64,000 nt of DNA from Glaciimonas immobilis (GTDB taxonomy: Bacteria > Pseudomonadota > Gammaproteobacteria > Burkholderiales > Burkholderiaceae_D), in NCBI RefSeq assembly GCF_011947285.1, contig NZ_JAAOZT010000010.1:26201-90200 (forward strand), in the 5' to 3' direction. Made by a program: the position numbers and the translations under genes. This document shows positions 1-64,000 of this stretch, in pieces. The stretch's first letter is position 1. Each line of letters starts with the position of its first letter. Below the pieces are notes generated by a model. It had not been told where the DNA came from, made no database searches, and was given only the letters and a program-made list of their open reading frames with translations.

Positions 1-809
1 ACGCCAGGGATCGCTTTAGCCTTGACAGCATTGACAGTCTTGACGGTCGCACCAAAGCGGACCGGATGCAACGGTACGGCGACCAGCATGCCGGGCAACT
101 TCATATCTTGCGTAAACATTGCGGTGCCATCGGTCTTGGTCGGACTGTCCAGGCGCGGCAATGTGGGGTTGCCTACCAGCTTGAAATCCTTCGGTGATTT
201 CAATTTAACGTCGGTCGGCACTGGTTGTGTCGCCGCTGCGGCGGCTAGCTCACCAAAACCCGCGGCACGGCGCGATGCGGCATGATGCACGACACTTTTA
301 GTGATGGTAATGCTTTCTGGTGCGACGTTCCATTTGGCGGCCGCTGCCGATACCAGCATCGCACGCGCGGTGGCTCCCGCCTTGCGCATTTGTTCGTAGG
401 AATTGGCAATGGAGCTACTGCCGCCCGTGCCCTGGATACCCCATCCCGTGTTTTGATAGAGTTTGGTGTCGGCTGGCGCGCCTTCGGCGCGCACATGGCG
501 CCAGTCTGCATCCAGTTCTTCGGCGATCAAAGTGGCGAGACCGGTGTACACGCCTTGTCCCATTTCAAGATGTTTAGCTAAAATTGTGATGCTGCCATCG
601 GCGCTGATCTGAACAAATGCGTTAGGTTCAAAAGCAGCGCCGGTGCCGGTGGCGGCCATTAGCGAGCCAAGTTGCAAGCCTAAAACGAGGCCGCCACTGG
701 TTTGCATGAAGCGCCGACGGCTGACATTGGTGATAGGAAAATGACTCGGCACGTCCGGTGACGTGAACTGAGACGCTGCGGTCTGGAATGCGCGATCTAT
801 GGATTTCAT
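1..809 (-). CDS. iorB: Molybdopterin-binding subunit of an isoquinoline 1-oxidoreductase-type hydroxylase (partial, N-terminal part)
   Basis: Reads without a stop from an ATG at 809 to the window edge, so about 269 N-terminal codons are present. The first 50 residues carry a twin-arginine motif (SRRRFMQTSGG) followed by a hydrophobic stretch, as expected for Tat-exported large subunits of the IorB/aldehyde-oxidase type. The motif HLEMGQGVYTGLATLIAEEL and a Gly-rich QGTGGSSS loop are typical of the molybdenum-cofactor binding subunit. It lies 24 bp downstream of the 2Fe-2S subunit gene and is presumably co-transcribed with it. The family hydroxylates N-heterocycles or aldehydes. The substrate cannot be read from sequence, but the nearby nucleoside transport genes make a purine-like heterocycle possible (inference). 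Confidence 0.9.
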   Translation of the reverse strand, partial: MKSIDRAFQTAASQFTSPDVPSHFPITNVSRRRFMQTSGGLVLGLQLGSLMAATGTGAAFEPNAFVQISADGSITILAKHLEMGQGVYTGLATLIAEELDADWRHVRAEGAPADTKLYQNTGWGIQGTGGSSSIANSYEQMRKAGATARAMLVSAAAAKWNVAPESITITKSVVHHAASRRAAGFGELAAAAATQPVPTDVKLKSPKDFKLVGNPTLPRLDSPTKTDGTAMFTQDMKLPGMLVAVPLHPVRFGATVKTVNAVKAKAIPG

Positions 810-833
810 CTTGGTGTCCTGTTTTTGCCTGGA

Positions 834-1301
834 TTATGCCAGCGTCTTGGCGGCTTCGTGGATCGCCGCGCGAATGCGAACGTACGTGGCGCAGCGGCAA
901 ATATTGCCGGTCATGGCTTGATCAATATCGGCATCGGTAGGCCGCTTGTTCTGACTCAACAGCGATACTGCAGACATAATCTGGCCCGACTGACAATAGC
1001 CGCATTGGACTACGTCAAGCTTGCGCCACGCTGCCTGCACTGCTTGTCCAACATGACTGGCATGGTCAACATCAATGCCTTCGATGGTGGTGATTTTTTT
1101 GCCGGTCGCGGCAGAAATCGGGGTGATGCACGAGCGGATTGCAGCACCATCCAGATGGACCGTGCAAGCGCCACATAATCCCATGCCGCATCCAAACTTG
1201 GTACCGGTAAGGTTGGCGACATCACGCAATGCCCATAGCAAAGGCATGTCGGCAGGAACGTCAATGTGCGTTTCTTTGCCGTTAATGTTCAGGCTGACCA
1301 T
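834..1301 (-). CDS. iorA: 2Fe-2S subunit of molybdenum hydroxylase (IorA/CoxS family)
   Basis: A 155-residue protein of the usual length for the small electron-transfer subunit of xanthine dehydrogenase-family enzymes. The plant-type 2Fe-2S cluster ligands are C38, C43, C46 and C58 (GCGMGLCGAC). The second cluster ligands are C100, C103, C135 and C137 (QCGYCQSGQ and ICRCATY). It passes electrons from the molybdenum centre of the IorB-like subunit encoded just downstream. The start ATG at 1301 follows an AAGAAAG stretch. No medium FAD subunit is visible, which fits the IorAB type, where a membrane cytochrome or other acceptor takes the electrons. Family assignment is secure; the substrate is unknown. 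Confidence 0.93.
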   Translation of the reverse strand: MVSLNINGKETHIDVPADMPLLWALRDVANLTGTKFGCGMGLCGACTVHLDGAAIRSCITPISAATGKKITTIEGIDVDHASHVGQAVQAAWRKLDVVQCGYCQSGQIMSAVSLLSQNKRPTDADIDQAMTGNICRCATYVRIRAAIHEAAKTLA

Positions 1302-1535
1302 TGTGTTTCTTTCTTTAAGTAATTTTGTATTGCATTGAATCCAGACGACATCTTCGATTGCGCATGTTTTCCATGCGCCGTACTTTTTGACGCATCCTTA
1401 TGTCACTGGGTGCGCCCTCAAACCTGGGTAATGCGTAGCTGGTTGTAATGCGAAAGGATCGGCTTATCGTCTGGAAAGTCGACAGAGTTGATGGATGTAT
1501 AAACTTTCTTTTCATCAATACGAGGAGAGTACTCT

Positions 1536-1554
1536 AAAACCGAGAACCGGTTTT
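1536..1554. promoter_or_regulatory. Inverted repeat upstream of iorAB
   Basis: AAAACCG (1536-1542) and CGGTTTT (1548-1554) form perfect 7-bp arms around 5 bases. The site sits about 235 bp upstream of iorA in the 424-bp gap between iorA and the GntR gene. It could be an operator or a small hairpin. I see no convincing gene in the rest of 1302-1725. Confidence 0.35.
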
Positions 1555-1725
1555 GAATCCGCCAAAAAGGGCGGGGATGAGGCTGCCGGCACTGCTTTGG
1601 CCTCTGGAATGGGGCATGCGGGCGAACTTACAGCGGGTGTGATTTGCGGAATCGGTGAGTAGCCGATCCTAAGAGTTGACCGCGTCTACTGCGTCGATTT
1701 TTCCACCCCACCACTCTATCGCGAT

Positions 1726-2463
1726 TTACAACGTCTTGCTGAGGGCCGCCCGCAAATCAAAATTCGATGATTGCTCCGGTTGCACGCGCTCCTCGCAATT
1801 ATGCAGATGATGCGCCATTTGGGCCTGCGCCTGCGCTGCATCGCCGCTTTCCAGCGCTAGCAATACACTCTCATGCTCGTCAAACGAACAGGCGTTTTGA
1901 CCCGGCACTTCTATCTTTGCGATTAGCAACGTGGTGCGCGACACCAGCTTGCGCAACACTTCCACCAACAAGACGTTGTCGGTCAGTGCGGCCAGTTCCA
2001 GATGAAATTGTGCCGACAATCGGATCCAGCGTGGCCGGTCTCCGTTAACATAGGCAGCCCGCTCTTCATCGACCAGTTTACGCAGTGTCGCCAATTGCTT
2101 CGGCGTGACGCTTTTTGCGACTTTATCTAGTGTCGCGTGTTCAATGATCTTGCGTAGTTCGAACATGTCCCGCGCTTCAGCGGTGGTCGGGCTGGCAATG
2201 AACGCGCCGCGATTGGCCTCCAGCTCAACCAGACCTTCGGTCGCCAGACGGCTTAAAACCTTGCGCACTGTATGCCGCGCCGTGTCATAAATTTGGCACA
2301 GGACTTGTTCTGTCAGCTTGGTGCGCGGGGGTAAGCGATGTTCCATGATGGCGTCGTAGACGTCATGGTAAATACGCTCTTCGGCATTGGTGTGGGGTTT
2401 GGACGGCGCGATTTTGGTGGCTGCAATACTTGCGAGGCGCAATGGTTTGACGGGTTTGTTCAT
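1726..2463 (-). CDS. GntR-family transcriptional regulator (FCD subfamily)
   Basis: About 245 residues from the ATG at 2463. An upstream in-frame extension to 2604 exists but runs into the repeat element and looks non-coding. The N-terminal winged helix includes RIYHDVYDAIMEHRLPPRTK and a recognition region (TARHTVRKVLSRLATEGLVE). An all-helical FCD ligand domain follows, with the metal/ligand-binding Arg and His pattern (FELRKIIE, FHLELAALT, EHESVLLALESGD). It lies between the iorAB genes and the BMP binding protein on the same strand, so it probably controls purine/nucleoside uptake or the hydroxylase (inference). Regulators of this subfamily sense organic acids or purine breakdown products. 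Confidence 0.88.
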   Translation of the reverse strand: MNKPVKPLRLASIAATKIAPSKPHTNAEERIYHDVYDAIMEHRLPPRTKLTEQVLCQIYDTARHTVRKVLSRLATEGLVELEANRGAFIASPTTAEARDMFELRKIIEHATLDKVAKSVTPKQLATLRKLVDEERAAYVNGDRPRWIRLSAQFHLELAALTDNVLLVEVLRKLVSRTTLLIAKIEVPGQNACSFDEHESVLLALESGDAAQAQAQMAHHLHNCEERVQPEQSSNFDLRAALSKTL

Positions 2464-2541
2464 TTTGTTCGCGTTGGAAAAAGTCGTAGTCACATTCTCT
2501 TTGTGCCGATACGTATGTTTAAAGTTCAATAACCCTGGGCA

Positions 2542-2652
2542 GGACTTACGCAAAACCGTCCCCGCAACGAGCTTGTCAATCCTGCCGACCAAGACAGTAC
2601 GCAAGTACGGCTAGGGAAGCACTACGCGGCTGGGGGAACTTTGCGTAAGTCC
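2542..2652. repeat. Dispersed element with 13-bp terminal inverted repeats, copy 1
   Basis: Begins GGACTTACGCAAA (2542-2554) and ends TTTGCGTAAGTCC (2640-2652), a perfect 13-bp terminal inverted repeat enclosing about 85 bp. A diverged copy lies in the opposite orientation at 18689-18788, sharing the ends and much of the interior (for example AGTACG and ACTAGG-type blocks). It has no coding capacity. It resembles a miniature inverted-repeat element or a REP-like intergenic repeat. Here it sits between the BMP gene and the GntR gene. Confidence 0.75.
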
Positions 2653-2661
2653 AAGTTATAT

Positions 2662-3747
2662 TTACTTAGGCAATGAACCTTCTACACCAGCAACCAGCCA
2701 GTTAATTCCCATCAGATCGTTCATAGGCATTACTGCGCCGGCCGCGACTTTTACTGCACCGGTATTGTCTTTCAGAGGACCTGCAAACGGCACCAGTTTG
2801 CCATCGACGATGTCTTTTTTCTTTTCATTAAAAAGCTTGGCCACATCCGCTGGTACCGAGGCATTCAATGGCGAGAGAACAACGAGGTTTTCTTTGATGC
2901 CCCACAGGGTCTGTGCCGGTTTCCAGGTACCCGCTAACTGGCTCTTAACTTCCTGGATGTAATAAACACCCCAGTTTTCGGTATTGGCGGTGAGTTGTGC
3001 TTTAGGGCCGTACTTGGCCATGTCCGTATCCCAACCGAATGCGTGTACACCTTTTTCTTCAGCAACCTGAACCACGGCTGGTGAATCGGTATTTTGTGCC
3101 AGCATATCAGCGCCCTGCGCTACCAATGTTTCTGCCGCTTGACGTTCTTTGCCCGGGTCATACCAGGTATTTACCCATACGACTTTGGTCTTGATCTTAG
3201 GATTGACGCTCTGCGCACCCAATGTATAGGCGTTGATGTTGCGCACCACTTCCGGGACCGGAAACGAACCGACAAAACCCAATGTATTGGACTTCGTCAT
3301 TTTTCCTGCGATCATACCGAGCAAATAAGCGCCTTCATAAAAGCGCGTTTGATACGTGCCGACATTGGCCGCGGTTTTATAGCCGGTGGCGTGCATGAAA
3401 TGGACTTTAGGGAAGGATTTTGCGACCTTCATCGTCGGGTCCATATAGCCAAACGACGTAGTAAAGATCATTTGGTTACCATCAACCGCCAACTGGCGAA
3501 TTACGCGTTCAGCATCCGCTGTTTCCGGCACGTTTTCAACGAAAGTCGTCTTGATTTTGTTGCCGAATTCTTTCTCTAAGGCGCGTCGTCCCTGATCGTG
3601 CTGAAACGTCCAGCCACCGTCACCGACTGGCCCCAGATATACAAAAGCCACTTTCAGCGGCTCGGCAGCTTGCGCAACGGGAAGCGCGCCCAAAGTCAAA
3701 CCGGTAGCTGCCGCAATGACCGCTAATGTGGAACGTAATCTAAACAT
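2662..3747 (-). CDS. BMP-family ABC transporter substrate-binding lipoprotein/periplasmic protein (nucleoside/purine)
   Basis: A 361-residue exported protein. Residues 1-27 form a Sec signal peptide ending ALPVAQAA. The body matches the basic membrane protein (BMP/PnrA/Med) family: KVAFVYLGPVGDGGWTFQHD, then ARVI-type and GFDWD-like (HAFGWDTDMAKYGP) segments. There is no lipobox Cys, so it is probably soluble in the periplasm. It starts at ATG 3747 after AAAGGAGTTCAC. BMP proteins bind nucleosides or purine derivatives for ABC importers with one double ATPase and two permeases, which is exactly the set encoded divergently at 5394-9017. Unusually, the binding protein sits on the opposite strand from its membrane partners. 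Confidence 0.92.
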   Translation of the reverse strand: MFRLRSTLAVIAAATGLTLGALPVAQAAEPLKVAFVYLGPVGDGGWTFQHDQGRRALEKEFGNKIKTTFVENVPETADAERVIRQLAVDGNQMIFTTSFGYMDPTMKVAKSFPKVHFMHATGYKTAANVGTYQTRFYEGAYLLGMIAGKMTKSNTLGFVGSFPVPEVVRNINAYTLGAQSVNPKIKTKVVWVNTWYDPGKERQAAETLVAQGADMLAQNTDSPAVVQVAEEKGVHAFGWDTDMAKYGPKAQLTANTENWGVYYIQEVKSQLAGTWKPAQTLWGIKENLVVLSPLNASVPADVAKLFNEKKKDIVDGKLVPFAGPLKDNTGAVKVAAGAVMPMNDLMGINWLVAGVEGSLPK

Positions 3748-3967
3748 CGTGAACTCCTTTTACGTGAATCCGGTTTCCGTATGCTGACTTGCGGAGAACC
3801 GGACAAAAAGCTGCTCAGGCAAATAAAAAACCTGTCGCAGGATCGATTGTCAGGGTTAAAGTGCGCTCAAAAGCCGCATAGTTTTTAGGACTACTTTGGC
3901 TTCTTCGCGCGCTTTAGCTAATTTATAGCCAACTGACGCCCGCTCGTTGCAAATTGCAAACGGGTTC

Positions 3968-4804
3968 TTAGAAGTGGTATTCGGCCCGGATCATTGGCGT
4001 TTTTGCTAAAGAACCGCGCACAGTTGATGGTGTGCCGAACTTGTTGCGCCAGTATTGGTATTCAACACCAACGCGCAAAGTGTTTTTACCCATTCCCATT
4101 GGCGTGCCGAGGTCGTACATGACTTGACCATCAAAATTCAATTCCGGCGCTGTGCCGCCACCGTATTCATTGGTGCCCTTGGCTGCGATGTAATTCACAT
4201 ATCCTTCGAACGCGAATCCGGTCGAAGCAATTGGGAGTCCCCAGGCTGCGCTCAACATAGGATGCAGATCGTAGGTGTAACGGCTGGAGATGCCAACTGG
4301 CTGATTGCTTTCCTGTATTAACAGCAAACTGATGTTAAGGAAACCTGGCACGTCCATCATCAACGTAGGTCCCAATACCAGCATACGTTTTTTGGAAGCA
4401 TAACCAGGATCGTTCTTAGTGTTCCAATCAAAACCGGCAGTGACGCCCAGGCCGCGAACGGGGCCGAAGGACAGGTTTTTGCCTGAAACTTTGCCCAGAT
4501 CAAGTGTGTTGCGATAGACGATATAGGCTTCTTGCGCGTTACTATCCTTGCTGTTGGATTGCAATAGATCGACGTTGAAAAAGTTAGTACCATATTTGTA
4601 ACCGCTGGCATGGGTCAGATTGATGATGCTTTTTGCGATGCCGGTACCGACGTACGGCTCAGCAAATTGCGTACCGTAGCGATAGCCGATCGATGTGTCG
4701 CTCCATTCTGCTGCGCTGGCGTGTTGAACACTGACCAACGCCGCTGCCACTGTCAACGCATTGACCGCCAATTTACCCATTTTCATTGCTGCTTGCTTTG
4801 CCAT
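3968..4804 (-). CDS. tsx: Tsx-like nucleoside-specific outer-membrane channel
   Basis: About 278 residues from the ATG at 4804, preceded by GGA at suitable spacing; an in-frame TTG at 4831 is less likely. A signal peptide ends near HASAAEW. The mature protein starts with WSDTSIGYRYGTQFAEPYV, characteristic of the Tsx/OmpK family, and ends with an aromatic residue (EYHF) as beta-barrel outer-membrane proteins do. Tsx channels admit nucleosides across the outer membrane. That fits the flanking BMP/ABC nucleoside importer and suggests one uptake route from outer membrane to cytoplasm. The gap to the BMP gene is about 220 bp. Confidence 0.88.
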   Translation of the reverse strand: MAKQAAMKMGKLAVNALTVAAALVSVQHASAAEWSDTSIGYRYGTQFAEPYVGTGIAKSIINLTHASGYKYGTNFFNVDLLQSNSKDSNAQEAYIVYRNTLDLGKVSGKNLSFGPVRGLGVTAGFDWNTKNDPGYASKKRMLVLGPTLMMDVPGFLNISLLLIQESNQPVGISSRYTYDLHPMLSAAWGLPIASTGFAFEGYVNYIAAKGTNEYGGGTAPELNFDGQVMYDLGTPMGMGKNTLRVGVEYQYWRNKFGTPSTVRGSLAKTPMIRAEYHF

Positions 4805-4942
4805 TTTTTTTCCAGAAGTGTTGATAACCAAAAAAGGAATTAAGGAGCCCCGTTTCTCCTCATTGCGATAATGCGTGTGAGATTGCAGCGTTAAATCAAA
4901 CTGCTGATGTCTATAATTTTATTGCCAGCAATTCTTGTGCCA

Positions 4943-4954
4943 ATTGTAGACAAT
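4943..4954. promoter_or_regulatory. Candidate operator, palindrome ATTGT-AG-ACAAT
   Basis: Symmetric 5-bp arms around AG in the divergent region between tsx and the ABC nucleoside operon. The core TTGTAGACAA shares the TTGT-NN-ACAA pattern with the palindrome at 5160-5177. It lies about 140 bp upstream of the tsx start. Binding by the nearby GntR regulator is inferred only. Confidence 0.45.
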
Positions 4955-5159
4955 CGTTGCTCATAGTAGAAAATTGTTTATGCATATACGGTATCAATTC
5001 CTTATGATGAGTATCGGTGCAGAAATTATGCATATTTGCCTTATTTTGGTCAGTAGCCCGGAGATTTGCACTATTGCGGTGCGTAAACTATTGCGAAGTC
5101 GGATGGAGGTGCAAAGTTATGTGACACTTTTCGTCAAAATATTGCCGTCAATTAGCGAC

Positions 5160-5177
5160 AATTTTGTCGACAAAATT
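5160..5177. promoter_or_regulatory. Perfect 18-bp palindrome upstream of the ABC nucleoside operon
   Basis: AATTTTGTCGACAAAATT is a perfect palindrome about 215 bp before the ATPase gene. Its core TTGTCGACAA matches the TTGT-NN-ACAA core found at 4944-4953. Two such sites in one approx. 590-bp divergent intergenic region (4805-5393) suggest coordinate control of tsx and the transporter. The rest of this gap is A+T-rich and holds no gene I can support. Confidence 0.5.
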
Positions 5178-5393
5178 AAATTAATTTTGATCATCCTCTC
5201 GATTTAACCAACGATGAAGAATTTATTTTTCAGGGAAGAAATTCGCTTGGCAGAGATCGACTGTCGACGGCGTTTCTCTCCCAGGGAATAACTCTCTTTG
5301 ACCGTACTGGCATGACAATTGCAGGTCTCCTATGTGCGCGTAGACGCGGAACAAGCTGCTGACCGCTTTTTAATATTTTTACGGATTATTCCA

Positions 5394-7004
5394 ATGGACC
5401 AACTGCCGGTTTATTTTGATTTGCCGCCACGCCTGGTCTTGACCGGCATCACCAAGCGGTATCCTTCCGTCGTTGCTAACGACGACATCGGCCTAAGTGT
5501 GCGACCCGGTGAGATTCATGCCCTGTTAGGTGAGAACGGCGCGGGCAAAAGCACGCTCATGAAGATCGTCTATGGCGTGACCAAGCCGGATGAGGGCAGC
5601 ATTTTATGGGAGGGTCGTTACCTTGATATCGCCAGCCCGTCGCAGGCGCGGCGGTTAGGTATCGGCATGGTGTTCCAGCATTTCTCATTGTTCGAGACAT
5701 TGACCGTCGCTGAGAATATTGCTCTGGCGCTAGACGGGCAAATGGCGCCGCCGTTGTTGGCAGCGCGGATTACCGAAGTCTCAGAAAAATACGGTCTGCC
5801 GATTGATCCGCATCGATTGGTCCACAGCATGTCGGTGGGTGAGCGCCAGCGCGTTGAAATCGTGCGGTGTCTGTTGCAGGAACCAAAGTTGCTGATTATG
5901 GATGAGCCGACATCGGTGCTGACGCCGCAAGCGGTGCTGGTCTTGTTCGCTACCTTGCGTCAGCTGGCGGCGGAAGGCTGCAGCATTCTTTATATTAGTC
6001 ACAAACTTGATGAGATTCGGGCTTTGTGCGACACGGCCACCGTCTTGCGCGGCGGACGTGTCAGCGGCACTGCTACGCCAAAAAATGAAACCAACGATAG
6101 TCTTGCGCGCATGATGATTGGCGGCGAGCTGGCTGAATGCCATTTGACGCCGCAAGCCACCGGAGAAGTCCGACTGGCGCTGGATCAGCTATCGCTCGGG
6201 ACCATCGATCCGTTTGGAACCACGCTCAAGGCCATTAGTCTGGCCGTAAAAAGCGGCGAAATACTGGGCATCGCGGGCGTATCCGGCAACGGCCAGAAAG
6301 AATTGCTGGCAGCGCTCTCGGGCGAAAGTCTCAGTCCACAAGGTCCGATGATTACGTTAATGGGCGAACAGGTCGGCCATTTACATCCGGCCCAGCGGCG
6401 CAGACTCGGTTTGACCTTTGTGCCGGAAGAACGGCTGGGACGTGGCGCAGTACCCGCCATGAGCCTCGCCCAAAATGTATTATTGACAGGCGCCCGTCAT
6501 GGCCTGGTACGCAAAGGCCTGATGCAACACGGTGCCATACGTCAGTTTGCGCGCGATGTGATAACGCGTTTCGGCGTCAAATGCGGTGACGAACAATCGG
6601 TGGCGTCCAGTCTGTCTGGCGGCAATCTGCAAAAATTTATTGTCGGTCGCGAGACCATGCTGAATCCCAAAATGATGATCATTGCGCAGCCGACATGGGG
6701 CGTGGATGTCGGGGCGGCACAACTGATTCGGCAGGCACTGATAGATTTGCGTCTGCAAGGCGTGGCGTTGTTGGTGATTTCGGAAGAGCTTGAAGAACTG
6801 TTCACCATCAGCGACCGCATTTGCGTATTGGCCGCCGGTCGGTTATCGCCAGCGGTACGACTCGCCGACACCAATATTGAGCAGATCGGTAACTGGATGA
6901 GCGGCAATTTTGACGGTCTGCCGCCGGATTCCGGCACTGATCGCTATGCCTCACATCAACTGAACAAACAGATTAAACAGGAGAGTCATCTTGCTCAAAC
7001 TTGA
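5394..7004 (+). CDS. ABC transporter ATP-binding protein, duplicated ATPase (nucleoside importer)
   Basis: About 536 residues from ATG 5394; a TTG at 5319 could extend it. It holds two fused ABC domains. The first has Walker A GENGAGKST (approx. 46-54), signature MSVGERQ and Walker B LLIMDEPT. The second has the degenerate nucleotide site usual in this family (GVSGNGQKE, signature LSGGNLQKF, and AQPTWGVDV in place of a standard Walker B). This tandem layout is characteristic of sugar/nucleoside importers such as YufO/NupO. It overlaps the first permease gene by 14 bp, so the two are probably translationally coupled. The binding protein is the BMP protein encoded at 2662-3747. Confidence 0.93.
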   Translation: MDQLPVYFDLPPRLVLTGITKRYPSVVANDDIGLSVRPGEIHALLGENGAGKSTLMKIVYGVTKPDEGSILWEGRYLDIASPSQARRLGIGMVFQHFSLFETLTVAENIALALDGQMAPPLLAARITEVSEKYGLPIDPHRLVHSMSVGERQRVEIVRCLLQEPKLLIMDEPTSVLTPQAVLVLFATLRQLAAEGCSILYISHKLDEIRALCDTATVLRGGRVSGTATPKNETNDSLARMMIGGELAECHLTPQATGEVRLALDQLSLGTIDPFGTTLKAISLAVKSGEILGIAGVSGNGQKELLAALSGESLSPQGPMITLMGEQVGHLHPAQRRRLGLTFVPEERLGRGAVPAMSLAQNVLLTGARHGLVRKGLMQHGAIRQFARDVITRFGVKCGDEQSVASSLSGGNLQKFIVGRETMLNPKMMIIAQPTWGVDVGAAQLIRQALIDLRLQGVALLVISEELEELFTISDRICVLAAGRLSPAVRLADTNIEQIGNWMSGNFDGLPPDSGTDRYASHQLNKQIKQESHLAQT

Positions 7005-8091
7005 ACGGCGGGCGGATCCGTCGCCGCTGATGCGCGTTGCCTCACCGTTGATCGCGGCGGCGGCCATGCTGCTAACCGGGATTATCATCTTTACCATTCT
7101 TGGCAAGGATCCAGAACAAGCGTTTTATGTTTTTTTTATTAAACCGCTGACCACCTTGTATGGCGTTGGTGAATGGCTGCTGAAGGCCACGCCTTTGCTG
7201 TTATGCGCACTAGGATTGGCGCTAGGTTTTCGTGCCAATGTCTGGAATATTGGTGCCGAAGGCCAGCTCACCATGGGCGCGATTGCTGGCGGCGGCGTCG
7301 CGTTATGGCTCGGTGACAGCACCGCAATCTGGGTCTTGCCGCTGATGTTTGTCGCGGGTGCGTTGGGTGGCATGGCATGGGCGGCGATTCCTGCCTTCCT
7401 GCGCAACCGGTTTAATACCAGTGAAATTTTGGTTACCCTCATGCTGGTCTACATCGCCCAATTGCTTCTGTCGTATCTGGTGCATGGTCCGTGGCGCGAT
7501 CCGATGGGCTTTAATTTTCCGCAATCCAAAACTTTCAGCGACGCCCACCTGGTGCCGCTGTTAATCGAAGGTGCGCGCACTAATTGGGGCTTCGTCCTAG
7601 GGTTGCTACTGGCCGTTGCTTCCTGGTTGTTCTCTAGCAAAACCTTCGCCGGTTACCGCATGCAGGTCGCCGGTCTCGCACCAGCTGCCGCAGCCTACGC
7701 GGGATTCTCCAACAAACGCAATGTGTGGGTGGCACTGCTCATCAGCGGTGGCACCGCAGGACTCGCCGGACTATGCGAAGTAGCAGGCCCCATCGGACAG
7801 TTGCAAGCGCAAATTTCTCCCGGATACGGTTTTGCGGCCATCATCGTCGCGTGGATCGGACGCCTGCATCCGGTCGGTATCGTGCTCGGCGCGCTCCTGA
7901 TGTCGCTGTTATATCTGGGTGGAGAATCGGCCCAGATGCAAATGGCCCTGCCATCCGCCATCACCGGCTTGTTTCAGGGATTGCTGCTGTTTTATTTGCT
8001 GGCGGCTGATTTGTTCATCACTTTCCGTCTAAAAAATGTGCATGTTGTTCGCTCACAGGCCTCTGTCGCAGTCATCAAGGAAGCCGTATGA
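6991..8091 (+). CDS. ABC transporter permease 1 (nucleoside importer, BPD_transp_2 family)
   Basis: 366 residues, starting at TTG 6991 behind a good AACAGGAG Shine-Dalgarno sequence, inside the 3' end of the ATPase gene. About ten hydrophobic segments are visible. The motif FRANVWNIGAEGQLTMGAIA (approx. residues 80-100) is diagnostic of nucleoside permeases of the YufP/NupP type, and PIGQLQAQISPGYGFAAIIV is the conserved cytoplasmic loop near residue 275. It works as a heterodimer with the next permease in the inner membrane. The stop overlaps the following ATG as ATGA. Confidence 0.93.
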   Translation: MLKLERRADPSPLMRVASPLIAAAAMLLTGIIIFTILGKDPEQAFYVFFIKPLTTLYGVGEWLLKATPLLLCALGLALGFRANVWNIGAEGQLTMGAIAGGGVALWLGDSTAIWVLPLMFVAGALGGMAWAAIPAFLRNRFNTSEILVTLMLVYIAQLLLSYLVHGPWRDPMGFNFPQSKTFSDAHLVPLLIEGARTNWGFVLGLLLAVASWLFSSKTFAGYRMQVAGLAPAAAAYAGFSNKRNVWVALLISGGTAGLAGLCEVAGPIGQLQAQISPGYGFAAIIVAWIGRLHPVGIVLGALLMSLLYLGGESAQMQMALPSAITGLFQGLLLFYLLAADLFITFRLKNVHVVRSQASVAVIKEAV

Positions 8092-9017
8092 ATGCCGCCA
8101 GCCCGATCCTGCCCATCATCACCAGTACGGTAATTGCTGCCACGCCGTTGATTTACGCCGCAATCGGTGAAACCGTCGTTGAAAAAGCAGGCGTCCTCAA
8201 TCTCGGTATCGAAGGCATGATGCTGGTCGGTGCCGTCGCCGGATTCGCCGCCGCATTGACGACCGGCAGCGCCACCGCTGGCTTTGTCGCCGCCGCTGCC
8301 GCAGGCGTCGCGATGTCGCTGATTTTTGCTTTTCTCACGCTTACCATGCAAGCCAATCAGGTTGCTACCGGGTTAGCACTCACGCTATTCGGCATCGGCT
8401 TGTCAGCGTTCCTCGGCCATGATCTGGCTGGCACGCCGATTCAGGGTTTGAAAGGCATCGATATCCCGGTTTTGTCGCAGTTACCAGTGCTTGGTCAGTT
8501 ATTGTTCCACTATGACGTGATGGTCTATCTTTCACTCGTGCTGTGCGCGTCGGTATACTGGTTTTTGACCAAAAGCCATGCAGGATTAAAAATGCGCGCA
8601 GTAGGCGAATCCCCGACCGTCGCGCATGCCATCGGTCATCCTGTGATTTTTATTCGCTATCTGGCAGTGATGTTTGGCGGCGCAACCGCAGGCATGGCGG
8701 GTGCTTATCTTTCCATCGTGCAGACCCCAATGTGGGTGGAAGGCATGACCGCGGGCAAAGGCTGGATTGCGTTGGCGCTGGTAGTGTTCGGCACCTGGAA
8801 ACCTTTGCGCGTGGTCTGCGGCGCATACCTGTTCGGCGGCGTCACAGTGCTGCAGTTATACGCACAAGGTTTTGGATTGGGCATTCCGTCGGAACTGTTG
8901 TCGATGCTGCCGTACATCGCGACCATAGTGGTGCTGGTGATTATTTGCCGCGATCCGAAGACTATTCTGCTGAATCAGCCGGTGTCGCTGGGGCGGAGTT
9001 TTCATCCTGATGCTTGA
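8088..9017 (+). CDS. ABC transporter permease 2 (nucleoside importer, BPD_transp_2 family)
   Basis: 309 residues, with a 4-bp ATGA overlap with the previous permease. The N-terminal region has the family motif EKAGVLNLGIEGMMLVGAV (approx. 27-45), and further hydrophobic segments span the length. PMWVEGMTAGKGWIALALVV is the conserved loop of the YufQ/NupQ type. It completes the importer: ATPase, two permeases, and the BMP protein on the other strand. About 109 bp of non-coding sequence separates it from the epimerase gene. Confidence 0.93.
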   Translation: MNAASPILPIITSTVIAATPLIYAAIGETVVEKAGVLNLGIEGMMLVGAVAGFAAALTTGSATAGFVAAAAAGVAMSLIFAFLTLTMQANQVATGLALTLFGIGLSAFLGHDLAGTPIQGLKGIDIPVLSQLPVLGQLLFHYDVMVYLSLVLCASVYWFLTKSHAGLKMRAVGESPTVAHAIGHPVIFIRYLAVMFGGATAGMAGAYLSIVQTPMWVEGMTAGKGWIALALVVFGTWKPLRVVCGAYLFGGVTVLQLYAQGFGLGIPSELLSMLPYIATIVVLVIICRDPKTILLNQPVSLGRSFHPDA

Positions 9018-9126
9018 TGAAATTTTGTGGTCTGTCGTGCATGAGGCGTGAACCACAATTGTTTGGAAATGGCATTAAATTTTCTTTGGTACAAAATGGC
9101 AACGATGTCTGGATCGGAGATAATGG

Positions 9127-10218
9127 ATGTTCGATGGCATATTCATCAGAACACCTCAATTAATTCCAAACATGATCCAACTCCCTGTTTCCAGTACCAA
9201 AACCGCTACCGGCGAGATTCTATATACGCTGCGCAATGCCAGCGATATGCGCGTTGTTATCAGTAATCGCGGCGGCACGCTGATCTCGTGGCATGCGCCG
9301 GACCGTTACGGTCGCATCGCGGATGTCTTGCTCGGCTATCCGGACACCAAAGGTTATGTCACCAACCTACCATTTTTCGGTGGCCTGATCGGGCGGTGGG
9401 CTAACCGGATAGCTGATGGGCACTTCATGCTTGATGGTGCCGATTTTTTGGTGGACCGGAATAATGGCACCAATCATTTACACGGGGGTGACGCTGGGTT
9501 TCATCTGGCGCTATGGGACGTGCATGTTGACAATAATGGCTTGCGGTTGCGGCACACTTCTAAAGACGGTGAAGCCGGTTTTCCCGGTAATCTTCAGGTT
9601 GAGGTGCGCTATCGGCTTGACGAGGAGGGTGAACTCACCATCGATTATCAGGCGATCACGGATGCACCGACACCAGTCAACCTGACGTCGCATGCCTACT
9701 TCAATCTCAATGGCGGGTGTAGCGATATCAGCGATCATATGCTCTCAATTGATGCAGATTATTTTCTCAAGGTGGACCAAAGATTGATCCCGACGGAACG
9801 CGCGGAGGTCGCGGGCAGCACCTTTGATTTTCGCCAGCCTTCGCTTATCGGTCCCCGCCTGGCGTCGTCCGATGCGCAACTTGGATTGGCAGGTGGGTTT
9901 GATCATTGCTACTGCCTGCATTGGAATGAAGGAATGATGCACGGCGCATTGCGCGAGGTCGCACAGGTGTACGATCCTGGCTCGGGACGTGCGTTAACCG
10001 TCGCCACCACCGAAACCGGTCTGCAATTTTATAGCGGTAATTTTCTGGATGGCGTCGTAGGGCGTGGCGCACAACCGTATGCGGTGCATGATGGTTTTTG
10101 CCTTGAGGCGCAGGCCTTTCCGGATCAGATCAACGGCCCCGATGCCGAAGCGGTGATATTGCGCCCCGGTCAAATCTACCGGCAAACAACGGTGTATAGA
10201 TTAAGCGTACGGGATTGA
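9127..10218 (+). CDS. galM: Aldose 1-epimerase (mutarotase)
   Basis: 363 residues from ATG 9127 behind CGGAGA; ATG 9172 is an alternative. Family residues are present: FFGGLIGRWANRIADG (approx. 83-98), the substrate-contacting NHLHGG (116-121), the catalytic-acid region TSHAYFNLNG, and the catalytic Glu in CLEAQAFPD near the C-terminus. It interconverts alpha and beta anomers of aldoses. Next to a nucleoside importer it may act on ribose or deoxyribose released from nucleosides (inference). Length matches the GalM family. Confidence 0.9.
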   Translation: MFDGIFIRTPQLIPNMIQLPVSSTKTATGEILYTLRNASDMRVVISNRGGTLISWHAPDRYGRIADVLLGYPDTKGYVTNLPFFGGLIGRWANRIADGHFMLDGADFLVDRNNGTNHLHGGDAGFHLALWDVHVDNNGLRLRHTSKDGEAGFPGNLQVEVRYRLDEEGELTIDYQAITDAPTPVNLTSHAYFNLNGGCSDISDHMLSIDADYFLKVDQRLIPTERAEVAGSTFDFRQPSLIGPRLASSDAQLGLAGGFDHCYCLHWNEGMMHGALREVAQVYDPGSGRALTVATTETGLQFYSGNFLDGVVGRGAQPYAVHDGFCLEAQAFPDQINGPDAEAVILRPGQIYRQTTVYRLSVRD

Positions 10219-10321
10219 AAATGTGGGACAATCCTGCGAGCAACTTGCTAATAACGCACGGTCAACGCAGGGTCGCTGGTGGGACTGCGCTGCTTACCCT
10301 TAACCCGCATGGAGTCCACAT

Positions 10322-10786
10322 ATGATTATTTCGACTGAGCTTGAATACGTAGGATTTTGGGCAAGAGTCTGGGCTAGTTTAATTGATACCGTTCTGTTGA
10401 TGATCGTTGTCTTTGCGATATCATTCGCCATTTACGGACGCATGGAAATGGCCGAGGGTGTCACATTTACTGGCTTTAAGAATATTCTGATTGCCTATGT
10501 ATTACCTGCTGCCATTGTTATCGTATTTTGGACCGCAAAGCATGCGACGCCGGGCAAGATGGTCATCGGCGCGACCATTGTCGATGCCGCGACAGGTGCG
10601 CCTCCCAGCATGAAGCAGCACATCATTCGCTACGTGGGTTACTACGTTTCTGCTTTTGTCTTTTGTATTGGTTTTATCTGGGTCGGTATAGATAAAAGAA
10701 AACAAGGATGGCACGACAAGATTGCCGGGACGGTTGTAGTCAGGAAGAGAAACAGAGGGACCGAACCGGTCCAATTTGGCGTCTAA
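10322..10786 (+). CDS. RDD-family integral membrane protein
   Basis: 154 residues starting ATG 10322 behind GGAG. The N-terminal segment YVGFWARVWASLIDTVLLMI carries the Arg and Asp of the RDD signature. Three hydrophobic segments follow (approx. 18-38, 50-68, 105-125), and the C-terminal motif DKRKQGWHDKIAGTVVVRK is the second conserved block of the family. The function of RDD proteins is mostly unknown; some are linked to ion or solute transport. The gene stands alone between galM and a stem-loop. Confidence 0.88.
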   Translation: MIISTELEYVGFWARVWASLIDTVLLMIVVFAISFAIYGRMEMAEGVTFTGFKNILIAYVLPAAIVIVFWTAKHATPGKMVIGATIVDAATGAPPSMKQHIIRYVGYYVSAFVFCIGFIWVGIDKRKQGWHDKIAGTVVVRKRNRGTEPVQFGV

Positions 10787-10808
10787 TCGCCGAAAGATGT
10801 ATTAAACC

Positions 10809-10834
10809 GGCGGGTGCCTGCGTGGCAACCCGCC
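10809..10834 (+). terminator. Stem-loop downstream of the RDD gene
   Basis: GGCGGGTGCC (10809-10818) pairs with GGCAACCCGCC (10824-10834) with one bulged base. It lies 22 bp after the RDD stop. No T-run follows, so it may be a weak terminator or an mRNA-stabilising hairpin. Confidence 0.4.
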
Positions 10835-10949
10835 CGAATAAACCGTACAAAAGCTTCCCGACGGAGAGTCTGTTGATCAGACTCGGTATCGCCTCTTAGT
10901 GGCGTAAGTACTTACCATTTCCAATGCTGCGCCATTGCTTCGAGCTTGC

Positions 10950-11303
10950 TTAATCGTCATCATCATGTTCATCCTTCCAACCCTTGTGGTGGCCACGGTG
11001 GTAATCACGACGATCTTCGCGAAAACGGTTTTCTTGCCATTGACGTCCACGCCATTCCGGTTCTTGTTGTTGCTCTATATACACTGGGCGAGGTTGCAGG
11101 TAGACAGGGCGCGGCTGGACGTATATAGGGCGCGGCGCAATATAGACCGGCTCGGGCTGAACATAAACAGGTTCGGGGGCCACGAAAATACCCGGCAAAC
11201 CGATATTCACACCCACATCCACGTGCGCCATCGCAGGGCTTGCTGCCATCAATAAAGCGGCGCTTGCAAGAAGGCCAGCTGCAATGCTGATAATTTTTTT
11301 CAT
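10950..11303 (-). CDS. Exported PXPV-repeat protein
   Basis: 117 residues. Residues 1-26 form a clear signal peptide (MKKIISIAAGLLASAALL...). The middle consists of short imperfect repeats of the type PEPVYVQ, PRPIYVQ and PRPVYLQ, the PXPV repeat known mainly from Burkholderiales. The C-terminus is highly charged, rich in Arg, His and Asp, and ends in five consecutive Asp. It is probably periplasmic or surface-associated. The His/Asp-rich tail could bind metal (inference). Function is not established. Confidence 0.75.
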   Translation of the reverse strand: MKKIISIAAGLLASAALLMAASPAMAHVDVGVNIGLPGIFVAPEPVYVQPEPVYIAPRPIYVQPRPVYLQPRPVYIEQQQEPEWRGRQWQENRFREDRRDYHRGHHKGWKDEHDDDD

Positions 11304-11597
11304 GTTTTTTCCTTCGGTTTGATGCTTTTTAGCACCTTTCAGGGCAATTTTTGCACTGAATAAATATTTATTACGGTCGGACTAGCCGTCAATAAAACGA
11401 CTGACTTCACTTATTCGGGCAACGCCATATAAGCAGAAAGATAATCGGAAATACGCGGGAATATAACAAGACGGGTCGCGCCAATAACGCTGTTGGGTGC
11501 CGCAATTGTCGATTAGTCGACGCATCGACCAATTTTATCATTGCTTAGCGGACAATATGTAGGCCGCGCCCGTCTATTTTGCTGACAACTTACTTGA

Positions 11598-11909
11598 TTA
11601 CTTCCCTAACGAAACACCTGCTTTTGCATCGACGTCTGCATCACCGGCATTTGCTTTGGCTTTCGAGTTGACCGATGCGTGATGCGACTTCATTTTGTTG
11701 ACGGCTGTTGAGGCATCGCTTTTGGTGTCCTCTACGCCAGCCTTTGCTTTTGTGTCTGCAGCGACGACGGCATTCGGTACCTTGATATCCGGACTAGCAG
11801 ATATCGAAGTCGATGTCGTGGCACCGATTGTTGACGCTGGCAACGCAGCTTGTGCAAAGGCAGTAGTAACAAACAAACCAGCGATTAAAGCAGCATGTAA
11901 TTTTTTCAT
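11598..11909 (-). CDS. Small exported Ala/Lys/Ser-rich protein of unknown function
   Basis: 103 residues, ATG at 11909. The N-terminus MKKLHAALIAGLFVTTAFAQ is a typical signal peptide. The mature part is low in complexity, rich in Ala, Lys, Ser, Thr and Asp, lacks Cys, and ends VSLGK. I do not recognise a domain; the composition resembles small periplasmic, stress-related alanine-rich proteins. The flanking gaps (11304-11597 and 11910-12226) hold promoters at most; I see no gene in them. Confidence 0.6.
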   Translation of the reverse strand: MKKLHAALIAGLFVTTAFAQAALPASTIGATTSTSISASPDIKVPNAVVAADTKAKAGVEDTKSDASTAVNKMKSHHASVNSKAKANAGDADVDAKAGVSLGK

Positions 11910-12226
11910 TTGTATCCCGTCGAGTGTTTAAATGCCTCAAGTGATTCTTGAGGAGTTAGGATATTAACGACGGCAGCAATGATAGCGTTGACGTTCATTA
12001 CAACCCGTTACAATGTATCGGTCAGGCGCGGAATGATTTTATATCGCCGGTTTATTCGATTCACAATAAACACTGCTATTTGGCCCCCATTACACAAAGC
12101 GAACATTTATCATCTACGTAGTTGTTCCCAGAACATTCAAGAATATGTCAGGCCCAGACCGGAGTAGCCGAGTTCGGCCTAACGCCTAAAGACGCATTTG
12201 CGTCAACCACGCCAGGAGAGCAATCT

Positions 12227-13324
12227 ATGAACACCACATACAAAATCGCCGTTCTTGCAGGCGATGGCATCGGTAAAGAAGTCATGCCGGAAGGCTTACG
12301 CGTTGTTACGGCTGCCGCAAAGCGGTTTGGCATTACGCTGGAATTCACCGAATTTGGGTGGGCCAGTTGCGATTATTATGCGCAAACCGGCAACATGATG
12401 CCTACCGACTGGAAGGCGCAATTATCGGGCATGGACGCCATTTACTTCGGTGCGGTGGGCTGGCCCGACATCGTCCCCGATCATATTTCACTATGGGGTT
12501 CGTTGTTAAAGTTTCGACGCGAATTTGACCAATATATTAACTTGCGCCCGGCGCAGACATTTGAAGGCGTTCGCAGTCCGCTGGCCGATCGTGGTGCCGG
12601 TCCCATCGACATGATGATCGTGCGTGAGAACACTGAAGGCGAATACTCATCGGTCGGCGGTATCATGTATGAGGGCACGCCTAACGAAATCGTGATGCAG
12701 CAGTCAATATTTTCTCGTCGCGGTAGTGATCGTGTACTGAAATTTGCGTTCGAACTGGCAAAAACCCGTGCGCGCAAACACGTCACGGTCGCCACCAAAA
12801 GCAACGGTATCTCAATCTCCATGCCTTGGTGGGACGCGCGCGCTGCCGAGATGGCCGGTCAGTATCCGGAGATCACCTGGGACAAGCAGCACATCGATAT
12901 TCTTTGCGCCCGTTTTGTATTGCAGCCACAACGATTTGACGTGGTAGTAGCGTCGAATTTGTTCGGCGACATTCTGTCCGACCTCGGCCCGGCATGTACT
13001 GGCACAATCGGCCTGGCACCCTCCGCAAACATGAATCCGGAGCGCGATTTTCCTTCGCTGTTTGAGCCAGTGCACGGCTCGGCACCGGATATCTACGGCA
13101 AGAACATCGCCAATCCGATCGCCATGATCTGGTCTGGTGCGATGATGCTCGATTTCCTCGGTGGTAACGACAGTGACGGACAATGCCGGTTAGCCCACGA
13201 CGCCATCGTGGCTGCGATCAAATCCACGCTGGCGACCGGGCCGCATACCGCCGATATGGGCGGCAATGCATCCACGACTGAGATTGGCGTAGCTATCGCA
13301 GCGCTGGTCACCGACGCCGCGTAA
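12227..13324 (+). CDS. ttuC: Tartrate dehydrogenase / D-malate dehydrogenase (decarboxylating)
   Basis: 365 residues from ATG 12227 behind CAGGAGAG; an earlier in-frame start at 12122 lacks a ribosome site. It belongs to the isopropylmalate/isocitrate dehydrogenase superfamily: IAVLAGDGIGKEVMPEG at the N-terminus, FGAVGWPDIVPDH, then VRENTEGEYSSVGG, and the metal/NAD-binding GDILSDLGPACTGTIGLAPS and EPVHGSAPDIYGKNIANP. The GWPD segment is typical of TtuC-type enzymes, which oxidise tartrate or D-malate with NAD. It stands just upstream of a porin and near the sugar-acid cluster, consistent with use of dicarboxylic acids. Confidence 0.9.
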   Translation: MNTTYKIAVLAGDGIGKEVMPEGLRVVTAAAKRFGITLEFTEFGWASCDYYAQTGNMMPTDWKAQLSGMDAIYFGAVGWPDIVPDHISLWGSLLKFRREFDQYINLRPAQTFEGVRSPLADRGAGPIDMMIVRENTEGEYSSVGGIMYEGTPNEIVMQQSIFSRRGSDRVLKFAFELAKTRARKHVTVATKSNGISISMPWWDARAAEMAGQYPEITWDKQHIDILCARFVLQPQRFDVVVASNLFGDILSDLGPACTGTIGLAPSANMNPERDFPSLFEPVHGSAPDIYGKNIANPIAMIWSGAMMLDFLGGNDSDGQCRLAHDAIVAAIKSTLATGPHTADMGGNASTTEIGVAIAALVTDAA

Positions 13325-13757
13325 TCCAGGCCCCGCCTCGCTTGACCAGAATGTCGGTTTGGGTATGGCGGCGGCGGGCCGCTCCCAGCTAATCCTTAGC
13401 TAGCGATGACATGACGCGTACGCGGCGGCTAAGGCGCTAAGTGCCCGCTCGGTGCGACTGCGCCAGAACCTTGCATCATATTGCGACGTTCTCCTGATGT
13501 TCATCTTAAGTTGCACCGGGCTTCCCCCTAAAAATACTAACGCTTCGCCGCCGTACATCTTTGTCGGTATCGAATCACCGAATGCGCTTGCCCGGCTTGC
13601 CTATGCAAGCGACAGGGACATTTGTAGCATGAAGATGCTACGCCATTATGTCGTTGTCGTGACGCAACAATATCCGCACATGCGTGGTTTTGAGCCGCCT
13701 GCTTCCTTGACTAAAAAAATAGCGAGCAATAAACTCGCCCTGTTTCCTGGAGGCCCC
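13325..13757. other. Intergenic region before the porin gene
   Basis: About 430 bp without a convincing gene. It contains a small hairpin AGCTAA-TCC-TTAGCT (13387-13401) and a second, GTAGCAT-GAAG-ATGCTAC (13624-13641). An open frame continuous with the porin runs back to 13452 but has no signal-like start; it is more likely leader. Confidence 0.4.
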
Positions 13758-15113
13758 ATGTTTATAAATAAAAAGAATGTCATCGGCTTCATGCTGGCGC
13801 AGCTAATTGCTATTCCATTGCTGACAAAGGCACAGGAGGAGCCAGTCGTAGTTGCGCAGGAATCCGAAAAAATCATTCCCGCCGAGACGTGGAACGCAAA
13901 ATTTCAATCGACCTACATCTGGCAACGCAAGCCTTCGTTCGATGCCCCCTATAGTGGCGCGAATAGCCTTTTGCCGCAGCGTGAAAAAGCCTATTCCTTG
14001 ACCGCCACTGCGTATTTTGGGGTGCGGCTTTGGGGCGGTGCGGAGTTGTATTTCAATCCAGAAATGGTCCAGGCCGTGCCGCTATCCGGCTTGCACGGCT
14101 TAGGTGGCATGACCAATAGCGAGCAGCAAAAAACTAGCGGTCCCAACCCAAAATTCTACCGTGCGCGCTTGTTTTTGCGTCAGACATTCGATTTCGGTGG
14201 TGGCGCAGATCCGGTGGAATCCGGCCAGAATCAACTGGCGGGTATGGTCGATAAACGGCGGCTGGTATTCACACTTGGTAACGTGAGCGTGACAGACATT
14301 TTTGATAACAACGCCTATGCGCATGACGCCCGGACGCAGTTTGTGAATTGGTCGTTTTTAACTTACGGTGCCTATGATTATGCTGGCGACGCGCGCGGTT
14401 ATACGTGGGGCGGGGCGGTCGAATATTATTACGATGAGTGGGCGTTCCGCTATGGTCGATTTATGGTGCCGATCATGTCGAACGGTCAGCCTTTGGAAAC
14501 CCGCTTAGCAAATTTCTATGGCGATCAAGTGGAGCTGGAACGTGGCTACACGCTAGCGAATCAATCCGGAAAAATACGTTTTCTGGTATTCCGCAACAAA
14601 GAAAACATGGGAAGTTTTAGCGATGCGAACGCCGCAGCGAACGGTGGTATTCCCTCGGTCGCTGCCGTGCGCAAAGATAGTTTCAAGGTCGGTTACGGTG
14701 TAAGTCTGGAGCACGCTCTGCGCTCTGATATCGGACTATTTGCCCGGGCCAGTCGCAACGATGGCAAGACCGAAACCTATTCTTTTACCGAGATCGAACG
14801 TTCGGTGACCGCTGGCGTAGCAATCAAAGGCGAGCAATGGGGACGCTCCAAAGATACTGTCGGTCTGGCCGTGGCGCAGAACGGACTAAGCAAAGCGCAC
14901 CGCGATTATTTGTCTTCAGGCGGCCTTGGCGCTTTTATTGGCGACGGGCAACTGAATTACAAACCCGAAAAAATTGTCGAGATGTACTACAACATCCATC
15001 TCATCCAAGACACTTATTTGATGTTCGATTATCAACGTATTGCTAACCCGGCGTATAACGCTGATCGCGGTCCAGTCAACGTGGCAACGGTACGGTTGCA
15101 CGCTGAGTTTTAA
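13758..15113 (+). CDS. OprB-family carbohydrate-selective porin
   Basis: About 451 residues from ATG 13758, which has a strong GGAGG ribosome site. A signal peptide ends near LLTKAQEE. The mature protein begins WNAKFQSTYIWQRKPSFDAPYSG and continues with alternating aromatic strands such as RARLFLRQTFDFGG and RLVFTLGNVSVTDIFDNNAYAHD, which are OprB hallmarks. It ends RLHAEF, with the C-terminal Phe needed for barrel assembly. It probably admits sugars or sugar acids for the neighbouring apionate or tartrate pathways (inference from position). Confidence 0.85.
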   Translation: MFINKKNVIGFMLAQLIAIPLLTKAQEEPVVVAQESEKIIPAETWNAKFQSTYIWQRKPSFDAPYSGANSLLPQREKAYSLTATAYFGVRLWGGAELYFNPEMVQAVPLSGLHGLGGMTNSEQQKTSGPNPKFYRARLFLRQTFDFGGGADPVESGQNQLAGMVDKRRLVFTLGNVSVTDIFDNNAYAHDARTQFVNWSFLTYGAYDYAGDARGYTWGGAVEYYYDEWAFRYGRFMVPIMSNGQPLETRLANFYGDQVELERGYTLANQSGKIRFLVFRNKENMGSFSDANAAANGGIPSVAAVRKDSFKVGYGVSLEHALRSDIGLFARASRNDGKTETYSFTEIERSVTAGVAIKGEQWGRSKDTVGLAVAQNGLSKAHRDYLSSGGLGAFIGDGQLNYKPEKIVEMYYNIHLIQDTYLMFDYQRIANPAYNADRGPVNVATVRLHAEF

Positions 15114-15172
15114 ACCGCTATGGATTCATTCGGCGTCCCGGTTACTGGTTTGTCGTGTGAGTTAAGCGAACC

Positions 15173-15880
15173 TTAACTTTGCACGAAGCGTCGATAAAGT
15201 TCGTTTGCACGGTTGAGGTGGCTATGCATTGCCTCGGCAGCGGCATCGCCGTCATGTGCAGCAATTGCGTCGATGATGCGCTGGTGTTCGGATAGTGTTA
15301 GTTCTTCTGCTCCTGGCGCACGCACCATGGTTTGATAATATTCGCGTGCCCAGCCGAACATGGATTCGACGATTGCAGGGAAGATAGGATTCCCGCTGAT
15401 CGCCGCAATCTCGCAGTGAAATTCCATGTCGCGATCAATGAATTCCTCCAGATTGACCATCGAGGCGCGATGCTGAACTATTTTAAGTCGAAGTCGTGCA
15501 ACCTGTTCATCGGTCGCCCGCTCGGCGGCCAATCTGGCGGTGCCGGTCTCCAGAAAGATGCGTGCTTCTTTGAGATGTTGCAGCATGTCCGGTTGTGTAC
15601 GCAATAAATGCATCGCGCCACCAGCAATCTGCCCGATCAATTGTTCGGCCGTCGGCACCACTACTCTGGCCCGCTCACCGTGGGCGATTTCGACGATACC
15701 CGAGCGCTCCATTGCTTGCAGCGCCTCCCGCACGGCTGGTCGTCCCACGCCGTACAGTTCCATCAATTCGCGCTCCGAAGGTAAATGCGCCCCTAGCGGA
15801 ATAGACCCGGAACGAATCCGTTCCATCAGACGATCCAGGACTTCGTGATAGAGCTTGCGGCGAGGAATGATTTCGGTCAT
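15173..15880 (-). CDS. GntR/FadR-family regulator, NanR-like
   Basis: 235 residues. The N-terminal winged helix contains LGAHLPSERELMELYGVGRP and AVREALQAMERSGIVEI. The C-terminal FCD domain has the metal-site pattern (EARIFLETGTARLAAERA, DMEFHCEIAAISGN, LSEHQRIIDAIAAHD). Overall it resembles the NanR branch. It reads toward the minus strand, immediately downstream of the catabolic genes. Upstream of it is a tandem ATACC repeat (15937-15947), and a TGGTAT-N7-ATACCA site lies before the importer gene, so it probably represses this cluster (inference). Confidence 0.9.
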   Translation of the reverse strand: MTEIIPRRKLYHEVLDRLMERIRSGSIPLGAHLPSERELMELYGVGRPAVREALQAMERSGIVEIAHGERARVVVPTAEQLIGQIAGGAMHLLRTQPDMLQHLKEARIFLETGTARLAAERATDEQVARLRLKIVQHRASMVNLEEFIDRDMEFHCEIAAISGNPIFPAIVESMFGWAREYYQTMVRAPGAEELTLSEHQRIIDAIAAHDGDAAAEAMHSHLNRANELYRRFVQS

Positions 15881-15936
15881 GGAGGGCGTGAAGGCGACGT
15901 AAAGAAAAAGAGGACAAGCAAAGTGAGGTGCTGACT

Positions 15937-15947
15937 ATACCATACCA
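15937..15947. promoter_or_regulatory. Candidate NanR-like operator (tandem ATACC)
   Basis: ATACCATACCA, two direct copies at 5-bp spacing (GGTAT on the minus strand), lies 57 bp upstream of the GntR start. E. coli NanR recognises tandem GGTATA units, so the match to this regulator's family is suggestive. Confidence 0.45.
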
Positions 15948-16036
15948 GTCTGGCGCTCCTACGATGACGTAGTCTTATGCTGGTTACGGTTTATGCAAAT
16001 ATGCGCACTACATCAGTCTTAGGATTCACTTTATTC

Positions 16037-17431
16037 TTAGGTATTTATCGGCCTTCCCGCCACCACCTCCCCAAAGAACCCGTCACCGCCGATTTGCCCA
16101 CCCTTCAGCACAATCTGTAATCCGTCCCGGCGTGGATTATCCGACCAGACGCGGCATAACGGCGCGCCCGGTGCCAAACCAGCGATCACACTGAGCGCGC
16201 TGATGTCGAGTGCGCTGGCGACTTCGCCCGAACTGTCGCCACCTGCTACGACGATGCGTTGCAAATCTGCCTGATCGAGCAAACGCCGCATGACCTCGGC
16301 CAGCGCGGTGCCTACCGAGCGCGCAGCGTCAGCGCGACTTAGCTTGGCTGTGGCTGCCATTGCGTCAAAACCCAGTACGCTGGCATCGTTAGGTCCTTCG
16401 GCGCTATAGACGACAGCGCTGATACCGCGTTGTATTGCGGCGCTGGCGCTGTCTACTACGCGATTGATTTCCGCATCGCGCATGCTCGGATTAAGAGCGC
16501 GATCCAGCACCAGCCGTTCGGTATGAAACCCGTTTTCACGGGCCCAGCGAATTTGTCCCGCCGTAACGGGGGAGCAACTGCCGCTCACCACCGCTATCGC
16601 CGCTACGCTTTCTGCCGTGGGCAAACCGGCCTGTTGCGGCAGCAATCCCAGCGCACGCCAATACGCGGCAAGTGCGTACTGCAAACCGGAGGATGAAGCG
16701 CTGAAAACACCTTCGCCGCGTTGCTCCCACAGCAGGCGTCCTGCGGCGAGCAAGGTTGCGTCATCCAGGACGTCAATCAGCACGACAGGTGTGTCGGCAC
16801 CCGCACGCGTACTTAATACTGCATCAGCGGTTTCACTGCCTTGCTGCAATACCACCATATCGATCAATGCGATACGGCGTGCGGTTTGCTGGCCCAAGTG
16901 CAGGCGCAAATCGGCTTCGCCCATCGGCGTGACAGGGTGATGCGCCATTGTGGGATGGCGGTCCAGCCGATGGCCGACGCCATCTACGGCAGCAAACAAA
17001 TTGCCGAAAACCTGATAGCGTTTTAAACGCGGTGCGCCGACAATCATGGGAGACCAAAGACCGGGCATATGCCGTACGCCGAGATCGATCGCACAACCGA
17101 TTGATCCGGTTTCGGCCGAAGAATCGAAGGTTGAGCATACTTTGTATTGCAGAATCGGTGCGCCCAACGCCGCCAGACGCGCAAAAAGGGCCGGTAAATG
17201 CTCCTTCATCCATGCCGGACTGCGACCGCGGGAAGAACCGGCCAATCCGATGCAACGCACGTCTGGAAACCGCGCCAGCATCGCTGCGGTAGGCGGTGTC
17301 AGAAACAGCACGGTCGGTACGCCAGCGGCGGTCATCGCCTCCATCGCATCGGTTGATCCGGTGAAATCATCGCCGTAGTAGGCCAGTAGCAAGCCATCGG
17401 GCCATGCGGTGGAGGGTGCAGAAATCGTCAT
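16037..17431 (-). CDS. oiaK: 3-oxo-isoapionate kinase-like four-carbon acid sugar kinase (DUF1537 family)
   Basis: 464 residues. The N-terminal domain begins LLAYYGDDFTGSTDAMEAM, the DUF1537 substrate-binding signature, and the C-terminal nucleotide-binding part contains VVAGGDSSGEVASALDI and PGAPLCRVWSDNP. The family phosphorylates 4-carbon acid sugars such as erythronate, threonate and 3-oxo-isoapionate. The gene overlaps the RuBisCO-like gene by 4 bp (ATGA), and a dehydrogenase of the ApnO type follows upstream. That combination is known from D-apiose/D-apionate catabolism, where OiaK phosphorylates 3-oxo-isoapionate. The specific substrate is inferred from context. Confidence 0.8.
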   Translation of the reverse strand: MTISAPSTAWPDGLLLAYYGDDFTGSTDAMEAMTAAGVPTVLFLTPPTAAMLARFPDVRCIGLAGSSRGRSPAWMKEHLPALFARLAALGAPILQYKVCSTFDSSAETGSIGCAIDLGVRHMPGLWSPMIVGAPRLKRYQVFGNLFAAVDGVGHRLDRHPTMAHHPVTPMGEADLRLHLGQQTARRIALIDMVVLQQGSETADAVLSTRAGADTPVVLIDVLDDATLLAAGRLLWEQRGEGVFSASSSGLQYALAAYWRALGLLPQQAGLPTAESVAAIAVVSGSCSPVTAGQIRWARENGFHTERLVLDRALNPSMRDAEINRVVDSASAAIQRGISAVVYSAEGPNDASVLGFDAMAATAKLSRADAARSVGTALAEVMRRLLDQADLQRIVVAGGDSSGEVASALDISALSVIAGLAPGAPLCRVWSDNPRRDGLQIVLKGGQIGGDGFFGEVVAGRPINT

Positions 17432-18672
17432 TGCCAGAATCCCAGTGCCTCGCGCAAGGCCGGACTACGTTCCGCCTGTTGTGTCAGTGGGACGCCTGCG
17501 ATTGCAGCAACCCACGCTTCGCGCAGCGCAGCAACGCCTGCCGCGACACCGCTTGGATGACCAAAAATCCCGCCGCCTGCGGTATGGATCAGATCGGCAC
17601 AACCAAGTGCCGCATAGGTATCGGCAGCTTGCAAGCCGGTTTGGCCGGAACTGAATACCGGCATCGCGATCATTGGTGCGCTGGCCATAACGGGCGTTAG
17701 CACCGAGCGCGCTGCGGCGATGACGCTTTCATCCGACTCGCTGAATTTGTTGCGCAGGCCGTTGACATGCAAATGATCGGCACCGGCAAGACGCCAGATT
17801 TTTTGCCACGGCGCGAAGTCCCAGCCCAATTGCGGCGAGCGGCTCAAATAGCCCCATCCAGCCCGATGGGCGTGGATCGGCAATTGCGAATGACGGCGCA
17901 GTTCGCGCAAACCAACCAGTCCGACCGAGTTCAGACACACCATGACGCAGGTGCCGCCCTCGGCTAAGACCAAATCATGCCGCCGCCGCATCTCGTCCAG
18001 ATCGCCGGTTAGATTGAATGCGACCATGGCTTTTTTGCCAGTGCGTTCAGCATTGTCGTTGACCACGCGCATCACGGCGCGTACACGTTCGTCGAAAGGA
18101 CAATAGGTGCCGTCGGCCTGCAACTCATCATCTTTAATAAAATCAATGCCGCCGGTCACCAGCTCATGCACGTGATGCGCAGTCTCAGCGACAGACAGAC
18201 CAACGCTAGGCTTGATAATGGTGCCGATCAACGGGCCGTTTTGAACGTTGGTCAGTTTGCGGGTGCCTTCGATCCCAAACGCCGGGCCCGGATAAGCGGT
18301 ACCGAACGCGGACGGCAGTTCAAGATCAGTCAGCCGCAGGCCCGATACCTGACGTAATTCAAAAAGATTGCCAGCAATCGTGGACATCAAATTGGGTAAC
18401 GATGGCCCGATATTTTCTAACGGCCATGACAGTTCAAGCTTGCAACGACTGTAGGTGTTGGATGTCATGCCTCCGGCCAGACTTGGCGCGGCCACTACGT
18501 CCAGCACCTCAAGCTTTTCTACCCGCGCGCCCGAGCGTGCTTTTAGCGCGGGGGTTTCGGACGGCAGCGCGATAAACGTGCCGCTAGATTGTTCACCGGC
18601 GATCACCTCTGCCGCACGGGCGGGATCGTCTCCTGTTTCTAGCCAGTAACTGGCATATATCCGCTCACCCAC
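17428..18672 (-). CDS. oiaX: RuBisCO-like protein (form IV), probable 3-oxo-isoapionate-4-phosphate decarboxylase
   Basis: 414 residues with the large-subunit fold. GTIIKPSVGLS (K154) is the catalytic-lysine loop. GGIDFIKDDE (K180, D181-E183) supplies the carbamylated Lys and metal ligands. HAHRAGWGYLSRSP (near 267) and the flexible-loop LRNKFSES (K309) follow, then GGGIFGHPSG for phosphate binding. Unlike many form IV proteins it keeps the metal site. RuBisCO-like proteins beside DUF1537 kinases act on 3-oxo-isoapionate 4-phosphate, either as decarboxylase (OiaX) or as transcarboxylase/hydrolase (OiaT). I cannot tell these apart with certainty. It does not fix carbon from ribulose bisphosphate in this context. 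Confidence 0.8.
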   Translation of the reverse strand: MGERIYASYWLETGDDPARAAEVIAGEQSSGTFIALPSETPALKARSGARVEKLEVLDVVAAPSLAGGMTSNTYSRCKLELSWPLENIGPSLPNLMSTIAGNLFELRQVSGLRLTDLELPSAFGTAYPGPAFGIEGTRKLTNVQNGPLIGTIIKPSVGLSVAETAHHVHELVTGGIDFIKDDELQADGTYCPFDERVRAVMRVVNDNAERTGKKAMVAFNLTGDLDEMRRRHDLVLAEGGTCVMVCLNSVGLVGLRELRRHSQLPIHAHRAGWGYLSRSPQLGWDFAPWQKIWRLAGADHLHVNGLRNKFSESDESVIAAARSVLTPVMASAPMIAMPVFSSGQTGLQAADTYAALGCADLIHTAGGGIFGHPSGVAAGVAALREAWVAAIAGVPLTQQAERSPALREALGFWQ

Positions 18673-18688
18673 TTTTGTTCCTTTAATC

Positions 18689-18788
18689 GGACTCCCGCAA
18701 AGTCGCCCCCACTGCGTTGTGCTTTCCTAGTCGTACTAGCGTACTGCCTTCGTCGGCACGCCTTGCTGGGACGAGTTTGCGGAAGTCC
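18689..18788. repeat. Dispersed element with terminal inverted repeats, copy 2
   Basis: Begins GGACTCCCGCAAA and ends TTTGCGGAAGTCC, a diverged form of the 13-bp ends of the copy at 2542-2652. The interior matches the reverse complement of that copy over most of its length. It lies in the 249-bp gap between the RuBisCO-like gene and apnO, interrupting the operon spacing. It has no coding capacity. Confidence 0.75.
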
Positions 18789-18921
18789 TTTGTTCATTAG
18801 GCGCTGTAACCCGCTCGATTTGCGTCAGCCTGTATTTATCGCGACCATTCGTGCGATCCAATTATCGCGTGCAATCGCATGAATGGTGCACAACATTTAC
18901 TTCTTAAACTTATTTTACTGC

Positions 18922-19752
18922 TTACGTAATCCGACGAATACTTTCGCTGATTTCATCGCGGTCAAATACTTTTAGCCAGTCATCGCGCATCAGGCGGGGT
19001 TTGCCGAATTCGATTGCTTTGTTGCAGGCGTCTGAGAAAGCACCGGGGATTTCGTTGAAAATGACGGCGCCCAGGATGTTCATATGGCCTAGTAGAAAGT
19101 CGCGTGCGGCTTCTTTTGGGACACCGCGGCGGACGGTTTCGTCCATCGCGTCGCGCATCACTGACAGCAACGTGGCGCAGATGGTTTCGGACAGGCCAGG
19201 CTCTAATATCGCCATCTGGTCTACTGTCAGACGATATGATCGCATGATCGGGGCGTAGATGACTTTCGCTACTGCTTCGCCGAGGTCGAAGGCTTCTTCC
19301 GGGCCTTGCATTAGCGCGCTGGTGATGGATTGTTTGGCCGCAGCGCCGCCAAAGTAGTCACGTCGGGCTTCTTCTGTCGTCTCATCGTTATAGATCGGCG
19401 GATGGCAAGGGTGCGCAACAAAGTAGGTCAGATCCGGTCGCACTGGCAGATGGCCGGCAAACGGTGCCGCCGCGTCAAGCGTCATGACCATGACGCCGGG
19501 GCGCAATTTAGGGGCAATCTCGGTGGCAATCTTGCCGATTAATGTGTCCGGGACGGCCAGGATGACGACATCGACATTATCCAACGCCGAGTCAACACTG
19601 ACGCAATCGATGCCCAGTTCGTCCTTCAATCGCTTTTGTCCGGCAGCACCGACTTCGACGTGCGAGACTTGATAGTCGGACGACTGCAAGTTCTTAGCCA
19701 GACGCACACCCATTTTGCCGCCAGCACCGAAAAGCGCGATTCTTTCGTTCAT
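18922..19752 (-). CDS. apnO: NAD-dependent D-apionate oxidoisomerase-like dehydrogenase
   Basis: 276 residues from ATG 19752, which has TTGGAG seven bases upstream. The N-terminal Rossmann motif is IALFGAGGKMGVRLAKNL (approx. 4-21). VAHPCHPPIYNDE and a helical C-terminal domain (VDQMAILEPGLSETICATL, HMNILGAVIFNEIPGAFSDA) resemble the phosphogluconate-dehydrogenase-like group to which ApnO belongs. In apionate breakdown ApnO oxidises and isomerises D-apionate to 3-oxo-isoapionate, the substrate of the kinase encoded downstream. A repeat element separates it from the RuBisCO-like gene. Function is inferred from the family plus cluster. Confidence 0.75.
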   Translation of the reverse strand: MNERIALFGAGGKMGVRLAKNLQSSDYQVSHVEVGAAGQKRLKDELGIDCVSVDSALDNVDVVILAVPDTLIGKIATEIAPKLRPGVMVMTLDAAAPFAGHLPVRPDLTYFVAHPCHPPIYNDETTEEARRDYFGGAAAKQSITSALMQGPEEAFDLGEAVAKVIYAPIMRSYRLTVDQMAILEPGLSETICATLLSVMRDAMDETVRRGVPKEAARDFLLGHMNILGAVIFNEIPGAFSDACNKAIEFGKPRLMRDDWLKVFDRDEISESIRRIT

Positions 19753-19855
19753 GATTAACTCCAATTTGGTTAAATATAATAAGGTCGAAGTAGAGCGAGA
19801 GTGTTGCCTGGGGACTACTTCACGAGTACCGGAGACTTTAATTCCGTATTTATGC

Positions 19856-21193
19856 TTAAGCCTTATGCATGCCGATAGGGTTGTTTTTAACAGCTGGTTT
19901 AGCCAACGTAGTGAGCGAGAAGGCGAGCACCGCCGATAGCAGCATCAATGCGCCAACGATGAACATGGGAGCCTGATATGAGCCGGTAGCGTCCTTTACC
20001 GCGCCGGTAACATACGGTGCGGCGAAACCCGCGATGTTGCCGATAGTATTAATCAGTGCGATCCCGGCAGCAGCACCAGCACCGGACAAAAAGCGTCCGG
20101 GGATGGACCAGAAGGTCGGCAGTGCTGAAAAGATTGCACATGCGGTCACGGTGATGACCGCGATAGTCGCGACCGGGGATTGCATGAACAGGGCGAGCGG
20201 GATACTGATCGCTCCAACCAGCGCCGGCACCCCAACATGCCAGGTTCTGACGCCGCGGCGCGTCGCGTCGCGACTCCACAGAAACAGTGCGGCAGCGGCG
20301 GGAAGGTAAGGCACGGCGGTGATGATGCCTTTTTGGACGACGTTGAATTTGGTCCCGAACTGTCCTTCAAAGCCGCCGATGATGGTCGGCAGGAAGAACG
20401 CCAACGCATATAAACCGTAAATCAGGCCGAAGTAAATTAGCGCCATGACCCATACACGTTTATCCAGCAAGGCTTTAAGAGCAAACGGATTGTGCGAGCC
20501 TTCCTTGTGCTGCTCTTCCTTTGCCAGCTCAGTGGTGAGCCAGTTTTTTTCCGCGGCGTTGAGCCATTTGGCATCCGCGGGTTTGTCGGCCAGATAAAAC
20601 CAGGCAACGATACCGACTGCAATCGCCGGAACACCAACACCGAAGAACATCAGTCGCCAGCCTTCTAGCCCGAACGCGCCATGCGCACTCATCAGCCATG
20701 CAGCTAGTGGCGCGCCGATCACGATGGTGAGCGGCTGCGCCAGATAGAACAGCGAAAGGATGTGGCTGCGATGTTTGGCCGGTACCCATAAGCTGAGAAA
20801 TAGAATCGCGCCCGGGAAAAATCCGGCTTCAGCGATACCCAGCAAAACCCGCAATATATACAGTTCAGGAATACTGCTGACCCAGGTGAACAGCAGCGTG
20901 ACGATGCCCCACGTGACCATGATGCGCGCCAGCCAACGGCGTGCACCAAATTTATAGAGCGCCAGATTGCTAGGAATTTCCAAAAAAATATAGCCGACAA
21001 AAAACACCCCCGCCGCAAAACCAAACTGCGCGGCGGTCAGACCTAAATCTTTGTTCAGTCCGTTAGGACCGGCAAACGAAATCGCGGTGCGGTCCAAAAA
21101 GTTGATAAAAAACATTAACGCTACAAAAGGTACCAGCCGTAGCGATACCTTTCTGATAGCGGATTTTTCGATAGCATTGGTTGCGGTATTCAC
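19856..21193 (-). CDS. MFS transporter, anion:cation symporter family (sugar-acid importer)
   Basis: About 445 residues starting at GTG 21193 behind AAGGAG; a longer frame to 21343 lacks a good start. Twelve hydrophobic segments. Family motifs include FINFLDRTAISFAGPNG in the first segment, FLEIPSNLALYKFGARRWLA, and RVLLGIAEAGFFPGAILFLS, as in the TtuB/phthalate/glucarate ACS group. It is the likely uptake system for D-apionate or a related sugar acid. Its promoter carries a TGGTAT-N7-ATACCA inverted repeat that may bind the GntR regulator of this cluster. Confidence 0.85.
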   Translation of the reverse strand: MNTATNAIEKSAIRKVSLRLVPFVALMFFINFLDRTAISFAGPNGLNKDLGLTAAQFGFAAGVFFVGYIFLEIPSNLALYKFGARRWLARIMVTWGIVTLLFTWVSSIPELYILRVLLGIAEAGFFPGAILFLSLWVPAKHRSHILSLFYLAQPLTIVIGAPLAAWLMSAHGAFGLEGWRLMFFGVGVPAIAVGIVAWFYLADKPADAKWLNAAEKNWLTTELAKEEQHKEGSHNPFALKALLDKRVWVMALIYFGLIYGLYALAFFLPTIIGGFEGQFGTKFNVVQKGIITAVPYLPAAAALFLWSRDATRRGVRTWHVGVPALVGAISIPLALFMQSPVATIAVITVTACAIFSALPTFWSIPGRFLSGAGAAAGIALINTIGNIAGFAAPYVTGAVKDATGSYQAPMFIVGALMLLSAVLAFSLTTLAKPAVKNNPIGMHKA

Positions 21194-21249
21194 AACTGTC
21201 TCCTTACGTTGATTAATTTTTATTATTTTTAATAGGGGGTATTGGGGCG

Positions 21250-21271
21250 ATATCGTCCGACACGACGATAT
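21250..21271. promoter_or_regulatory. Inverted repeat upstream of the MFS importer
   Basis: ATATCGTC (21250-21257) and GACGATAT (21264-21271) are perfect 8-bp arms with a 6-bp spacer. They lie 57 bp before the importer start; this could be an operator or a leader hairpin. Confidence 0.4.
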
Positions 21272-21289
21272 AAACTCCGGCATCTCAAC

Positions 21290-21308
21290 TGGTATAACGA
21301 GCATACCA
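21290..21308. promoter_or_regulatory. Candidate GntR operator TGGTAT-N7-ATACCA
   Basis: Perfect 6-bp arms (21290-21295, 21303-21308) about 97 bp before the MFS start. The half-site matches the ATACC tandem upstream of the NanR-like gene at 15937, which suggests a shared regulator. Confidence 0.5.
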
Positions 21309-21558
21309 CTGTGAATTGAGTTGATACAAGTTATTTTTAGCATGCAGGGTTGCCGCGAGGATGTTCGTAAGGTTTTAAATTGTATTTTTAATATTGATAT
21401 TGGACGTAAGGGGTCAAAAATTTATAAATAATTAACAAAAAGTTGCAGTATCAAGAAAATATTTCTTATGGAAAACTTAAGCCCTTACTTGGTTGAGAAA
21501 AAGGTTGTTGCGGAATGCGCGACCGGACGACTTTGCACTTTCATTGGAATTAATAACT

Positions 21559-23319
21559 ATGTTCGACAAGCGCTCACCGGGACACCACTCGGCAGCAGTT
21601 TTGCTCACAATGTTACCTGCGGTTGGCTGGCTGTACTGGTTAGCGGTATACAACCAAAATTTGCCGAGTTATTGCAGTCTGGGATTGATCTGCACAACGT
21701 TCCTCCTTAGCAAGACGGGAACGTGGTTTCGCTGGACGCCCGCGTATGTCGTGTGCGTCGCTCAAGCGGCTATTGCCGTCGTCTGGTATGCGGTAAATAT
21801 TGTTCTGCGGGCAGAGAGTTTCCCTGAGGAGCTGTGGGTGGCTTTATTTGCAAGTGTCGGCTGCATTCTCTTTTTGATCGTGGCGGCATCGATGTTGGAT
21901 CTGGTTTGGTTTCTGGGGAGGAGAAGGTTCCCAGTCCGGGACGCAATACGCCAATGCGAACCACCCGCAACATGGCCTGGGGTGTGCTTTCAGGTACCGG
22001 CCTATGACGAGCCGCCGGAGATGGTTATCAACACCATCAGCCAATTAATGCAGCAGGATTATCCCGGCAAATGGATGGTGCAGGTTATCGACAACAACAC
22101 GCCTGATGTGCTGACCTGGCATCCGGTGCGGGATTTTTGTGCAGAGTACGGGGACCGTATCGCATTCATGCATCTGGACAATTGGCCGGGGCACAAAGCG
22201 GGCGCGCTGAACGAGGGCATTCGTCGTCTGCCATCCTGGGTCGAGCATGTTGCAATAGTGGATGCAGACTATCTTGTCGCGCCTGATTTTTTGCAAATGG
22301 TGGTGAGGCAGCTCGCAGACATCCGCGTCGCATTTGTCCAGACGCCCCAAAGTTACCACGGCTGGCGAGGTTCTCGTTTTCGCGAAAGCGTTTTTTATAT
22401 GTACGAAGAATATTACCAGACGCGCAAGCCCGGACGTCGAGAGGTAAATGGTGTTATCTGCGTCGGTACGATGGCTGTGATCCGGCGCTCGGCGATAGAA
22501 GAAGCCGGTTTTTGGGACGAGACTTCGTGCACCGAAGATGCGGAAGTATCGGTGCGACTTTTAGGCAACGGCTGGCTTGGTCTCTATGATGATCGGGTGA
22601 AGGGTGTAGGAATTATGCCGCTCGATTTTAACGGATTGCGCCGCCAGCGCTTTCGCTGGGCACTTGGCATGATGCATATTTTCAGAAAACACTGGCGATT
22701 GTTATTCGGACTGCCGCAAAATGGTCAGCTCACCCTTTCGCAACAGCTTTCTCTCTGGGGACTTGCCAACCAGTATCTGGCAGCGTGGGTTCCCGTGGCC
22801 TCCATTGGACTTCTGACTTTAGCGGTGGGAGATGTGATGTTAGGGAATGGCAGTGTGAGAGTGCAGGCGTTATTACTATTGCCTTTAGCTGCATTGTTCC
22901 TTCAGGTATGGACCACGATAGCGTGCATATTGCTGGCAACGCGAGATGATACCCGGCCCATTGTCATCGCAGGCACCATTGCAGTCGGTTGGTCGCTCTC
23001 CTGGGTGACGGCCTGGGCCTGTATCTGCGCATTTGTTTCCCGCAGGGTGGTATTTCTGCGAACCCCCAAAACGGGGCGCGACAGCACAGGGTGGCAAGTA
23101 CTCCGAACAGCACTTCCGGAAACGGTCCTTGCTACGGCATCCACCTTGCTTATGTTGTGGTCATTAGAAAAATGTCCCGGTTATTTTTCGCTCATCGCCG
23201 GGTTGTTGGCCATTATGTTCGCCTGCGCGCCCTTAGTAACCATAGCGTATGTGCGTAATAAGAGAGAGTCAGACAAAATCGGCATCCCGAAAATTAGTGA
23301 ACATGAAACTAGCGCTTAG
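21559..23319 (+). CDS. Membrane glycosyltransferase, GT2 family (processive type)
   Basis: About 586 residues from ATG 21559; a TTG at 21493 is an alternative. Four N-terminal hydrophobic segments precede a GT2 catalytic domain (approx. 150-400). This has nucleotide-sugar Asp motifs (VQVIDNNTPD, AIVDADY), the acceptor-side TEDAEVSVRLL and the QRFRW motif typical of processive synthases. About five C-terminal hydrophobic segments follow. The layout matches cellulose- or glucan-synthase-like enzymes, which polymerise a sugar across the inner membrane. No PilZ domain or partner genes are visible, so the polymer is unknown. The region upstream (21344-21558) is A+T-rich. Confidence 0.82.
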   Translation: MFDKRSPGHHSAAVLLTMLPAVGWLYWLAVYNQNLPSYCSLGLICTTFLLSKTGTWFRWTPAYVVCVAQAAIAVVWYAVNIVLRAESFPEELWVALFASVGCILFLIVAASMLDLVWFLGRRRFPVRDAIRQCEPPATWPGVCFQVPAYDEPPEMVINTISQLMQQDYPGKWMVQVIDNNTPDVLTWHPVRDFCAEYGDRIAFMHLDNWPGHKAGALNEGIRRLPSWVEHVAIVDADYLVAPDFLQMVVRQLADIRVAFVQTPQSYHGWRGSRFRESVFYMYEEYYQTRKPGRREVNGVICVGTMAVIRRSAIEEAGFWDETSCTEDAEVSVRLLGNGWLGLYDDRVKGVGIMPLDFNGLRRQRFRWALGMMHIFRKHWRLLFGLPQNGQLTLSQQLSLWGLANQYLAAWVPVASIGLLTLAVGDVMLGNGSVRVQALLLLPLAALFLQVWTTIACILLATRDDTRPIVIAGTIAVGWSLSWVTAWACICAFVSRRVVFLRTPKTGRDSTGWQVLRTALPETVLATASTLLMLWSLEKCPGYFSLIAGLLAIMFACAPLVTIAYVRNKRESDKIGIPKISEHETSA

Positions 23320-23358
23320 GTGGACGCCTATGGGGACGCCTAAGGGGAAAAGCGCCCC

Positions 23359-23384
23359 ACTGGCGATACCAAATAATCGCCAGT
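23359..23384. terminator. Stem-loop between convergent genes
   Basis: ACTGGCGAT (23359-23367) and ATCGCCAGT (23376-23384) form a perfect 9-bp stem with an 8-base loop. It lies between the glycosyltransferase gene and the convergent gluconate-dehydrogenase relic. No T-run follows on either strand. Confidence 0.4.
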
Positions 23385-23467
23385 AAAATCACCACTAGCC
23401 CAAAAATTCTCGCCAGAAAAAATTGTCCTTCGTTCTCCCTAGCTTGATGATTGAACGAGCCTCTTAC

Positions 23468-24061
23468 TTAAGGCTTTGCCGCAAAAGTGCCCGAGCGTCC
23501 GGGCGCGAATGATGCTTCGGTGACAGCCTTCACCGGCACCGATATTTTGCGTATCTTCGCCACTTGCGCCGCTTTCGCTACGCCGCCGGTATTACTCCAA
23601 CTAGCTTGAATATAGGTGACCACTTGCGCTACCTGCTCGTCATTCAACAACGCTGCATACGGCGCCATCGTCAAGCCTACCAAAGCACTGCGATACATTT
23701 CTCGCGGATTCATATGAAACTGGTAGCCGAATTGTTCCGGCGCCACCACAAAGGGAGCTTGCATATACCAAAGTGCACCATAGGCGTAGGGCATGTTCAT
23801 TTGCAGATCGATAAATTCATGGACGCCCGATTCCAGCACGCCGGGACCTTCAGGGGCCGCCGGAATCAGGCCGTCAACCAATGTCCGCAAGACCGCCCAT
23901 TCCTCTTCGGTAAATTAGGTCGGTTTGAACGCATCTTGGGCGCTCGATACCGCAGATGCGATACCGGTCGCGCCGCCAACCAGTAAGACGACGGCGGGTG
24001 CTGCCGCCGCAGCATTGCGCAAAAAGTGGCGACGCGTGGGGGAAATGCCGATAATTTTCAT
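23468..24061 (-). pseudogene. Relic of a gluconate 2-dehydrogenase operon: subunit 3 joined to a cytochrome c tail, with in-frame stop
   Basis: From ATG 24061 the frame encodes a Tat signal (SPTRRHFLRNAAAAAP) and then the start of a gluconate 2-dehydrogenase subunit 3 protein. It is cut by TAA at 23915-23917, and continues in the same frame with FTEEEW, LVDGLIPAAPEGPG and FHMNPREMYRS, all subunit 3 features. Near 23680 the sequence changes abruptly to MAPYAALLNDEQVAQVVTYI and QASWSN, a typical C-terminus of the cytochrome c partner subunit. The GMC flavoprotein gene normally between them is absent. I read this as an internal deletion across three genes plus a nonsense codon. Confidence 0.75.
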
Positions 24062-24159
24062 GCAAGGTTCCTTAGAGATGGTTTCGCTATTTACTACCGT
24101 GCACAATAATTATTGCGTGGTTATTCCAATATATTTGGGGAGATATACGTGAAAACTAG

Positions 24160-24206
24160 TTTTGTATACAAAAGTATCATAAGGGAAAATGGTTTGCATG
24201 CAAACC
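24160..24206. promoter_or_regulatory. Two MarR-type operators, TTTTGTATACAAAA and GGTTTGCATGCAAACC
   Basis: Two perfect palindromes, 24160-24173 and 24191-24206, fall in the divergent gap between the gluconate-dehydrogenase relic and the MarR gene. They share TTTG-yATr-CAAA. The second ends 39 bp before the MarR start. The arrangement is typical of MarR autoregulation. Confidence 0.7.
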
Positions 24207-24245
24207 TAATTTGACGGCGAATATTGCATCATGCACAATAGGTAA

Positions 24246-24731
24246 ATGGATACTGTTACCGAATTTTCACGTTTGCTTGGGCCTTTGCGGCGTGCAGTGA
24301 TGAAGAAAGCACGTGAGGCGGCAGCGCTACCCGACCTGCCGGAGGCACAGATTGAGCTGTTGAGAGTGCCCGCTGAAAGAGGCGCCATGAGCCCCAGTGA
24401 AGCCGCGGCACGTCTGCGCATCGCGCCCTCTACTATCAGCAATTTGGTACGCGCTATGCAGGTAGCTGATTTGATTGAGCGAATTCCGTCACCCGCTGAT
24501 TTACGCACAGTCACGCTCGTGCCTTCAGCTAGCGCGCGTGACCTGCTTAATCGTTATGACCGCACAAGTGCAATCGCCATCAAAAAAGCCGCCGATCATC
24601 TGGATGCAGATCAGCAGTTACAGTTTGAGCGCGCGATACCAGTTTTGAGAGCGCTTCTGACGGCGCTGGAGTTGCCGGAGGTATTGGGCATATTACCTAC
24701 CGACACGCCCGACAATAGCCCGGACAATTAA
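24246..24731 (+). CDS. MarR-family transcriptional regulator
   Basis: 161 residues from ATG 24246. The winged-helix region is visible as IELLRVPAERGAMSPSEAAARLRIAPSTISNLVRAMQVADLIERIPSPADLRTV-like segments (approx. 35-90), with a basic wing and a C-terminal dimerisation helix rich in charged residues. The tail after residue 150 is Asp/Pro/Asn-rich. Two palindromes immediately upstream are probable autoregulatory operators. The divergent neighbour it might once have controlled is now a relic. Ligand unknown. Confidence 0.85.
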   Translation: MDTVTEFSRLLGPLRRAVMKKAREAAALPDLPEAQIELLRVPAERGAMSPSEAAARLRIAPSTISNLVRAMQVADLIERIPSPADLRTVTLVPSASARDLLNRYDRTSAIAIKKAADHLDADQQLQFERAIPVLRALLTALELPEVLGILPTDTPDNSPDN

Positions 24732-25073
24732 TCACCGCGATAACCTAAAGGACAGATGCCTCTGCTCCGATGCCATTCTTGACCATGGCGCTCCTCCATT
24801 CTCCGTGTCACTTTCATCGCCAACGTTATATTTCCAGACCACGCCGGACGACTTCGTTGCTCAATATGTGTCTCCGTCATGGGTCGTGGAAGAAGCGGCT
24901 ATGATGAGACAGGCACCACGCCAATGGATTTGTGGTATTGCATGCATTCGGTCGCGCTAAAATTGCGCGGATAATTTGCGCTATCGCTTAGAGGGGCTAG
25001 TCTGGTGACAGATAAGGTCATTAAAAGTGGCATGTAAAATTATCAATAAGCAGGTAATGCATAGGAGTATCAA
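24732..25073. other. Intergenic region upstream of msrA
   Basis: About 340 bp with no convincing gene on either strand. The last 60 bp are A+T-rich and end in an AGGAG ribosome site for msrA. Confidence 0.4.
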
Positions 25074-25799
25074 ATGAACATTTCACACTCACGTTATGCC
25101 GCCCCCGTTGTGCGGATTCTTTCTACGCTATTGATAGGTGTTGCCGTTGTCACCGGTAGCGTAGGGCCAGTATGCGCATACGCTGCCGAGTCGGCGGTAA
25201 TCATTGCAGCACCCACGGTAAACCAAGCGAAAATAAAAGGTCCTCTGCAAATCGCCGTGTTTGCGGGCGGATGCTTCTGGGGTGTACAAGGCGTATTCGA
25301 ACATGTGCGCGGCGTGCGCAAGGTGGTTTCAGGTTACAGCGGCGGCGATAAGAACAGCGCGCAATACGACACGGTCAGTACGGGAAAGACTGGACACGCC
25401 GAGTCGGTCCAGATTACTTTTGATCCCGCCGAAGTGACTTATGGCGAACTACTGCAGGTGTTTTTTTCAGTGACGCAGGATCCTACCCAGCTTAACCGTC
25501 AGGGGCCAGATTCTGGTACGCAATATCGTTCCAATATTTTCTATGTGGATGACGCGCAAAAAAACATTGCTCAAGCATATATAGCGCAACTCACTAAAGC
25601 ACATGCCTTCAGCGGAAGCATCGTCACGCGCATAGATCCGCTAAAAAGTTTCTATCCTGCAGAGGCCTACCATCAGGACTTTCTGCTTCACAATCCTACG
25701 TTTCCTTATATTGTGTATAACGATTTGCCAAAGATTGAGAATCTGAAAAAAGTCTTCCCAAAGCTGTATACCAGCGTGGCTGTTGCTAGCGGGTATTAA
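25074..25799 (+). CDS. msrA: Exported peptide-methionine (S)-S-oxide reductase
   Basis: 241 residues behind an AGGAG site. Residues 1-38 form a signal peptide, so the enzyme is probably periplasmic. The catalytic motif GGCFWGVQGVFEHVRGV (active Cys near residue 70) and later GYSGG, GHAESVQITFDP, DPTQLNRQGPDSGTQYRS and YHQDFLLHNP are all diagnostic of MsrA. It reduces methionine S-sulfoxide in proteins. I see no resolving Cys in the C-terminal tail, so it may rely on an external thiol partner. No MsrB is fused or adjacent. Confidence 0.93.
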   Translation: MNISHSRYAAPVVRILSTLLIGVAVVTGSVGPVCAYAAESAVIIAAPTVNQAKIKGPLQIAVFAGGCFWGVQGVFEHVRGVRKVVSGYSGGDKNSAQYDTVSTGKTGHAESVQITFDPAEVTYGELLQVFFSVTQDPTQLNRQGPDSGTQYRSNIFYVDDAQKNIAQAYIAQLTKAHAFSGSIVTRIDPLKSFYPAEAYHQDFLLHNPTFPYIVYNDLPKIENLKKVFPKLYTSVAVASGY

Positions 25800-25880
25800 T
25801 TCAGCTTTTTAATCAAACACGCTAGTTAATTAGGTTTGACGCGGAACATTTAAAAAATCCAAAAAAGATTTCTCAAACAA

Positions 25881-25940
25881 TGTTCGGCCGGAGCTTAAAG
25901 AGGGGCCGAACACGGTAACAGAAGGGCCGAACCCAGTAAC
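25881..25940. repeat. Inverted plus tandem GGGCCGAAC repeats
   Basis: TGTTCGGCC (25881-25889) and GGCCGAACA (25904-25912) form perfect 9-bp arms. GGGCCGAACACGGTAAC (25903-25919) is then repeated with two changes at 25924-25940, a 21-bp period. It lies in the 418-bp gap after msrA. Confidence 0.5.
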
Positions 25941-25987
25941 TACCACGGTAATTTTTTGTTGTCTTTTTTGGAAGGGAACATTTATCC

Positions 25988-26181
25988 TTGTCTGTATCTA
26001 ATGTCAATAGCGGCCACAGTAGCGGTGCGAAAAAAGGGTTGGTGCGGCTCTTATCGGTGTATTAGCTGGAAGTAATATTCAGGCTAACGTTAGCAACAGA
26101 GTGCCTGGCACTATAGCTACCACCATTGTAGGGAGAGTGTGTCCGCAGCTATTCTGTACCGGGCCTGCTAAAAATAGGTGA
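25988..26181 (+). pseudogene. Possible frameshifted glycine-zipper membrane protein remnant
   Basis: From 26041 the frame reads GAALIGVLAGSNI and TIATTIVG, resembling glycine-zipper membrane segments, and stops at TGA 26179. The preceding frame (from TTG 25988: SVSNVNSGHSSGAKK) would join it if the run of six A at 26030-26035 had seven. No ATG or strong ribosome site is visible. It may be a decayed gene or coincidence. Confidence 0.3.
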
Positions 26182-26217
26182 CGGTCAAATCATGAATGGG
26201 ACTTTCAGGAGATCACC

Positions 26218-26646
26218 ATGCAATTAAATCCCTATCTCAGTTTTAATGGTCGGTGTGAGGAAGCATTTACATTTTATGCATCTTGTCTGGATGGCGAAGT
26301 TGTCGCAATGATGACTTACGGCGAGACCCCGATGGCAGACCAGATGGCACCAGGGTGGGAGTACAAAATCGCGCACGGTCGTCTGATGGTTGGTGACAAG
26401 CTATTGATGGGTGTGGATACCCCGCCAGATCGTTACGAAGCAGCCAAAGGCTTTCACGTACTGCTAGGGTTTGATGATCCGGAAGAAGCGGGCCGCGTGT
26501 TCACCGCATTAGCAACGGATGGCACCATACAATTGCCAATTGCGGAGACTTTCTGGGCGCAGCAGTTTGGTATTCTGATTGATCGGTTCGGCACGCCATG
26601 GATGATTAATTGTGAGAAAAGAGCTGACGGCGGCGATGCTGCTTAG
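26218..26646 (+). CDS. VOC-family protein, PhnB/YjdN-like
   Basis: 142 residues starting ATG 26218 behind TCAGGAGATCACC. The N-terminus MQLNPYLSFNGRCEEAFTFY is the standard opening of PhnB-like glyoxalase-fold proteins, and the C-terminus ends FGTPWMINCEK, another family mark. Two beta-alpha-beta-beta-beta modules fit the length. Members bind small ligands or metals; function in most genomes is undetermined. It is followed by a 240-bp gap to the helicase gene and appears monocistronic. Confidence 0.85.
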   Translation: MQLNPYLSFNGRCEEAFTFYASCLDGEVVAMMTYGETPMADQMAPGWEYKIAHGRLMVGDKLLMGVDTPPDRYEAAKGFHVLLGFDDPEEAGRVFTALATDGTIQLPIAETFWAQQFGILIDRFGTPWMINCEKRADGGDAA

Positions 26647-26885
26647 TGTAATTGCAGTTATCTCACCCGTGGGAACGGGACGCAGGTAAATGGGAAACGG
26701 TTTAGTCATCCCCGATGATGTGATGTTTCCCAGGACATCCGCTACGATGGCGGTGGTCAAAGTGGTCATTTAGGGCGACAATCGTGCATCCGGTGGTTTA
26801 ATCAACACAGTCAACGCAAGCAACCCCACCATCGCTATTCCGAGCGCTAATACATCGAATTTGATTCAATCAAAATAATCCCCTT

Positions 26886-28244
26886 ATGCCATTTTCTTTA
26901 TTGGGTCTACAGCCCTCCCTCATTCGTGCCGTTAGTCAAAAAGGCTATCTCACGCCGACCGCCATTCAGGAAGCCGCGATCCCCGCCATTTTGCAAGGCC
27001 ACGACGTGGTGGGTTCTGCCCAAACCGGCTCGGGCAAAACCGCAGCGTTCGCTTTGCCGATTTTGCAACTATTGCAAGATATCCAGACTGAAAACGCACC
27101 ACCCGGACGCGACACACGTGCTACGCGTCCAACGCGGGCATTGATTCTGGTGCCGACCCGAGAACTCGCGGCGCAAGTGGGCGAGTCAATCCAGACCTTG
27201 ATGCAATACAGCGGTCAGTCACTTAAAATGAAGACGTTATTTGGTGGCGTATCAATTAACCCGCAGATGATGGCATTACGGGGCGGGGCTGATATCGTGA
27301 TCGCCACGCCCGGGCGATTGCTGGACTTGCTGGATCACAACGCGTTGAAGATATCAGCGGTGGCGATGTTGGTGCTGGACGAGGCTGATCGCTTGCTGGA
27401 CCTCGGCTTTGCGGATGAAATCGGGCGAATTCTGGCGCTACTGCCCAAGCATCGCCAGAACATCTTTTTCTCCGCGACCTTTCCGCCTGCGGTTGAGGCA
27501 TTGTCCAAAAAGATTCTTAACAATCCCAAACGCATCGCAATCATCGCAACCGAAACGGCGCAACCAGCCATTTCGCAACGTGCGATTGCGGTCGATCCAA
27601 AACGTCGCACGCAGCTACTGGTACATCTGTTGAAACAAAATGAATGGGACCGCGTACTGGCTTTCGTCGCCACTAAATATGCCGCCGATTACGTGACCGA
27701 AAAACTGCACCGTTCAGGCGTGAAGGCCGCGGCGTTTCATGGCGAGTTCAGCCAAGGTGCGCGCACCCGCATATTGGCCGAATTCAAGGCCGGTGAGCTG
27801 CAGGTATTGGTTGCCACCGATGTGGCCGCGCGCGGTATTGATATTCCACAATTGCCGGTCGTCTTGAATTATGACTTGCCGCGTTCTGCTGTTGACTACA
27901 CGCATCGCATCGGTCGCACCGGTCGCGCGGGCGAATCGGGTATCGCGATTAGTTTTGTCAGTGCCGATACAGAAGCGCATTTTCGGCTGATAGAAAAGCG
28001 TCATGATATGCGCTGTCCACGGGAACAGATTGCGGGCTTTGAGCCGGTAGAGACGCTGGCGGCCGACTCGCCGTCTGCGCTGACCGCAAGTAATCCGTGG
28101 AATGCGGCGCTCAATGCGCTGAATTCCAGGGATGCAACATCGGAAAACTCGCCCGACAACCCTGTTAACGGGGGGATTAAAGGCAAACGCAAGAGCAAAA
28201 AAGACAAACTGCGGGAAGCGGCGACGACCGACCCGATAGAATAA
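26886..28244 (+). CDS. rhlE: DEAD-box ATP-dependent RNA helicase, RhlE-like
   Basis: 452 residues. Helicase motifs appear in order: Q motif (PTAIQEAAIP), motif I AQTGSGKTAAF, Ia PTRELAAQV, GG, TPGRLLDLL, motif II DEAD (DEADRLLDLGF), motif III SAT, then ATDVAARGIDIPQLPVV and HRIGRTGRAG in domain 2. The C-terminal approx. 70 residues are basic and low in complexity (KGKRKSKKDKL), typical of RNA-binding tails. It probably remodels ribosomal or structured mRNAs in the cytoplasm. The assignment to RhlE over other DEAD proteins rests on overall similarity of the domain 1 motifs. Confidence 0.93.
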   Translation: MPFSLLGLQPSLIRAVSQKGYLTPTAIQEAAIPAILQGHDVVGSAQTGSGKTAAFALPILQLLQDIQTENAPPGRDTRATRPTRALILVPTRELAAQVGESIQTLMQYSGQSLKMKTLFGGVSINPQMMALRGGADIVIATPGRLLDLLDHNALKISAVAMLVLDEADRLLDLGFADEIGRILALLPKHRQNIFFSATFPPAVEALSKKILNNPKRIAIIATETAQPAISQRAIAVDPKRRTQLLVHLLKQNEWDRVLAFVATKYAADYVTEKLHRSGVKAAAFHGEFSQGARTRILAEFKAGELQVLVATDVAARGIDIPQLPVVLNYDLPRSAVDYTHRIGRTGRAGESGIAISFVSADTEAHFRLIEKRHDMRCPREQIAGFEPVETLAADSPSALTASNPWNAALNALNSRDATSENSPDNPVNGGIKGKRKSKKDKLREAATTDPIE

Positions 28245-28454
28245 TGCCGGATGGCGTCAGTGCACGTTTTTAGCAATCTGAACACGCCAGCTAAACCTAT
28301 AATAAGTTTCCTAGCCAAATTTCTCATTAGCGCTGCCTCTTTAAAAAGGCAAGCGCATCACTTTTGTCTGCTGCGTATGTCCACCCTGTTCGCTTTACCT
28401 AACACCATCGCCACCGTGAATCCCGCGCATCCCGCGCTTGCAGCGATTGCTGTT

Positions 28455-29381
28455 ATGACTGGAAGAGGGGGCCGTTTTCGAAAAGCCCTTTTGCGCATGA
28501 TGGCCGTCTTGATAACTGGATTAATGGCCTTGGTAGTCACCGGCTGCGCCATTCAACCGGTTCCGATGTCACCGCAAACAGCAACAGCACTACAGTCGCA
28601 GCCGCCCATTCGATTTTTGCTGACCTTTGACGACGGCCCCGCTCGACCGAAGACGGATAATTCGACGCTCTCCATCCTCGATACGCTGGCAAATAACCCG
28701 GTTCAGCCGGGTATTAAAGCGCTCTTTTTTGTGCAGACGCGTTCGTCGGGCGCGGGCGAGACAGATTTCGGCCACAGCATATTACGACGGGAAGCAGAAG
28801 AAGGGCATCTGCTCGGCTTTCATACCGCCACGCCCCGGCATGCCAACCATCGCTTTCTCAGTCCCGAAAAATTCGAACAATCGCTCAACGATGGAATCAG
28901 CGACATTGTTGCGATTCAGGGCGTCGCGCCAAAATTGGTGCGACCGCCGTTCTGGAACTATGACGCACAGACCTTCGCGGCCTACCAACAACATGGCATG
29001 CATATTTTGCTCACGGATTTGAGTGCAAATGACGGCAAAATCTATGGCTTCAAAGCGAGCTTGCGCCGCCGCTCAAATATGTTGCATATGTTGACCGAGG
29101 TGCGCGCCAGAATCGCCGCCGGGGAGCTGCCAGCGGTTGACGGAAATATCCCTGTCGTGGTGACTTTTCATGATATCAATGGCTACACCGCCGACCACAT
29201 GGCGGAATATCTGCAAATTTTGCTTGATTGTGCTCGCGCCGTTCAGTTGCCGACTGCCGCCAAACCATTTTATGATAACAGCGGTGCGGTGGAGCGCGCC
29301 GCGTTGACGCGAAGTGTTCGGGATGGTTCGCAAAGCCCACACCTGCCCGGTTTCTGGAATTTCTTTTGGGCGTGGTTATAA
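28455..29381 (+). CDS. Polysaccharide deacetylase-family lipoprotein (NodB-like)
   Basis: About 308 residues from ATG 28455; earlier in-frame starts at 28251 and 28377 are possible. A basic n-region and a hydrophobic stretch lead to a lipobox VTGC, so it is likely membrane-anchored in the periplasm. The NodB fold is shown by LLTFDDGPARPK (catalytic Asp-Asp), by a GFHTATPRHAN segment in place of the usual SHTxxH metal motif, and by LVRPPFWNYD (RPPF-like). It probably removes acetyl groups from a glycan. It follows the helicase gene closely but is likely unrelated. A small hairpin (29382-29401) follows the stop. Confidence 0.8.
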   Translation: MTGRGGRFRKALLRMMAVLITGLMALVVTGCAIQPVPMSPQTATALQSQPPIRFLLTFDDGPARPKTDNSTLSILDTLANNPVQPGIKALFFVQTRSSGAGETDFGHSILRREAEEGHLLGFHTATPRHANHRFLSPEKFEQSLNDGISDIVAIQGVAPKLVRPPFWNYDAQTFAAYQQHGMHILLTDLSANDGKIYGFKASLRRRSNMLHMLTEVRARIAAGELPAVDGNIPVVVTFHDINGYTADHMAEYLQILLDCARAVQLPTAAKPFYDNSGAVERAALTRSVRDGSQSPHLPGFWNFFWAWL

Positions 29382-29622
29382 CGGTCGTTGTGCAACAACC
29401 GCAACACGGCGCAAACACGGTACACAATCGCAGCCCACGTCGCTACAATGGCAAAGTTGTCAGCTTGTGGCAACCTGTTAATCTGCAACGGAAAATCTTG
29501 ACCACGCAACCTCTGCAGTCCGTATTAAGGTACTTCACGCCAGCCGCATTATCCGTTATCAGCACCATTGCTGCCTCGAATCAATTGCCGGTTTAATAAT
29601 AGTTATTTGTAAGGGAAATTAT

Positions 29623-31392
29623 ATGCGTCTCAAAGATTGGCTTAAGCCCCTAATCGCATCCGTTCTTGCGCTAGCCTTAATTGGTAATGGCTACGCAGTC
29701 GGCGTACCCGCGGTTGAAGCAAAGAATGGCATGGTTGTGACCTCCCAGCATTTGGCATCACAAGTAGGCGTGGACATCCTGAAAATGGGCGGTAACGCCG
29801 TGGATGCAGCTGTCGCAGTCGGATACGCTCAAGCGGTGGTTAATCCATGCTGCGGTAATATCGGTGGTGGCGGATTTATGACCATCCATTTGGCCGATGG
29901 ACGCGATACCTTCATCAATTTCCGTGAAAAAGCACCAGCAGCGGCCAGCGCCAACATGTACCTCGATGCAGACGGCAAAGTGATTGGTGACGCCAGTTTG
30001 TACGGCTATCTGGCTGTCGGCGTACCGGGCACAGTGTTGGGACTCGACACTGCGCAGCGCAAATACGGCAAGCTGACGCGTGCTCAGGTAATGCTACCCG
30101 CCATTAAGCTGGCGCGGACTGGATTCATACTCAACCGCGGCGACACCGATATTCTCGATACAACCATCAAAAACTTCAAAAAAGATCCAGAAGCCAGCAG
30201 GATTTTCTTGCGCCGCGATGGTTCGCCATTGCAACCGGGCGACCGTCTGGTACAGAAAGATCTGGCCAGGACGCTTGAGGCGATTTCCAGACACGGGCCT
30301 GACGCCTTTTATAAAGGCGCTATTCCAGAAGCAGTTGAACGCGCCTCCAAGAGCGGCAAAGGGATCATCACTGCAGCCGATTTTGCTGATTACAAAATCA
30401 CAGAAACTGCGCCTGTAAGTTGCGATTACCGTGGTTATGTATTTGTGTCTGCACCACCGCCAAGCTCAGGCGGCGCGACCATGTGCCAGATTTTGAATAC
30501 GTTGGAAGGATATGACTTGAAGTCGATGGGCTTTAACTCCGCCGCTGCCATCCATGTCATGACAGAAGCCATGCGTCATGCTTACATGGACCGCAATACA
30601 TTTCTGGGCGATCCGGAATTTGTAAAAAATCCGCTTGATCGTTTATTAAGCAAGCCTTACGCTGCAGCAATTCGTGAAAAAATCAGCGCCGACAAAGCAA
30701 CCCCATCCGCAGAAGTGCAACCCGGCATGGCACCGCATGAAAAGCCTGAAACCACGCATTACTCTATTGTGGACAAAGATGGTAATGCCGTGTCCACCAC
30801 CTACACCATCAATGGTCGTTTTGGCGCGGTCGTGATTGCGCCGGGCACGGGATTTTTCCTGAACGATGAGATGGATGACTTCACCGTCAAAATTGGCGTA
30901 AAGAATTTATACGGTCTGGTGCAAGGCGCGACTAATTCGATTGCGCCGGGCAAACGTCCGTTGTCATCGATGTCACCAACCTTGATTACCAAAGATGGTA
31001 AGACCTTCATGGTCCTTGGTTCGCCAGGCGGCTCCCGGATTATCACTATCACCCTGGAAACAGCGCTGAATGTGATCGATTTCGGCATGAGTCCGCAAGA
31101 AGCAGTGGATGCGCCGCGTTTTCATCACCAGTGGCTACCGGATGAGGTCTTTTATGAAACCCGTGGCATATCGGCAGATAGTTTGAAAATCCTGCGTGGA
31201 ATGGGTTACAAAATGACCGAACAAACTCCTTGGGGCGCTGCCGAAGTCATTATGATTGGCTTGCCGGGTGCAGCGGGGGTTTCCGCAGCCAGCTCTGGTA
31301 ACGACGCCGGAGTCTCAGGTAAAGTATTGCCGGGGTTCTACTACGGTGCAAACGATGGTCGTCGGCCTGCTGGTGCAGCCATGGGTTATTAA
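29623..31392 (+). CDS. ggt: Gamma-glutamyltransferase precursor
   Basis: 589 residues with a signal peptide (1-26), so periplasmic. The proenzyme is cleaved autocatalytically before the nucleophile Thr near residue 377 in KPETTHYSIVDKDGNAVSTT. Other family blocks are GGNAVDAAVAVGYAQAVVNP, GNIGGGGFMTIHL, and the substrate loop SSMSPTLITKDGK with GSPGGSRIITIT. It hydrolyses or transfers the gamma-glutamyl group of glutathione. The length matches bacterial GGTs. A strong Rho-independent terminator follows. The only glutathione-related gene elsewhere in the window is gor at 41892. Confidence 0.95.
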   Translation: MRLKDWLKPLIASVLALALIGNGYAVGVPAVEAKNGMVVTSQHLASQVGVDILKMGGNAVDAAVAVGYAQAVVNPCCGNIGGGGFMTIHLADGRDTFINFREKAPAAASANMYLDADGKVIGDASLYGYLAVGVPGTVLGLDTAQRKYGKLTRAQVMLPAIKLARTGFILNRGDTDILDTTIKNFKKDPEASRIFLRRDGSPLQPGDRLVQKDLARTLEAISRHGPDAFYKGAIPEAVERASKSGKGIITAADFADYKITETAPVSCDYRGYVFVSAPPPSSGGATMCQILNTLEGYDLKSMGFNSAAAIHVMTEAMRHAYMDRNTFLGDPEFVKNPLDRLLSKPYAAAIREKISADKATPSAEVQPGMAPHEKPETTHYSIVDKDGNAVSTTYTINGRFGAVVIAPGTGFFLNDEMDDFTVKIGVKNLYGLVQGATNSIAPGKRPLSSMSPTLITKDGKTFMVLGSPGGSRIITITLETALNVIDFGMSPQEAVDAPRFHHQWLPDEVFYETRGISADSLKILRGMGYKMTEQTPWGAAEVIMIGLPGAAGVSAASSGNDAGVSGKVLPGFYYGANDGRRPAGAAMGY

Positions 31393-31439
31393 GATTCTGG
31401 TGATTTCGGTCAAATGGCCGAATCATTGACCTAAAAAAT

Positions 31440-31469
31440 AAAAAGGAAGCGTTCGCGCTTCCTTTTTTT
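31440..31469 (+). terminator. Rho-independent terminator of ggt
   Basis: A-run, then GGAAGCG (31445-31451), loop TTCG, CGCTTCC (31456-31462) and seven T (31463-31469). The UUCG tetraloop and T-run make it a textbook terminator; the A-run would also allow use from the other strand. Confidence 0.92.
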
Positions 31470-31632
31470 GGATTTTGACATTGACGTGTTCCGGGTCAGG
31501 CTGATGCAATCGTCCGGTTGATCCCTGAATCGCCGCATAGCCTTAATTACGCACGGCAGGCCGACCATTACTTGGGTAAAATTGAATAATACACACCCAA
31601 CCAGCCGCCTTCAATTTACCGAGAAAGTCATC

Positions 31633-31959
31633 ATGCCCACAGTCCGTTTAGAAGGCAGCCTCCTTACCGATTGGGATGCCTTTCATACCGAATCCCAGAA
31701 AGTTTTTGGCTTCCCCGACTTTTATGGTCGCAACATGAGCGCCTGGATCGATTGCCTAAGCTATTTGCGCGATGAAGACGGAATGAGTAAATTCCGGCTG
31801 AAGCCAAATGAAACGCTGATTATCGAACTCCACGACACCGAACTATTGCAAAAAAAAGCCCCTGAAATTCTGGAGGAATTGCGTTTTTGTGTCAGCGCTA
31901 TTAACGAGCGCTATGACGATTACGGTGAGAAGTTGGCGTTGATTTTACGATTGTGTTGA
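31633..31959 (+). CDS. Barstar-family ribonuclease inhibitor (orphan)
   Basis: About 108 residues from ATG 31633; the open frame begins upstream at 31582 but has no ribosome site there. The barstar fold is indicated by LTDWDAFHTESQKVFGFPDFYGRNMSAWIDCLSYL-like segments (approx. 10-45), where the helix containing FYGRNMSAWIDCL carries the acidic contact residue, and by LIIELHD. Barstars inhibit barnase-type RNases. No RNase gene is seen next to it, so it may be an orphan immunity gene against a toxin from competitors, or serve housekeeping inhibition. Confidence 0.82.
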   Translation: MPTVRLEGSLLTDWDAFHTESQKVFGFPDFYGRNMSAWIDCLSYLRDEDGMSKFRLKPNETLIIELHDTELLQKKAPEILEELRFCVSAINERYDDYGEKLALILRLC

Positions 31960-32015
31960 GTTTGCCGCCGTTAATCGGATGGGATGCATAATCGCTGCTG
32001 GAATAGATAGCCGCG

Positions 32016-32042
32016 GTGCCAACTGTGCCAATTGTGCCAATA
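32016..32042. repeat. Three tandem 9-bp units GTGCCAAYT
   Basis: GTGCCAACT, GTGCCAATT and GTGCCAATA in direct tandem. They lie in the approx. 575-bp stretch (31960-32536) that otherwise shows no gene I can support. Confidence 0.4.
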
Positions 32043-32536
32043 ACGCCTAGGCCATCGACCCTTCGGAATTTGGTTCAATTTCTTCCCCAGTGCCGCCACG
32101 GCCGCGCTGTATCAATCCTCTGCAAGAAGCGATCACAACACGTGTGTTTCTTTTTGGCAGCGTAATTCTCCATGCCTGAAAAGCTTTTTTGCACGAACGG
32201 ATCGTCAATCCAAGGAAAAGCGTTATTGTCTCGGCATCTATAAATTACCGAAACCGCTGCTGTCCGCATAGCATTCGCTAGTTTGCGTGTTGATGATGTG
32301 CTTTCTAACTTTATAATATTTTGTTGATGCAATTTCTATTTAGAAATGTTGTAAAATAAAAATTTGGTCATCGTGGTCGCGACCATGCACAACATTATTG
32401 AAGATTTTAAACATGAAAATCACCACTAAAATCCGCATGCCTCTAGATATCGATCCATTCTTTGGAATATCAGTATCCTGCGATGAACCCTGAAAAATAT
32501 TTACCCGTCCCCACTTTGCCTCGAGGAAAATAAAAT

Positions 32537-32662
32537 ATGTGCGTTGCATTGGTTATCGGTGTTGTATTCGTTGTCGCATTCGTATTGCGCAATGGAGCAA
32601 CAATGAGCTATATGCCTGACGCCGTGTCTTTTTTGCGCATTTACAACAAGAAATTCTTGTAA
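32537..32662 (+). CDS. Possible 41-residue small membrane protein
   Basis: ATG 32537, behind GAGG at 10 bases, opens 41 codons to TAA at 32660. The N-terminal half is a single hydrophobic segment (ALVIGVVFVVAFVL, residues 4-17), followed by Arg-Asn and a polar tail ending IYNKKFL. Composition and topology resemble real small single-span proteins, but there is no family match that I know. It lies between barstar and rpfF in a 945-bp gap; the remainder of that gap (32663-32904) shows nothing coding. A chance frame remains possible. Confidence 0.4.
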   Translation: MCVALVIGVVFVVAFVLRNGATMSYMPDAVSFLRIYNKKFL

Positions 32663-32904
32663 CGTTCGCGAACTTTGTCATTTTTCGGGAAATATCGTCT
32701 GTCAATTGCCCCCGTTAGCGATCTCAACGATACCAGCGAGCGCAAGGGCATCCTCGAGCATCAGCTTTACATGGAGACCGTCCGCGTTCAACCTGATTTT
32801 GAGCCGTGGAGGGTTGTAGAGGCTTAATTTTTCAGGCTGTTCAAGTATCTCTTTATTGGCCGCTACCGTGCGACTCGCCTCTCCTTTATTGGATTAGTTT
32901 CTGA

Positions 32905-33855
32905 ATGCCATTACTAAATCACCTTAAAACCCGACGTTTTATCGAAGCTGGTACGCTTTCCCAAATGTCTGCCTGGTACGAAGCTGAGCGCAATGTGATG
33001 TGGATGATGTTGCATGCCCATCCGCGCCCCTGTTTCAACCCTGAGCTTCTTAAAGACATCTCTAACCTGACTCGCGCGGCACGCGCTTTCCATTTGCCTA
33101 TTGATTTCTGGGTCACTGGCTCTACGGTCCCTGGCCTCTACAACGTCGGTGGGGATTTGTCCTATTTTGCGCATCATATTCGCTCCGGTGAGCGTGCGCC
33201 GCTGATGGCATATGCCCGCGCTTGCGTGGACGCGGTGTATGAAGCAATGAACGGCTTTGGCGTCGGTGCTATCACGATTGCAATGGTAGAAGGAACGGCG
33301 CTGGGCGGTGGCTTTGAAGCTGCACTGGCCCACGAATACGTGTTAGCACAAAAGGAGGCGAAGTTGGGATTTCCAGAGATCGCCTTTAACCTGTATCCGG
33401 GCATGGGTGCCTACTCCCTGGTGGCGCGCAAAGCACATATGCGTCTTGCAGAGCAGCTAATCAGTACAGGCGAAGCACACAGTGCGGTATGGCATCATGA
33501 AAAAGGTCTGGTCGACCGATTATTCGATGAGGGCGACGCCTATAAGGCGACCCGCACTTTTATTGACGGTATCCGGCCAAAACTTAACGGCATCCGTGCA
33601 ATGCTGCGTACACGCCGGCGGGTGTTGCCTATTACTAAGACCGAATTGCTGGATATTACGGAAGACTGGGCCGAGTCGGCGTTCCAGCTACAAGAAAAAG
33701 ACCTCGCGTACATGGAACGATTGGTGCTGCTACAGAATAAACGCAGTGTTAAGTCTTCGGTTGTTGCGACTAAGGACGTGTCGGTACCGCTGGTAAGTAC
33801 GTCTGTTGCATCGATAACTCCCCTATTTTCGGTCGTACCGCCTACACCTGCATAG
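32905..33855 (+). CDS. rpfF: Diffusible signal factor (BDSF-type) synthase, crotonase family
   Basis: 316 residues. The crotonase fold has the oxyanion segment VGGDLSYFAHH (approx. 81-91) and MVEGTALGGGFEAALAHEYV. E138 and E158 are spaced 20 residues apart, as are the two catalytic Glu of RpfF proteins. KLGFPEIAFNLYPGMGAYSL is the RpfF-specific version of the second block. RpfF makes cis-2-unsaturated fatty acid signals from acyl-ACP by dehydration and thioester cleavage. It is convergent with rpfR (34002-36023), the partner arrangement known in Burkholderia. The C-terminal 35 residues are Ser/Val/Pro-rich and probably disordered. Confidence 0.92.
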   Translation: MPLLNHLKTRRFIEAGTLSQMSAWYEAERNVMWMMLHAHPRPCFNPELLKDISNLTRAARAFHLPIDFWVTGSTVPGLYNVGGDLSYFAHHIRSGERAPLMAYARACVDAVYEAMNGFGVGAITIAMVEGTALGGGFEAALAHEYVLAQKEAKLGFPEIAFNLYPGMGAYSLVARKAHMRLAEQLISTGEAHSAVWHHEKGLVDRLFDEGDAYKATRTFIDGIRPKLNGIRAMLRTRRRVLPITKTELLDITEDWAESAFQLQEKDLAYMERLVLLQNKRSVKSSVVATKDVSVPLVSTSVASITPLFSVVPPTPA

Positions 33856-33889
33856 GCTTTGGGCCTTGCAACGCACCCAAAAATTAAAG

Positions 33890-33920
33890 AAAAGCCCCGG
33901 AAGTCGCTGACTTCCGGGGC
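33890..33920 (-). terminator. Strong hairpin between rpfF and rpfR
   Basis: GCCCCGGAAGTC (33894-33905) and GACTTCCGGGGC (33909-33920) form a perfect 12-bp stem with a 3-base loop. Read on the minus strand it is followed by TTTT and a second T-rich stretch, so it terminates rpfR and probably blocks rpfF read-through as well. Confidence 0.88.
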
Positions 33921-34001
33921 AGATGGGCTGAGATATTGAGTCTTCAACGGTCAGGACCATAATCGTGCATGCTGAGGAACGGACTAACTATCGCCTTTTC
34001 G

Positions 34002-36023
34002 CTAGCTTGCCCGCTTTGTGACTATGCGCACCACCTTGTTCGAGGACGCTGGCATCCAGGCCATCAAGTCCGACAGCTTCATGGGCTTTGCGAACAGAAA
34101 ACCCTGGGCATAATCGATCCCGATATTCCGTAAAAAATCTGCTTGCTCAGGGGTCTCGATACACTCGGCAACGATTTTAAGATTCAGCGCGTTACCGACT
34201 GCGACCATAGAACGGACGAGCGCCTGCGCCTTGGCATCAGTATGAATCGATTTAATGAAACTTCCATCGAGTTTCAGTACGTCCAGCGGTAAACGGGCCA
34301 ATTGTGATAATGATGAGTACCCCGTACCGAAGTCATCCAGATGCACTTCTGCCCCCAGTTCGCGGAACATGCGAATGAGGCGGTGCGCCAATCTTTCGTC
34401 TTCTGCCAAACAGCTTTCAGTTAATTCGATGTCGACCATTGATGGCGACAGATCGTTGGACAGAATGGCGCGCGTAAAGTCTTCAATGATGGTCGGAATG
34501 CGTAATTGCCGGGCCGATATATTAATCGCTATACGCAAGTTAAGCCCTTGTTTTTTCCAGGCCCCAGCCTGTTTGGCAGCCGTTTCCATGACCCAACGTC
34601 CGAGCGGCACAATCAACCCGGATTCTTCGGCATACGGAATAAATGCTCCCGGCATTATTAAGCCGCGCTTTGGATGATTCCAGCGAATCAGCGCTTCGAC
34701 ACTATCTATTTCGCCAGTCAACAAAGACACTTTTGGTTGATAATATAGTTCGAATTGGTTTTCCGCCAGCGCGTTACGCATGTTCGTGTCGAGCCAAACA
34801 TATTCGCTGATTTTTTCGTTCATCTTCGGCGAGAACACGCAGAACGTGCGTTTGCCCTCGTCCTTTGCGACATACATCGCGGTATCGGCGCTGCGGATCA
34901 ACTCTTCGAGGTTCGCGCCGTGCTCGGGGAACATGGCAATTCCCATCGAGCATCCGGAGTAGACTTCGGCACGCGTGAGCTGGAAAGGTTGCTTCATGCG
35001 CTCAAGAATGCGGTGCGCCGTGGCTTCGACCTTTTCTTGGGACCCCGTTGCCACCATAATGAGAAACTCATCACCTCCTAGCCGCGCAATGACGTCGTTT
35101 TCGGTCAGACAGGTGCGCAGGGCAACCGAGACCTCCTTGATCAGCGTGTCGCCGGTGAGATGGCCGTAGTGGTCGTTTACCTTTTTAAAGTTGTCCAGGT
35201 CGAGAAATAGCAGTCCGAAGGCGTTGGGATTCGGCGCGGTAACCGCAGCGGTAATTTTTTCCTCGATGGCATTGCGGTTCGGCAGACCGGTTAAGGCGTC
35301 GGTAGTGGCCATTTCGACCAATTGCTCCTGCGCACGTAATTCTTCCGTTACATCGGTGCCGGAGCAAACGAGGTATTTTTCTGGTACGCCGCTCCCGGAT
35401 TCGATAATGGTATTGCGCCACTTAATTATGCGGACACCCTTATTGGTATTAATAGGACGCATCGTTTCATACGTTTTTGCTTGCCGGAAGAAATCACTAA
35501 CGCTAGAGCGCGTCTCCTCTCGCTGTGTCTCATTGACAAAGAGATCCAATGCGTTTTTTCCCACAACATCCGACTCCAGGACGCCCGTAACCTCTTCGCA
35601 CAACCGATTGAATCGTTTGATTTTTCCTGCGCTATCAATAATGATAACGAGCGAATTTACCTCAGAGACGACTTGTTCAGCAAAAGTCAGGCTGCTCTCC
35701 AGATCCTTTGCAACCGCGTCCGTGTCGCCGTAATGCGCAGCGGTTCCGCCCCACATCCAGGTATCGATTTTTCGGCCAACCAAATGGAGCCGGATAGGAT
35801 TGCCAAAAATCGCAACGGAAAGCGCAATAGTCGAGGTAACGCCAGTCATCGAGCGTACCTCCCGCGCTTGCGCGGGTGATAGTTCGATAGCAGCCGTGGC
35901 GGTGTTGTTCTCGCCTGACAAATTCAGCGCATCGCTATCGGTGGTTATCTTCCAATATGGACTGTTTGTACCGAAGTGCGTAAAAAGCTGGGGGTTATCA
36001 ATGTCTTCTTCAATATTAAGCAT
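34002..36023 (-). CDS. rpfR: BDSF receptor RpfR: PAS-GGDEF-EAL cyclic-di-GMP enzyme
   Basis: 673 residues. An N-terminal RpfF-interaction domain (approx. 1-95; HFGTNSPYWKIT, LSPAQAREVRSMTGVTS) is followed by PAS (approx. 110-230; signal binding), GGDEF (intact RLGGDEFL, 314-321) and EAL (EALIRW, 443-448; DDFGTGYSS; AECIETPEQAD). The N-terminal block is characteristic of RpfR, which binds cis-2-dodecenoic acid through PAS and also binds RpfF. Signal binding stimulates c-di-GMP hydrolysis in known members. Here both catalytic motifs look intact. Convergent placement with rpfF supports the assignment. Confidence 0.93.
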   Translation of the reverse strand: MLNIEEDIDNPQLFTHFGTNSPYWKITTDSDALNLSGENNTATAAIELSPAQAREVRSMTGVTSTIALSVAIFGNPIRLHLVGRKIDTWMWGGTAAHYGDTDAVAKDLESSLTFAEQVVSEVNSLVIIIDSAGKIKRFNRLCEEVTGVLESDVVGKNALDLFVNETQREETRSSVSDFFRQAKTYETMRPINTNKGVRIIKWRNTIIESGSGVPEKYLVCSGTDVTEELRAQEQLVEMATTDALTGLPNRNAIEEKITAAVTAPNPNAFGLLFLDLDNFKKVNDHYGHLTGDTLIKEVSVALRTCLTENDVIARLGGDEFLIMVATGSQEKVEATAHRILERMKQPFQLTRAEVYSGCSMGIAMFPEHGANLEELIRSADTAMYVAKDEGKRTFCVFSPKMNEKISEYVWLDTNMRNALAENQFELYYQPKVSLLTGEIDSVEALIRWNHPKRGLIMPGAFIPYAEESGLIVPLGRWVMETAAKQAGAWKKQGLNLRIAINISARQLRIPTIIEDFTRAILSNDLSPSMVDIELTESCLAEDERLAHRLIRMFRELGAEVHLDDFGTGYSSLSQLARLPLDVLKLDGSFIKSIHTDAKAQALVRSMVAVGNALNLKIVAECIETPEQADFLRNIGIDYAQGFLFAKPMKLSDLMAWMPASSNKVVRIVTKRAS

Positions 36024-36196
36024 CGCTACTCTCTTGTGTCACGCTTCTGAAGGCGTCATCCATTAGATTAATTTGTTCTATAACATTGCGCCAATAATGA
36101 TTCTTTTAATACATTAACCATTCCTTGAACATTAGCAACGTTACCTATATGCACATAATAAGGGAGATTTTGTGATGCATGGACCGATATGTTGTT

Positions 36197-36439
36197 TTAA
36201 GCAGTAAAAAGGCCGGGCGATAGGGGGAAATCCGATTGAAGCTTGGTTCTCTGGCCGCTTTGGGGACTGGAAACGGCCTGTTTAATGCCAAACCCAGCGA
36301 CGGTGTAGTGCGTGACCAGTTGGCGTAAATCGGTGAGCGAGCGTAGCTGATCGCGTCCGTCGTAGCTAAACTTGACCCCGGGTTCTCCCACATTGGTACA
36401 TAGCGGGGCCAATAATAAGTTGGTGGGTGCACTGATCAA
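36197..36439 (-). pseudogene. RHS/YD-repeat protein fragment
   Basis: The minus-strand frame encodes GVKFSYDGRDQLRSLTD, then LRQLVTHYTVAGFG and VSSPQSG, which follows the YD-repeat pattern of RHS proteins (YDGxDQLxxVTDxRxLxTxYTVDGLG...SPDTG). Only one to two repeats remain and no start or export region is present. It lies in the 524-bp gap between rpfR and pfp; nothing else is seen there. Confidence 0.5.
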
Positions 36440-36547
36440 GTTAAGAAACCATAGCGAGGTGTTTTACTAGGGTGCCCCATGAGAGAAGGTATCAAGAATG
36501 TAGGGTGCCATAATCTTTTACAGGCTTTCCTTCACTCCTCCCACCGA

Positions 36548-37801
36548 TTACACTTTAAAAGCAGCCAGTTTCTTCGGTACTGCAATATTCTTCAACGTCA
36601 CATACTGCGGCAAACCGTCTACATACTTTGGATAGTCTTCGCCCTGAATTAACGGTAACAGATAGCGTCTACACTTTTCCGTAATTCCAAACCCATCACG
36701 GCTGATGAAGTCTTTCGGCATAAACTTCTCCACATTTGCCACGTCCTTCAGATCGGCGACACCAATCCGGTATTTGTAAGGCACATCTGACAAGCGCTGA
36801 ATGGTCGGCATCACAGCATTGCTGCCTTTGAGCGCCAGTTCTACTGCGGCCCGACCTAATTGATAAGCTTGCTTTACATCGGTTTTAGAGGCGATGTGGC
36901 GGGCTGAGCGTTGCAGGTAATCCGATACCGCCCAGTGGAATTTATAGCCGAGCGCCTCCTTAATGATATTCGCAACGACTGGCGCTGCGCCGCCCAACTG
37001 CGCATGACCGAACGCATCCGTGGTGCCTTGCTCGGCCAAAAATTTGCCATCCGGATAATGACAGCCTTCCGAGACGACGACGGTGCAATAGCCGAACTTC
37101 ATGACGTTGGCATCGACTTTTGCCAGAAATTTCTTTTGATCGAATACGACTTCGGGAAATAAAATAACGACGGGGATATCATGATCAACCAACAACCCGC
37201 CCGCCGCGGCGATCCAGCCGGCATGACGTCCCATTACTTCAAGCACGAATATTTTGGTAGAGGTTTTTGCCATCGACTTCACATCAAAGGATGCTTCTAG
37301 CGTCGACACCGCCACGTACTTGGCGACCGAGCCAAAGCCCGGACAGCAGTCGGTAATCGGCAAATCGTTATCGATGGTCTTTGGCACGTGGATGGCTTGT
37401 AGCGGATAGCTTAACGACTCGGACAATTGCGATATCTTGAAGCAGGTATCAGCCGAATCGCCGCCCCCGTTATAGAAAAAATAACCAATATTGTGCGCCT
37501 TGAAAATAGCGATCAGGCGCTCGTATTCGCGCTTATTGGCTTCCAGACTTTTTAGTTTGTAGCGGCATGATCCAAAAGCACCGGAAGGCGTATATCGCAG
37601 TGCCGCGATGTCGGCGTCGGATTCTTTGCCGGTATCGATCAAATCTTCGGTGAGTGCGCCAATAATCCCGTTACGACCCGCGTAGACTTTACCGATGATG
37701 TCTTTATGCTTGCGCGCGGTCTCGATCAGGCCGCAGGCGGACGCATTGATCACGGCAGTGACGCCGCCCGATTGTGCGTAAAAAGCGTTCTTTTTAGCCA
37801 T
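36548..37801 (-). CDS. pfp: Pyrophosphate-dependent 6-phosphofructokinase
   Basis: 417 residues from ATG 37801. The active-site block FFYNGGGDSADTCFKISQ has GGGDS in place of the ATP-type GGDGT, and PKTIDNDLPITD carries the Lys that marks PPi-dependent enzymes. VEVMGRHAGWIAAAGGL-like residues (FVLEVMGRHAGWIA) bind fructose 6-phosphate. It reversibly interconverts fructose 6-phosphate and fructose 1,6-bisphosphate with PPi/Pi, serving glycolysis or gluconeogenesis. GGAG lies 14 bases before the start. It appears monocistronic. Confidence 0.92.
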   Translation of the reverse strand: MAKKNAFYAQSGGVTAVINASACGLIETARKHKDIIGKVYAGRNGIIGALTEDLIDTGKESDADIAALRYTPSGAFGSCRYKLKSLEANKREYERLIAIFKAHNIGYFFYNGGGDSADTCFKISQLSESLSYPLQAIHVPKTIDNDLPITDCCPGFGSVAKYVAVSTLEASFDVKSMAKTSTKIFVLEVMGRHAGWIAAAGGLLVDHDIPVVILFPEVVFDQKKFLAKVDANVMKFGYCTVVVSEGCHYPDGKFLAEQGTTDAFGHAQLGGAAPVVANIIKEALGYKFHWAVSDYLQRSARHIASKTDVKQAYQLGRAAVELALKGSNAVMPTIQRLSDVPYKYRIGVADLKDVANVEKFMPKDFISRDGFGITEKCRRYLLPLIQGEDYPKYVDGLPQYVTLKNIAVPKKLAAFKV

Positions 37802-38040
37802 GAGTTCTATTCTCCGAGTGGTCGATGGTGGCGACACCGTCGAAACAGATCACTCCCGACAGGTCGACAGACGCATAGTATTGCCACATGTGGCAAATCT
37901 TGCAATCATTTCTACGCGATGCGCGGCCTCGGCATGGTTTTCTCGGCGTCACGTTGAACCACCTCGGGATCACCTCCGGCGTGCTTCACTTATCGGAACC
38001 ACGCCGGAGGTGATGTGGAAATGATGCAAAGGTCAGCGCT

Positions 38041-39237
38041 TTACTTCGCTTTATTTGCGGTCATCCATTCCGTCAACGCGACCCGACCAGTGGTTGAAAA
38101 GTCAGTGAAAACGCCATCCGTACCCAGATCAAAATAGGCTTTATATTCCGCCTTAGGATCGCCCTTATAGGTCGTCGTCAGCCGGACTGCTTCATCCCGG
38201 AAAGTGAAGGGATGCACAAATAAGCCTGCTTTATGGGCATCGGCGACCAGTGTTGTCGGTGCCATATTGGCCGCCTGATCCAGTGATTTAACCGCATTAC
38301 CCGCCGCGTCCACGCCTTGTGGTGGCAGAATGTACAGTTTCCACGGCCCGATGCCATCTGCATAGGTCTTGATTTCCGCCAAGCCTGCTGGCGTGACCAT
38401 TGCGGCAAAAGTGCGTGGATCGTTAGCTTGCAGCCATGAATAAGGCTTGGCAGTATCCGGCGATCCGTAAGTCATTGCACCAGTTTTAAAATTGGTACCG
38501 TCGCCGTCGATCAATTGCACGACTTTGGTTTTCAGGCCCATCTTGCGCATTAACTTCAGACTCTCCGGTTCAAACGATTGCACAAAAACCGGCGAATCAG
38601 GCGTGTTCCAACCCTCGGCCTTCAGCATGGCTAACAACTTCTCTTCTAGCGGAACGCCGAGTTGACGTTGGTAAATCGGGTTCTTGGTTTCCGGATAAAT
38701 AAACATTCTGCGCTGTGGATTGGCTGCAATAGTCTCTTTGGTCAGGTCAATGACTTCCTGAAACGTTGCCAATGGATACAGTCCGTCGTATTGCTTGCTA
38801 CGCGTGGCGATTGGCTGGCGCACGCGTAGCGTTTTCAGTTCGGCGGCGGTGAAATCACTAAAATACCATTCCGGGCCGGTTTTAACCCCATCCACCATGC
38901 GCGATTTTTTACGCGAGGCAAACTCCGGATGACTGGCAACGTCCGTGGTATCGCTCAAAAAGACGTTGTGGCAGGCGAACAATACGCCATCGCTGGAAGA
39001 TTGCAGATCAAGTTCCAGCGCATCGGTACCGGCGGCGATGGCTGCCCGATACCCAGCGATAACTTCCTCGGGATAAAGCCCCGGCAAGCCGCGATGTCCA
39101 ACGATCAGGGGTGGCGTGCCATCTAGCGTCTTGATATTGCCGCCTCCCACTTGCGCGTGATCGTTATTGCTGGCGCATCCGGCGATTAATATGGTAGCGG
39201 CGATGAGTGAAGCGGTAACGGTCAGTGGTCGTTTCAT
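38041..39237 (-). CDS. glpQ: Glycerophosphodiester phosphodiesterase lipoprotein
   Basis: 398 residues from ATG 39237 behind AAAGGACCT. A signal peptide ends in a lipobox (ILIAGCAS), so it is a periplasm-facing lipoprotein. The GDPD fold shows VGHRGLPGLYPEE (catalytic His-Arg), DALELDLQSSSDGVLFACHN (metal Glu/Asp and second His) and a long insert typical of GlpQ. It hydrolyses glycerophosphodiesters to glycerol 3-phosphate and an alcohol. No glpT is adjacent. The C-terminal LGTDGVFTDFS is the last conserved block. Confidence 0.9.
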   Translation of the reverse strand: MKRPLTVTASLIAATILIAGCASNNDHAQVGGGNIKTLDGTPPLIVGHRGLPGLYPEEVIAGYRAAIAAGTDALELDLQSSSDGVLFACHNVFLSDTTDVASHPEFASRKKSRMVDGVKTGPEWYFSDFTAAELKTLRVRQPIATRSKQYDGLYPLATFQEVIDLTKETIAANPQRRMFIYPETKNPIYQRQLGVPLEEKLLAMLKAEGWNTPDSPVFVQSFEPESLKLMRKMGLKTKVVQLIDGDGTNFKTGAMTYGSPDTAKPYSWLQANDPRTFAAMVTPAGLAEIKTYADGIGPWKLYILPPQGVDAAGNAVKSLDQAANMAPTTLVADAHKAGLFVHPFTFRDEAVRLTTTYKGDPKAEYKAYFDLGTDGVFTDFSTTGRVALTEWMTANKAK

Positions 39238-39781
39238 AGGTCCTTTTGGGGTGTTATTACGATACCTGCGGTGCCTGAAGGTGCAGGTGTTGACATTGAA
39301 ATAAATTAATAGCGGTGTGGGTAATTTGGTAAATCGCTTAGTAAGCACGATTTACATGACCGGCTGATGACCGTGCGTCAGAGTGGACCGCTCGGACCTT
39401 AAATGCGTTCCGTGGGTTTTGGCAGATTGGCATTAAAAGGTAACGTTCCTCCGCCATTCCCGACCTGCCGAAGAATCGCTCTACATCACGATGGTGTAGG
39501 CACGCGTTTGCTTGAATGTAGGGTAATCTCAACCTCACATGAGCACTCATCGTCTAAAAATTCGCGTCAGAGCGCTGACATTTTCGTCTACTTTTATCTT
39601 TGCGTTTGCGGATGCAACCGGGAAGGCACTGAAAACAAGTTGCGCGAGCAGTTTGCCGATTACGTGCTTCCCACAGTTTGACGGGTGTAAAAGAAGCGTG
39701 ATTGCATTGCCCTATTGCGTCGCATAATGTCCGCTGCAGTCTTGCCGCGTGTAGCAGGGGCCGGAAAAAGTCTCAAAAAGT
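39238..39781. other. Intergenic region without a supported gene
   Basis: About 540 bp between glpQ and the convergent-side AraC gene. Short open frames exist on both strands (for example 39539-39727, plus strand) but show no ribosome site or protein-like pattern. Confidence 0.4.
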
Positions 39782-40612
39782 CTAATAGGCGTTCGCGCTC
39801 TGCGCCAACCATTCTGTCGGCGATGCGCCTATCCGCTGGCTAAATACGCGAGTGAATGCTGTAGGGCTCATATAGCCCACCGCTGGCGCGACGAATTTCA
39901 GCGATTGGCCGCCTTTGAGTAATACCTGCGCGACGCCGACCCGCCAGTCAGTCAGATAATCCAGCGGCGTCATACCGACCGTCTCCCTAAAATGTACTGC
40001 AAAGCGCGCTCTGGACATGCCGGCAGATTCTGCCAGTTGCTCCAGCGACCAACTCTGCTCGGGGCGCTCGTGCATCGCGGTAATCGCCTTGGACAGGCGC
40101 GGATCGCCCAGACCGGCAAGAATCCCGCCGCCCACGATATCGTTGGTCATCGCATGGCGCAATAACAGCACCATCAAATATTCGGTCAACCGATCAATGG
40201 CCGCCTGGCGACCACATTTATCGGAAAATGCCTCCGCAAATAATAACGCCAGCATTGGCTTCAGACTCGGGGCCGATTCCAGCGGCACCACCATGACTTC
40301 AGGCAGCGCCCGCATTACCGGACTTTCAACGCCATTGCCGAATTTGATGGTGGCACAGACCATCTCAGTTTTATCGTGTTCATCCACTTGCAGGCGATGG
40401 ACGCTGGGCCGCGGAAAGAACAACACCGACGGCTGCTCAATTGTAATGGAATCGAACTGCGGGCGGGAAACCGTTACGCGACCGCTATTAATTAGGTGTA
40501 TATGGCCGCCGCCATCGGATAAGTCCGCATCGGCGCTGCCGCACAACGATCCGGAGTGAAATACCCGTGCTGACGGGGCAAAGCGCGCAAACAACGGTGA
40601 CAATCTATCCAT
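39782..40612 (-). CDS. AraC-family transcriptional regulator with cupin sensor
   Basis: 276 residues. The N-terminal cupin-like domain (approx. 1-150; GGGHIHLINSGRVTVSRP) is of the AraC cupin_6 type. The C-terminal double helix-turn-helix is clear: WSLEQLAESAGMSRARFAVHFRETVGM and LKFVAPAVGYMSPTAFTRVFSQRIGASPTEW (approx. 185-270). It is divergent from a thioredoxin gene 131 bp away, and such AraC regulators often control redox or oxidoreductase genes next to them. An 8-bp inverted repeat in the shared promoter may be its site. Confidence 0.9.
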   Translation of the reverse strand: MDRLSPLFARFAPSARVFHSGSLCGSADADLSDGGGHIHLINSGRVTVSRPQFDSITIEQPSVLFFPRPSVHRLQVDEHDKTEMVCATIKFGNGVESPVMRALPEVMVVPLESAPSLKPMLALLFAEAFSDKCGRQAAIDRLTEYLMVLLLRHAMTNDIVGGGILAGLGDPRLSKAITAMHERPEQSWSLEQLAESAGMSRARFAVHFRETVGMTPLDYLTDWRVGVAQVLLKGGQSLKFVAPAVGYMSPTAFTRVFSQRIGASPTEWLAQSANAY

Positions 40613-40635
40613 TTTTCCTTTGATTTCCTCTGATT

Positions 40636-40681
40636 GATACTATCTGCATTATTTTGAAGACTATTAATCACAAATAGTATC
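40636..40681. promoter_or_regulatory. GATACTAT...ATAGTATC inverted repeat in the araC/trx promoter
   Basis: Perfect 8-bp arms at 40636-40643 and 40674-40681, 30 bp apart, centred in the 131-bp divergent promoter region. It may be bound by the AraC-family regulator. Confidence 0.45.
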
Positions 40682-40743
40682 ACTTTCGGTGGCATGATTC
40701 TACTCATGCACTCAGCAGTAAATTTAAAGAAAGGAAATCTACC

Positions 40744-41076
40744 ATGTCCGCATTACCTGATTTGAAAGCCGATGCAGTAGCCGACTTTACCAGCAACACG
40801 TCGGGGTTTTCTTTGATTGATTTTTGGGCACCTTGGTGCGGTCCTTGTATCGCACAGACGCCTACTCTGGATACGCTTTCCTCCGAATTCAAAGGTCAGG
40901 TTCGCATGGCAAAAGTGAATATCGATGACGCCGCCGAACTGGCGCAAACGCACGGGATACGCGGTGTTCCGACATTGATTCTGTTTGAAGATGGTAAGCC
41001 GGTTTCACAAAAAGTCGGCTTGCAAAGCAAATCCTCTTTACACGCGTGGCTGACCGATGCGGTCTCACAGCATTAA
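40744..41076 (+). CDS. Thioredoxin
   Basis: 110 residues. The active site WAPWCGPCIAQTP (Cys at approx. 34 and 37) and the cis-Pro segment GVPTLILFEDG are standard. It has no signal peptide, so it is a cytoplasmic dithiol reductant. It starts ATG 40744 after AAAGGAAA, divergent from the AraC-family regulator that probably controls it. It is a second, non-housekeeping type thioredoxin by context (inference). Confidence 0.93.
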   Translation: MSALPDLKADAVADFTSNTSGFSLIDFWAPWCGPCIAQTPTLDTLSSEFKGQVRMAKVNIDDAAELAQTHGIRGVPTLILFEDGKPVSQKVGLQSKSSLHAWLTDAVSQH

Positions 41077-41242
41077 CTGCGCAGGGTTTAGTCGCTACTT
41101 TTTTACATTCTGATTATTTAGATTCGAATTAACCTGCCGGGCAATGGTGCCGGGCGGGCGTTGCGCCAACATTGTCTTTAAGGCTTGCTTTATTGCTTGC
41201 CGGCTTACAAAGCTCCAATGCTCTACTACTGAAAGAAAAAAA

Positions 41243-41638
41243 ATGAACATCCAAAAATTGCTTATTTCTGCAGCCTTTGTTGCTACTACTGCCGCTGTTG
41301 CGGGTTCTGCCTTTGCTGAAGCCACTTATCCGGTCGAAACTCCAACGGTTTCCACCAAAACCCGTGCGGAGGTGATCGCCCAACTGACCCAGGCTGGCGA
41401 CGAGGGAAGGTTGAACTATGCGCGAAATCTGTATCCGGTCACGCCCGTCGTTGCCTCCACCAAAACGCGTGCCGAGGTGATTGCGGAACTGACCCAAGCC
41501 CAGGATGAAGGACGTATGAACTACGCCCGCAATCTGTATCCTGCAACGCCAGTATCGGCGTCGACTAAGACGCGCGCTCAAGTGCGGGCTGAGGTAGCAT
41601 TGGCGGACACCGATCAATACTTAACCGGAAGTAATTAA
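41243..41638 (+). CDS. DUF4148 exported protein with three 35-residue repeats
   Basis: 131 residues from ATG 41243. A signal peptide (1-25, ending GSAFAEA) is followed by two full and one partial 35-residue unit (STKTRAEVIAQLTQAGDEGR..., LNYARNLYP...), a 105-bp period in the DNA (starting about 41351, 41456, 41561). The core TRAEV.AEL.QA.DEGR is the DUF4148 signature, common in Burkholderiales periplasmic proteins of unknown role. Strong similarity of the first two units suggests recent duplication. A good terminator follows. Confidence 0.85.
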   Translation: MNIQKLLISAAFVATTAAVAGSAFAEATYPVETPTVSTKTRAEVIAQLTQAGDEGRLNYARNLYPVTPVVASTKTRAEVIAELTQAQDEGRMNYARNLYPATPVSASTKTRAQVRAEVALADTDQYLTGSN

Positions 41639-41727
41639 TTTGCCGATTGCATAATTACGCTAGCACGCAGAAACGCGGTTGCAAAAACGTCGACGTAAAA
41701 TTTTATGCAGAACGAGGTAGTAAGCAG

Positions 41728-41765
41728 AACGAGGCAGGTTGCGTGATCGCAAGCTGCCTCGTTTT
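41728..41765 (+). terminator. Rho-independent terminator after the DUF4148 gene
   Basis: AACGAGGCAG-G-TTGCG pairs with CGCAA-G-CTGCCTCGTT around TGAT with a single mismatch (41728-41762), followed by TTTTA. It lies 90 bp after the stop. Confidence 0.88.
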
Positions 41766-41891
41766 ACGTCTGGGGCGCACATATTAATTTGGTCAACAGG
41801 ACTATTTCAAACCGGTTAAGATCGCTTTCAGTAGTTATTTACAACAAACAACTTCCGGCCCGGTGTGCCGGAATGGCCAAGGAGAAGTAGT

Positions 41892-43268
41892 ATGTCTTTC
41901 GGTTTTGACCATTTTGATTTTGATCTTTTCGTCATTGGTGCCGGTTCCGGCGGCGTACGTGCAGCGCGCTTTGCGGCGGGTTTTGGTGCCCGGGTCGCGG
42001 TGGCAGAGAGCCGCTATCTTGGTGGCACCTGCGTGAACGTTGGCTGCGTGCCCAAGAAATTGCTCGTCTATGGCGCGCATTTCAGCGATGACTTTGAGCA
42101 GGCCGGCGGTTTTGGCTGGACCACCAATAAGCCAAAATTCGACTGGACCACCCTGATCACCAATAAAGATCGCGAAATCCACCGCCTCAATGACGTCTAT
42201 CGGCATTTACTCGAGAACAGTGGCGTGACCCTGATGGAAGGCCACGCCCGTCTTATCGACCCGCATACGGTGGAAATCAATGGGCAACGATTTAGCGCTG
42301 CCAACATTTTAATCGCAACCGGTGGCTGGCCGAGTGTTCCCGATATACCGGGCAAAGAATTGGCGATTACCTCCAACGAGGCATTTTTTCTCAAGGATTT
42401 ACCGCGGCGTGTGCTGGTCGTTGGTGGTGGTTACATCGCCGTCGAGTTCGCCTCTATTTTCCACGGTTTAGGCGCGCATACGACGCTGGTATATCGTGGC
42501 GAAATGTTGCTGCGCGGGTTTGATGGCAGTGTGCGACAACACCTGCACGAAGAGTTGACCAAAAAAGGTATGACGCTTGAATATAAGGCCGACATTGCGC
42601 GCATCGATAAGCTGGAGGATGGCAGTCTGCGTGCCACGCTAAAAGACGGTCGTAAGATAGAGGCCGATTGTGTATTTTATGCCACCGGTCGGCATCCGAT
42701 GCTGGACAATCTCGGGCTGGAGCATACTGCCGTTGTACTGGATGACAAAGGTTTCATCAAAGTAGATGACGAATATCGCACCACCGAACCATCGATTCTG
42801 GCGCTGGGAGATGTCATTGGCGGGGTGCAACTAACGCCGGTAGCGCTGGCTGAGGGCATGGCAGTGGCACGTCGCTTGTTCCGCCCCGAAGAATACCGTC
42901 CGGTGGATTACAAAATGATTCCGACCGCCGTCTTTAGCCTGCCTAACATCGGCACAGTCGGACTCAGCGAGGAAGAGGCGCGTGCAGCAGGACACAACGT
43001 GACCATCTTCGAAAGCCGCTTCCGCCCGATGAAACTGAGCTTCAGCAGTTCCGAGGAAAAAGCTTTCATGAAGCTCATCGTCGATGGCGACACCGACAAA
43101 GTCCTCGGTTGCCATATGGTCGGCCCCGAAGCAGGCGAAATCATTCAGGGAATCGCGGTCGCATTAAAGGCTGGCGCAACCAAACGTGTGTTTGACGACA
43201 CGATTGGGATTCACCCGACGTCAGCGGAAGAATTTGTGACATTGCGAACGCCGGTGAGGAGGAAGTAA
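41892..43268 (+). CDS. gor: Glutathione-disulfide reductase
   Basis: 458 residues from ATG 41892 behind AAGGAGAAG. FAD-binding [14 protein letters not shown], redox-active disulfide [19 protein letters not shown]-binding [21 protein letters not shown]-contacting [17 protein letters not shown], and the C-terminal catalytic [11 protein letters not shown] are all present. It reduces glutathione disulfide with NADPH in the cytoplasm. The short [11 protein letters not shown]-terminus is usual for proteobacterial Gor. It is the last gene before the A+T-rich peptide cluster. Confidence 0.95.
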
Positions 43269-43302
43269 ACGGGTGTCCTCATTACAGCCGCTTGATGGCT
43301 TA

Positions 43303-43339
43303 GCCTCGTAGGACGTTGGGTACAACCGTCGTACGAGGC
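43303..43339. terminator. Hairpin between gor and the peptide cluster
   Basis: GCCTCGTAGGACG (43303-43315) pairs with CGTCGTACGAGGC (43327-43339), 12 of 13 positions, around an 11-base loop. ATGATTTTCT follows on the plus strand. It is a likely gor terminator, sitting at the boundary of the A+T-rich block. Confidence 0.6.
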
Positions 43340-43428
43340 ATGATTTTCTGGATAAATTTGATATTGCGCAACTAGTTTTAAAGCGATGGCACCTAAAGCA
43401 ATGTAGAGTCAGAGGGTGTAGCGCGACC

Positions 43429-44220
43429 TCAGTATCCAGCAACACTTGGCTTAGAAAATGTCGCTATTATTCTCGATACATTTCCTGCATGGTGCCACAT
43501 TGCCCTCGCCTCATTCATCAAGAAGCCATAAATTTCGCGCCCTAACTCGGCAGTTACCCGTGCGCGGTTATCGTGGATAGCCGCATAAACTTTTAGTTGC
43601 ATAAATATTCCAGGATCGGCTTCATAAAGGTGCTCAATTTCTAATCCATTTTTCAGCAATGCAAGGTAAAGTGGATCAAGCGCAGGAAAGCGTAAAGCTT
43701 TTCTGTCGGTCCAGTGCGTAAATATTAGCCTACCGTCTGGTTGAAGAACACGCGCTATTTCGGCGGCGGTTGCGGTGAAGGGTCTACTATGATGAATCGC
43801 ATCAATTGATAAAATTGCGTCGATACTGTTTGAGGAAAAAGGTAACTCTGTCATATCAGCAACGGCAAAGAAAATTCGCTCAGATCCGCTCGTTGGTATT
43901 TGCGTTGCATACGCGACCGCACAGGGTGATATGTCGATACCTATCGCTAATCCGAGGCGATCTTTGGATAGGTAATGTAGAAGGCCTCCGGTTCCGCATC
44001 CCAACTCTAGAATAGTCGAACGCAGGCGAAGACTTGATAGAGATTCTTTGAGCTTATGAACGTCGCTCCTCCGAATGAACGAAAAATTCTCCAGATCAGG
44101 AAAGTAGTCCTCCACGAAAACATCTTGAAGTATTTCTTGAAATACTTTTGATCCCTTAAGTCCTGTATAGATCGTGTCATAAAAGACTGCTAATTCCGTA
44201 AAATTATTTTGTATGGACAT
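43429..44220 (-). CDS. SAM-dependent class I methyltransferase of the peptide cluster
   Basis: 263 residues. SAM-binding motif I is ILELGCGTGGLLHYL (approx. 71-85), followed by IGIDISPCAVAYA, VADMTELPF and a conserved SIDAIHHS loop. It is the last gene of the minus-strand operon, 17 bp after the transporter. In RiPP pathways such enzymes methylate side chains or termini of the peptide; this role is inferred. Codons are A+T-rich relative to gor next door. Confidence 0.85.
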   Translation of the reverse strand: MSIQNNFTELAVFYDTIYTGLKGSKVFQEILQDVFVEDYFPDLENFSFIRRSDVHKLKESLSSLRLRSTILELGCGTGGLLHYLSKDRLGLAIGIDISPCAVAYATQIPTSGSERIFFAVADMTELPFSSNSIDAILSIDAIHHSRPFTATAAEIARVLQPDGRLIFTHWTDRKALRFPALDPLYLALLKNGLEIEHLYEADPGIFMQLKVYAAIHDNRARVTAELGREIYGFLMNEARAMWHHAGNVSRIIATFSKPSVAGY

Positions 44221-44237
44221 CTTGTCGTTGCTTGGTT

Positions 44238-45563
44238 TTACCGAAAAGCGGAAGGATAAAAACGACCATATGCGCCATCTAGTTCATCTTCTGACATTCT
44301 CATAAATACCCGTATATTGGGGACGAGGGCGACCCCTAGCATTAATGTTAAGGTAATAACGCCGGTTAGTAGGGACGTTATTTCTACGCCATAGTGCGCG
44401 ATTGCAAGTCCTACTATCAGACTCCCGATGGGGCTTGCTAACGATGAAAAAAACGACACGGTAGCGACCATTCGATTTCGAAAACAGGCAGGTGTCGCAA
44501 GCGTACGAACAATCGCTGTATTGACATTAATCAAAATTAATCCGCAACCTCCTAATGCAAAGAAGATTGGCAAAATAAAATAAGGTACGGCTAATCCAAT
44601 TGCCAATAAATTAAGGCCGAGGAGTCCAAATCCAGTCATCAACAAACGATCCCGAAATCTGATGAAAGATAATAATCGCGGTAAGAATTTGCTGGAAAGA
44701 AGCAGACCGACGCCAAAAGAGCAATCCAACAAGCCGATATACCAAGCTGGCAATTGGATTGTTTCCTGGACGTAAAAAGGAACGATGATTGTAAAAAATG
44801 GAAAAAGAACTAGATTGATCATCATCGCTAGTAACGCCAGATAAAATTCTATTTTTACCCGAAAAACGACTTTAAACCCTGACGATATCAGCGTGTGCCA
44901 AGGTGGCGTGATCGTAGTCAGCGGTTTCTCAATGGATTGAGTCGTTTGCGTTTGTATCGTCGATGAAGCGCCGACTATATTTAAATTCACGATCATCGAT
45001 ATAGCGATAGCAATTAAAGCAAAATCGATAATCAACGCTATGGTGACCCCCCATGTGGAGACAAGAAGCCCTGCTATTGCAGGCCCGAGTAACATGGCGA
45101 TAGAAGAAAGCACAGCTTTACGATTGAATGCTATAGCTATGCTGCGTAGAAGCGTTAATTGAGGAATGATACTGGATTGAATGGGGTCTCTAATTCCAAC
45201 TGCTATGCCAAGCAACATCATCGCGAAAGTTACTAAAGTAATAGAAAAATAATCTATGAATGAAAGCGCCAACAAGCAAGCCGCGCTAAACATCGTTAAG
45301 ACGTTACAGAAAAGTACGATCTTCATTTTTGAATAACGGTCCCCGGTCCAACCAAGTAGGGGTTTAGACAGTACTTCCGCACCAATTGTGCAGGCAATTA
45401 TTATCGAAAACAAACTTGCAGAACCGGTTTCTTTTAATGCCCACCACGCCACTGCTAATTGGTTGCAACGTGCGCCGACAGTCAGCAGAAAGATGCTCCA
45501 TTGAAATCTTAACAATCGCCAATTGTCGCTCTCGTAACTGGTTACCCAGTTCCAGATATTCAT
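44238..45563 (-). CDS. MFS transporter, probable exporter of the peptide product
   Basis: About 441 residues from ATG 45563; a TTG at 45620, overlapping the E1 gene and preceded by GGAG, is the alternative start. Twelve hydrophobic segments. The loop GWTGDRYSKMKIVLFCN (approx. 75-90) is the MFS motif A, and GVRDPIQSSIIPQL-like residues follow (AVGIRDPIQSSIIPQL). The closest visible pattern is the enterobactin-exporter-like (MFS_3) group. Position inside the operon suggests export of, and self-protection against, the modified peptide (inference). Confidence 0.85.
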   Translation of the reverse strand: MNIWNWVTSYESDNWRLLRFQWSIFLLTVGARCNQLAVAWWALKETGSASLFSIIIACTIGAEVLSKPLLGWTGDRYSKMKIVLFCNVLTMFSAACLLALSFIDYFSITLVTFAMMLLGIAVGIRDPIQSSIIPQLTLLRSIAIAFNRKAVLSSIAMLLGPAIAGLLVSTWGVTIALIIDFALIAIAISMIVNLNIVGASSTIQTQTTQSIEKPLTTITPPWHTLISSGFKVVFRVKIEFYLALLAMMINLVLFPFFTIIVPFYVQETIQLPAWYIGLLDCSFGVGLLLSSKFLPRLLSFIRFRDRLLMTGFGLLGLNLLAIGLAVPYFILPIFFALGGCGLILINVNTAIVRTLATPACFRNRMVATVSFFSSLASPIGSLIVGLAIAHYGVEITSLLTGVITLTLMLGVALVPNIRVFMRMSEDELDGAYGRFYPSAFR

Positions 45564-45609
45564 TTTTTTGTTTAACGCGAGTATCAACCACTTTAGATGG
45601 GCAGTGAAT

Positions 45610-46779
45610 TTATGTCGCAATCAACACTCCATGTTGATCAAAGCGGCGGAAAATCTGCGTGGCTTCTGTATTTTGTCTCATCAATTCCATTACCCCTCCT
45701 TTAAGACTGTATGAGTTTTTTCCGAGACCCATGCTTTCTAACATAGCGCAGGCTTGAGTACTCCGATTTCCAGATGCACAGTAAAAAACGAGCGGTACTT
45801 CAGAGCGAATACTTACTGACATTCCTTTAACGTTAATTAACGGCACATGTAAACCTCCATATGAAATTACTTGCCTCTCTTCATCTGAACGGACGTCTAT
45901 CAACTGAAATTGTTTTTTTAATTTCAGCCAACTCAAAAACGTGGTGACTTCAAGTTGCTGTACGCTAGTATTAATAAAGTTACTTTTTTCTTCGGTGACG
46001 TCATGCAAAGTAAAACCTGGGCGACGTAAAGGATTTAAGTAATCCAACTTCACATTGAATAATCTTGTTTCTAGCGTGATGGAATCCATACAAAGTAGTT
46101 TTCCGGATAGTCCGGACGGGATATCGCAAATTAATTTTATTGTTTCGTTGGCCTGCATACATCCAAATAGACCCGGCAATACACCAATGACTCCGGCCTC
46201 GGCACAGTTTGGGCTCAGAACATGAGGTGGTTTTGACGGAAAAAGGTCGCGATAATTGAATGACGTTTCAAAGCGGCTGTCAAAAACAGCAAGCTGTCCG
46301 TCGAATTGATTGATCGATGCATAAATTAAAGGTTTTAACAAAACATGGCAGAGATCATTAATGAGATATTTGGCTTCGAAGTTATCGGTGCTATCTATGA
46401 CGATATCAAATTTTGAAATAATTTCAACCGCATTTTCTTGGGTTAGTCTGACGGGAAATTTTTCAATATTTAGTTGCGGTGCTAGTAGAAGCAGTTTGTC
46501 GGCCGCCGCGTGTATTTTTTTTCGACCGACGTCCAAGTTTCCAAATAAAATCTGACGGTGAAGATTGCTTTCTTCTATCACGTCATTTTCTACTAAACCG
46601 ATAGTGCCAATGCCAGCAGCAGCAAGGTACAGCGCTGCAGGACATCCCAAGCCACCTACTCCAATAATCAGAATTCTAGCATTCTTAATTTTCTGTTGTC
46701 CTGACAAACCAATTTCGTTAAGTGATATGTGTCTCGCATACCGTTTCAGTTCATCATTGGTTAGTTTATTAGAAACCAT
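45610..46779 (-). CDS. E1-like adenylyltransferase fused to rhodanese (MoeB/ThiF-MoeZ type)
   Basis: 389 residues. The E1 domain (1-250) has GVGGLGCPA (40-48), NLHRQ (72-76), DSTDNFEAK (129-137) and the catalytic-region Cys in PNCAEAGVIG (C192). A rhodanese domain (approx. 285-389) has the active loop YCASGNRS with C334. Such enzymes adenylate the C-terminal Gly of ThiS/MoaD proteins and load sulfur onto it. The carrier gene is 4 bp upstream. The two zinc CxxC motifs usual in MoeB/MoeZ are absent: the segments FNYRDLF and LNPLRRPGF lack both Cys pairs. Role: activating the sulfur carrier for the YcaO enzyme (inference). Confidence 0.88.
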   Translation of the reverse strand: MVSNKLTNDELKRYARHISLNEIGLSGQQKIKNARILIIGVGGLGCPAALYLAAAGIGTIGLVENDVIEESNLHRQILFGNLDVGRKKIHAAADKLLLLAPQLNIEKFPVRLTQENAVEIISKFDIVIDSTDNFEAKYLINDLCHVLLKPLIYASINQFDGQLAVFDSRFETSFNYRDLFPSKPPHVLSPNCAEAGVIGVLPGLFGCMQANETIKLICDIPSGLSGKLLCMDSITLETRLFNVKLDYLNPLRRPGFTLHDVTEEKSNFINTSVQQLEVTTFLSWLKLKKQFQLIDVRSDEERQVISYGGLHVPLINVKGMSVSIRSEVPLVFYCASGNRSTQACAMLESMGLGKNSYSLKGGVMELMRQNTEATQIFRRFDQHGVLIAT

Positions 46780-46783
46780 TTAG

Positions 46784-47056
46784 CTAGCCTCCTGCAACTG
46801 CATTAATGAGAAAGATAGGCGTATTGGAAGACAGGGTTTTGTTTGCATATTCGTCCTCGGTAACCAGACTATCTTGGACCACGATCCGTGTGAAAGGATA
46901 TGGTTTTCCGTTTGAGGAAAAAACAGTACCAATCAAGGAGGGGTATCTACTAATTAATTCAATAAAAAGGGTGTCTAAGGTAGTTGCGTTACTGTTGTAT
47001 AACTTTGCCTCACCTGTATGCTGACGGTAAGCCCTGGGAATATGAATAATAGGAAT
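46784..47056 (-). CDS. MoaD/ThiS/CysO-like sulfur-carrier protein with C-terminal Gly-Gly, ATT start
   Basis: About 90 residues if translation begins at ATT 47056, which lies six bases after AAGGAG; no ATG, GTG or TTG exists at a suitable place. Residues IPIIHIPRAYRQHTGEAKLY form the beta1-beta2 start of a ubiquitin-like fold. The end INAVAGG is the diglycine tail of sulfur carriers, resembling the IPxxLRxxTG...PAVAGG pattern of MoaD/CysO. The next gene's AGGAGG ribosome site is formed by the Gly-Gly codons themselves. An open frame extends upstream to 47293 but overlaps the HExxH gene and is unlikely to be used. It would carry thiocarboxylate sulfur for the pathway. Confidence 0.8.
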   Translation of the reverse strand: MPIIHIPRAYRQHTGEAKLYNSNATTLDTLFIELISRYPSLIGTVFSSNGKPYPFTRIVVQDSLVTEDEYANKTLSSNTPIFLINAVAGG

Positions 47057-47066
47057 GTTTATCTCC

Positions 47067-47825
47067 TTAATTTTTTGAGCGTTGTTCTTGAAGGAATAAG
47101 GCCAGATGGTTGTTGATTTGAAGACCAAGATAGGAGGCGTCTGTCGACTTATGGACCACGTCGATACATCCTGAAAGATAGTTTTCAAGAAAGGCGATAC
47201 GGTCTTCACATTTCGGAAAAATTTTGCCCTCCACATAATAAAATTTGATAGCTGCTGCGGCGAATAGGCCTGCAAATAATACGCCACGTACACTCTTATT
47301 TTTCGTGCCTGATGGAAGAGTTAATTTAGCCAATGAGTTTTTTTTCTGGAAATCAATGATTTCCGCTATGAAGCCACACCAGACATGAGACATTTCATGA
47401 ACAATGGTTTCTTCAAGAAGGAGCTCATCGGCGAATGCTGATTCACCTAAAAATATAAATTGAGGAAAAACAGGATTAGTTAAACTTATTTGTCCGGTGG
47501 TTAACTTTCGCCATTCAATCGAAATAGTCAAAAGCGCGTTCCATTCGGGATGCTTCTCTAGGATTCGCCGGATGGCTTTATTCACAAGTTCGATTCGGCT
47601 GTCATTAAGGAAAGCAGACTCAGGACGAGTGGGCATTTTTTTCATCAGCCTCTGGTAGATCCTAAGGGCATTATCTGGAACAAGATAGTCGTTGAGGAAT
47701 GGGAGGTATCGCTGATCGGCTTCCGAGCGGAGCGAAGCGACTAATGTAAGTAGCACTTGTGGCTTGAACGTTGCGTCAATAAACGGTAGGCCGTTTAGTA
47801 GTGTTAGTAGATTATCTGGAGTCAT
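47067..47825 (-). CDS. HExxH-motif protein of RiPP clusters (putative peptide-modification or protease component)
   Basis: 252 residues from ATG 47825, which overlaps the TfuA stop as ATGA; ATG 47846 is an alternative. It has a single recognisable motif, HEMSHVWCGF (HExxH at residues 143-147), preceded by LLLEETIV. This matches the uncharacterised HEXXH-motif family found beside peptide-maturation genes. The zinc-binding motif suggests metallopeptidase-like chemistry, perhaps leader removal, but no activity is established. It is A+T-rich like its neighbours. Its stop is 10 bp before the sulfur-carrier start. Confidence 0.75.
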   Translation of the reverse strand: MTPDNLLTLLNGLPFIDATFKPQVLLTLVASLRSEADQRYLPFLNDYLVPDNALRIYQRLMKKMPTRPESAFLNDSRIELVNKAIRRILEKHPEWNALLTISIEWRKLTTGQISLTNPVFPQFIFLGESAFADELLLEETIVHEMSHVWCGFIAEIIDFQKKNSLAKLTLPSGTKNKSVRGVLFAGLFAAAAIKFYYVEGKIFPKCEDRIAFLENYLSGCIDVVHKSTDASYLGLQINNHLALFLQEQRSKN

Positions 47826-48496
47826 GATGAGGCGATCGATAACCATGGCTTTAACGATAAAAAATCTATCAAATCATGTGTTTTTATTTCAAAGCGCGAG
47901 AACATATGATTGATGTCTGCTATTTGCTCTTCTTTTACGCCAGCCTCCGCAAGATATTCACGTAAGTTTGTCATGGTCCTTTCCCCAAACCACATTTTTT
48001 TAAGTCGCATTATGATTTCTTCTCCAGACTTCGGCGAAAGAATTTTCAGATGAATTAGATCATGAATTAAAAGTCGTATATGTATCAATGGTTGGCTAAG
48101 CGATATGTAGGGAAATTCTTCCTGATGCAGTAAAGTTACTTCATCGTCGGACAGATCATGATCGCGATAAGATATAAATACTTGGCCGAACCCTCGCATA
48201 CCATATGTGTGCATTTCCGCTGCGCGGATTGCCCCCATGGACGACAATCCCCATATCGACCAGCCTCTCTTTAAGGCAAGCATAATTTCGGCGTGACCAA
48301 CTGCCGGATATGAATGAAATGTGCCGTCGACTAGGGCAATTTTACCTGGCGGTTCATCTCTAACAAGGCGTGCAACATCGCCGCGGCGTGCCGGTGCGTG
48401 AACTATCAGTTGATCGTCCCATCCTTCCTTAAGAGTGATGCCAACTAAAGTTGGTCCGACAAATATATGCAGAAGTTTATTTTGTATCGGAAACAT
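47822..48496 (-). CDS. tfuA: TfuA-family protein
   Basis: 224 residues. The conserved TfuA core is seen as IALVDGTFHSYPAVGHAEI, LALKRGWSIWGLSSMGA and IRAAEMHTYGMRGFG (approx. 52-102). TfuA proteins are partners of YcaO enzymes and are associated with peptide thioamidation in methanogens and RiPP pathways; the original member came from trifolitoxin production. The gene overlaps ycaO by 20 bp and the HExxH gene by 4 bp, so the three are probably translated in concert. Its role is likely delivery or activation of sulfur for the YcaO enzyme. Confidence 0.92.
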   Translation of the reverse strand: MFPIQNKLLHIFVGPTLVGITLKEGWDDQLIVHAPARRGDVARLVRDEPPGKIALVDGTFHSYPAVGHAEIMLALKRGWSIWGLSSMGAIRAAEMHTYGMRGFGQVFISYRDHDLSDDEVTLLHQEEFPYISLSQPLIHIRLLIHDLIHLKILSPKSGEEIIMRLKKMWFGERTMTNLREYLAEAGVKEEQIADINHMFSRFEIKTHDLIDFLSLKPWLSIASS

Positions 48497-49691
48497 ATTT
48501 TCCTAGGCGGGGCCCTATTCTTTTTAGTGACGGATCAAATGATTCGAGGGACGGAACTACGACTCGTACCACTTGAATCGGAGAATTGTTCGGAGTCAGC
48601 GGGAGAAAGCAGATTGATTTCAAACCGTAGGCTTGTAGCCGCCTAATGATTAACCCTAACGCATCGGCTATTGACCGTATGTCTTTGCTAGAATCGTTAA
48701 TCGTGGAATAGCTAATTCTTTTGGTTGGTGACTGTGCATCATTTCGTAGCTGGTAAATAGCTTGCAATTCAATGGGGCGGCCCAACCTCTCAAAATATTT
48801 TGCGCGCTCAATTAAATCGTCTCTTCCTCCATGAATGTGACTTAAACGGCTTTGTGCGGCTTCGCAGATCGCTCGGACGAGGGCCACCTCTTTGATCAAG
48901 TGTAGCCCTGATCCGATGGCGATACTTATAGGAGACTCGGGGTGCGCTTCCATGAGAAAGGCTTGGAAGTAAGCGAAGCCAAATGAAGACTCCGTATGTC
49001 TGATACTTATAATGAGTCCGGCATTTTTTATCTTTCTTATCAGAGATGTGACTTCCGGGGAAAGACAATCCAAATCTACTAAAGCGGAGCGGTCATAAAT
49101 AAAATTAAATGCTTGAACGTCCCGTTCCATGAGCTCACAAAGTCCGTGAACAATCGCCTCATCTGTTGTGTTCCCAGAGCAAAGTCCATTTGAACTTTGT
49201 CCAAAAACTTTGCGATTTAGCTCACTATGGAAAGGTATGAAAATTAATTCTGCTGGCAGTAAAACCTCATTGGTGTCCAACAGATCGCGAGCGCAAACAG
49301 CCATCATAAGTTCTTCCGCTAAAATGGTCCTATCCATCAGGGGACAAAGGTCGACGAAGTCGATACGTCCGTTATAGGATGCTAAAATTTCGGCGGGGGA
49401 TGACCTAATAATAGGAATTTTTGAATCATTGAATTCTGCGTAAGCGAACTCTATTGACTCCATATAAGCACCGATTTTAGCCTCGATATCGTGAAGGCCT
49501 TTTCCTGCGTTTACGCATAGAGATCCGGTCGCAGCAGCGGGGCGTATGCTTGCATAAACGGGTATGCCAATTCTATCCAGCCAAGTGGTATCCGTGACTC
49601 GGGTTATACCTAGACGCGGGGCAATTTCCATTGCGTATTTTAAAGTTTCCGCTGCCGAGCGAGTACGTAAGCTGGAACTGAGTCTGTGCAT
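48477..49691 (-). CDS. ycaO: YcaO-family enzyme (probable thioamide-forming)
   Basis: 404 residues. ATP-site features of YcaO are visible: GKGLHDIEAKIGAYMESIEFAY-like segment (approx. 63-85, Glu ligands) and SSNGLCSGNTTDEAIVHGLCELMERD-like segment (167-191). YcaO enzymes activate the peptide backbone amide with ATP to form azolines, amidines or thioamides. The C-terminus ends GPRLGKYVSDTK and lacks the PxPxP tail of azoline-forming members. With TfuA next to it and sulfur-transfer genes in the operon, thioamide formation is the best guess. It is directly downstream of the precursor peptide gene. Confidence 0.92.
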   Translation of the reverse strand: MHRLSSSLRTRSAAETLKYAMEIAPRLGITRVTDTTWLDRIGIPVYASIRPAAATGSLCVNAGKGLHDIEAKIGAYMESIEFAYAEFNDSKIPIIRSSPAEILASYNGRIDFVDLCPLMDRTILAEELMMAVCARDLLDTNEVLLPAELIFIPFHSELNRKVFGQSSNGLCSGNTTDEAIVHGLCELMERDVQAFNFIYDRSALVDLDCLSPEVTSLIRKIKNAGLIISIRHTESSFGFAYFQAFLMEAHPESPISIAIGSGLHLIKEVALVRAICEAAQSRLSHIHGGRDDLIERAKYFERLGRPIELQAIYQLRNDAQSPTKRISYSTINDSSKDIRSIADALGLIIRRLQAYGLKSICFLPLTPNNSPIQVVRVVVPSLESFDPSLKRIGPRLGKYVSDTK

Positions 49692-49707
49692 ATTGGATCC
49701 AAGAATT

Positions 49708-49737
49708 GATAGCGGAAGTAAACATAATTCCGCTATC
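49708..49737 (-). terminator. Hairpin between the precursor gene and ycaO
   Basis: GATAGCGGAA (49708-49717) and TTCCGCTATC (49728-49737) form a perfect 10-bp stem with a 10-base loop, seven bases after the precursor stop. No strong T-run follows. This position suits a partial terminator or RNA-stabilising hairpin that raises precursor output relative to the enzymes. Confidence 0.7.
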
Positions 49738-49743
49738 TATTAA

Positions 49744-49902
49744 TTAAAAATCTAAATTTTCTTCCGTTCCGTTGTTGATATTGTTGGCTTGATGACCAAC
49801 GTTACCGGCATTCATCAAACTTTCCTCGCTTAAAATCTCACTAAATTTTTTGGCTAGTACTTCGTCAATTTCCAGATTAAAAGTATTGTGATTAGTAGGC
49901 AT
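49744..49902 (-). CDS. Candidate RiPP precursor peptide
   Basis: 52 codons from ATG 49902 (preceded by AAAGAGAA) to TAA 49744. An amphipathic, acidic leader-like N-terminal half (FNLEIDEVLAKKFSEILSEE, residues 8-27) is followed by an Asn/Gly-rich C-terminal part (NAGNVGHQANNINNG, 31-45) ending ENLDF. There is no Cys at all and no Ser after residue 28; Thr46 is the only hydroxyl residue in the presumed core. It stands first in the operon directly before ycaO, the usual place for a precursor. No family match is known to me; function is inferred from position and architecture. Confidence 0.8.
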   Translation of the reverse strand: MPTNHNTFNLEIDEVLAKKFSEILSEESLMNAGNVGHQANNINNGTEENLDF

Positions 49903-50011
49903 TTTTTCTCTTTCTTTGTCATTGAATTTACCTGCATAACGCCCTAGATCCGGGCTCTACTTATTGCGACTCCGGGCAACGCGCCTAGAGGTACGTGCTT
50001 TTAACGACGGG

Positions 50012-50030
50012 TATTAATTAAAAATCTAAA
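50012..50030. repeat. 19-bp direct repeat of the precursor gene's 3' end
   Basis: TATTAATTAAAAATCTAAA at 50012-50030 is identical to 49738-49756, which covers the last codons and stop of the precursor gene. It could be a remnant of a duplicated precursor gene or a recombination scar. The upstream frame at this second copy is not leader-like. Confidence 0.55.
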
Positions 50031-50237
50031 ATATTTATTGGTATATGTTGCGGACGTGAAGTGATCCGAATCCGAGATATCCAAACGAAAAAGTTAGCTC
50101 TTTGTTTAATGGCCCAAGGTCAGTTCCATATTATTAAATCTGGTTGAAATTTGTAATCCGTATTCTTTACGGAGTAATTTTAAAAAGAATTTCAGTGAAC
50201 GCTACAGGTGCGTGATTTTTGGCTAATTATGGAGTGC

Positions 50238-50278
50238 CCGCCAATGAGGTGCGAATAGAGAGCGCTTCACACTGGCGG
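50238..50278. promoter_or_regulatory. Structured element in the cluster's divergent regulatory region
   Basis: CCGCCA (50238-50243) and TGGCGG (50273-50278) are perfect outer arms. GAGGTGC and GCGCTTC inside can extend the stem with two G-U pairs. It lies in the 760-bp gene-free region (49903-50662) between the precursor and the PAS-LuxR gene; otherwise I see only A+T-rich promoter-like sequence there. Confidence 0.35.
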
Positions 50279-50662
50279 ATGAATGTAGGTCGTAAATCGA
50301 AGGTATTTGACGATCTTGAAGTGAAAATTTTTGTCTGGTGATGGAAGCGATTGTTTAAGGATTACGGAATGAATTTGTATCAAGCGTAAGTAAAAGGAGC
50401 TACTTACTCGATGTTTGGCAGTTTTTAAGGACTATTTTCATACTCTCGGCGTATAGTGGATTATCGAATTTGTTTATTTGTCAATATATTTTCGATCCGT
50501 GCATATTTTGTTTGTGATTTAGTAACCAATGTGTTTTCGGGAGTAATCGATTCTGGAAGTAGATTTGAGCATTGGATGTGTCCAAAGCTTGCAAAAAACT
50601 CCCGACTCTTAAATTTGGCCATCGAATGATGTTTGTAAAATCACCAGTGAAAGTATTTTGAT

Positions 50663-51442
50663 ATGGCGCGTCAAGTTGATCCAAAGCTTTTGGAAATCTT
50701 CGATAAAATGCCAGGCTGTTGGGGTTGCAAGGACCAAAATTCAAAATTTTTATATGTCAACGAAGCCTACGCACGTTTAATCGGCTTGAATAATAATATA
50801 GACATCGTGGGTTGCAGTGATTTTGATCTACCTTGCGGAGCCTCTCGCTGTGCAGGTTTATTTCAAAGGCAAGATCAGGAAGTAATTAGTTCGGCAAAAT
50901 CGTTGAGAGTCTTGGACATTCATCCCCGTTCTGAAGGGGAGTGGAGTGCGTACATTTTTACAAAAATGCCCATGCGAGATGAAGAAGGTCGCATTTGCGG
51001 AATAATCTTCCATGGGGAAAATATTACTTCGGTTCGAAATTTAGAATTAGAGGCGTTTCTGACGTCTGTTCGCGGCAATCAAAGAGGGTGCGATTTGCTT
51101 AAACAGGAAAGCTATTTTATCAAGCAAGAAAGAGGGTCTATAAAACTTACGTGCAGGGAATCGGAGGTGCTATTTTTTCTTATGCGTGGAAATACAGCAA
51201 AGATGACTTCGTCGATTTTGAATATTTCAAGGCGCACCGTAGAACAATACGTTACTTATCTTAAGGCGAAATTTGCAGTTGTTAGCAAATACGAATTGCT
51301 GGATCGTGCAATTGAGCTGGGATACCTTAGTTACATTCCGCAGTCTTTATTTTCTCAACAGCTTTCCGTCATTCTGAGGGATACCACGGAGTCAATATTC
51401 CCCTTGATGATTGGTGATTACGGGCCTGATCAAGTGCCGTAG
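50663..51442 (+). CDS. PAS-LuxR transcriptional regulator, probable pathway regulator
   Basis: 259 residues. An N-terminal PAS fold (approx. 5-125; MPGCWGCKDQNSKFLYVNEA, with several Cys: GCWGC, LPCGASRC) precedes a LuxR-type helix-turn-helix (approx. 160-220; LTCRESEVLFFLMRGNTAKM, ILNISRRTVEQYVTYLKAKF). The Cys cluster could sense redox or metal (inference). It is divergent from the precursor gene across a 760-bp gap and shares the A+T-rich composition of the cluster, so it most likely controls it. Confidence 0.85.
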   Translation: MARQVDPKLLEIFDKMPGCWGCKDQNSKFLYVNEAYARLIGLNNNIDIVGCSDFDLPCGASRCAGLFQRQDQEVISSAKSLRVLDIHPRSEGEWSAYIFTKMPMRDEEGRICGIIFHGENITSVRNLELEAFLTSVRGNQRGCDLLKQESYFIKQERGSIKLTCRESEVLFFLMRGNTAKMTSSILNISRRTVEQYVTYLKAKFAVVSKYELLDRAIELGYLSYIPQSLFSQQLSVILRDTTESIFPLMIGDYGPDQVP

Positions 51443-51527
51443 GATGAGGGTAGTACCACATCATTCAACACTCAATCTTTGGGAAGCGTAATCCGTTGGC
51501 GTCAATAAAGTCGCCAAAAAAATCCGC

Positions 51528-52079
51528 TTAGAAATGCAGTTTTATCACCGTATCAAAGGCTTCTTCAGCCGTACTTCCCAGTTTCATCAGATCGGTAATC
51601 TGTACCGAATATTCGCCTATGGAAGGTGGCAGCAAATCGCGGTGGAGTTTAAAGTAGTCGTATTTTTGCGAATCGATTACGTCCTGAATTTTGACCGCGC
51701 TGGTCCGGGTGCCGCCGACGCTTTTGGCGCGAGGTGCCCTCGACGCCGCTGAAGAGCGGGTGTTAACGCCAGCAATCGCTGCTTTAATTTGGTCGAGCGA
51801 ATAGACCATACTGACATTGCCCGGATCAAACTCTTCGCCGACCGGATGCAGCAAATGATGCGTGCTGTTAAATGCCATTTTTTTATCAGAGCTATTGATA
51901 ACCTGATAATGCGGTCTTTGACCTGTGCCTAGTGCAAATTGCACCCTATCCCCGTAGGCGATCATTTGCTCCATCGCGTCTTTCAGGAACTCAACTGCCA
52001 GACTATTAATTGCGCCGTCCCAGCGTTTGCCTCTTGTCGTCTTCAAAATACAATATATCCAATAATGATAGCTAACCAC
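51528..52079 (-). CDS. Unrecognised protein
   Basis: Up to 183 residues; the start is uncertain (GTG 52079, or ATG 51974 or 51965 inside). I do not recognise a domain. The visible protein-like parts are AINSLAVEFLKDAMEQMIAYGDRVQF, GQRPHYQVINSSDKKMAF and HHLLHPVGEEFDPGNVSMVYSLDQI. A basic Ser/Ala/Arg linker (approx. 105-130) joins them to a C-terminal helix region. It contains one Cys near the N-terminus. It marks the return to higher-GC sequence after the peptide cluster. Confidence 0.5.
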   Translation of the reverse strand: MVSYHYWIYCILKTTRGKRWDGAINSLAVEFLKDAMEQMIAYGDRVQFALGTGQRPHYQVINSSDKKMAFNSTHHLLHPVGEEFDPGNVSMVYSLDQIKAAIAGVNTRSSAASRAPRAKSVGGTRTSAVKIQDVIDSQKYDYFKLHRDLLPPSIGEYSVQITDLMKLGSTAEEAFDTVIKLHF

Positions 52080-52359
52080 ATCACGGCAAGCTGAAGCATC
52101 GAATATGCTACAAAGCGGCCATGATCTGTGGGGGTGAATCAGGTCATTAATTAAGCAAGACCCTCAGTAAGACCTGTATTATCCCCCGACAGGATTTATT
52201 TCGAGCAGCTCGGCCAAAAATATATTTGTGTCATGCGCAAAACCACGCAAATTGAACAAAAATAAGTGGCGTTTTTTAGGTTTTGTCGGAATTGCTGGGC
52301 ATTAATGGCATAGAAATCATCTAATCCGAAGCCCGCGAGATGAAAACCCTGAACGGTCT

Positions 52360-53442
52360 CTACGGCACAATCGTTGTAAAAAGATACACGGCGAAGATAA
52401 CCAGATGGATCGTTCCCTGCATAACGGTTGTTCGGCCTGTCCCCAACGATAACGTTGCAACAATAAAGGATAGTACTAACAATACGGTTGATTTGATATC
52501 CAGACCCAGCGACAAGGTCAGGCCGGTCGTTAGCGAGACAATGGCCACCGCGGGAATCGTCAATCCGATACTCGCCAAAGCTGAGCCAAGTGCTAGATTA
52601 AGACTGGTTTGCAGCCGATTGGCCCGCGCAGCACGCACTGCCGCCAATCCCTCGGGCAAAAGTACCACGGCTGCAATGATAATACCGACCAGCGTTTTAG
52701 GTAAACCGGCGTTAGCCACTGCCAGTTCCAGCGTTGGCGCCAGCGATTTCGCCAGCAGCACTACAGCGCCCAGACAAACGATCAATAAGCCGCCGCTCAC
52801 CCACGCTACTTTGGCGGAGGGTGGGGACGCGTGGATGTCTTCGTCATTGGTCGATTCGTCCGGCAAAAAGTAATCCCGATGGCGCACGGTCTGCACCAGC
52901 ACGAAAGTCCCGTACAGCACCAGAGAAATGACCGCGATGAAGGCCAGTTGGCTGGAGCTATAAAACGGCCCGGCAGCACTTGACGTGTAATTAGGCAAAA
53001 CCAGCGTTAATACGGCAATCGCGGCCAACGTAGCAAGTGACGCGCTGACGCCAAGCAATCCGAAGGTTTGTTCTTTGTGGCGACTGGCACCGGCCAGCAA
53101 ACAAATTCCGACGATACCATTGAGAATAATCATGATGGCGGCAAAAACCGTATCTCGCGCAAGGCCCATGGTCTCTGTGCCGCCAGCCAGCATCAGCGAC
53201 ACAATCAGCGCCACCTCAATCAACGTCACCGCTAATGCCAGCACTAATGTGCCGTACGGTTCCCCTACCCGATGCGCTACTACTTCGGCGTGGTACACGG
53301 CAGCGAGTACGCCACCGAGCAGGCCGATTATCAGCAATAACGTGTACATAGCACCGAAATCAAACTGCGTGCCGGCGAGTAATAACCAGGCAGCAATCGG
53401 TGCCACGATGGTCCATTTGGGTAAAGGGGGAAATTTTTTCAT
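52360..53442 (-). CDS. Calcium/proton antiporter (CAX/ChaA family)
   Basis: 360 residues from ATG 53442; a longer frame to 53562 is less likely. Eleven or so hydrophobic segments with the two alpha repeats of the family: GEPYGTLVLALAVTLIEVALI (approx. 57-77), with its conserved Glu, and VVLLPEGLAAVRAARANRLQ, followed by LNLALGSALASIGLTIPAV. An acidic loop (DESTNDEDIH, approx. 190) separates the halves. Such proteins expel Ca2+ or Na+/K+ in exchange for protons in the inner membrane. It seems monocistronic. Confidence 0.9.
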   Translation of the reverse strand: MKKFPPLPKWTIVAPIAAWLLLAGTQFDFGAMYTLLLIIGLLGGVLAAVYHAEVVAHRVGEPYGTLVLALAVTLIEVALIVSLMLAGGTETMGLARDTVFAAIMIILNGIVGICLLAGASRHKEQTFGLLGVSASLATLAAIAVLTLVLPNYTSSAAGPFYSSSQLAFIAVISLVLYGTFVLVQTVRHRDYFLPDESTNDEDIHASPPSAKVAWVSGGLLIVCLGAVVLLAKSLAPTLELAVANAGLPKTLVGIIIAAVVLLPEGLAAVRAARANRLQTSLNLALGSALASIGLTIPAVAIVSLTTGLTLSLGLDIKSTVLLVLSFIVATLSLGTGRTTVMQGTIHLVIFAVYLFTTIVP

Positions 53443-54024
53443 GTTTCCGATTGGACACGAGTAACGCGTTTTTGGCAAGCGACTGATGGTCTCCGAATCG
53501 CTAAAGCACTCTTCGCGGGGGATGTCGCTAATCAATTTTTTGTTCCGCATTATCCAAAGCATAGACTCTGAGTAGCTTGAACCTTTCGACCGCTCGCCAG
53601 CGTAGCAAGCGGCAGCCGGAAATCAACAGAAGCAAGACATTTACTTAAATCACTCGGCGAAGGACGGTTTTCGACGTGAATAAGGTGTAGGGTTGCGGAT
53701 AGGAAAGAGTTGAGAAGAGGGGTAAGCATGGGTAAGTGCGCAATAAAGTTTTTTATAAAAGCCGATACTCATTGTCCGTAACGAGTGAGCGGTACCAGCC
53801 AGATCCTACTGAAGGTGTCAACTACTGATAATCCAAGATCGTACTTTTGCTTTTGGATTCTCACGCTACCTTTCCCGTTTCAAGCGCCGCAATTATTGCG
53901 ATAGCGTAGCAAATGTACTGGTTGGATTGCGCATTGATCTCGTGGGAATTATGGATGGGCAATACTAATTTTGAAGGTCGATTTTTTCTTCTAAAATTAT
54001 CAAAAATATGAAAGGTGCCTGCTC
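53443..54024. other. Intergenic region without a supported gene
   Basis: About 580 bp between the antiporter gene and the oxoamine-synthase relic. The end nearest the relic is A+T-rich and probably holds its old promoter. No gene is seen. Confidence 0.4.
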
Positions 54025-54502
54025 TTGAAATCTGAATCTAAGTTTGAAATTGAAATTGAAAATAATGCAGTAGTTGGGCCAAATTTGTTTCGTAATAATG
54101 CCAAGATGGTTGCCGCTTCTGAGATTGGTTATAGCATCGCGCAGGAACATAACATGATAGGTATTCGTGTCGTCGCCAATGCTGGTCAGAATAAGTTGCG
54201 TGATATGTCGACGGGCAAAGATTTCGTCAATTTATGCTCTTGTTCTTATCTCGGACTCAATAGTCATCCGGACGTTTTGCAATATTAAAGTTATTGAAGT
54301 AGGCGGCCAAAGCAAAGCGGTGTATTTATCCAAAGCGCTGTTCGACCAAGGTTACTATTGCTCACCGGTATTTTTTCCTGTCGTCGCCAAAGGCCGGGCA
54401 GGTGTGCGACTAATGTTGCGCGGCGATTTGCCGTCGGCAACAGTGCAGTCCTTCGTCGACCATCTTAAGAATATCTTGTCAGAAATGGGCGTCGAACATT
54501 AA
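54025..54502 (+). pseudogene. Alpha-oxoamine synthase-family gene with large internal deletion
   Basis: The 5' part (54025-54288) encodes an N-terminus like 8-amino-7-oxononanoate or CqsA-type synthases (DFVNLCSCSYLGLNSHPDVL). After a break at about 54285 a different frame encodes the family's C-terminus: VYLSKALFDQGYYCSPVFFP, VVAKGRAGVRLMLRG, SFVDHLKNIL. Some 270 middle residues, including the PLP-binding Lys, are missing. These PLP enzymes condense an amino acid with an acyl-CoA. It stands just upstream of an exporter gene, with which it may once have formed a unit. Confidence 0.75.
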
Positions 54503-54630
54503 CTGTCTCATTTTTCTCCAGCAGCCCAACGACCATCGTCTTCGCGACTTCTTTGCGCGGATGAGGTTGCACTGCATGCCGCCCTTAATTTTTGATCGCT
54601 TAAATGGAACCTCGCTCAATTGGCGGTGTA

Positions 54631-56094
54631 ATGGATCGGGATAAAAAAACTACGCTCGCCTGGCTTAGTTTTATCGGTAGCATTATTGCGGTCTTGATGA
54701 GCATCATGGACATCCAGATCACAAATGCGGCGATCGGGACGATCCAGACCGCGATGCATTTTCCGTTAGAAAAAGGCTCGTGGCTGTCGTCATCTTATTT
54801 GATGGCTGAAATAGTTACCTTGCCGCTTTCCGGCCTGATGCTAAGGGCGCTGGGAACAAAACGCTACGCATTTATATTTTGCGTTACCTTCATGGTGAGT
54901 TCAGTCCTTTGCGCGCAAGCCTGGAGCTTTGCCAGTCTGGTTTTTTTTCGGGCTCTTCAGGGTGGTGCTGGGGGCGCCCTAATGGCTTTCGCCTACAACC
55001 TTATCATTGTTAAGCTGCCGCCGTCCGATCACGGCAAGGCAAACATGCTGTTTGGTGCCACCGTCGCCTTGGCACCGACGCTTGGTCCTATGATTGCCGG
55101 GGTCATGACAGAGTCGTACGGCTGGCAATCACTGTTTTATATTAATTTGCCTATCGGGCTATTGGCATTGTCTTTAATGATGACAGGGCTGCATAACGAT
55201 ATTCACGATTTTTGCCAAAAACTGAAAGTAGATTTTCTTGGGCTGGCGACGATAGTGATTGGTCTGGCTTGCCTGCAATATGTGTTGGAGGAGGGGGGTA
55301 GTCAGGGCTGGTTTTCTTCTCCCCTGATATTGACTTTGTTTATGACGGCAATGTGTGCATTAACGGTATTCGTTATTAATGAATTGCGCGTACGCGATCC
55401 CTTGGTGAATCTTTTTCTTTTAAAAAATTACCAATTGTTGATCAGTTGCACTGCAAATTTGCTCGCTGGAGCAGCATTGTTTGGATGCTATTTTTTAATT
55501 CCCTATTTGCTCATTACTTTGAAGTCCTATTCGCCGATCCAGATTAGCCACATCATTGTTTTTGGCGGTGCGGCGCAACTGGTTACGCTAATGTGTATGC
55601 CGTTGATTTTAAGACGCGTAAATATTTATATTTTGATTGCGATTGGCAGCGCTCTCTTTGCGCTGAGCGCTATTACGTGGAGTTTTGCTTCCCTGCATTT
55701 TCAGTTTGATTGGGTGATCGTCGCGCAAATATTACGCGGTATCGGCGGAACATTGATGTTAACGCCGTTAGGTATATTGGCTACGACCGCGATCAAAAAA
55801 AGCGATGCTGCATCCGCAGCGATTCTATTTAATGTGTCGCGTACGCTTGGGGGTGCGCTCGGCGTGGCGATGCTGACCACGCTGGTGAGTTATCGGCAGG
55901 CACACTATTACGCCGACTTTATTCATGCCGACCATGTGGCGGAGGGGGTCGCATTGGTAACCCTGAAAAGTCAGAGCTACCAACTGGCGTTTAGTGATAC
56001 CTTTCAACTGATATGCGGGGTGTTGCTCATTACCGCATGTATCTTTACCATTTTATGGCGCAATGATCGCGATACGGGACGCCGGCAGCGATAA
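54631..56094 (+). CDS. MFS multidrug exporter, DHA2 (EmrB/QacA) family
   Basis: About 487 residues from ATG 54631; ATG 54604 is equally open. Fourteen hydrophobic segments fit DHA2. The first carries the family motif MDIQITNAAIGTI. FFRALQGGAGGALMAFAYNL corresponds to motif B/C, and TLGPMIAGVMTESYGWQSLFYINLPIG is the DHA2 signature. It probably exports a hydrophobic compound across the inner membrane; there is no EmrA-like adaptor next to it. Upstream is the oxoamine-synthase relic. Confidence 0.9.
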   Translation: MDRDKKTTLAWLSFIGSIIAVLMSIMDIQITNAAIGTIQTAMHFPLEKGSWLSSSYLMAEIVTLPLSGLMLRALGTKRYAFIFCVTFMVSSVLCAQAWSFASLVFFRALQGGAGGALMAFAYNLIIVKLPPSDHGKANMLFGATVALAPTLGPMIAGVMTESYGWQSLFYINLPIGLLALSLMMTGLHNDIHDFCQKLKVDFLGLATIVIGLACLQYVLEEGGSQGWFSSPLILTLFMTAMCALTVFVINELRVRDPLVNLFLLKNYQLLISCTANLLAGAALFGCYFLIPYLLITLKSYSPIQISHIIVFGGAAQLVTLMCMPLILRRVNIYILIAIGSALFALSAITWSFASLHFQFDWVIVAQILRGIGGTLMLTPLGILATTAIKKSDAASAAILFNVSRTLGGALGVAMLTTLVSYRQAHYYADFIHADHVAEGVALVTLKSQSYQLAFSDTFQLICGVLLITACIFTILWRNDRDTGRRQR

Positions 56095-56156
56095 GGATAA
56101 TCGACGCTCAAGTCTGTAAGGGTCGGCGTTTTTGGTTGACCCGGCGGCACGTGAGT

Positions 56157-57755
56157 TTATTGTGCTGCCACCCCGTTACGGTCAGGTTTTTTATTAGGTG
56201 GTGATGACAATAATTTGTTATGCCAATAATATTGTATAAATCCAGTCGATGTCAGCGCCTTTGCGTACAGCCAGCCCTGACCGTATTCAACCTCTTGCTC
56301 TAGCAGATAATCCGCCTGAGCCTTGGTTTCGATTCCTTCCGCGACAATTTTTAGTTTTAGAGATTTCGCCATGCCGATAATATGTGGCGTCACACTGCTG
56401 GTAACGGAGTCGGTGCCAACGGTATCGATAAATGACTTGTCGATTTTTAGGGCATCCAGGCGGAATTCCTGCAAGTACGACAGGCTGGAATAGCCCGTTC
56501 CAAAATCGTCGATAACGACCGTATAACCCAGCGCGCGTGCGCGCTCGATCGTCGCGCGAGTGGTATCGATATCCATGAAACCACGCTCGGTTACCTCCAG
56601 CCAGATTTGTTGCGGTTGTATGCCGGAGTTAAGCAAGGCTTTACCTAAAACTGTTAGCGCACGGCCAGATTTTATATCCGATGCGCTGAGGTTAATTGCG
56701 ATATGTAAATTGTGGTCCGTCGCGAGTATGGATTTCATCTCGCGAATCACTAATGCGATGACCTGGTCCGTGATTCCCAAAATCAGGCCGCTTTCTTCTG
56801 CCAGAGGAATAAACAAATCAGGGCGCATTATGCTACCGTCTGGTCGCTGCCATCGCACCAGGGCTTCTGCTCCCACACACGCGCCTGATTTTAGTTCTAT
56901 TATCGGTTGATAGTGAACGATGAACTCGCGGCGATCGATGCCAATCTTCAGCTCCCCCAAAGGCGAAAGCCTTCTACGCGAAAATAATATGACTGCGCCG
57001 ACCATAGAAATGGCGAGTAACAACCCGAGCGGGAACAGCACAATTTGTTCGCGCCGCACTTGTGGAATAATTTTTCTACGCGGTTCTATGGCGATTGCGA
57101 CCAAGCCTGAACGGCGCTTGGTCGCAAAGAGATCGTCTTTGACGTGAGTCCCATTAGGCCCCCGCGCAATGGCATTGATCAGCGAAAGATCCGGATTATG
57201 TAGCGTACCTAGCAGCTTCCCTGACGATGTCAGGACGGCTAATTGAACATCCGGTTCTATAACGATATCGGCAAAGCGGCTGGCGTCAATTAACACCATG
57301 TGTGATTTATAGGATACGCTCGTCATGGACTTGTTACCGCCTACATCGGGCGCGACGCCCACGCTAACACCTTCGCCATCCTCTAAAGTAAAGTCGACAG
57401 GATTTCCCCTGATCATAGTACGCGTCATGCCCCCCGCATTACATTTCAGAATGCCGTTTGCCATATAACCGATATCGTCAACGGTGTGTGTGGTGATGGT
57501 CACCGTCCGCATTAGTTTTATATGCGCTTCTGAACACGGCTTGAATGGGAGGGTATCAAATTTATGTAGCGCCTTGATCGCGCTGGCAAAGGTCGATATG
57601 GACCGGTCAAGGGCGAGGTCGGAAATAAGTTGAAGGCGCCCCTCTTCAGCCTCAAGTGCAAGGTATTGGGACAGATAAAATGTCAGAACTAGCGGACCAA
57701 CACCGCCAAGTAACGCCAGCAGCGCTGCAATGATAATGACGCGCTTACGATTCAA
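56157..57755 (-). CDS. Membrane-bound EAL-domain c-di-GMP phosphodiesterase with CSS-type sensor
   Basis: 532 residues. Two membrane segments (approx. 7-28 and 240-262) enclose a periplasmic sensor with the Cys of CSS-type domains (PCSEAHIKLMR near 74; a second Cys at ILKCNAGG near 105). The cytoplasmic EAL domain (approx. 270-515) keeps its catalytic set: AEALVRW, INLSASDI, VTERGF, DDFGTGYSS, KIDKSF and AEGIETKAQ. In E. coli such proteins respond to the redox state of the periplasmic disulfide. It is a second c-di-GMP hydrolase in this window besides RpfR. Confidence 0.9.
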   Translation of the reverse strand: MNRKRVIIIAALLALLGGVGPLVLTFYLSQYLALEAEEGRLQLISDLALDRSISTFASAIKALHKFDTLPFKPCSEAHIKLMRTVTITTHTVDDIGYMANGILKCNAGGMTRTMIRGNPVDFTLEDGEGVSVGVAPDVGGNKSMTSVSYKSHMVLIDASRFADIVIEPDVQLAVLTSSGKLLGTLHNPDLSLINAIARGPNGTHVKDDLFATKRRSGLVAIAIEPRRKIIPQVRREQIVLFPLGLLLAISMVGAVILFSRRRLSPLGELKIGIDRREFIVHYQPIIELKSGACVGAEALVRWQRPDGSIMRPDLFIPLAEESGLILGITDQVIALVIREMKSILATDHNLHIAINLSASDIKSGRALTVLGKALLNSGIQPQQIWLEVTERGFMDIDTTRATIERARALGYTVVIDDFGTGYSSLSYLQEFRLDALKIDKSFIDTVGTDSVTSSVTPHIIGMAKSLKLKIVAEGIETKAQADYLLEQEVEYGQGWLYAKALTSTGFIQYYWHNKLLSSPPNKKPDRNGVAAQ

Positions 57756-58130
57756 ACTATCTCCTCACTGTATTGTTTTTGTTTAGTGGTGCTGACTACA
57801 CAATTTTGAGACTTATGCGGGCCCCAGCTTACTTATGTCTGCGCCAGAGTATTACATTGATCATTGGATTTAGTCTGTCTGATCGACCACATTATGTAAA
57901 AGATACCCGATAATGTATTTCACGTAGTTGCCAGGATTGATGCCCGCCTTATGCCGACCTTACCTTAATAATCTTTCGATCCAATTTTTTCTCAATGCAA
58001 GGGGATAATTGCAATTGGACTGAAGCCGTCCATCCTTGCACATTCTTCCCGCTACCGCTACATGCAGCATGTGTAAATGGAGGATTTCGACTAAGATACT
58101 CTCCCAAACCCAGTTGTGAGCGATATCGTA
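57756..58130. other. Intergenic region without a supported gene
   Basis: About 375 bp upstream of the uncharacterised set. It contains no convincing frame; presumably promoters. Confidence 0.35.
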
Positions 58131-58673
58131 ATGAATGATTTACCGGTTCCACCGAGCAATACTCTAGACCCCACGTTGCACGCCTCCAGCGATGAGGCCG
58201 ACAATCCGCTAGAGAAGACTACCCAAGAACCCCGCTTGTGGCGCGATGTTGGCTGGACGGCGCGCGTGATCAAGAATGTGGACGATGAAGGCTGGGCAGT
58301 AGAGATGATCAAAGATGGCGAACCGGAACCGGCGCTAGTCGGTCCCTGGACCATGGGACGCGATAAGAAGAACCCTAAACCGCTCGACACGAACGCGTTT
58401 AATACCTTGGTAAAGACTGCATCAGAAGTTTTGCGTCGCCATGAGCAGCAATTGCATGCCATGCTGCATAAAGAAGTAGTTGTCGCGACCGATTCCGCTA
58501 CCGTTAATGTAACCCTCGATATCGTTCCCGATGATGACTTCCCGTATGCGGTATTGACCGCCCATGACGAAGATGGCAACCAATTAGCGCAGGTGCAAGT
58601 GCGGTCCACATTTGTGTTAACCAAGAGCAGTGCTAATGCCTGGATAGAGACAGATTTCCGCAAACCTGCCTGA
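58131..58673 (+). CDS. Uncharacterised acidic protein
   Basis: About 180 residues from ATG 58131 (GTG 58116 also open). I do not recognise a domain. After a polar, probably disordered N-terminus (1-35) comes a compact region, RDVGWTARVIKNVDDEGWAVE and PALVGPWTMGRDKKNPKPLD. A helix follows (TLVKTASEVLRRHEQQLHAML), then a beta-rich end (VNVTLDIVPDDDFPYAVLTA, QVQVRSTFVLTK). There is no signal peptide, so it is cytoplasmic. It is first in a run of five unassigned genes that probably belong together. Confidence 0.7.
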   Translation: MNDLPVPPSNTLDPTLHASSDEADNPLEKTTQEPRLWRDVGWTARVIKNVDDEGWAVEMIKDGEPEPALVGPWTMGRDKKNPKPLDTNAFNTLVKTASEVLRRHEQQLHAMLHKEVVVATDSATVNVTLDIVPDDDFPYAVLTAHDEDGNQLAQVQVRSTFVLTKSSANAWIETDFRKPA

Positions 58674-58836
58674 TAGTACGCTTTGCGTCACCCATTTGCG
58701 TGATTTGTCGCGAGGAACTGTCTCGCTGCGCTGACATTGCATGTAATGCTGATCGGCGGATAAATCACCCGACATCAAGACTGTTACCACCATATTAGCA
58801 ACAGAGTTGTCATGTTGATTATCGACCTTGTCCCAC

Positions 58837-58846
58837 ACACTAGTGT
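58837..58846. promoter_or_regulatory. Short palindrome upstream of the J-domain gene
   Basis: ACACTAGTGT, a perfect 10-bp palindrome, lies in the 350-bp gap (58674-59022) before the J-domain gene. Nothing else stands out there. Confidence 0.3.
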
Positions 58847-59022
58847 AGACTACTAGATGCTTGCCTTAAACATGATTGCTAATTTAGTAACTTAATAAGC
58901 AAATAATTGGCGGCTTAACTATGTGTTTACATCTGAAGTCTACATGGGAACGTTATTGATCGCTACCCTGAATATCCCAAACAGAAAAAATAAAATCACA
59001 TCCAGTACGGGGTACTAAACGT

Positions 59023-59301
59023 ATGAAAGATTATTACGCTGTATTAGGCGTTGAAAGTAATGCGTCGTTTGGCGCGATAAAAAATGCCTATCGCAAGAAG
59101 GCGTCAGAATTTCATCCAGATAGAAATAGTTCGCCGGACGCGCCGTCGCAGTTCCGACAAGTACAAGAAGCCTATGATCTGCTGGCAGATGAAATCAGGC
59201 GCAATGAGTACGATGAGAATCGACGGCGCAGTTTGCTGGAAAATCCGCTAGAAACAGCGCAACAAATCTGGACCACCTATATTAATAAGGTACTGCAATG
59301 A
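59023..59301 (+). CDS. Small J-domain (DnaJ-like) protein
   Basis: 92 residues, essentially a single J domain: DYYAVLGVESNASFGAIKNAYRKKA, the HPD motif in FHPDRN (approx. 31-36), FRQVQEAYDLLADEIRRNEYD, then a short tail. It lacks the G/F, zinc-finger and client-binding parts of DnaJ. It would recruit an Hsp70 to a specific client. Its stop overlaps the next gene's start by 4 bp (ATGA), so the neighbouring protein is a candidate client or targeting subunit. Confidence 0.88.
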   Translation: MKDYYAVLGVESNASFGAIKNAYRKKASEFHPDRNSSPDAPSQFRQVQEAYDLLADEIRRNEYDENRRRSLLENPLETAQQIWTTYINKVLQ

Positions 59302-59837
59302 TGCTTTCTACCTATTTTGAAGATTTGACCAAAGCCTATCAGGCTGAACTGGAAGACTTACGCAGCGACTCCGAGGGCAATGACATTCTGAAGTCCCGGC
59401 TAAAAGCCAAGCGTTCGCAGTTCGCTTTGATGATGCCGATGATCGAAACCGCCCCTGAAATGGTGTCTGTCGCATTTCATGGTGGTGTCAGCTTTCCCAA
59501 TCCGCATGCGATGGTGTTGCTGTCGACCAACGAGGTGGAAGAGTTTCCGGCATGGGATGAGATCGCCGCGACGGTAGAATTTGAGCCTTGGGCCGACGCA
59601 TTGGTCGCGATTGCACTGAAGGAAACCGGGGGCGAAAACTTTTTGATCACTACCGTCTGCCTTGAATATCTTTACGAAAAAAGCAACGGTAACTATCACG
59701 GCGACTATGCGCATCAATCCGCGATTGACGATTCGGACGATAGCGTGGATGAAGTCGAGCGCGATGAAGATCGCGATCAGGATCTTGAGACCGAAGGAGC
59801 CGACTGGCTGGCGGAACAAGGTTTCGACCGTCATTAA
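59298..59837 (+). CDS. Uncharacterised protein coupled to the J-domain gene
   Basis: 179 residues with a 4-bp overlap with the J-domain gene. I do not recognise a domain. An N-terminal helix (LTKAYQAELEDLRSDSEGN) is followed by a compact alpha/beta region (MIETAPEMVSVAFHGG, EFEPWADALVAIALKETGG). A strongly acidic tail rich in Asp/Glu/Arg (approx. 140-170) precedes WLAEQGFDRH. It is cytoplasmic. Translational coupling suggests a functional link with the co-chaperone. Confidence 0.75.
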   Translation: MMLSTYFEDLTKAYQAELEDLRSDSEGNDILKSRLKAKRSQFALMMPMIETAPEMVSVAFHGGVSFPNPHAMVLLSTNEVEEFPAWDEIAATVEFEPWADALVAIALKETGGENFLITTVCLEYLYEKSNGNYHGDYAHQSAIDDSDDSVDEVERDEDRDQDLETEGADWLAEQGFDRH

Positions 59838-60158
59838 TTTAACCATCATAATAGTTGGTGGCAGAGGGCAGCAATCAAGGCGCGTCGATTTCGACGCCTT
59901 GATTGGTCTGCAAATAGTTGAATGATCTACAAAATTTCTGCGGGTTCCGTGAGGCTTAGATCGCTGGAAAAAGTTTCTCCGCACGAAAGCCCTTAAGATA
60001 TCGCCCGACCGTACCATCCTGGCACTTGGAATATTGCTCTCCATAAATGGCTTTCACACGCTGTTAAAGCCACGCACCGCACCGCGCGTGTCGCTAAAAA
60101 TTTGATGCGTCGTGCCCGCCGTGGCTGCCCATTTTTACTATCTTTTATAAAGTACACC
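59838..60158. other. Intergenic region without a supported gene
   Basis: About 320 bp. A GGCGCGTCGA/TTCGACGCC-like inverted repeat near 59880-59900 (GGCGTCGAAATCGACGCGCC region) may act as a terminator. No gene is seen. Confidence 0.35.
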
Positions 60159-60881
60159 ATGACAAACGCGCTCATCATCAAAGCCGCTAATCTGATCCGT
60201 GAAGGCGATATTGCCGGGGCAGAATACGCGCTGGTCAATCTGGCTGAAACCGAGGGCGACTACGCTTTGGTGGCCGTGCTGGAAGAAATGCCGCCTAAGG
60301 ATCTACTGGCCGTAATTCGTGAATACGACACGTCGAAGGAATCGGTCGTCAACCTGCTCGTAACGCCGGAGCAATTCGCGCGCGCCGTCGTGATTGAAAA
60401 GCTCTACGCCGACCACACGCACGTGCGTCTGCGTGGCATGATGAATTCGGTACTGTTCCGCGACGACACCAAAACCAGTGACTTCATCGAAGCCATCGCC
60501 GAGCGCGAAGGCGGTTACGAAGCATTTATCGACTATTTGTCGGACCGCGATGAGGAAGTGACGCATTTCGCCGCGTTTGATACATTCAACGTCAATTTTT
60601 CGGAAGAGCGTGACGCCGTCGAGAAATCCGAAGTCGCCGATCGCGACTGGAAAGAGTTGACCTGGTTGCTCAAGCATGAGCACGAAGATATTTTTGAGCA
60701 AGTATGGCCTACGCTCAAAAAACGCAGTATCGAGCGCAAGCGGCGTGAAGCAGAACTGGAGCGGCTGGAACAACTCGAAGCCGCACAAGAATACGATGAC
60801 GAAGCGCCAGCGCCCGTTGCAGCAAAGGCCGTGGTCAAACCGACGATCCTCATCGATCCTTCCGAAGAGTCGGCGCTGTAA
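60159..60881 (+). CDS. Uncharacterised helical protein
   Basis: 240 residues from ATG 60159; an upstream ATG at 60102 is less likely. There is no recognised domain. The first 140 residues look like a repeat-type helical fold (LIREGDIAGAEYALVNLAETEGDYALVAVLEEM, LLAVIREYD). Further charged helices follow, then a coiled-coil-like Arg/Glu stretch (KRSIERKRREAELERLEQLE, approx. 197-217) and an Ala/Pro/Val tail. It is cytoplasmic. It belongs to the same run of unassigned genes and is followed by a large palindromic repeat. Confidence 0.75.
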   Translation: MTNALIIKAANLIREGDIAGAEYALVNLAETEGDYALVAVLEEMPPKDLLAVIREYDTSKESVVNLLVTPEQFARAVVIEKLYADHTHVRLRGMMNSVLFRDDTKTSDFIEAIAEREGGYEAFIDYLSDRDEEVTHFAAFDTFNVNFSEERDAVEKSEVADRDWKELTWLLKHEHEDIFEQVWPTLKKRSIERKRREAELERLEQLEAAQEYDDEAPAPVAAKAVVKPTILIDPSEESAL

Positions 60882-61003
60882 GCAACCGGTAATCCGACCC
60901 CGGCATTCAGCGCGTGGCCATGTGGGGAATCCATTGAAGATGCACAAAGTTTTAGCATTTTCGCCTGATTCACCCACCGGCTTAATGGCTGAAATATTAG
61001 GCA

Positions 61004-61050
61004 ACTTACTGAGCAATTTACTGAGTTGCTCAGTAAGTTGCTCAGTAAAT
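61004..61050. repeat. Large hairpin built from four copies of TTACTGAG
   Basis: Two direct TTACTGAG octamers (61006-61013, 61018-61025) face two inverted copies CTCAGTAA (61029-61036, 61041-61048), each pair at 12-bp spacing. The arms 61004-61025 and 61029-61050 match at 20 of 22 positions around a TTG loop. It lies between two uncharacterised genes. Confidence 0.8.
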
Positions 61051-61211
61051 TACTTAATATTTTTCCAATATTTACTTAATATCAAGATTAAAATATAACG
61101 CTTTCGGTCATTGGCAGGCTCTGCATGCCGATAAAAAAAATGCCGCAGGGATCCGTCCATACCCAAATGCTCTGGTCCTTCCTGCCTCTTACACCTTTTA
61201 ATTGCCCATCC

Positions 61212-62456
61212 ATGTCCGAAAACAACCGTCATATTGCCACCGTCGATAAGCGTCCTTTTTTTGAAAAAGCGCTGACTTATGGCGCGCACAATGACATTAT
61301 CGATCGCGCTAAAATCCAGGTAATCATCGCGGACGGCGCCAAAGGATCGGTACAAATTGCCAATTTTTTCGGTTCGAGTCATCTGCACACCGATCTGGAC
61401 AACGCACGCAAGCGTATGGTCAATCTGATCAGCCTTTACCTTGAAGACGCCTGTCAGGGTAACTTGGAGGAGGCCGCCATATCATTGCGTGACAATTCTT
61501 TTTTATCCCATTCACGTGGCGGCAACGAAATGCTAAAGGCGTTGCACGCATTGCCGGACTGCGCAGTGTTCGGCGACGTAAAAAGTCAGGACGTTAAAAG
61601 TTTTCAGGATGAGCGCACGCTCATCAAACCCTATTCATTAAGTGCCTACCGCAAAGAACGCCAAACTCGGGAAGAAGACGCCAACACGCTGGCGGCCGCG
61701 ACCTGGTTCGCCAAAAGCATGGGACTGCCGCGCTCAGCACTTGAGTTCACGAGTGCCGAAACGGTTATCCGTAGCGCTATTCTAGTGCGTGCAGCAGGGG
61801 CGGACAGCTTCCCCGGGCGCAATGCTTTTGCGGCACAGCTGAGCACCGTCCGTATCCAGGCGACCGCCGTTGGCAAATTGAAAATAGCCAAAAAGCTGCT
61901 CGATGATGTGCCGGAAGAGTATCAAAAGATCTGCGATAAAATTCGCCGGGAAATTGAAAAACACGACGGTCCGCTGATCGTAAATAGCGCCCTCGGCCTC
62001 GACGAAATGCGCAATACGGTGGAGCTGCGCTATTTCGTGCGAGAGAGTGGGATGGACGATGTCGAGGAGTTCGATACCCTGATGTCGGAAGAGTGGCGCA
62101 AGGTCACCGGCGGCAAAGAGGACCCATTTTCGCGCCTCACCGCCTTTTTGTGTATCGCAGCGGACACCAGGCCCAAGACCACGATTTCCGAAGCGGAAGC
62201 CAAAGCGATCACGCGCCAGGTGCGTCAACGCGGCTTTAATAGCGAAGCCGTGGCGTCGTTTATCGCCAACGCTGCGCCATTTGAAATGAAAGATAATTTG
62301 TTATCGTTATGGGAGGAGGAATTCCTCCCCGAGGCAGCGGCATTCATGCTGGACAAGGATGATGACAAATACGTCAGCGCGATCAAATTTTTAAAAGAGA
62401 ATTGCAACGTCAGGACGAAGTCTGCACCCAAGACAAAAGCTAGCGTGGCGAAGTAA
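61212..62456 (+). CDS. Uncharacterised 414-residue protein
   Basis: About 414 residues from ATG 61212; an open frame from 61125 is less likely. I do not recognise a domain. It is soluble and mainly helical: FFEKALTYGAHNDIIDRAKI, ATWFAKSMGLPRSALEFTSA, LKIAKKLLDDVPEEYQKICD, MDDVEEFDTLMSEEWRKVTG, with a basic Lys-rich C-terminus (KTKASVAK). It is the longest of the five unassigned genes starting at 58131. The palindromic repeat precedes it. Confidence 0.75.
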   Translation: MSENNRHIATVDKRPFFEKALTYGAHNDIIDRAKIQVIIADGAKGSVQIANFFGSSHLHTDLDNARKRMVNLISLYLEDACQGNLEEAAISLRDNSFLSHSRGGNEMLKALHALPDCAVFGDVKSQDVKSFQDERTLIKPYSLSAYRKERQTREEDANTLAAATWFAKSMGLPRSALEFTSAETVIRSAILVRAAGADSFPGRNAFAAQLSTVRIQATAVGKLKIAKKLLDDVPEEYQKICDKIRREIEKHDGPLIVNSALGLDEMRNTVELRYFVRESGMDDVEEFDTLMSEEWRKVTGGKEDPFSRLTAFLCIAADTRPKTTISEAEAKAITRQVRQRGFNSEAVASFIANAAPFEMKDNLLSLWEEEFLPEAAAFMLDKDDDKYVSAIKFLKENCNVRTKSAPKTKASVAK

Positions 62457-62542
62457 AAAGATCTGAAAAGCTAGCTCCCTGACGCCGCCGATATGGTTAT
62501 TTGGCGTGGCGCAGGTTAAACCTTGGCACCTCGTTATCTGGG

Positions 62543-62836
62543 TCATTCCATGGCAATTGCGCGCGGGGCTTCTATCACCAGACTGGATTCTGCATGGGCC
62601 ACACAAGGGAGAATATAGCCGTCATATTTTTCGTCTGCGCTCAGTCCCGGCCATTCGATATCATATCTGACGCGACCGCTCAGCATCCGGCACAAGCAGG
62701 TTCGACACGTCCCGTTGCGGCATGAACTAGGCAGAATGACGCCACCATTTCTGGCTGCCTGCAATAATGTCACCGTATTAGTTGATTCAAATACCCAACC
62801 TTTTGGCGCTATCATTATCTGAAATGCTTTATCCAT
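62543..62836 (-). CDS. Plant-type 2Fe-2S ferredoxin
   Basis: 97 residues. Cluster ligands are SSCRNGTCRTCLC (C39, C44, C47) and PCVAHAES (C77), the Cx4Cx2C...C pattern. The chain also includes an extra Cys at residue 49. It resembles ferredoxin domains of the CDP-6-deoxy-delta-3,4-glucoseen reductase or phenol-hydroxylase type, but stands alone here without a reductase. It passes single electrons in the cytoplasm; its partner is unknown. Confidence 0.9.
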   Translation of the reverse strand: MDKAFQIMIAPKGWVFESTNTVTLLQAARNGGVILPSSCRNGTCRTCLCRMLSGRVRYDIEWPGLSADEKYDGYILPCVAHAESSLVIEAPRAIAME

Positions 62837-62915
62837 AGTGCGTCGTTAAAAGGTTATTCACCGGTTAGTGAAGGGTTATTGCGAGTGTTATTGCGTGTGA
62901 GGGATGCTTATTGGC

Positions 62916-63046
62916 TTATTGGGGGCCGCCGGACGGCATTTGGTACCAGGCGCAATCAAGAGTGCCTTTTTGATAGTTGTCATACGATAAATAATCAGGC
63001 CCCACGATCAAGAAGGTAACCGCGACTCCTATAAATGTACTTTCAT
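62916..63046 (-). pseudogene. Tiny exported or membrane protein gene with one-base frameshift
   Basis: ATG 63046 follows an excellent GAGGAGGT site but hits TAG after four codons (MKVH-L). One base later, a frame reads FIGVAVTFLIVGPDYLSYDN and QKGTLDCAWYQMPSGGPQ to TAA 62916. If the AAA after the ATG had four A, a continuous 43-residue protein with a hydrophobic N-terminus would result. It is either a recent loss or a base-call error. The rest of 62837-63323 shows no supported gene. Confidence 0.45.
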
Positions 63047-63323
63047 AAGTCTTACCTCCTCGCGGTACCATAAACCTTACAATACACCGTTTTTACGCTC
63101 TAAAATTGCGTAGATCGATGGATCTGATCTGGACGCTCTGATAGGGGTGAGCAAAGTGCGAACGATAACGCAAAATCGTCCTGAATTCCCTGTCCCGATA
63201 GCGCTTTATCCATTACAGTAACGTTCTTAAATTCAGCACAAATCTTAAATATTTTAAGGAAGCCGCCTAATTTCTCAAGCACATTTTAGCGCGCTGGACT
63301 CTCATCAACGGTAAGGTGCAACA

Positions 63324-63728
63324 ATGCAAGACTCAGACGTCGACCCGATTGATCTATACGCTAAACGGCCCTGGATAGTGTTAAACACCACCTACGACAT
63401 CGAAGCATGGATTGATAGCTACAACCGCGATCTGCAACATGCCATCAAAAAAAACAACGCGACCGGTTACGGTATTTGTTTTTTTCTGGAATTGGGTGGC
63501 GAGATTTACTTGCACACCACGCAGGAAGGTGACGTCATGCTTGATGTCACCCCAGACGCAGAGTGGGTCAGTCCGGTCATCACTGCGGCCACCGGCGTTG
63601 CCGCGCCCGGATCGCAAATATGGGCGTTGCCCGGCGATACATTGACACAATTAATACTCGGGCTCAGCAACATGATCGCAGCCACTCGCATCGTGCTGGA
63701 TCATCCATTTAAAGTGCCAAAATATTAA
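63324..63728 (+). CDS. Uncharacterised protein
   Basis: 134 residues starting ATG 63324. I recognise no domain. It has no signal peptide; visible parts are an aromatic N-terminal half (DLYAKRPWIVLNTTYDIEAWIDSYNRDL), a beta-rich centre (GYGICFFLELGGEIYLHTTQEGDVML) and a C-terminal helix (TLTQLILGLSNMIAATRIVL). It probably is a small cytoplasmic protein. It is followed by a transposase fragment. Confidence 0.65.
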   Translation: MQDSDVDPIDLYAKRPWIVLNTTYDIEAWIDSYNRDLQHAIKKNNATGYGICFFLELGGEIYLHTTQEGDVMLDVTPDAEWVSPVITAATGVAAPGSQIWALPGDTLTQLILGLSNMIAATRIVLDHPFKVPKY

Positions 63729-63842
63729 GCTAGCGCCCAACGCTACTAAATCCAAGACGTTTCTGGCGTCTTTGCGCCCTTTTCGCATCAAAAAAGTCAT
63801 TAGTCGGCCATGAATAAATTAAGAGAACGGCCTCTGGCATAG

Positions 63843-64000
63843 GTTGGATACGTAAAAGTAGTTGCTGAATTCGAAGCGGCCAAACGGGCTGTGATCATCA
63901 AGGCCGCCAGCATCAGGCGTGTGATTGTCGACACCACGGCGATGGAAAAGGCGATTGTCCATCCGACCGACTCGCGCTTGCTGGAACGCGCGCGCTGCCA
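63843..64000 (+). mobile_element. IS5-family transposase fragment (cut by the window edge)
   Basis: The plus frame reads VIVDTTAMEKAIVHPTDSRL then LERARC at the edge, the DDE-region segment of IS5-type transposases (first catalytic Asp in VDTT). A stop lies just upstream at 63840-63842 and no start is visible, so the 5' end is missing or diverged. The end of the element and any terminal repeats lie outside the window. Confidence 0.7.

Follow-up and report, generated by a model that had tools for sequence, protein, structure and literature searches.

A predicted thioamidated-peptide operon of Glaciimonas immobilis with its own sulfur-carrier genes and a TfuA-linked HExxH protein

Gene content and genomic setting

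The window, that is, the whole stretch of 64,000 nucleotides of Glaciimonas immobilis DNA that was analysed, carries between positions 43429 and 51442 eight minus-strand genes and a divergent regulator, all present with open frames in the ORF survey of this interval. Neighbouring genes overlap or almost abut, as in a single operon. The features are:

43429..44220, minus strand: SAM-dependent methyltransferase, 263 aa; PF08241 (Methyltransf_11), 72 bits
44238..45563, minus strand: MFS transporter, predicted exporter, 441 aa from ATG 45563; PF07690, 69 bits
45610..46779, minus strand: E1-like adenylyltransferase fused to rhodanese, 389 aa; PF00899, 240 bits; PF00581, 33 bits
46784..47056, minus strand: sulfur carrier, 90 aa, C-terminal AVAGG; PF02597, 24.4 bits (ThiS cut-off 22.5)
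47067..47825, minus strand: HExxH protein, 252 aa from ATG 47825; longer start 47846 possible
47822..48496, minus strand: TfuA, 224 aa; PF07812, 115 bits; overlaps ycaO by 20 nt
48477..49691, minus strand: YcaO, 404 aa; PF02624, 189 bits
49708..49737, minus strand: hairpin between precursor and ycaO, 10 outer pairs, z -3.6
49744..49902, minus strand: precursor peptide gene, 52 aa; leader, then core AGNVGHQANNINNGTEENLDF
49780..49794, minus strand: core motif H-x-[S/A]-N-N, here HQANN, residues 37-41
50663..51442, plus strand: PAS-LuxR regulator, divergent; PAS_4 and GerE over Pfam cut-offs

The preliminary description had read this gene set as a minus-strand operon with a divergent PAS-LuxR regulator. 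All nine frames were found. Pfam recognises YcaO, TfuA, ThiF plus rhodanese, ThiS, MFS_1, Methyltransf_11 and PAS_4 plus GerE, each above its threshold, and no family in the HExxH protein; the NCBIfam model mod_HExxH matches the latter sub-threshold. No protease family scored over its Pfam cut-off among the nine proteins. Judged from relatives, the HExxH protein probably starts at 47825 and the MFS transporter at 45563. No ATG, GTG or TTG lies near the beginning of the carrier frame, and the start that fits the relatives is an ATT at 47056 with AAGGAG 6 nt upstream.

The YcaO domain scores 189.4 bits (cut-off 25.7), and TfuA, whose gene adjoins ycaO, 115.5 bits (cut-off 30). The nearest solved chain to YcaO is MJ1094 (6pe3, E 2.4e-33), and TfuA matches 6xp8 (E 1.2e-17). 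McrA-glycine thioamidation provides the best NCBIfam model for TfuA (138.2 bits, under the equivalog cut-off of 235.2) and the best full-length one for YcaO (228.7 bits, under the cut-off of 365). YcaO is predicted from its family to carry out ATP-dependent backbone activation. YcaO enzymes are chemically diverse, and those working with TfuA tend toward ThiS homologues as sulfur source (PMC13063428); archaeal TfuA has been reported to hydrolyse ThiS thiocarboxylate, feeding YcaO (PMC13185837, PMC8153245).

The carrier combines a beta-grasp fold with a C-terminal Gly-Gly, as expected of a ThiS/MoaD-type thiocarboxylate carrier, and its model matches the CysO, SAMP1, MoaD and Urm1 folds. The E1 domain, which matches Uba4 (6yub, E 1e-46), ThiF and MoeB, is joined to a rhodanese whose active-site Cys loop, C-x-[ST]-G-x-R-S, is kept by every one of 20 aligned full-length sequences, that of the window among them, giving a MoeZ/Uba4-like E1-rhodanese. 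The protein is predicted to work like MoeB/MoeZ without being their orthologue by the equivalog test (324.8 bits against 449 and 292.8 against 647, respectively). The claim that a Gly-Gly carrier and an E1-rhodanese fusion belong to the operon is thereby sustained, both genes standing in one row with supporting folds and domains. Since the host genome holds six ThiF and four ThiS matches in all, including those of the window and of a second cluster, the carrier/E1 pair of the operon is an extra one.

The operon was likely acquired from another species. Its G+C content is 42.6%, against 52.4% in the left and 49.3% in the right flank, and the HExxH gene occurs in 1 of the 60 genomes sampled among relatives, the host itself. 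Of four same-genus genomes searched, three contain a gene 88-90% identical to the glutathione-reductase-like gene of the flank, and the fourth has nothing closer than 30%. Two of these three have about 0.14 and 0.25 kb between the matching flanks; in the third (L066 10277-12641) an unrelated 2.4-kb stretch occupies the insertion point of the operon, which is possibly a hotspot.

Two further loci of the host deserve description. Positions 41144-41638 of the window encode a small, internally repetitive protein (TKTRAEV...LNYARNLYPVTP). Locus L043 (4997-13303; C31:189000-205000) is another TfuA-YcaO-carrier-ThiF cluster. It includes a precursor that resembles NHLP at a score slightly below cut-off, a TP_methylase-family protein, which might at a guess be a borosin-type N-methyltransferase, a TauD oxygenase and, in addition, an aspartate-tRNA ligase. 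Because another such ligase (40% identical, C23) is present in the genome, that of the cluster could be a self-resistance copy, hinting at the target.

Conservation across genomes

A genome scan for the HExxH family gave 23 loci and a plasmid search two more, so that 25 relatives were compared, from Pseudomonas, enterobacteria (Kosakonia, Rouxiella, Yersinia similis, Symbiopectobacterium, Pantoea), Paraburkholderia, a Massilia MAG, Streptomyces, Kribbella and Actinoallomurus. TfuA adjoins the HExxH gene in all 25, which argues that the association is more than chance; the preliminary description had named co-occurrence by chance as an outcome that would speak against it, and the neighbourhood proves to be conserved. 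YcaO accompanies the pair in 23 (none was found in L024, and L027 is cut by a contig end), MFS in 22, a GG-ending carrier in 20 and the E1-rhodanese in those same 20. A carrier was scored where a frame ending in GG stood at the expected position; similarity to the carrier of the window also recovers 13 of these 20, and all 13 end in GG. Five relatives, L016, L024, L025, L027 (whose contig ends upstream) and L028, have neither carrier nor E1; the relay is thus dispensable in some, a point against the main reading set out below. For the five large genes, distances between the encoded proteins are closely correlated (r 0.976-0.992, n 17-20), a pattern that organism phylogeny also favours. The PAS-LuxR regulator has no match within the 23 genome loci and is therefore possibly local.

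The other outcome named beforehand, a precursor not conserved beside ycaO, did not materialise either. A short precursor adjoining ycaO is recognisable by profile search in 22 of the 25 relatives, 18 of which, picked by eye, had built the profile (L011, L014, L016 and L019 lay outside it); L024, L025 and L027 gave no match. The motif H-x-[S/A]-N-N is present in 21 of these 22, the exception being L016, where leader and HExxH gene are kept and the core motif is absent, which counts against the main reading set out below. A database search with a 12-sequence precursor profile returned 113 proteins with the strict motif in 103, an upper estimate because the motif sat in the search profile; the other ten carry variants such as HQSNS, HQTNN and YEANN. 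The profile also detected the motif in L047/L052, a genome chosen by TfuA alone. Among the 113 precursors, 98 have no Cys, and the tails after the core are clade-specific, with 4-34 residues. Five of the 22 precursor-bearing loci were folded as well, and each has a hairpin between precursor and ycaO (z -2.5 to -5.2); the element possibly serves as attenuator or RNA stabiliser. With both domains over cut-off, adjacent genes and a conserved precursor, the YcaO-TfuA RiPP logic of the preliminary description is upheld for what remains a predicted product.

When genomes were sampled by TfuA alone, 5 of 399 from the order and 14 of 398 from the phylum qualified, the host counting in both samples; together they gave 25 loci, two of them the host's. 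YcaO stands beside TfuA in every one. E1 was found in six and a GG carrier in six, with both in five (window, L043, L054, L087, L104), the carrier profile for these counts containing the carriers of window, L043, L052 and L054; the full pair is absent at the other 20. The HExxH gene occurs in three, the window, L052 and L104, and the motif precursor in the same three; its absence at 22 of the 25 counts against the main reading.

The gene behind MFS is variable. Eleven Pseudomonas loci have a spermine-synthase-like gene there (two tested by Pfam), where the window has Methyltransf_11. Near the methyltransferase position, ten loci (L017, L018, L019, L020, L021, L022, L026, L027, L029 and L030; three tested by Pfam) have a JmjC_2/cupin_8 family gene, in L027 behind the HExxH gene. 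In L026 a relative of the window's methyltransferase (111 bits) follows the JmjC_2 gene, as does a methyltransferase piece at the contig end in L017. RoxA, which hydroxylates Arg81 adjoining the uL16 thioamide, is a member of JmjC_2. The uL16 thioamide itself is described in PMC13063428.

Some loci depart from this layout. On the Paraburkholderia megapolitana plasmid (L030 15086-20090), a second MFS-YcaO-TfuA-carrier-E1 set stands in tandem behind the first, and the HExxH profile matches the gene of the first set only. Cluster genes are in pieces in L011, L012, L017, L019 and L023, most of all in the Symbiopectobacterium locus L019, which suggests either gene loss in part of the lineages or errors in sequencing. 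In L052 an extra protein behind the carrier looks cupin/JmjC-like by eye.

The HExxH protein and the proposed pathway

No Pfam family reaches its cut-off in the HExxH protein (SprT-like, 17.1 < 25.6), and against NCBIfam mod_HExxH (TIGR04267) it scores 22 bits with a cut-off of 40; it is therefore called a structural relative of that family and not a filed member. Its structure model (pLDDT 93.9, made with the longer start 47846) folds like the ChlB HExxH domain, the HExxH motif lying on a helix, and its best structural matches are 8s5f and 22ob (Foldseek and VIA). The family profile aligns to 8s5f with E 0.0035; sequence identity to 8s5f is 13%. In the profile alignment the later His residues of ChlH lack a conserved counterpart, so that no residue could be assigned as third metal ligand; this, like the sub-threshold NCBIfam score, counts against the main reading. 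HExxH and its flanking residues are invariant across 22 aligned proteins; conservation of the motif is partly built in because the genome scan required the HExxH pattern, which was not so for the neighbours. In L052, and in L025 from Streptomyces, TfuA and the HExxH protein share a single open frame. Judged from the model, the protein is predicted to be an alpha-ketoglutarate/iron oxygenase that would most likely beta-hydroxylate either the near-invariant His or a motif Asn. Neither this likeness nor the core motif was part of the preliminary description.

The current model, to which we assign a probability of about 0.65, proposes that the operon makes a small thioamidated peptide with a dedicated E1-rhodanese/carrier relay, its H-x-[S/A]-N-N core being also hydroxylated by the HExxH oxygenase. 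As their families suggest, the E1 domain would adenylate the C-terminal Gly of the carrier, which the persulfide on the rhodanese Cys would convert into a thiocarboxylate; TfuA, following the archaeal precedent, would hydrolyse it close to YcaO, and YcaO with ATP would exchange O for S in the peptide backbone, a rare modification. The HExxH protein would, by its fold, hydroxylate His or Asn of the core motif, and the MFS protein is the predicted exporter of the product.

It could be argued that the HExxH protein is instead a metallopeptidase trimming the leader or the C-terminal tail of a peptide with thioamides only. The invariant HExxH region, the SprT-like match, which is weak and under cut-off, and the lack of any other protease recognised by Pfam in the operon would fit, and PflC, an HExxH-type oxygenase, is also proteolytic without leader (PMC12636437); we nevertheless consider a peptidase unlikely. 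The same precedent of PflC/PosC (PMC12636437) bears on an oxygenase that cleaves the backbone oxidatively beside the core, leaving a C-terminal amide and freeing the tail, instead of or besides side-chain hydroxylation. Clade-specific tails of up to 34 residues beyond the core and, again, the lack of a recognised protease would suit such a cut, yet the tails differ between clades and by eye share no motif comparable to ARMD, and this outcome too seems improbable.

Carrier/E1 pairs serve thioacid metabolites elsewhere. YcaO could accordingly make azolines or an amidine while the relay feeds another sulfur step, for instance one that places a thioacid at the C terminus or a thioamide in a side chain, in line with the chemical diversity of these enzymes (PMC13063428). 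The constant pairing of YcaO with TfuA at TfuA-sampled loci, the McrA-type model as best full-length match and the scarcity of Cys in the precursors all point away from this, and we hold it to be very unlikely.

Comparison with known systems

Thioquinolobactin and PDTC are made with a pathway-dedicated sulfur carrier and E1-rhodanese, as in the window operon, and their relays require a JAMM protease to expose GG, whereas the carrier gene of the operon already encodes a terminal GG. The HExxH peptide oxygenases ChlB-HExxH, BpmH, PflC/PosC and PesO share the fold and the HExxH helix; an alpha-ketoglutarate HExxH oxygenase beside YcaO-TfuA was not found in the available excerpts of the literature.

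The McrA-glycine thioamidation system of methanogens provides the top NCBIfam models for both proteins, under their equivalog cut-offs, and differs in its substrate, a large enzyme as against a small peptide here. Sulfur genes are sometimes near its YcaO-TfuA genes (PMC5589413), and carriers are used with TfuA (PMC13063428). As carrier/E1 genes also stand at other TfuA loci, the relay is not supported as the hallmark that it had been taken for; given the published archaeal TfuA/ThiS thiocarboxylate chemistry and ThiS-using YcaO enzymes, it is expected rather than new.

The thioamitides thiostreptamide S4 and thioviridamide likewise have YcaO-TfuA thioamides and methyltransferases, and their His is beta-hydroxylated by an alpha-ketoglutarate enzyme (PMC8153245), to which only a predicted oxygenase corresponds here. 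They differ, by gene content, in TsaJ (PF05721) and TsaG (PF06325) (PMC8153245): neither family matches any of the nine proteins at E up to 1. No AviMeCys genes were recognised in the window operon.

Survey work counted more than 1000 TfuA clusters in Proteobacteria, and all TfuA-YcaO thioamidated RiPPs known by 2021 came from Actinobacteria (PMC8120280). The thioamitide authors leave open whether bacterial TfuA draws sulfur from a dedicated carrier (PMC8153245), a question that this compact operon could address in one host, and it would also reveal whether HExxH oxygenases act on thioamide peptides. Tentatively, the clusters may form a new RiPP class, reaching across Pseudomonas, enterobacteria, Burkholderiales and Streptomyces, in which an H-x-[S/A]-N-N thioamide lies beside a beta-hydroxylated residue, made by TfuA and an oxygenase as a coupled unit, in some species fused into one, with a private carrier; this would be a second independent invention of the thioamide and hydroxy-histidine of thioamitides.

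The cluster had been called apparently undescribed, a claim that has to be withdrawn. The gene list of a Pseudomonas 'YcaO cluster' printed in an eLife 2021 appendix (PMC8719888) has, in the same order, precursor, YcaO, TfuA, a protein of unknown domain, a ubiquitin-like protein, an E1/ThiF-like protein, MFS and methyltransferase; in the text available from that source the HExxH gene is unnamed, and core motif and function are not given. Excerpts of this and further sources (PMC6511847, PMC12250964, PMC12707348, PMC13381572, PMC13060819) yielded no characterisation of the cluster type. The earlier interpretation therefore stands in its RiPP logic, precursor and carrier/E1 row, and falls in its claims of novelty and of the relay as hallmark. 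The cluster type is already in print and its first sighting belongs to others; what is new here is the recognition of the HExxH protein as a likely oxygenase, together with the core motif, the TfuA-HExxH fusions and the spread of these clusters, which constitute a real and widespread branch of predicted thioamidated RiPP clusters.
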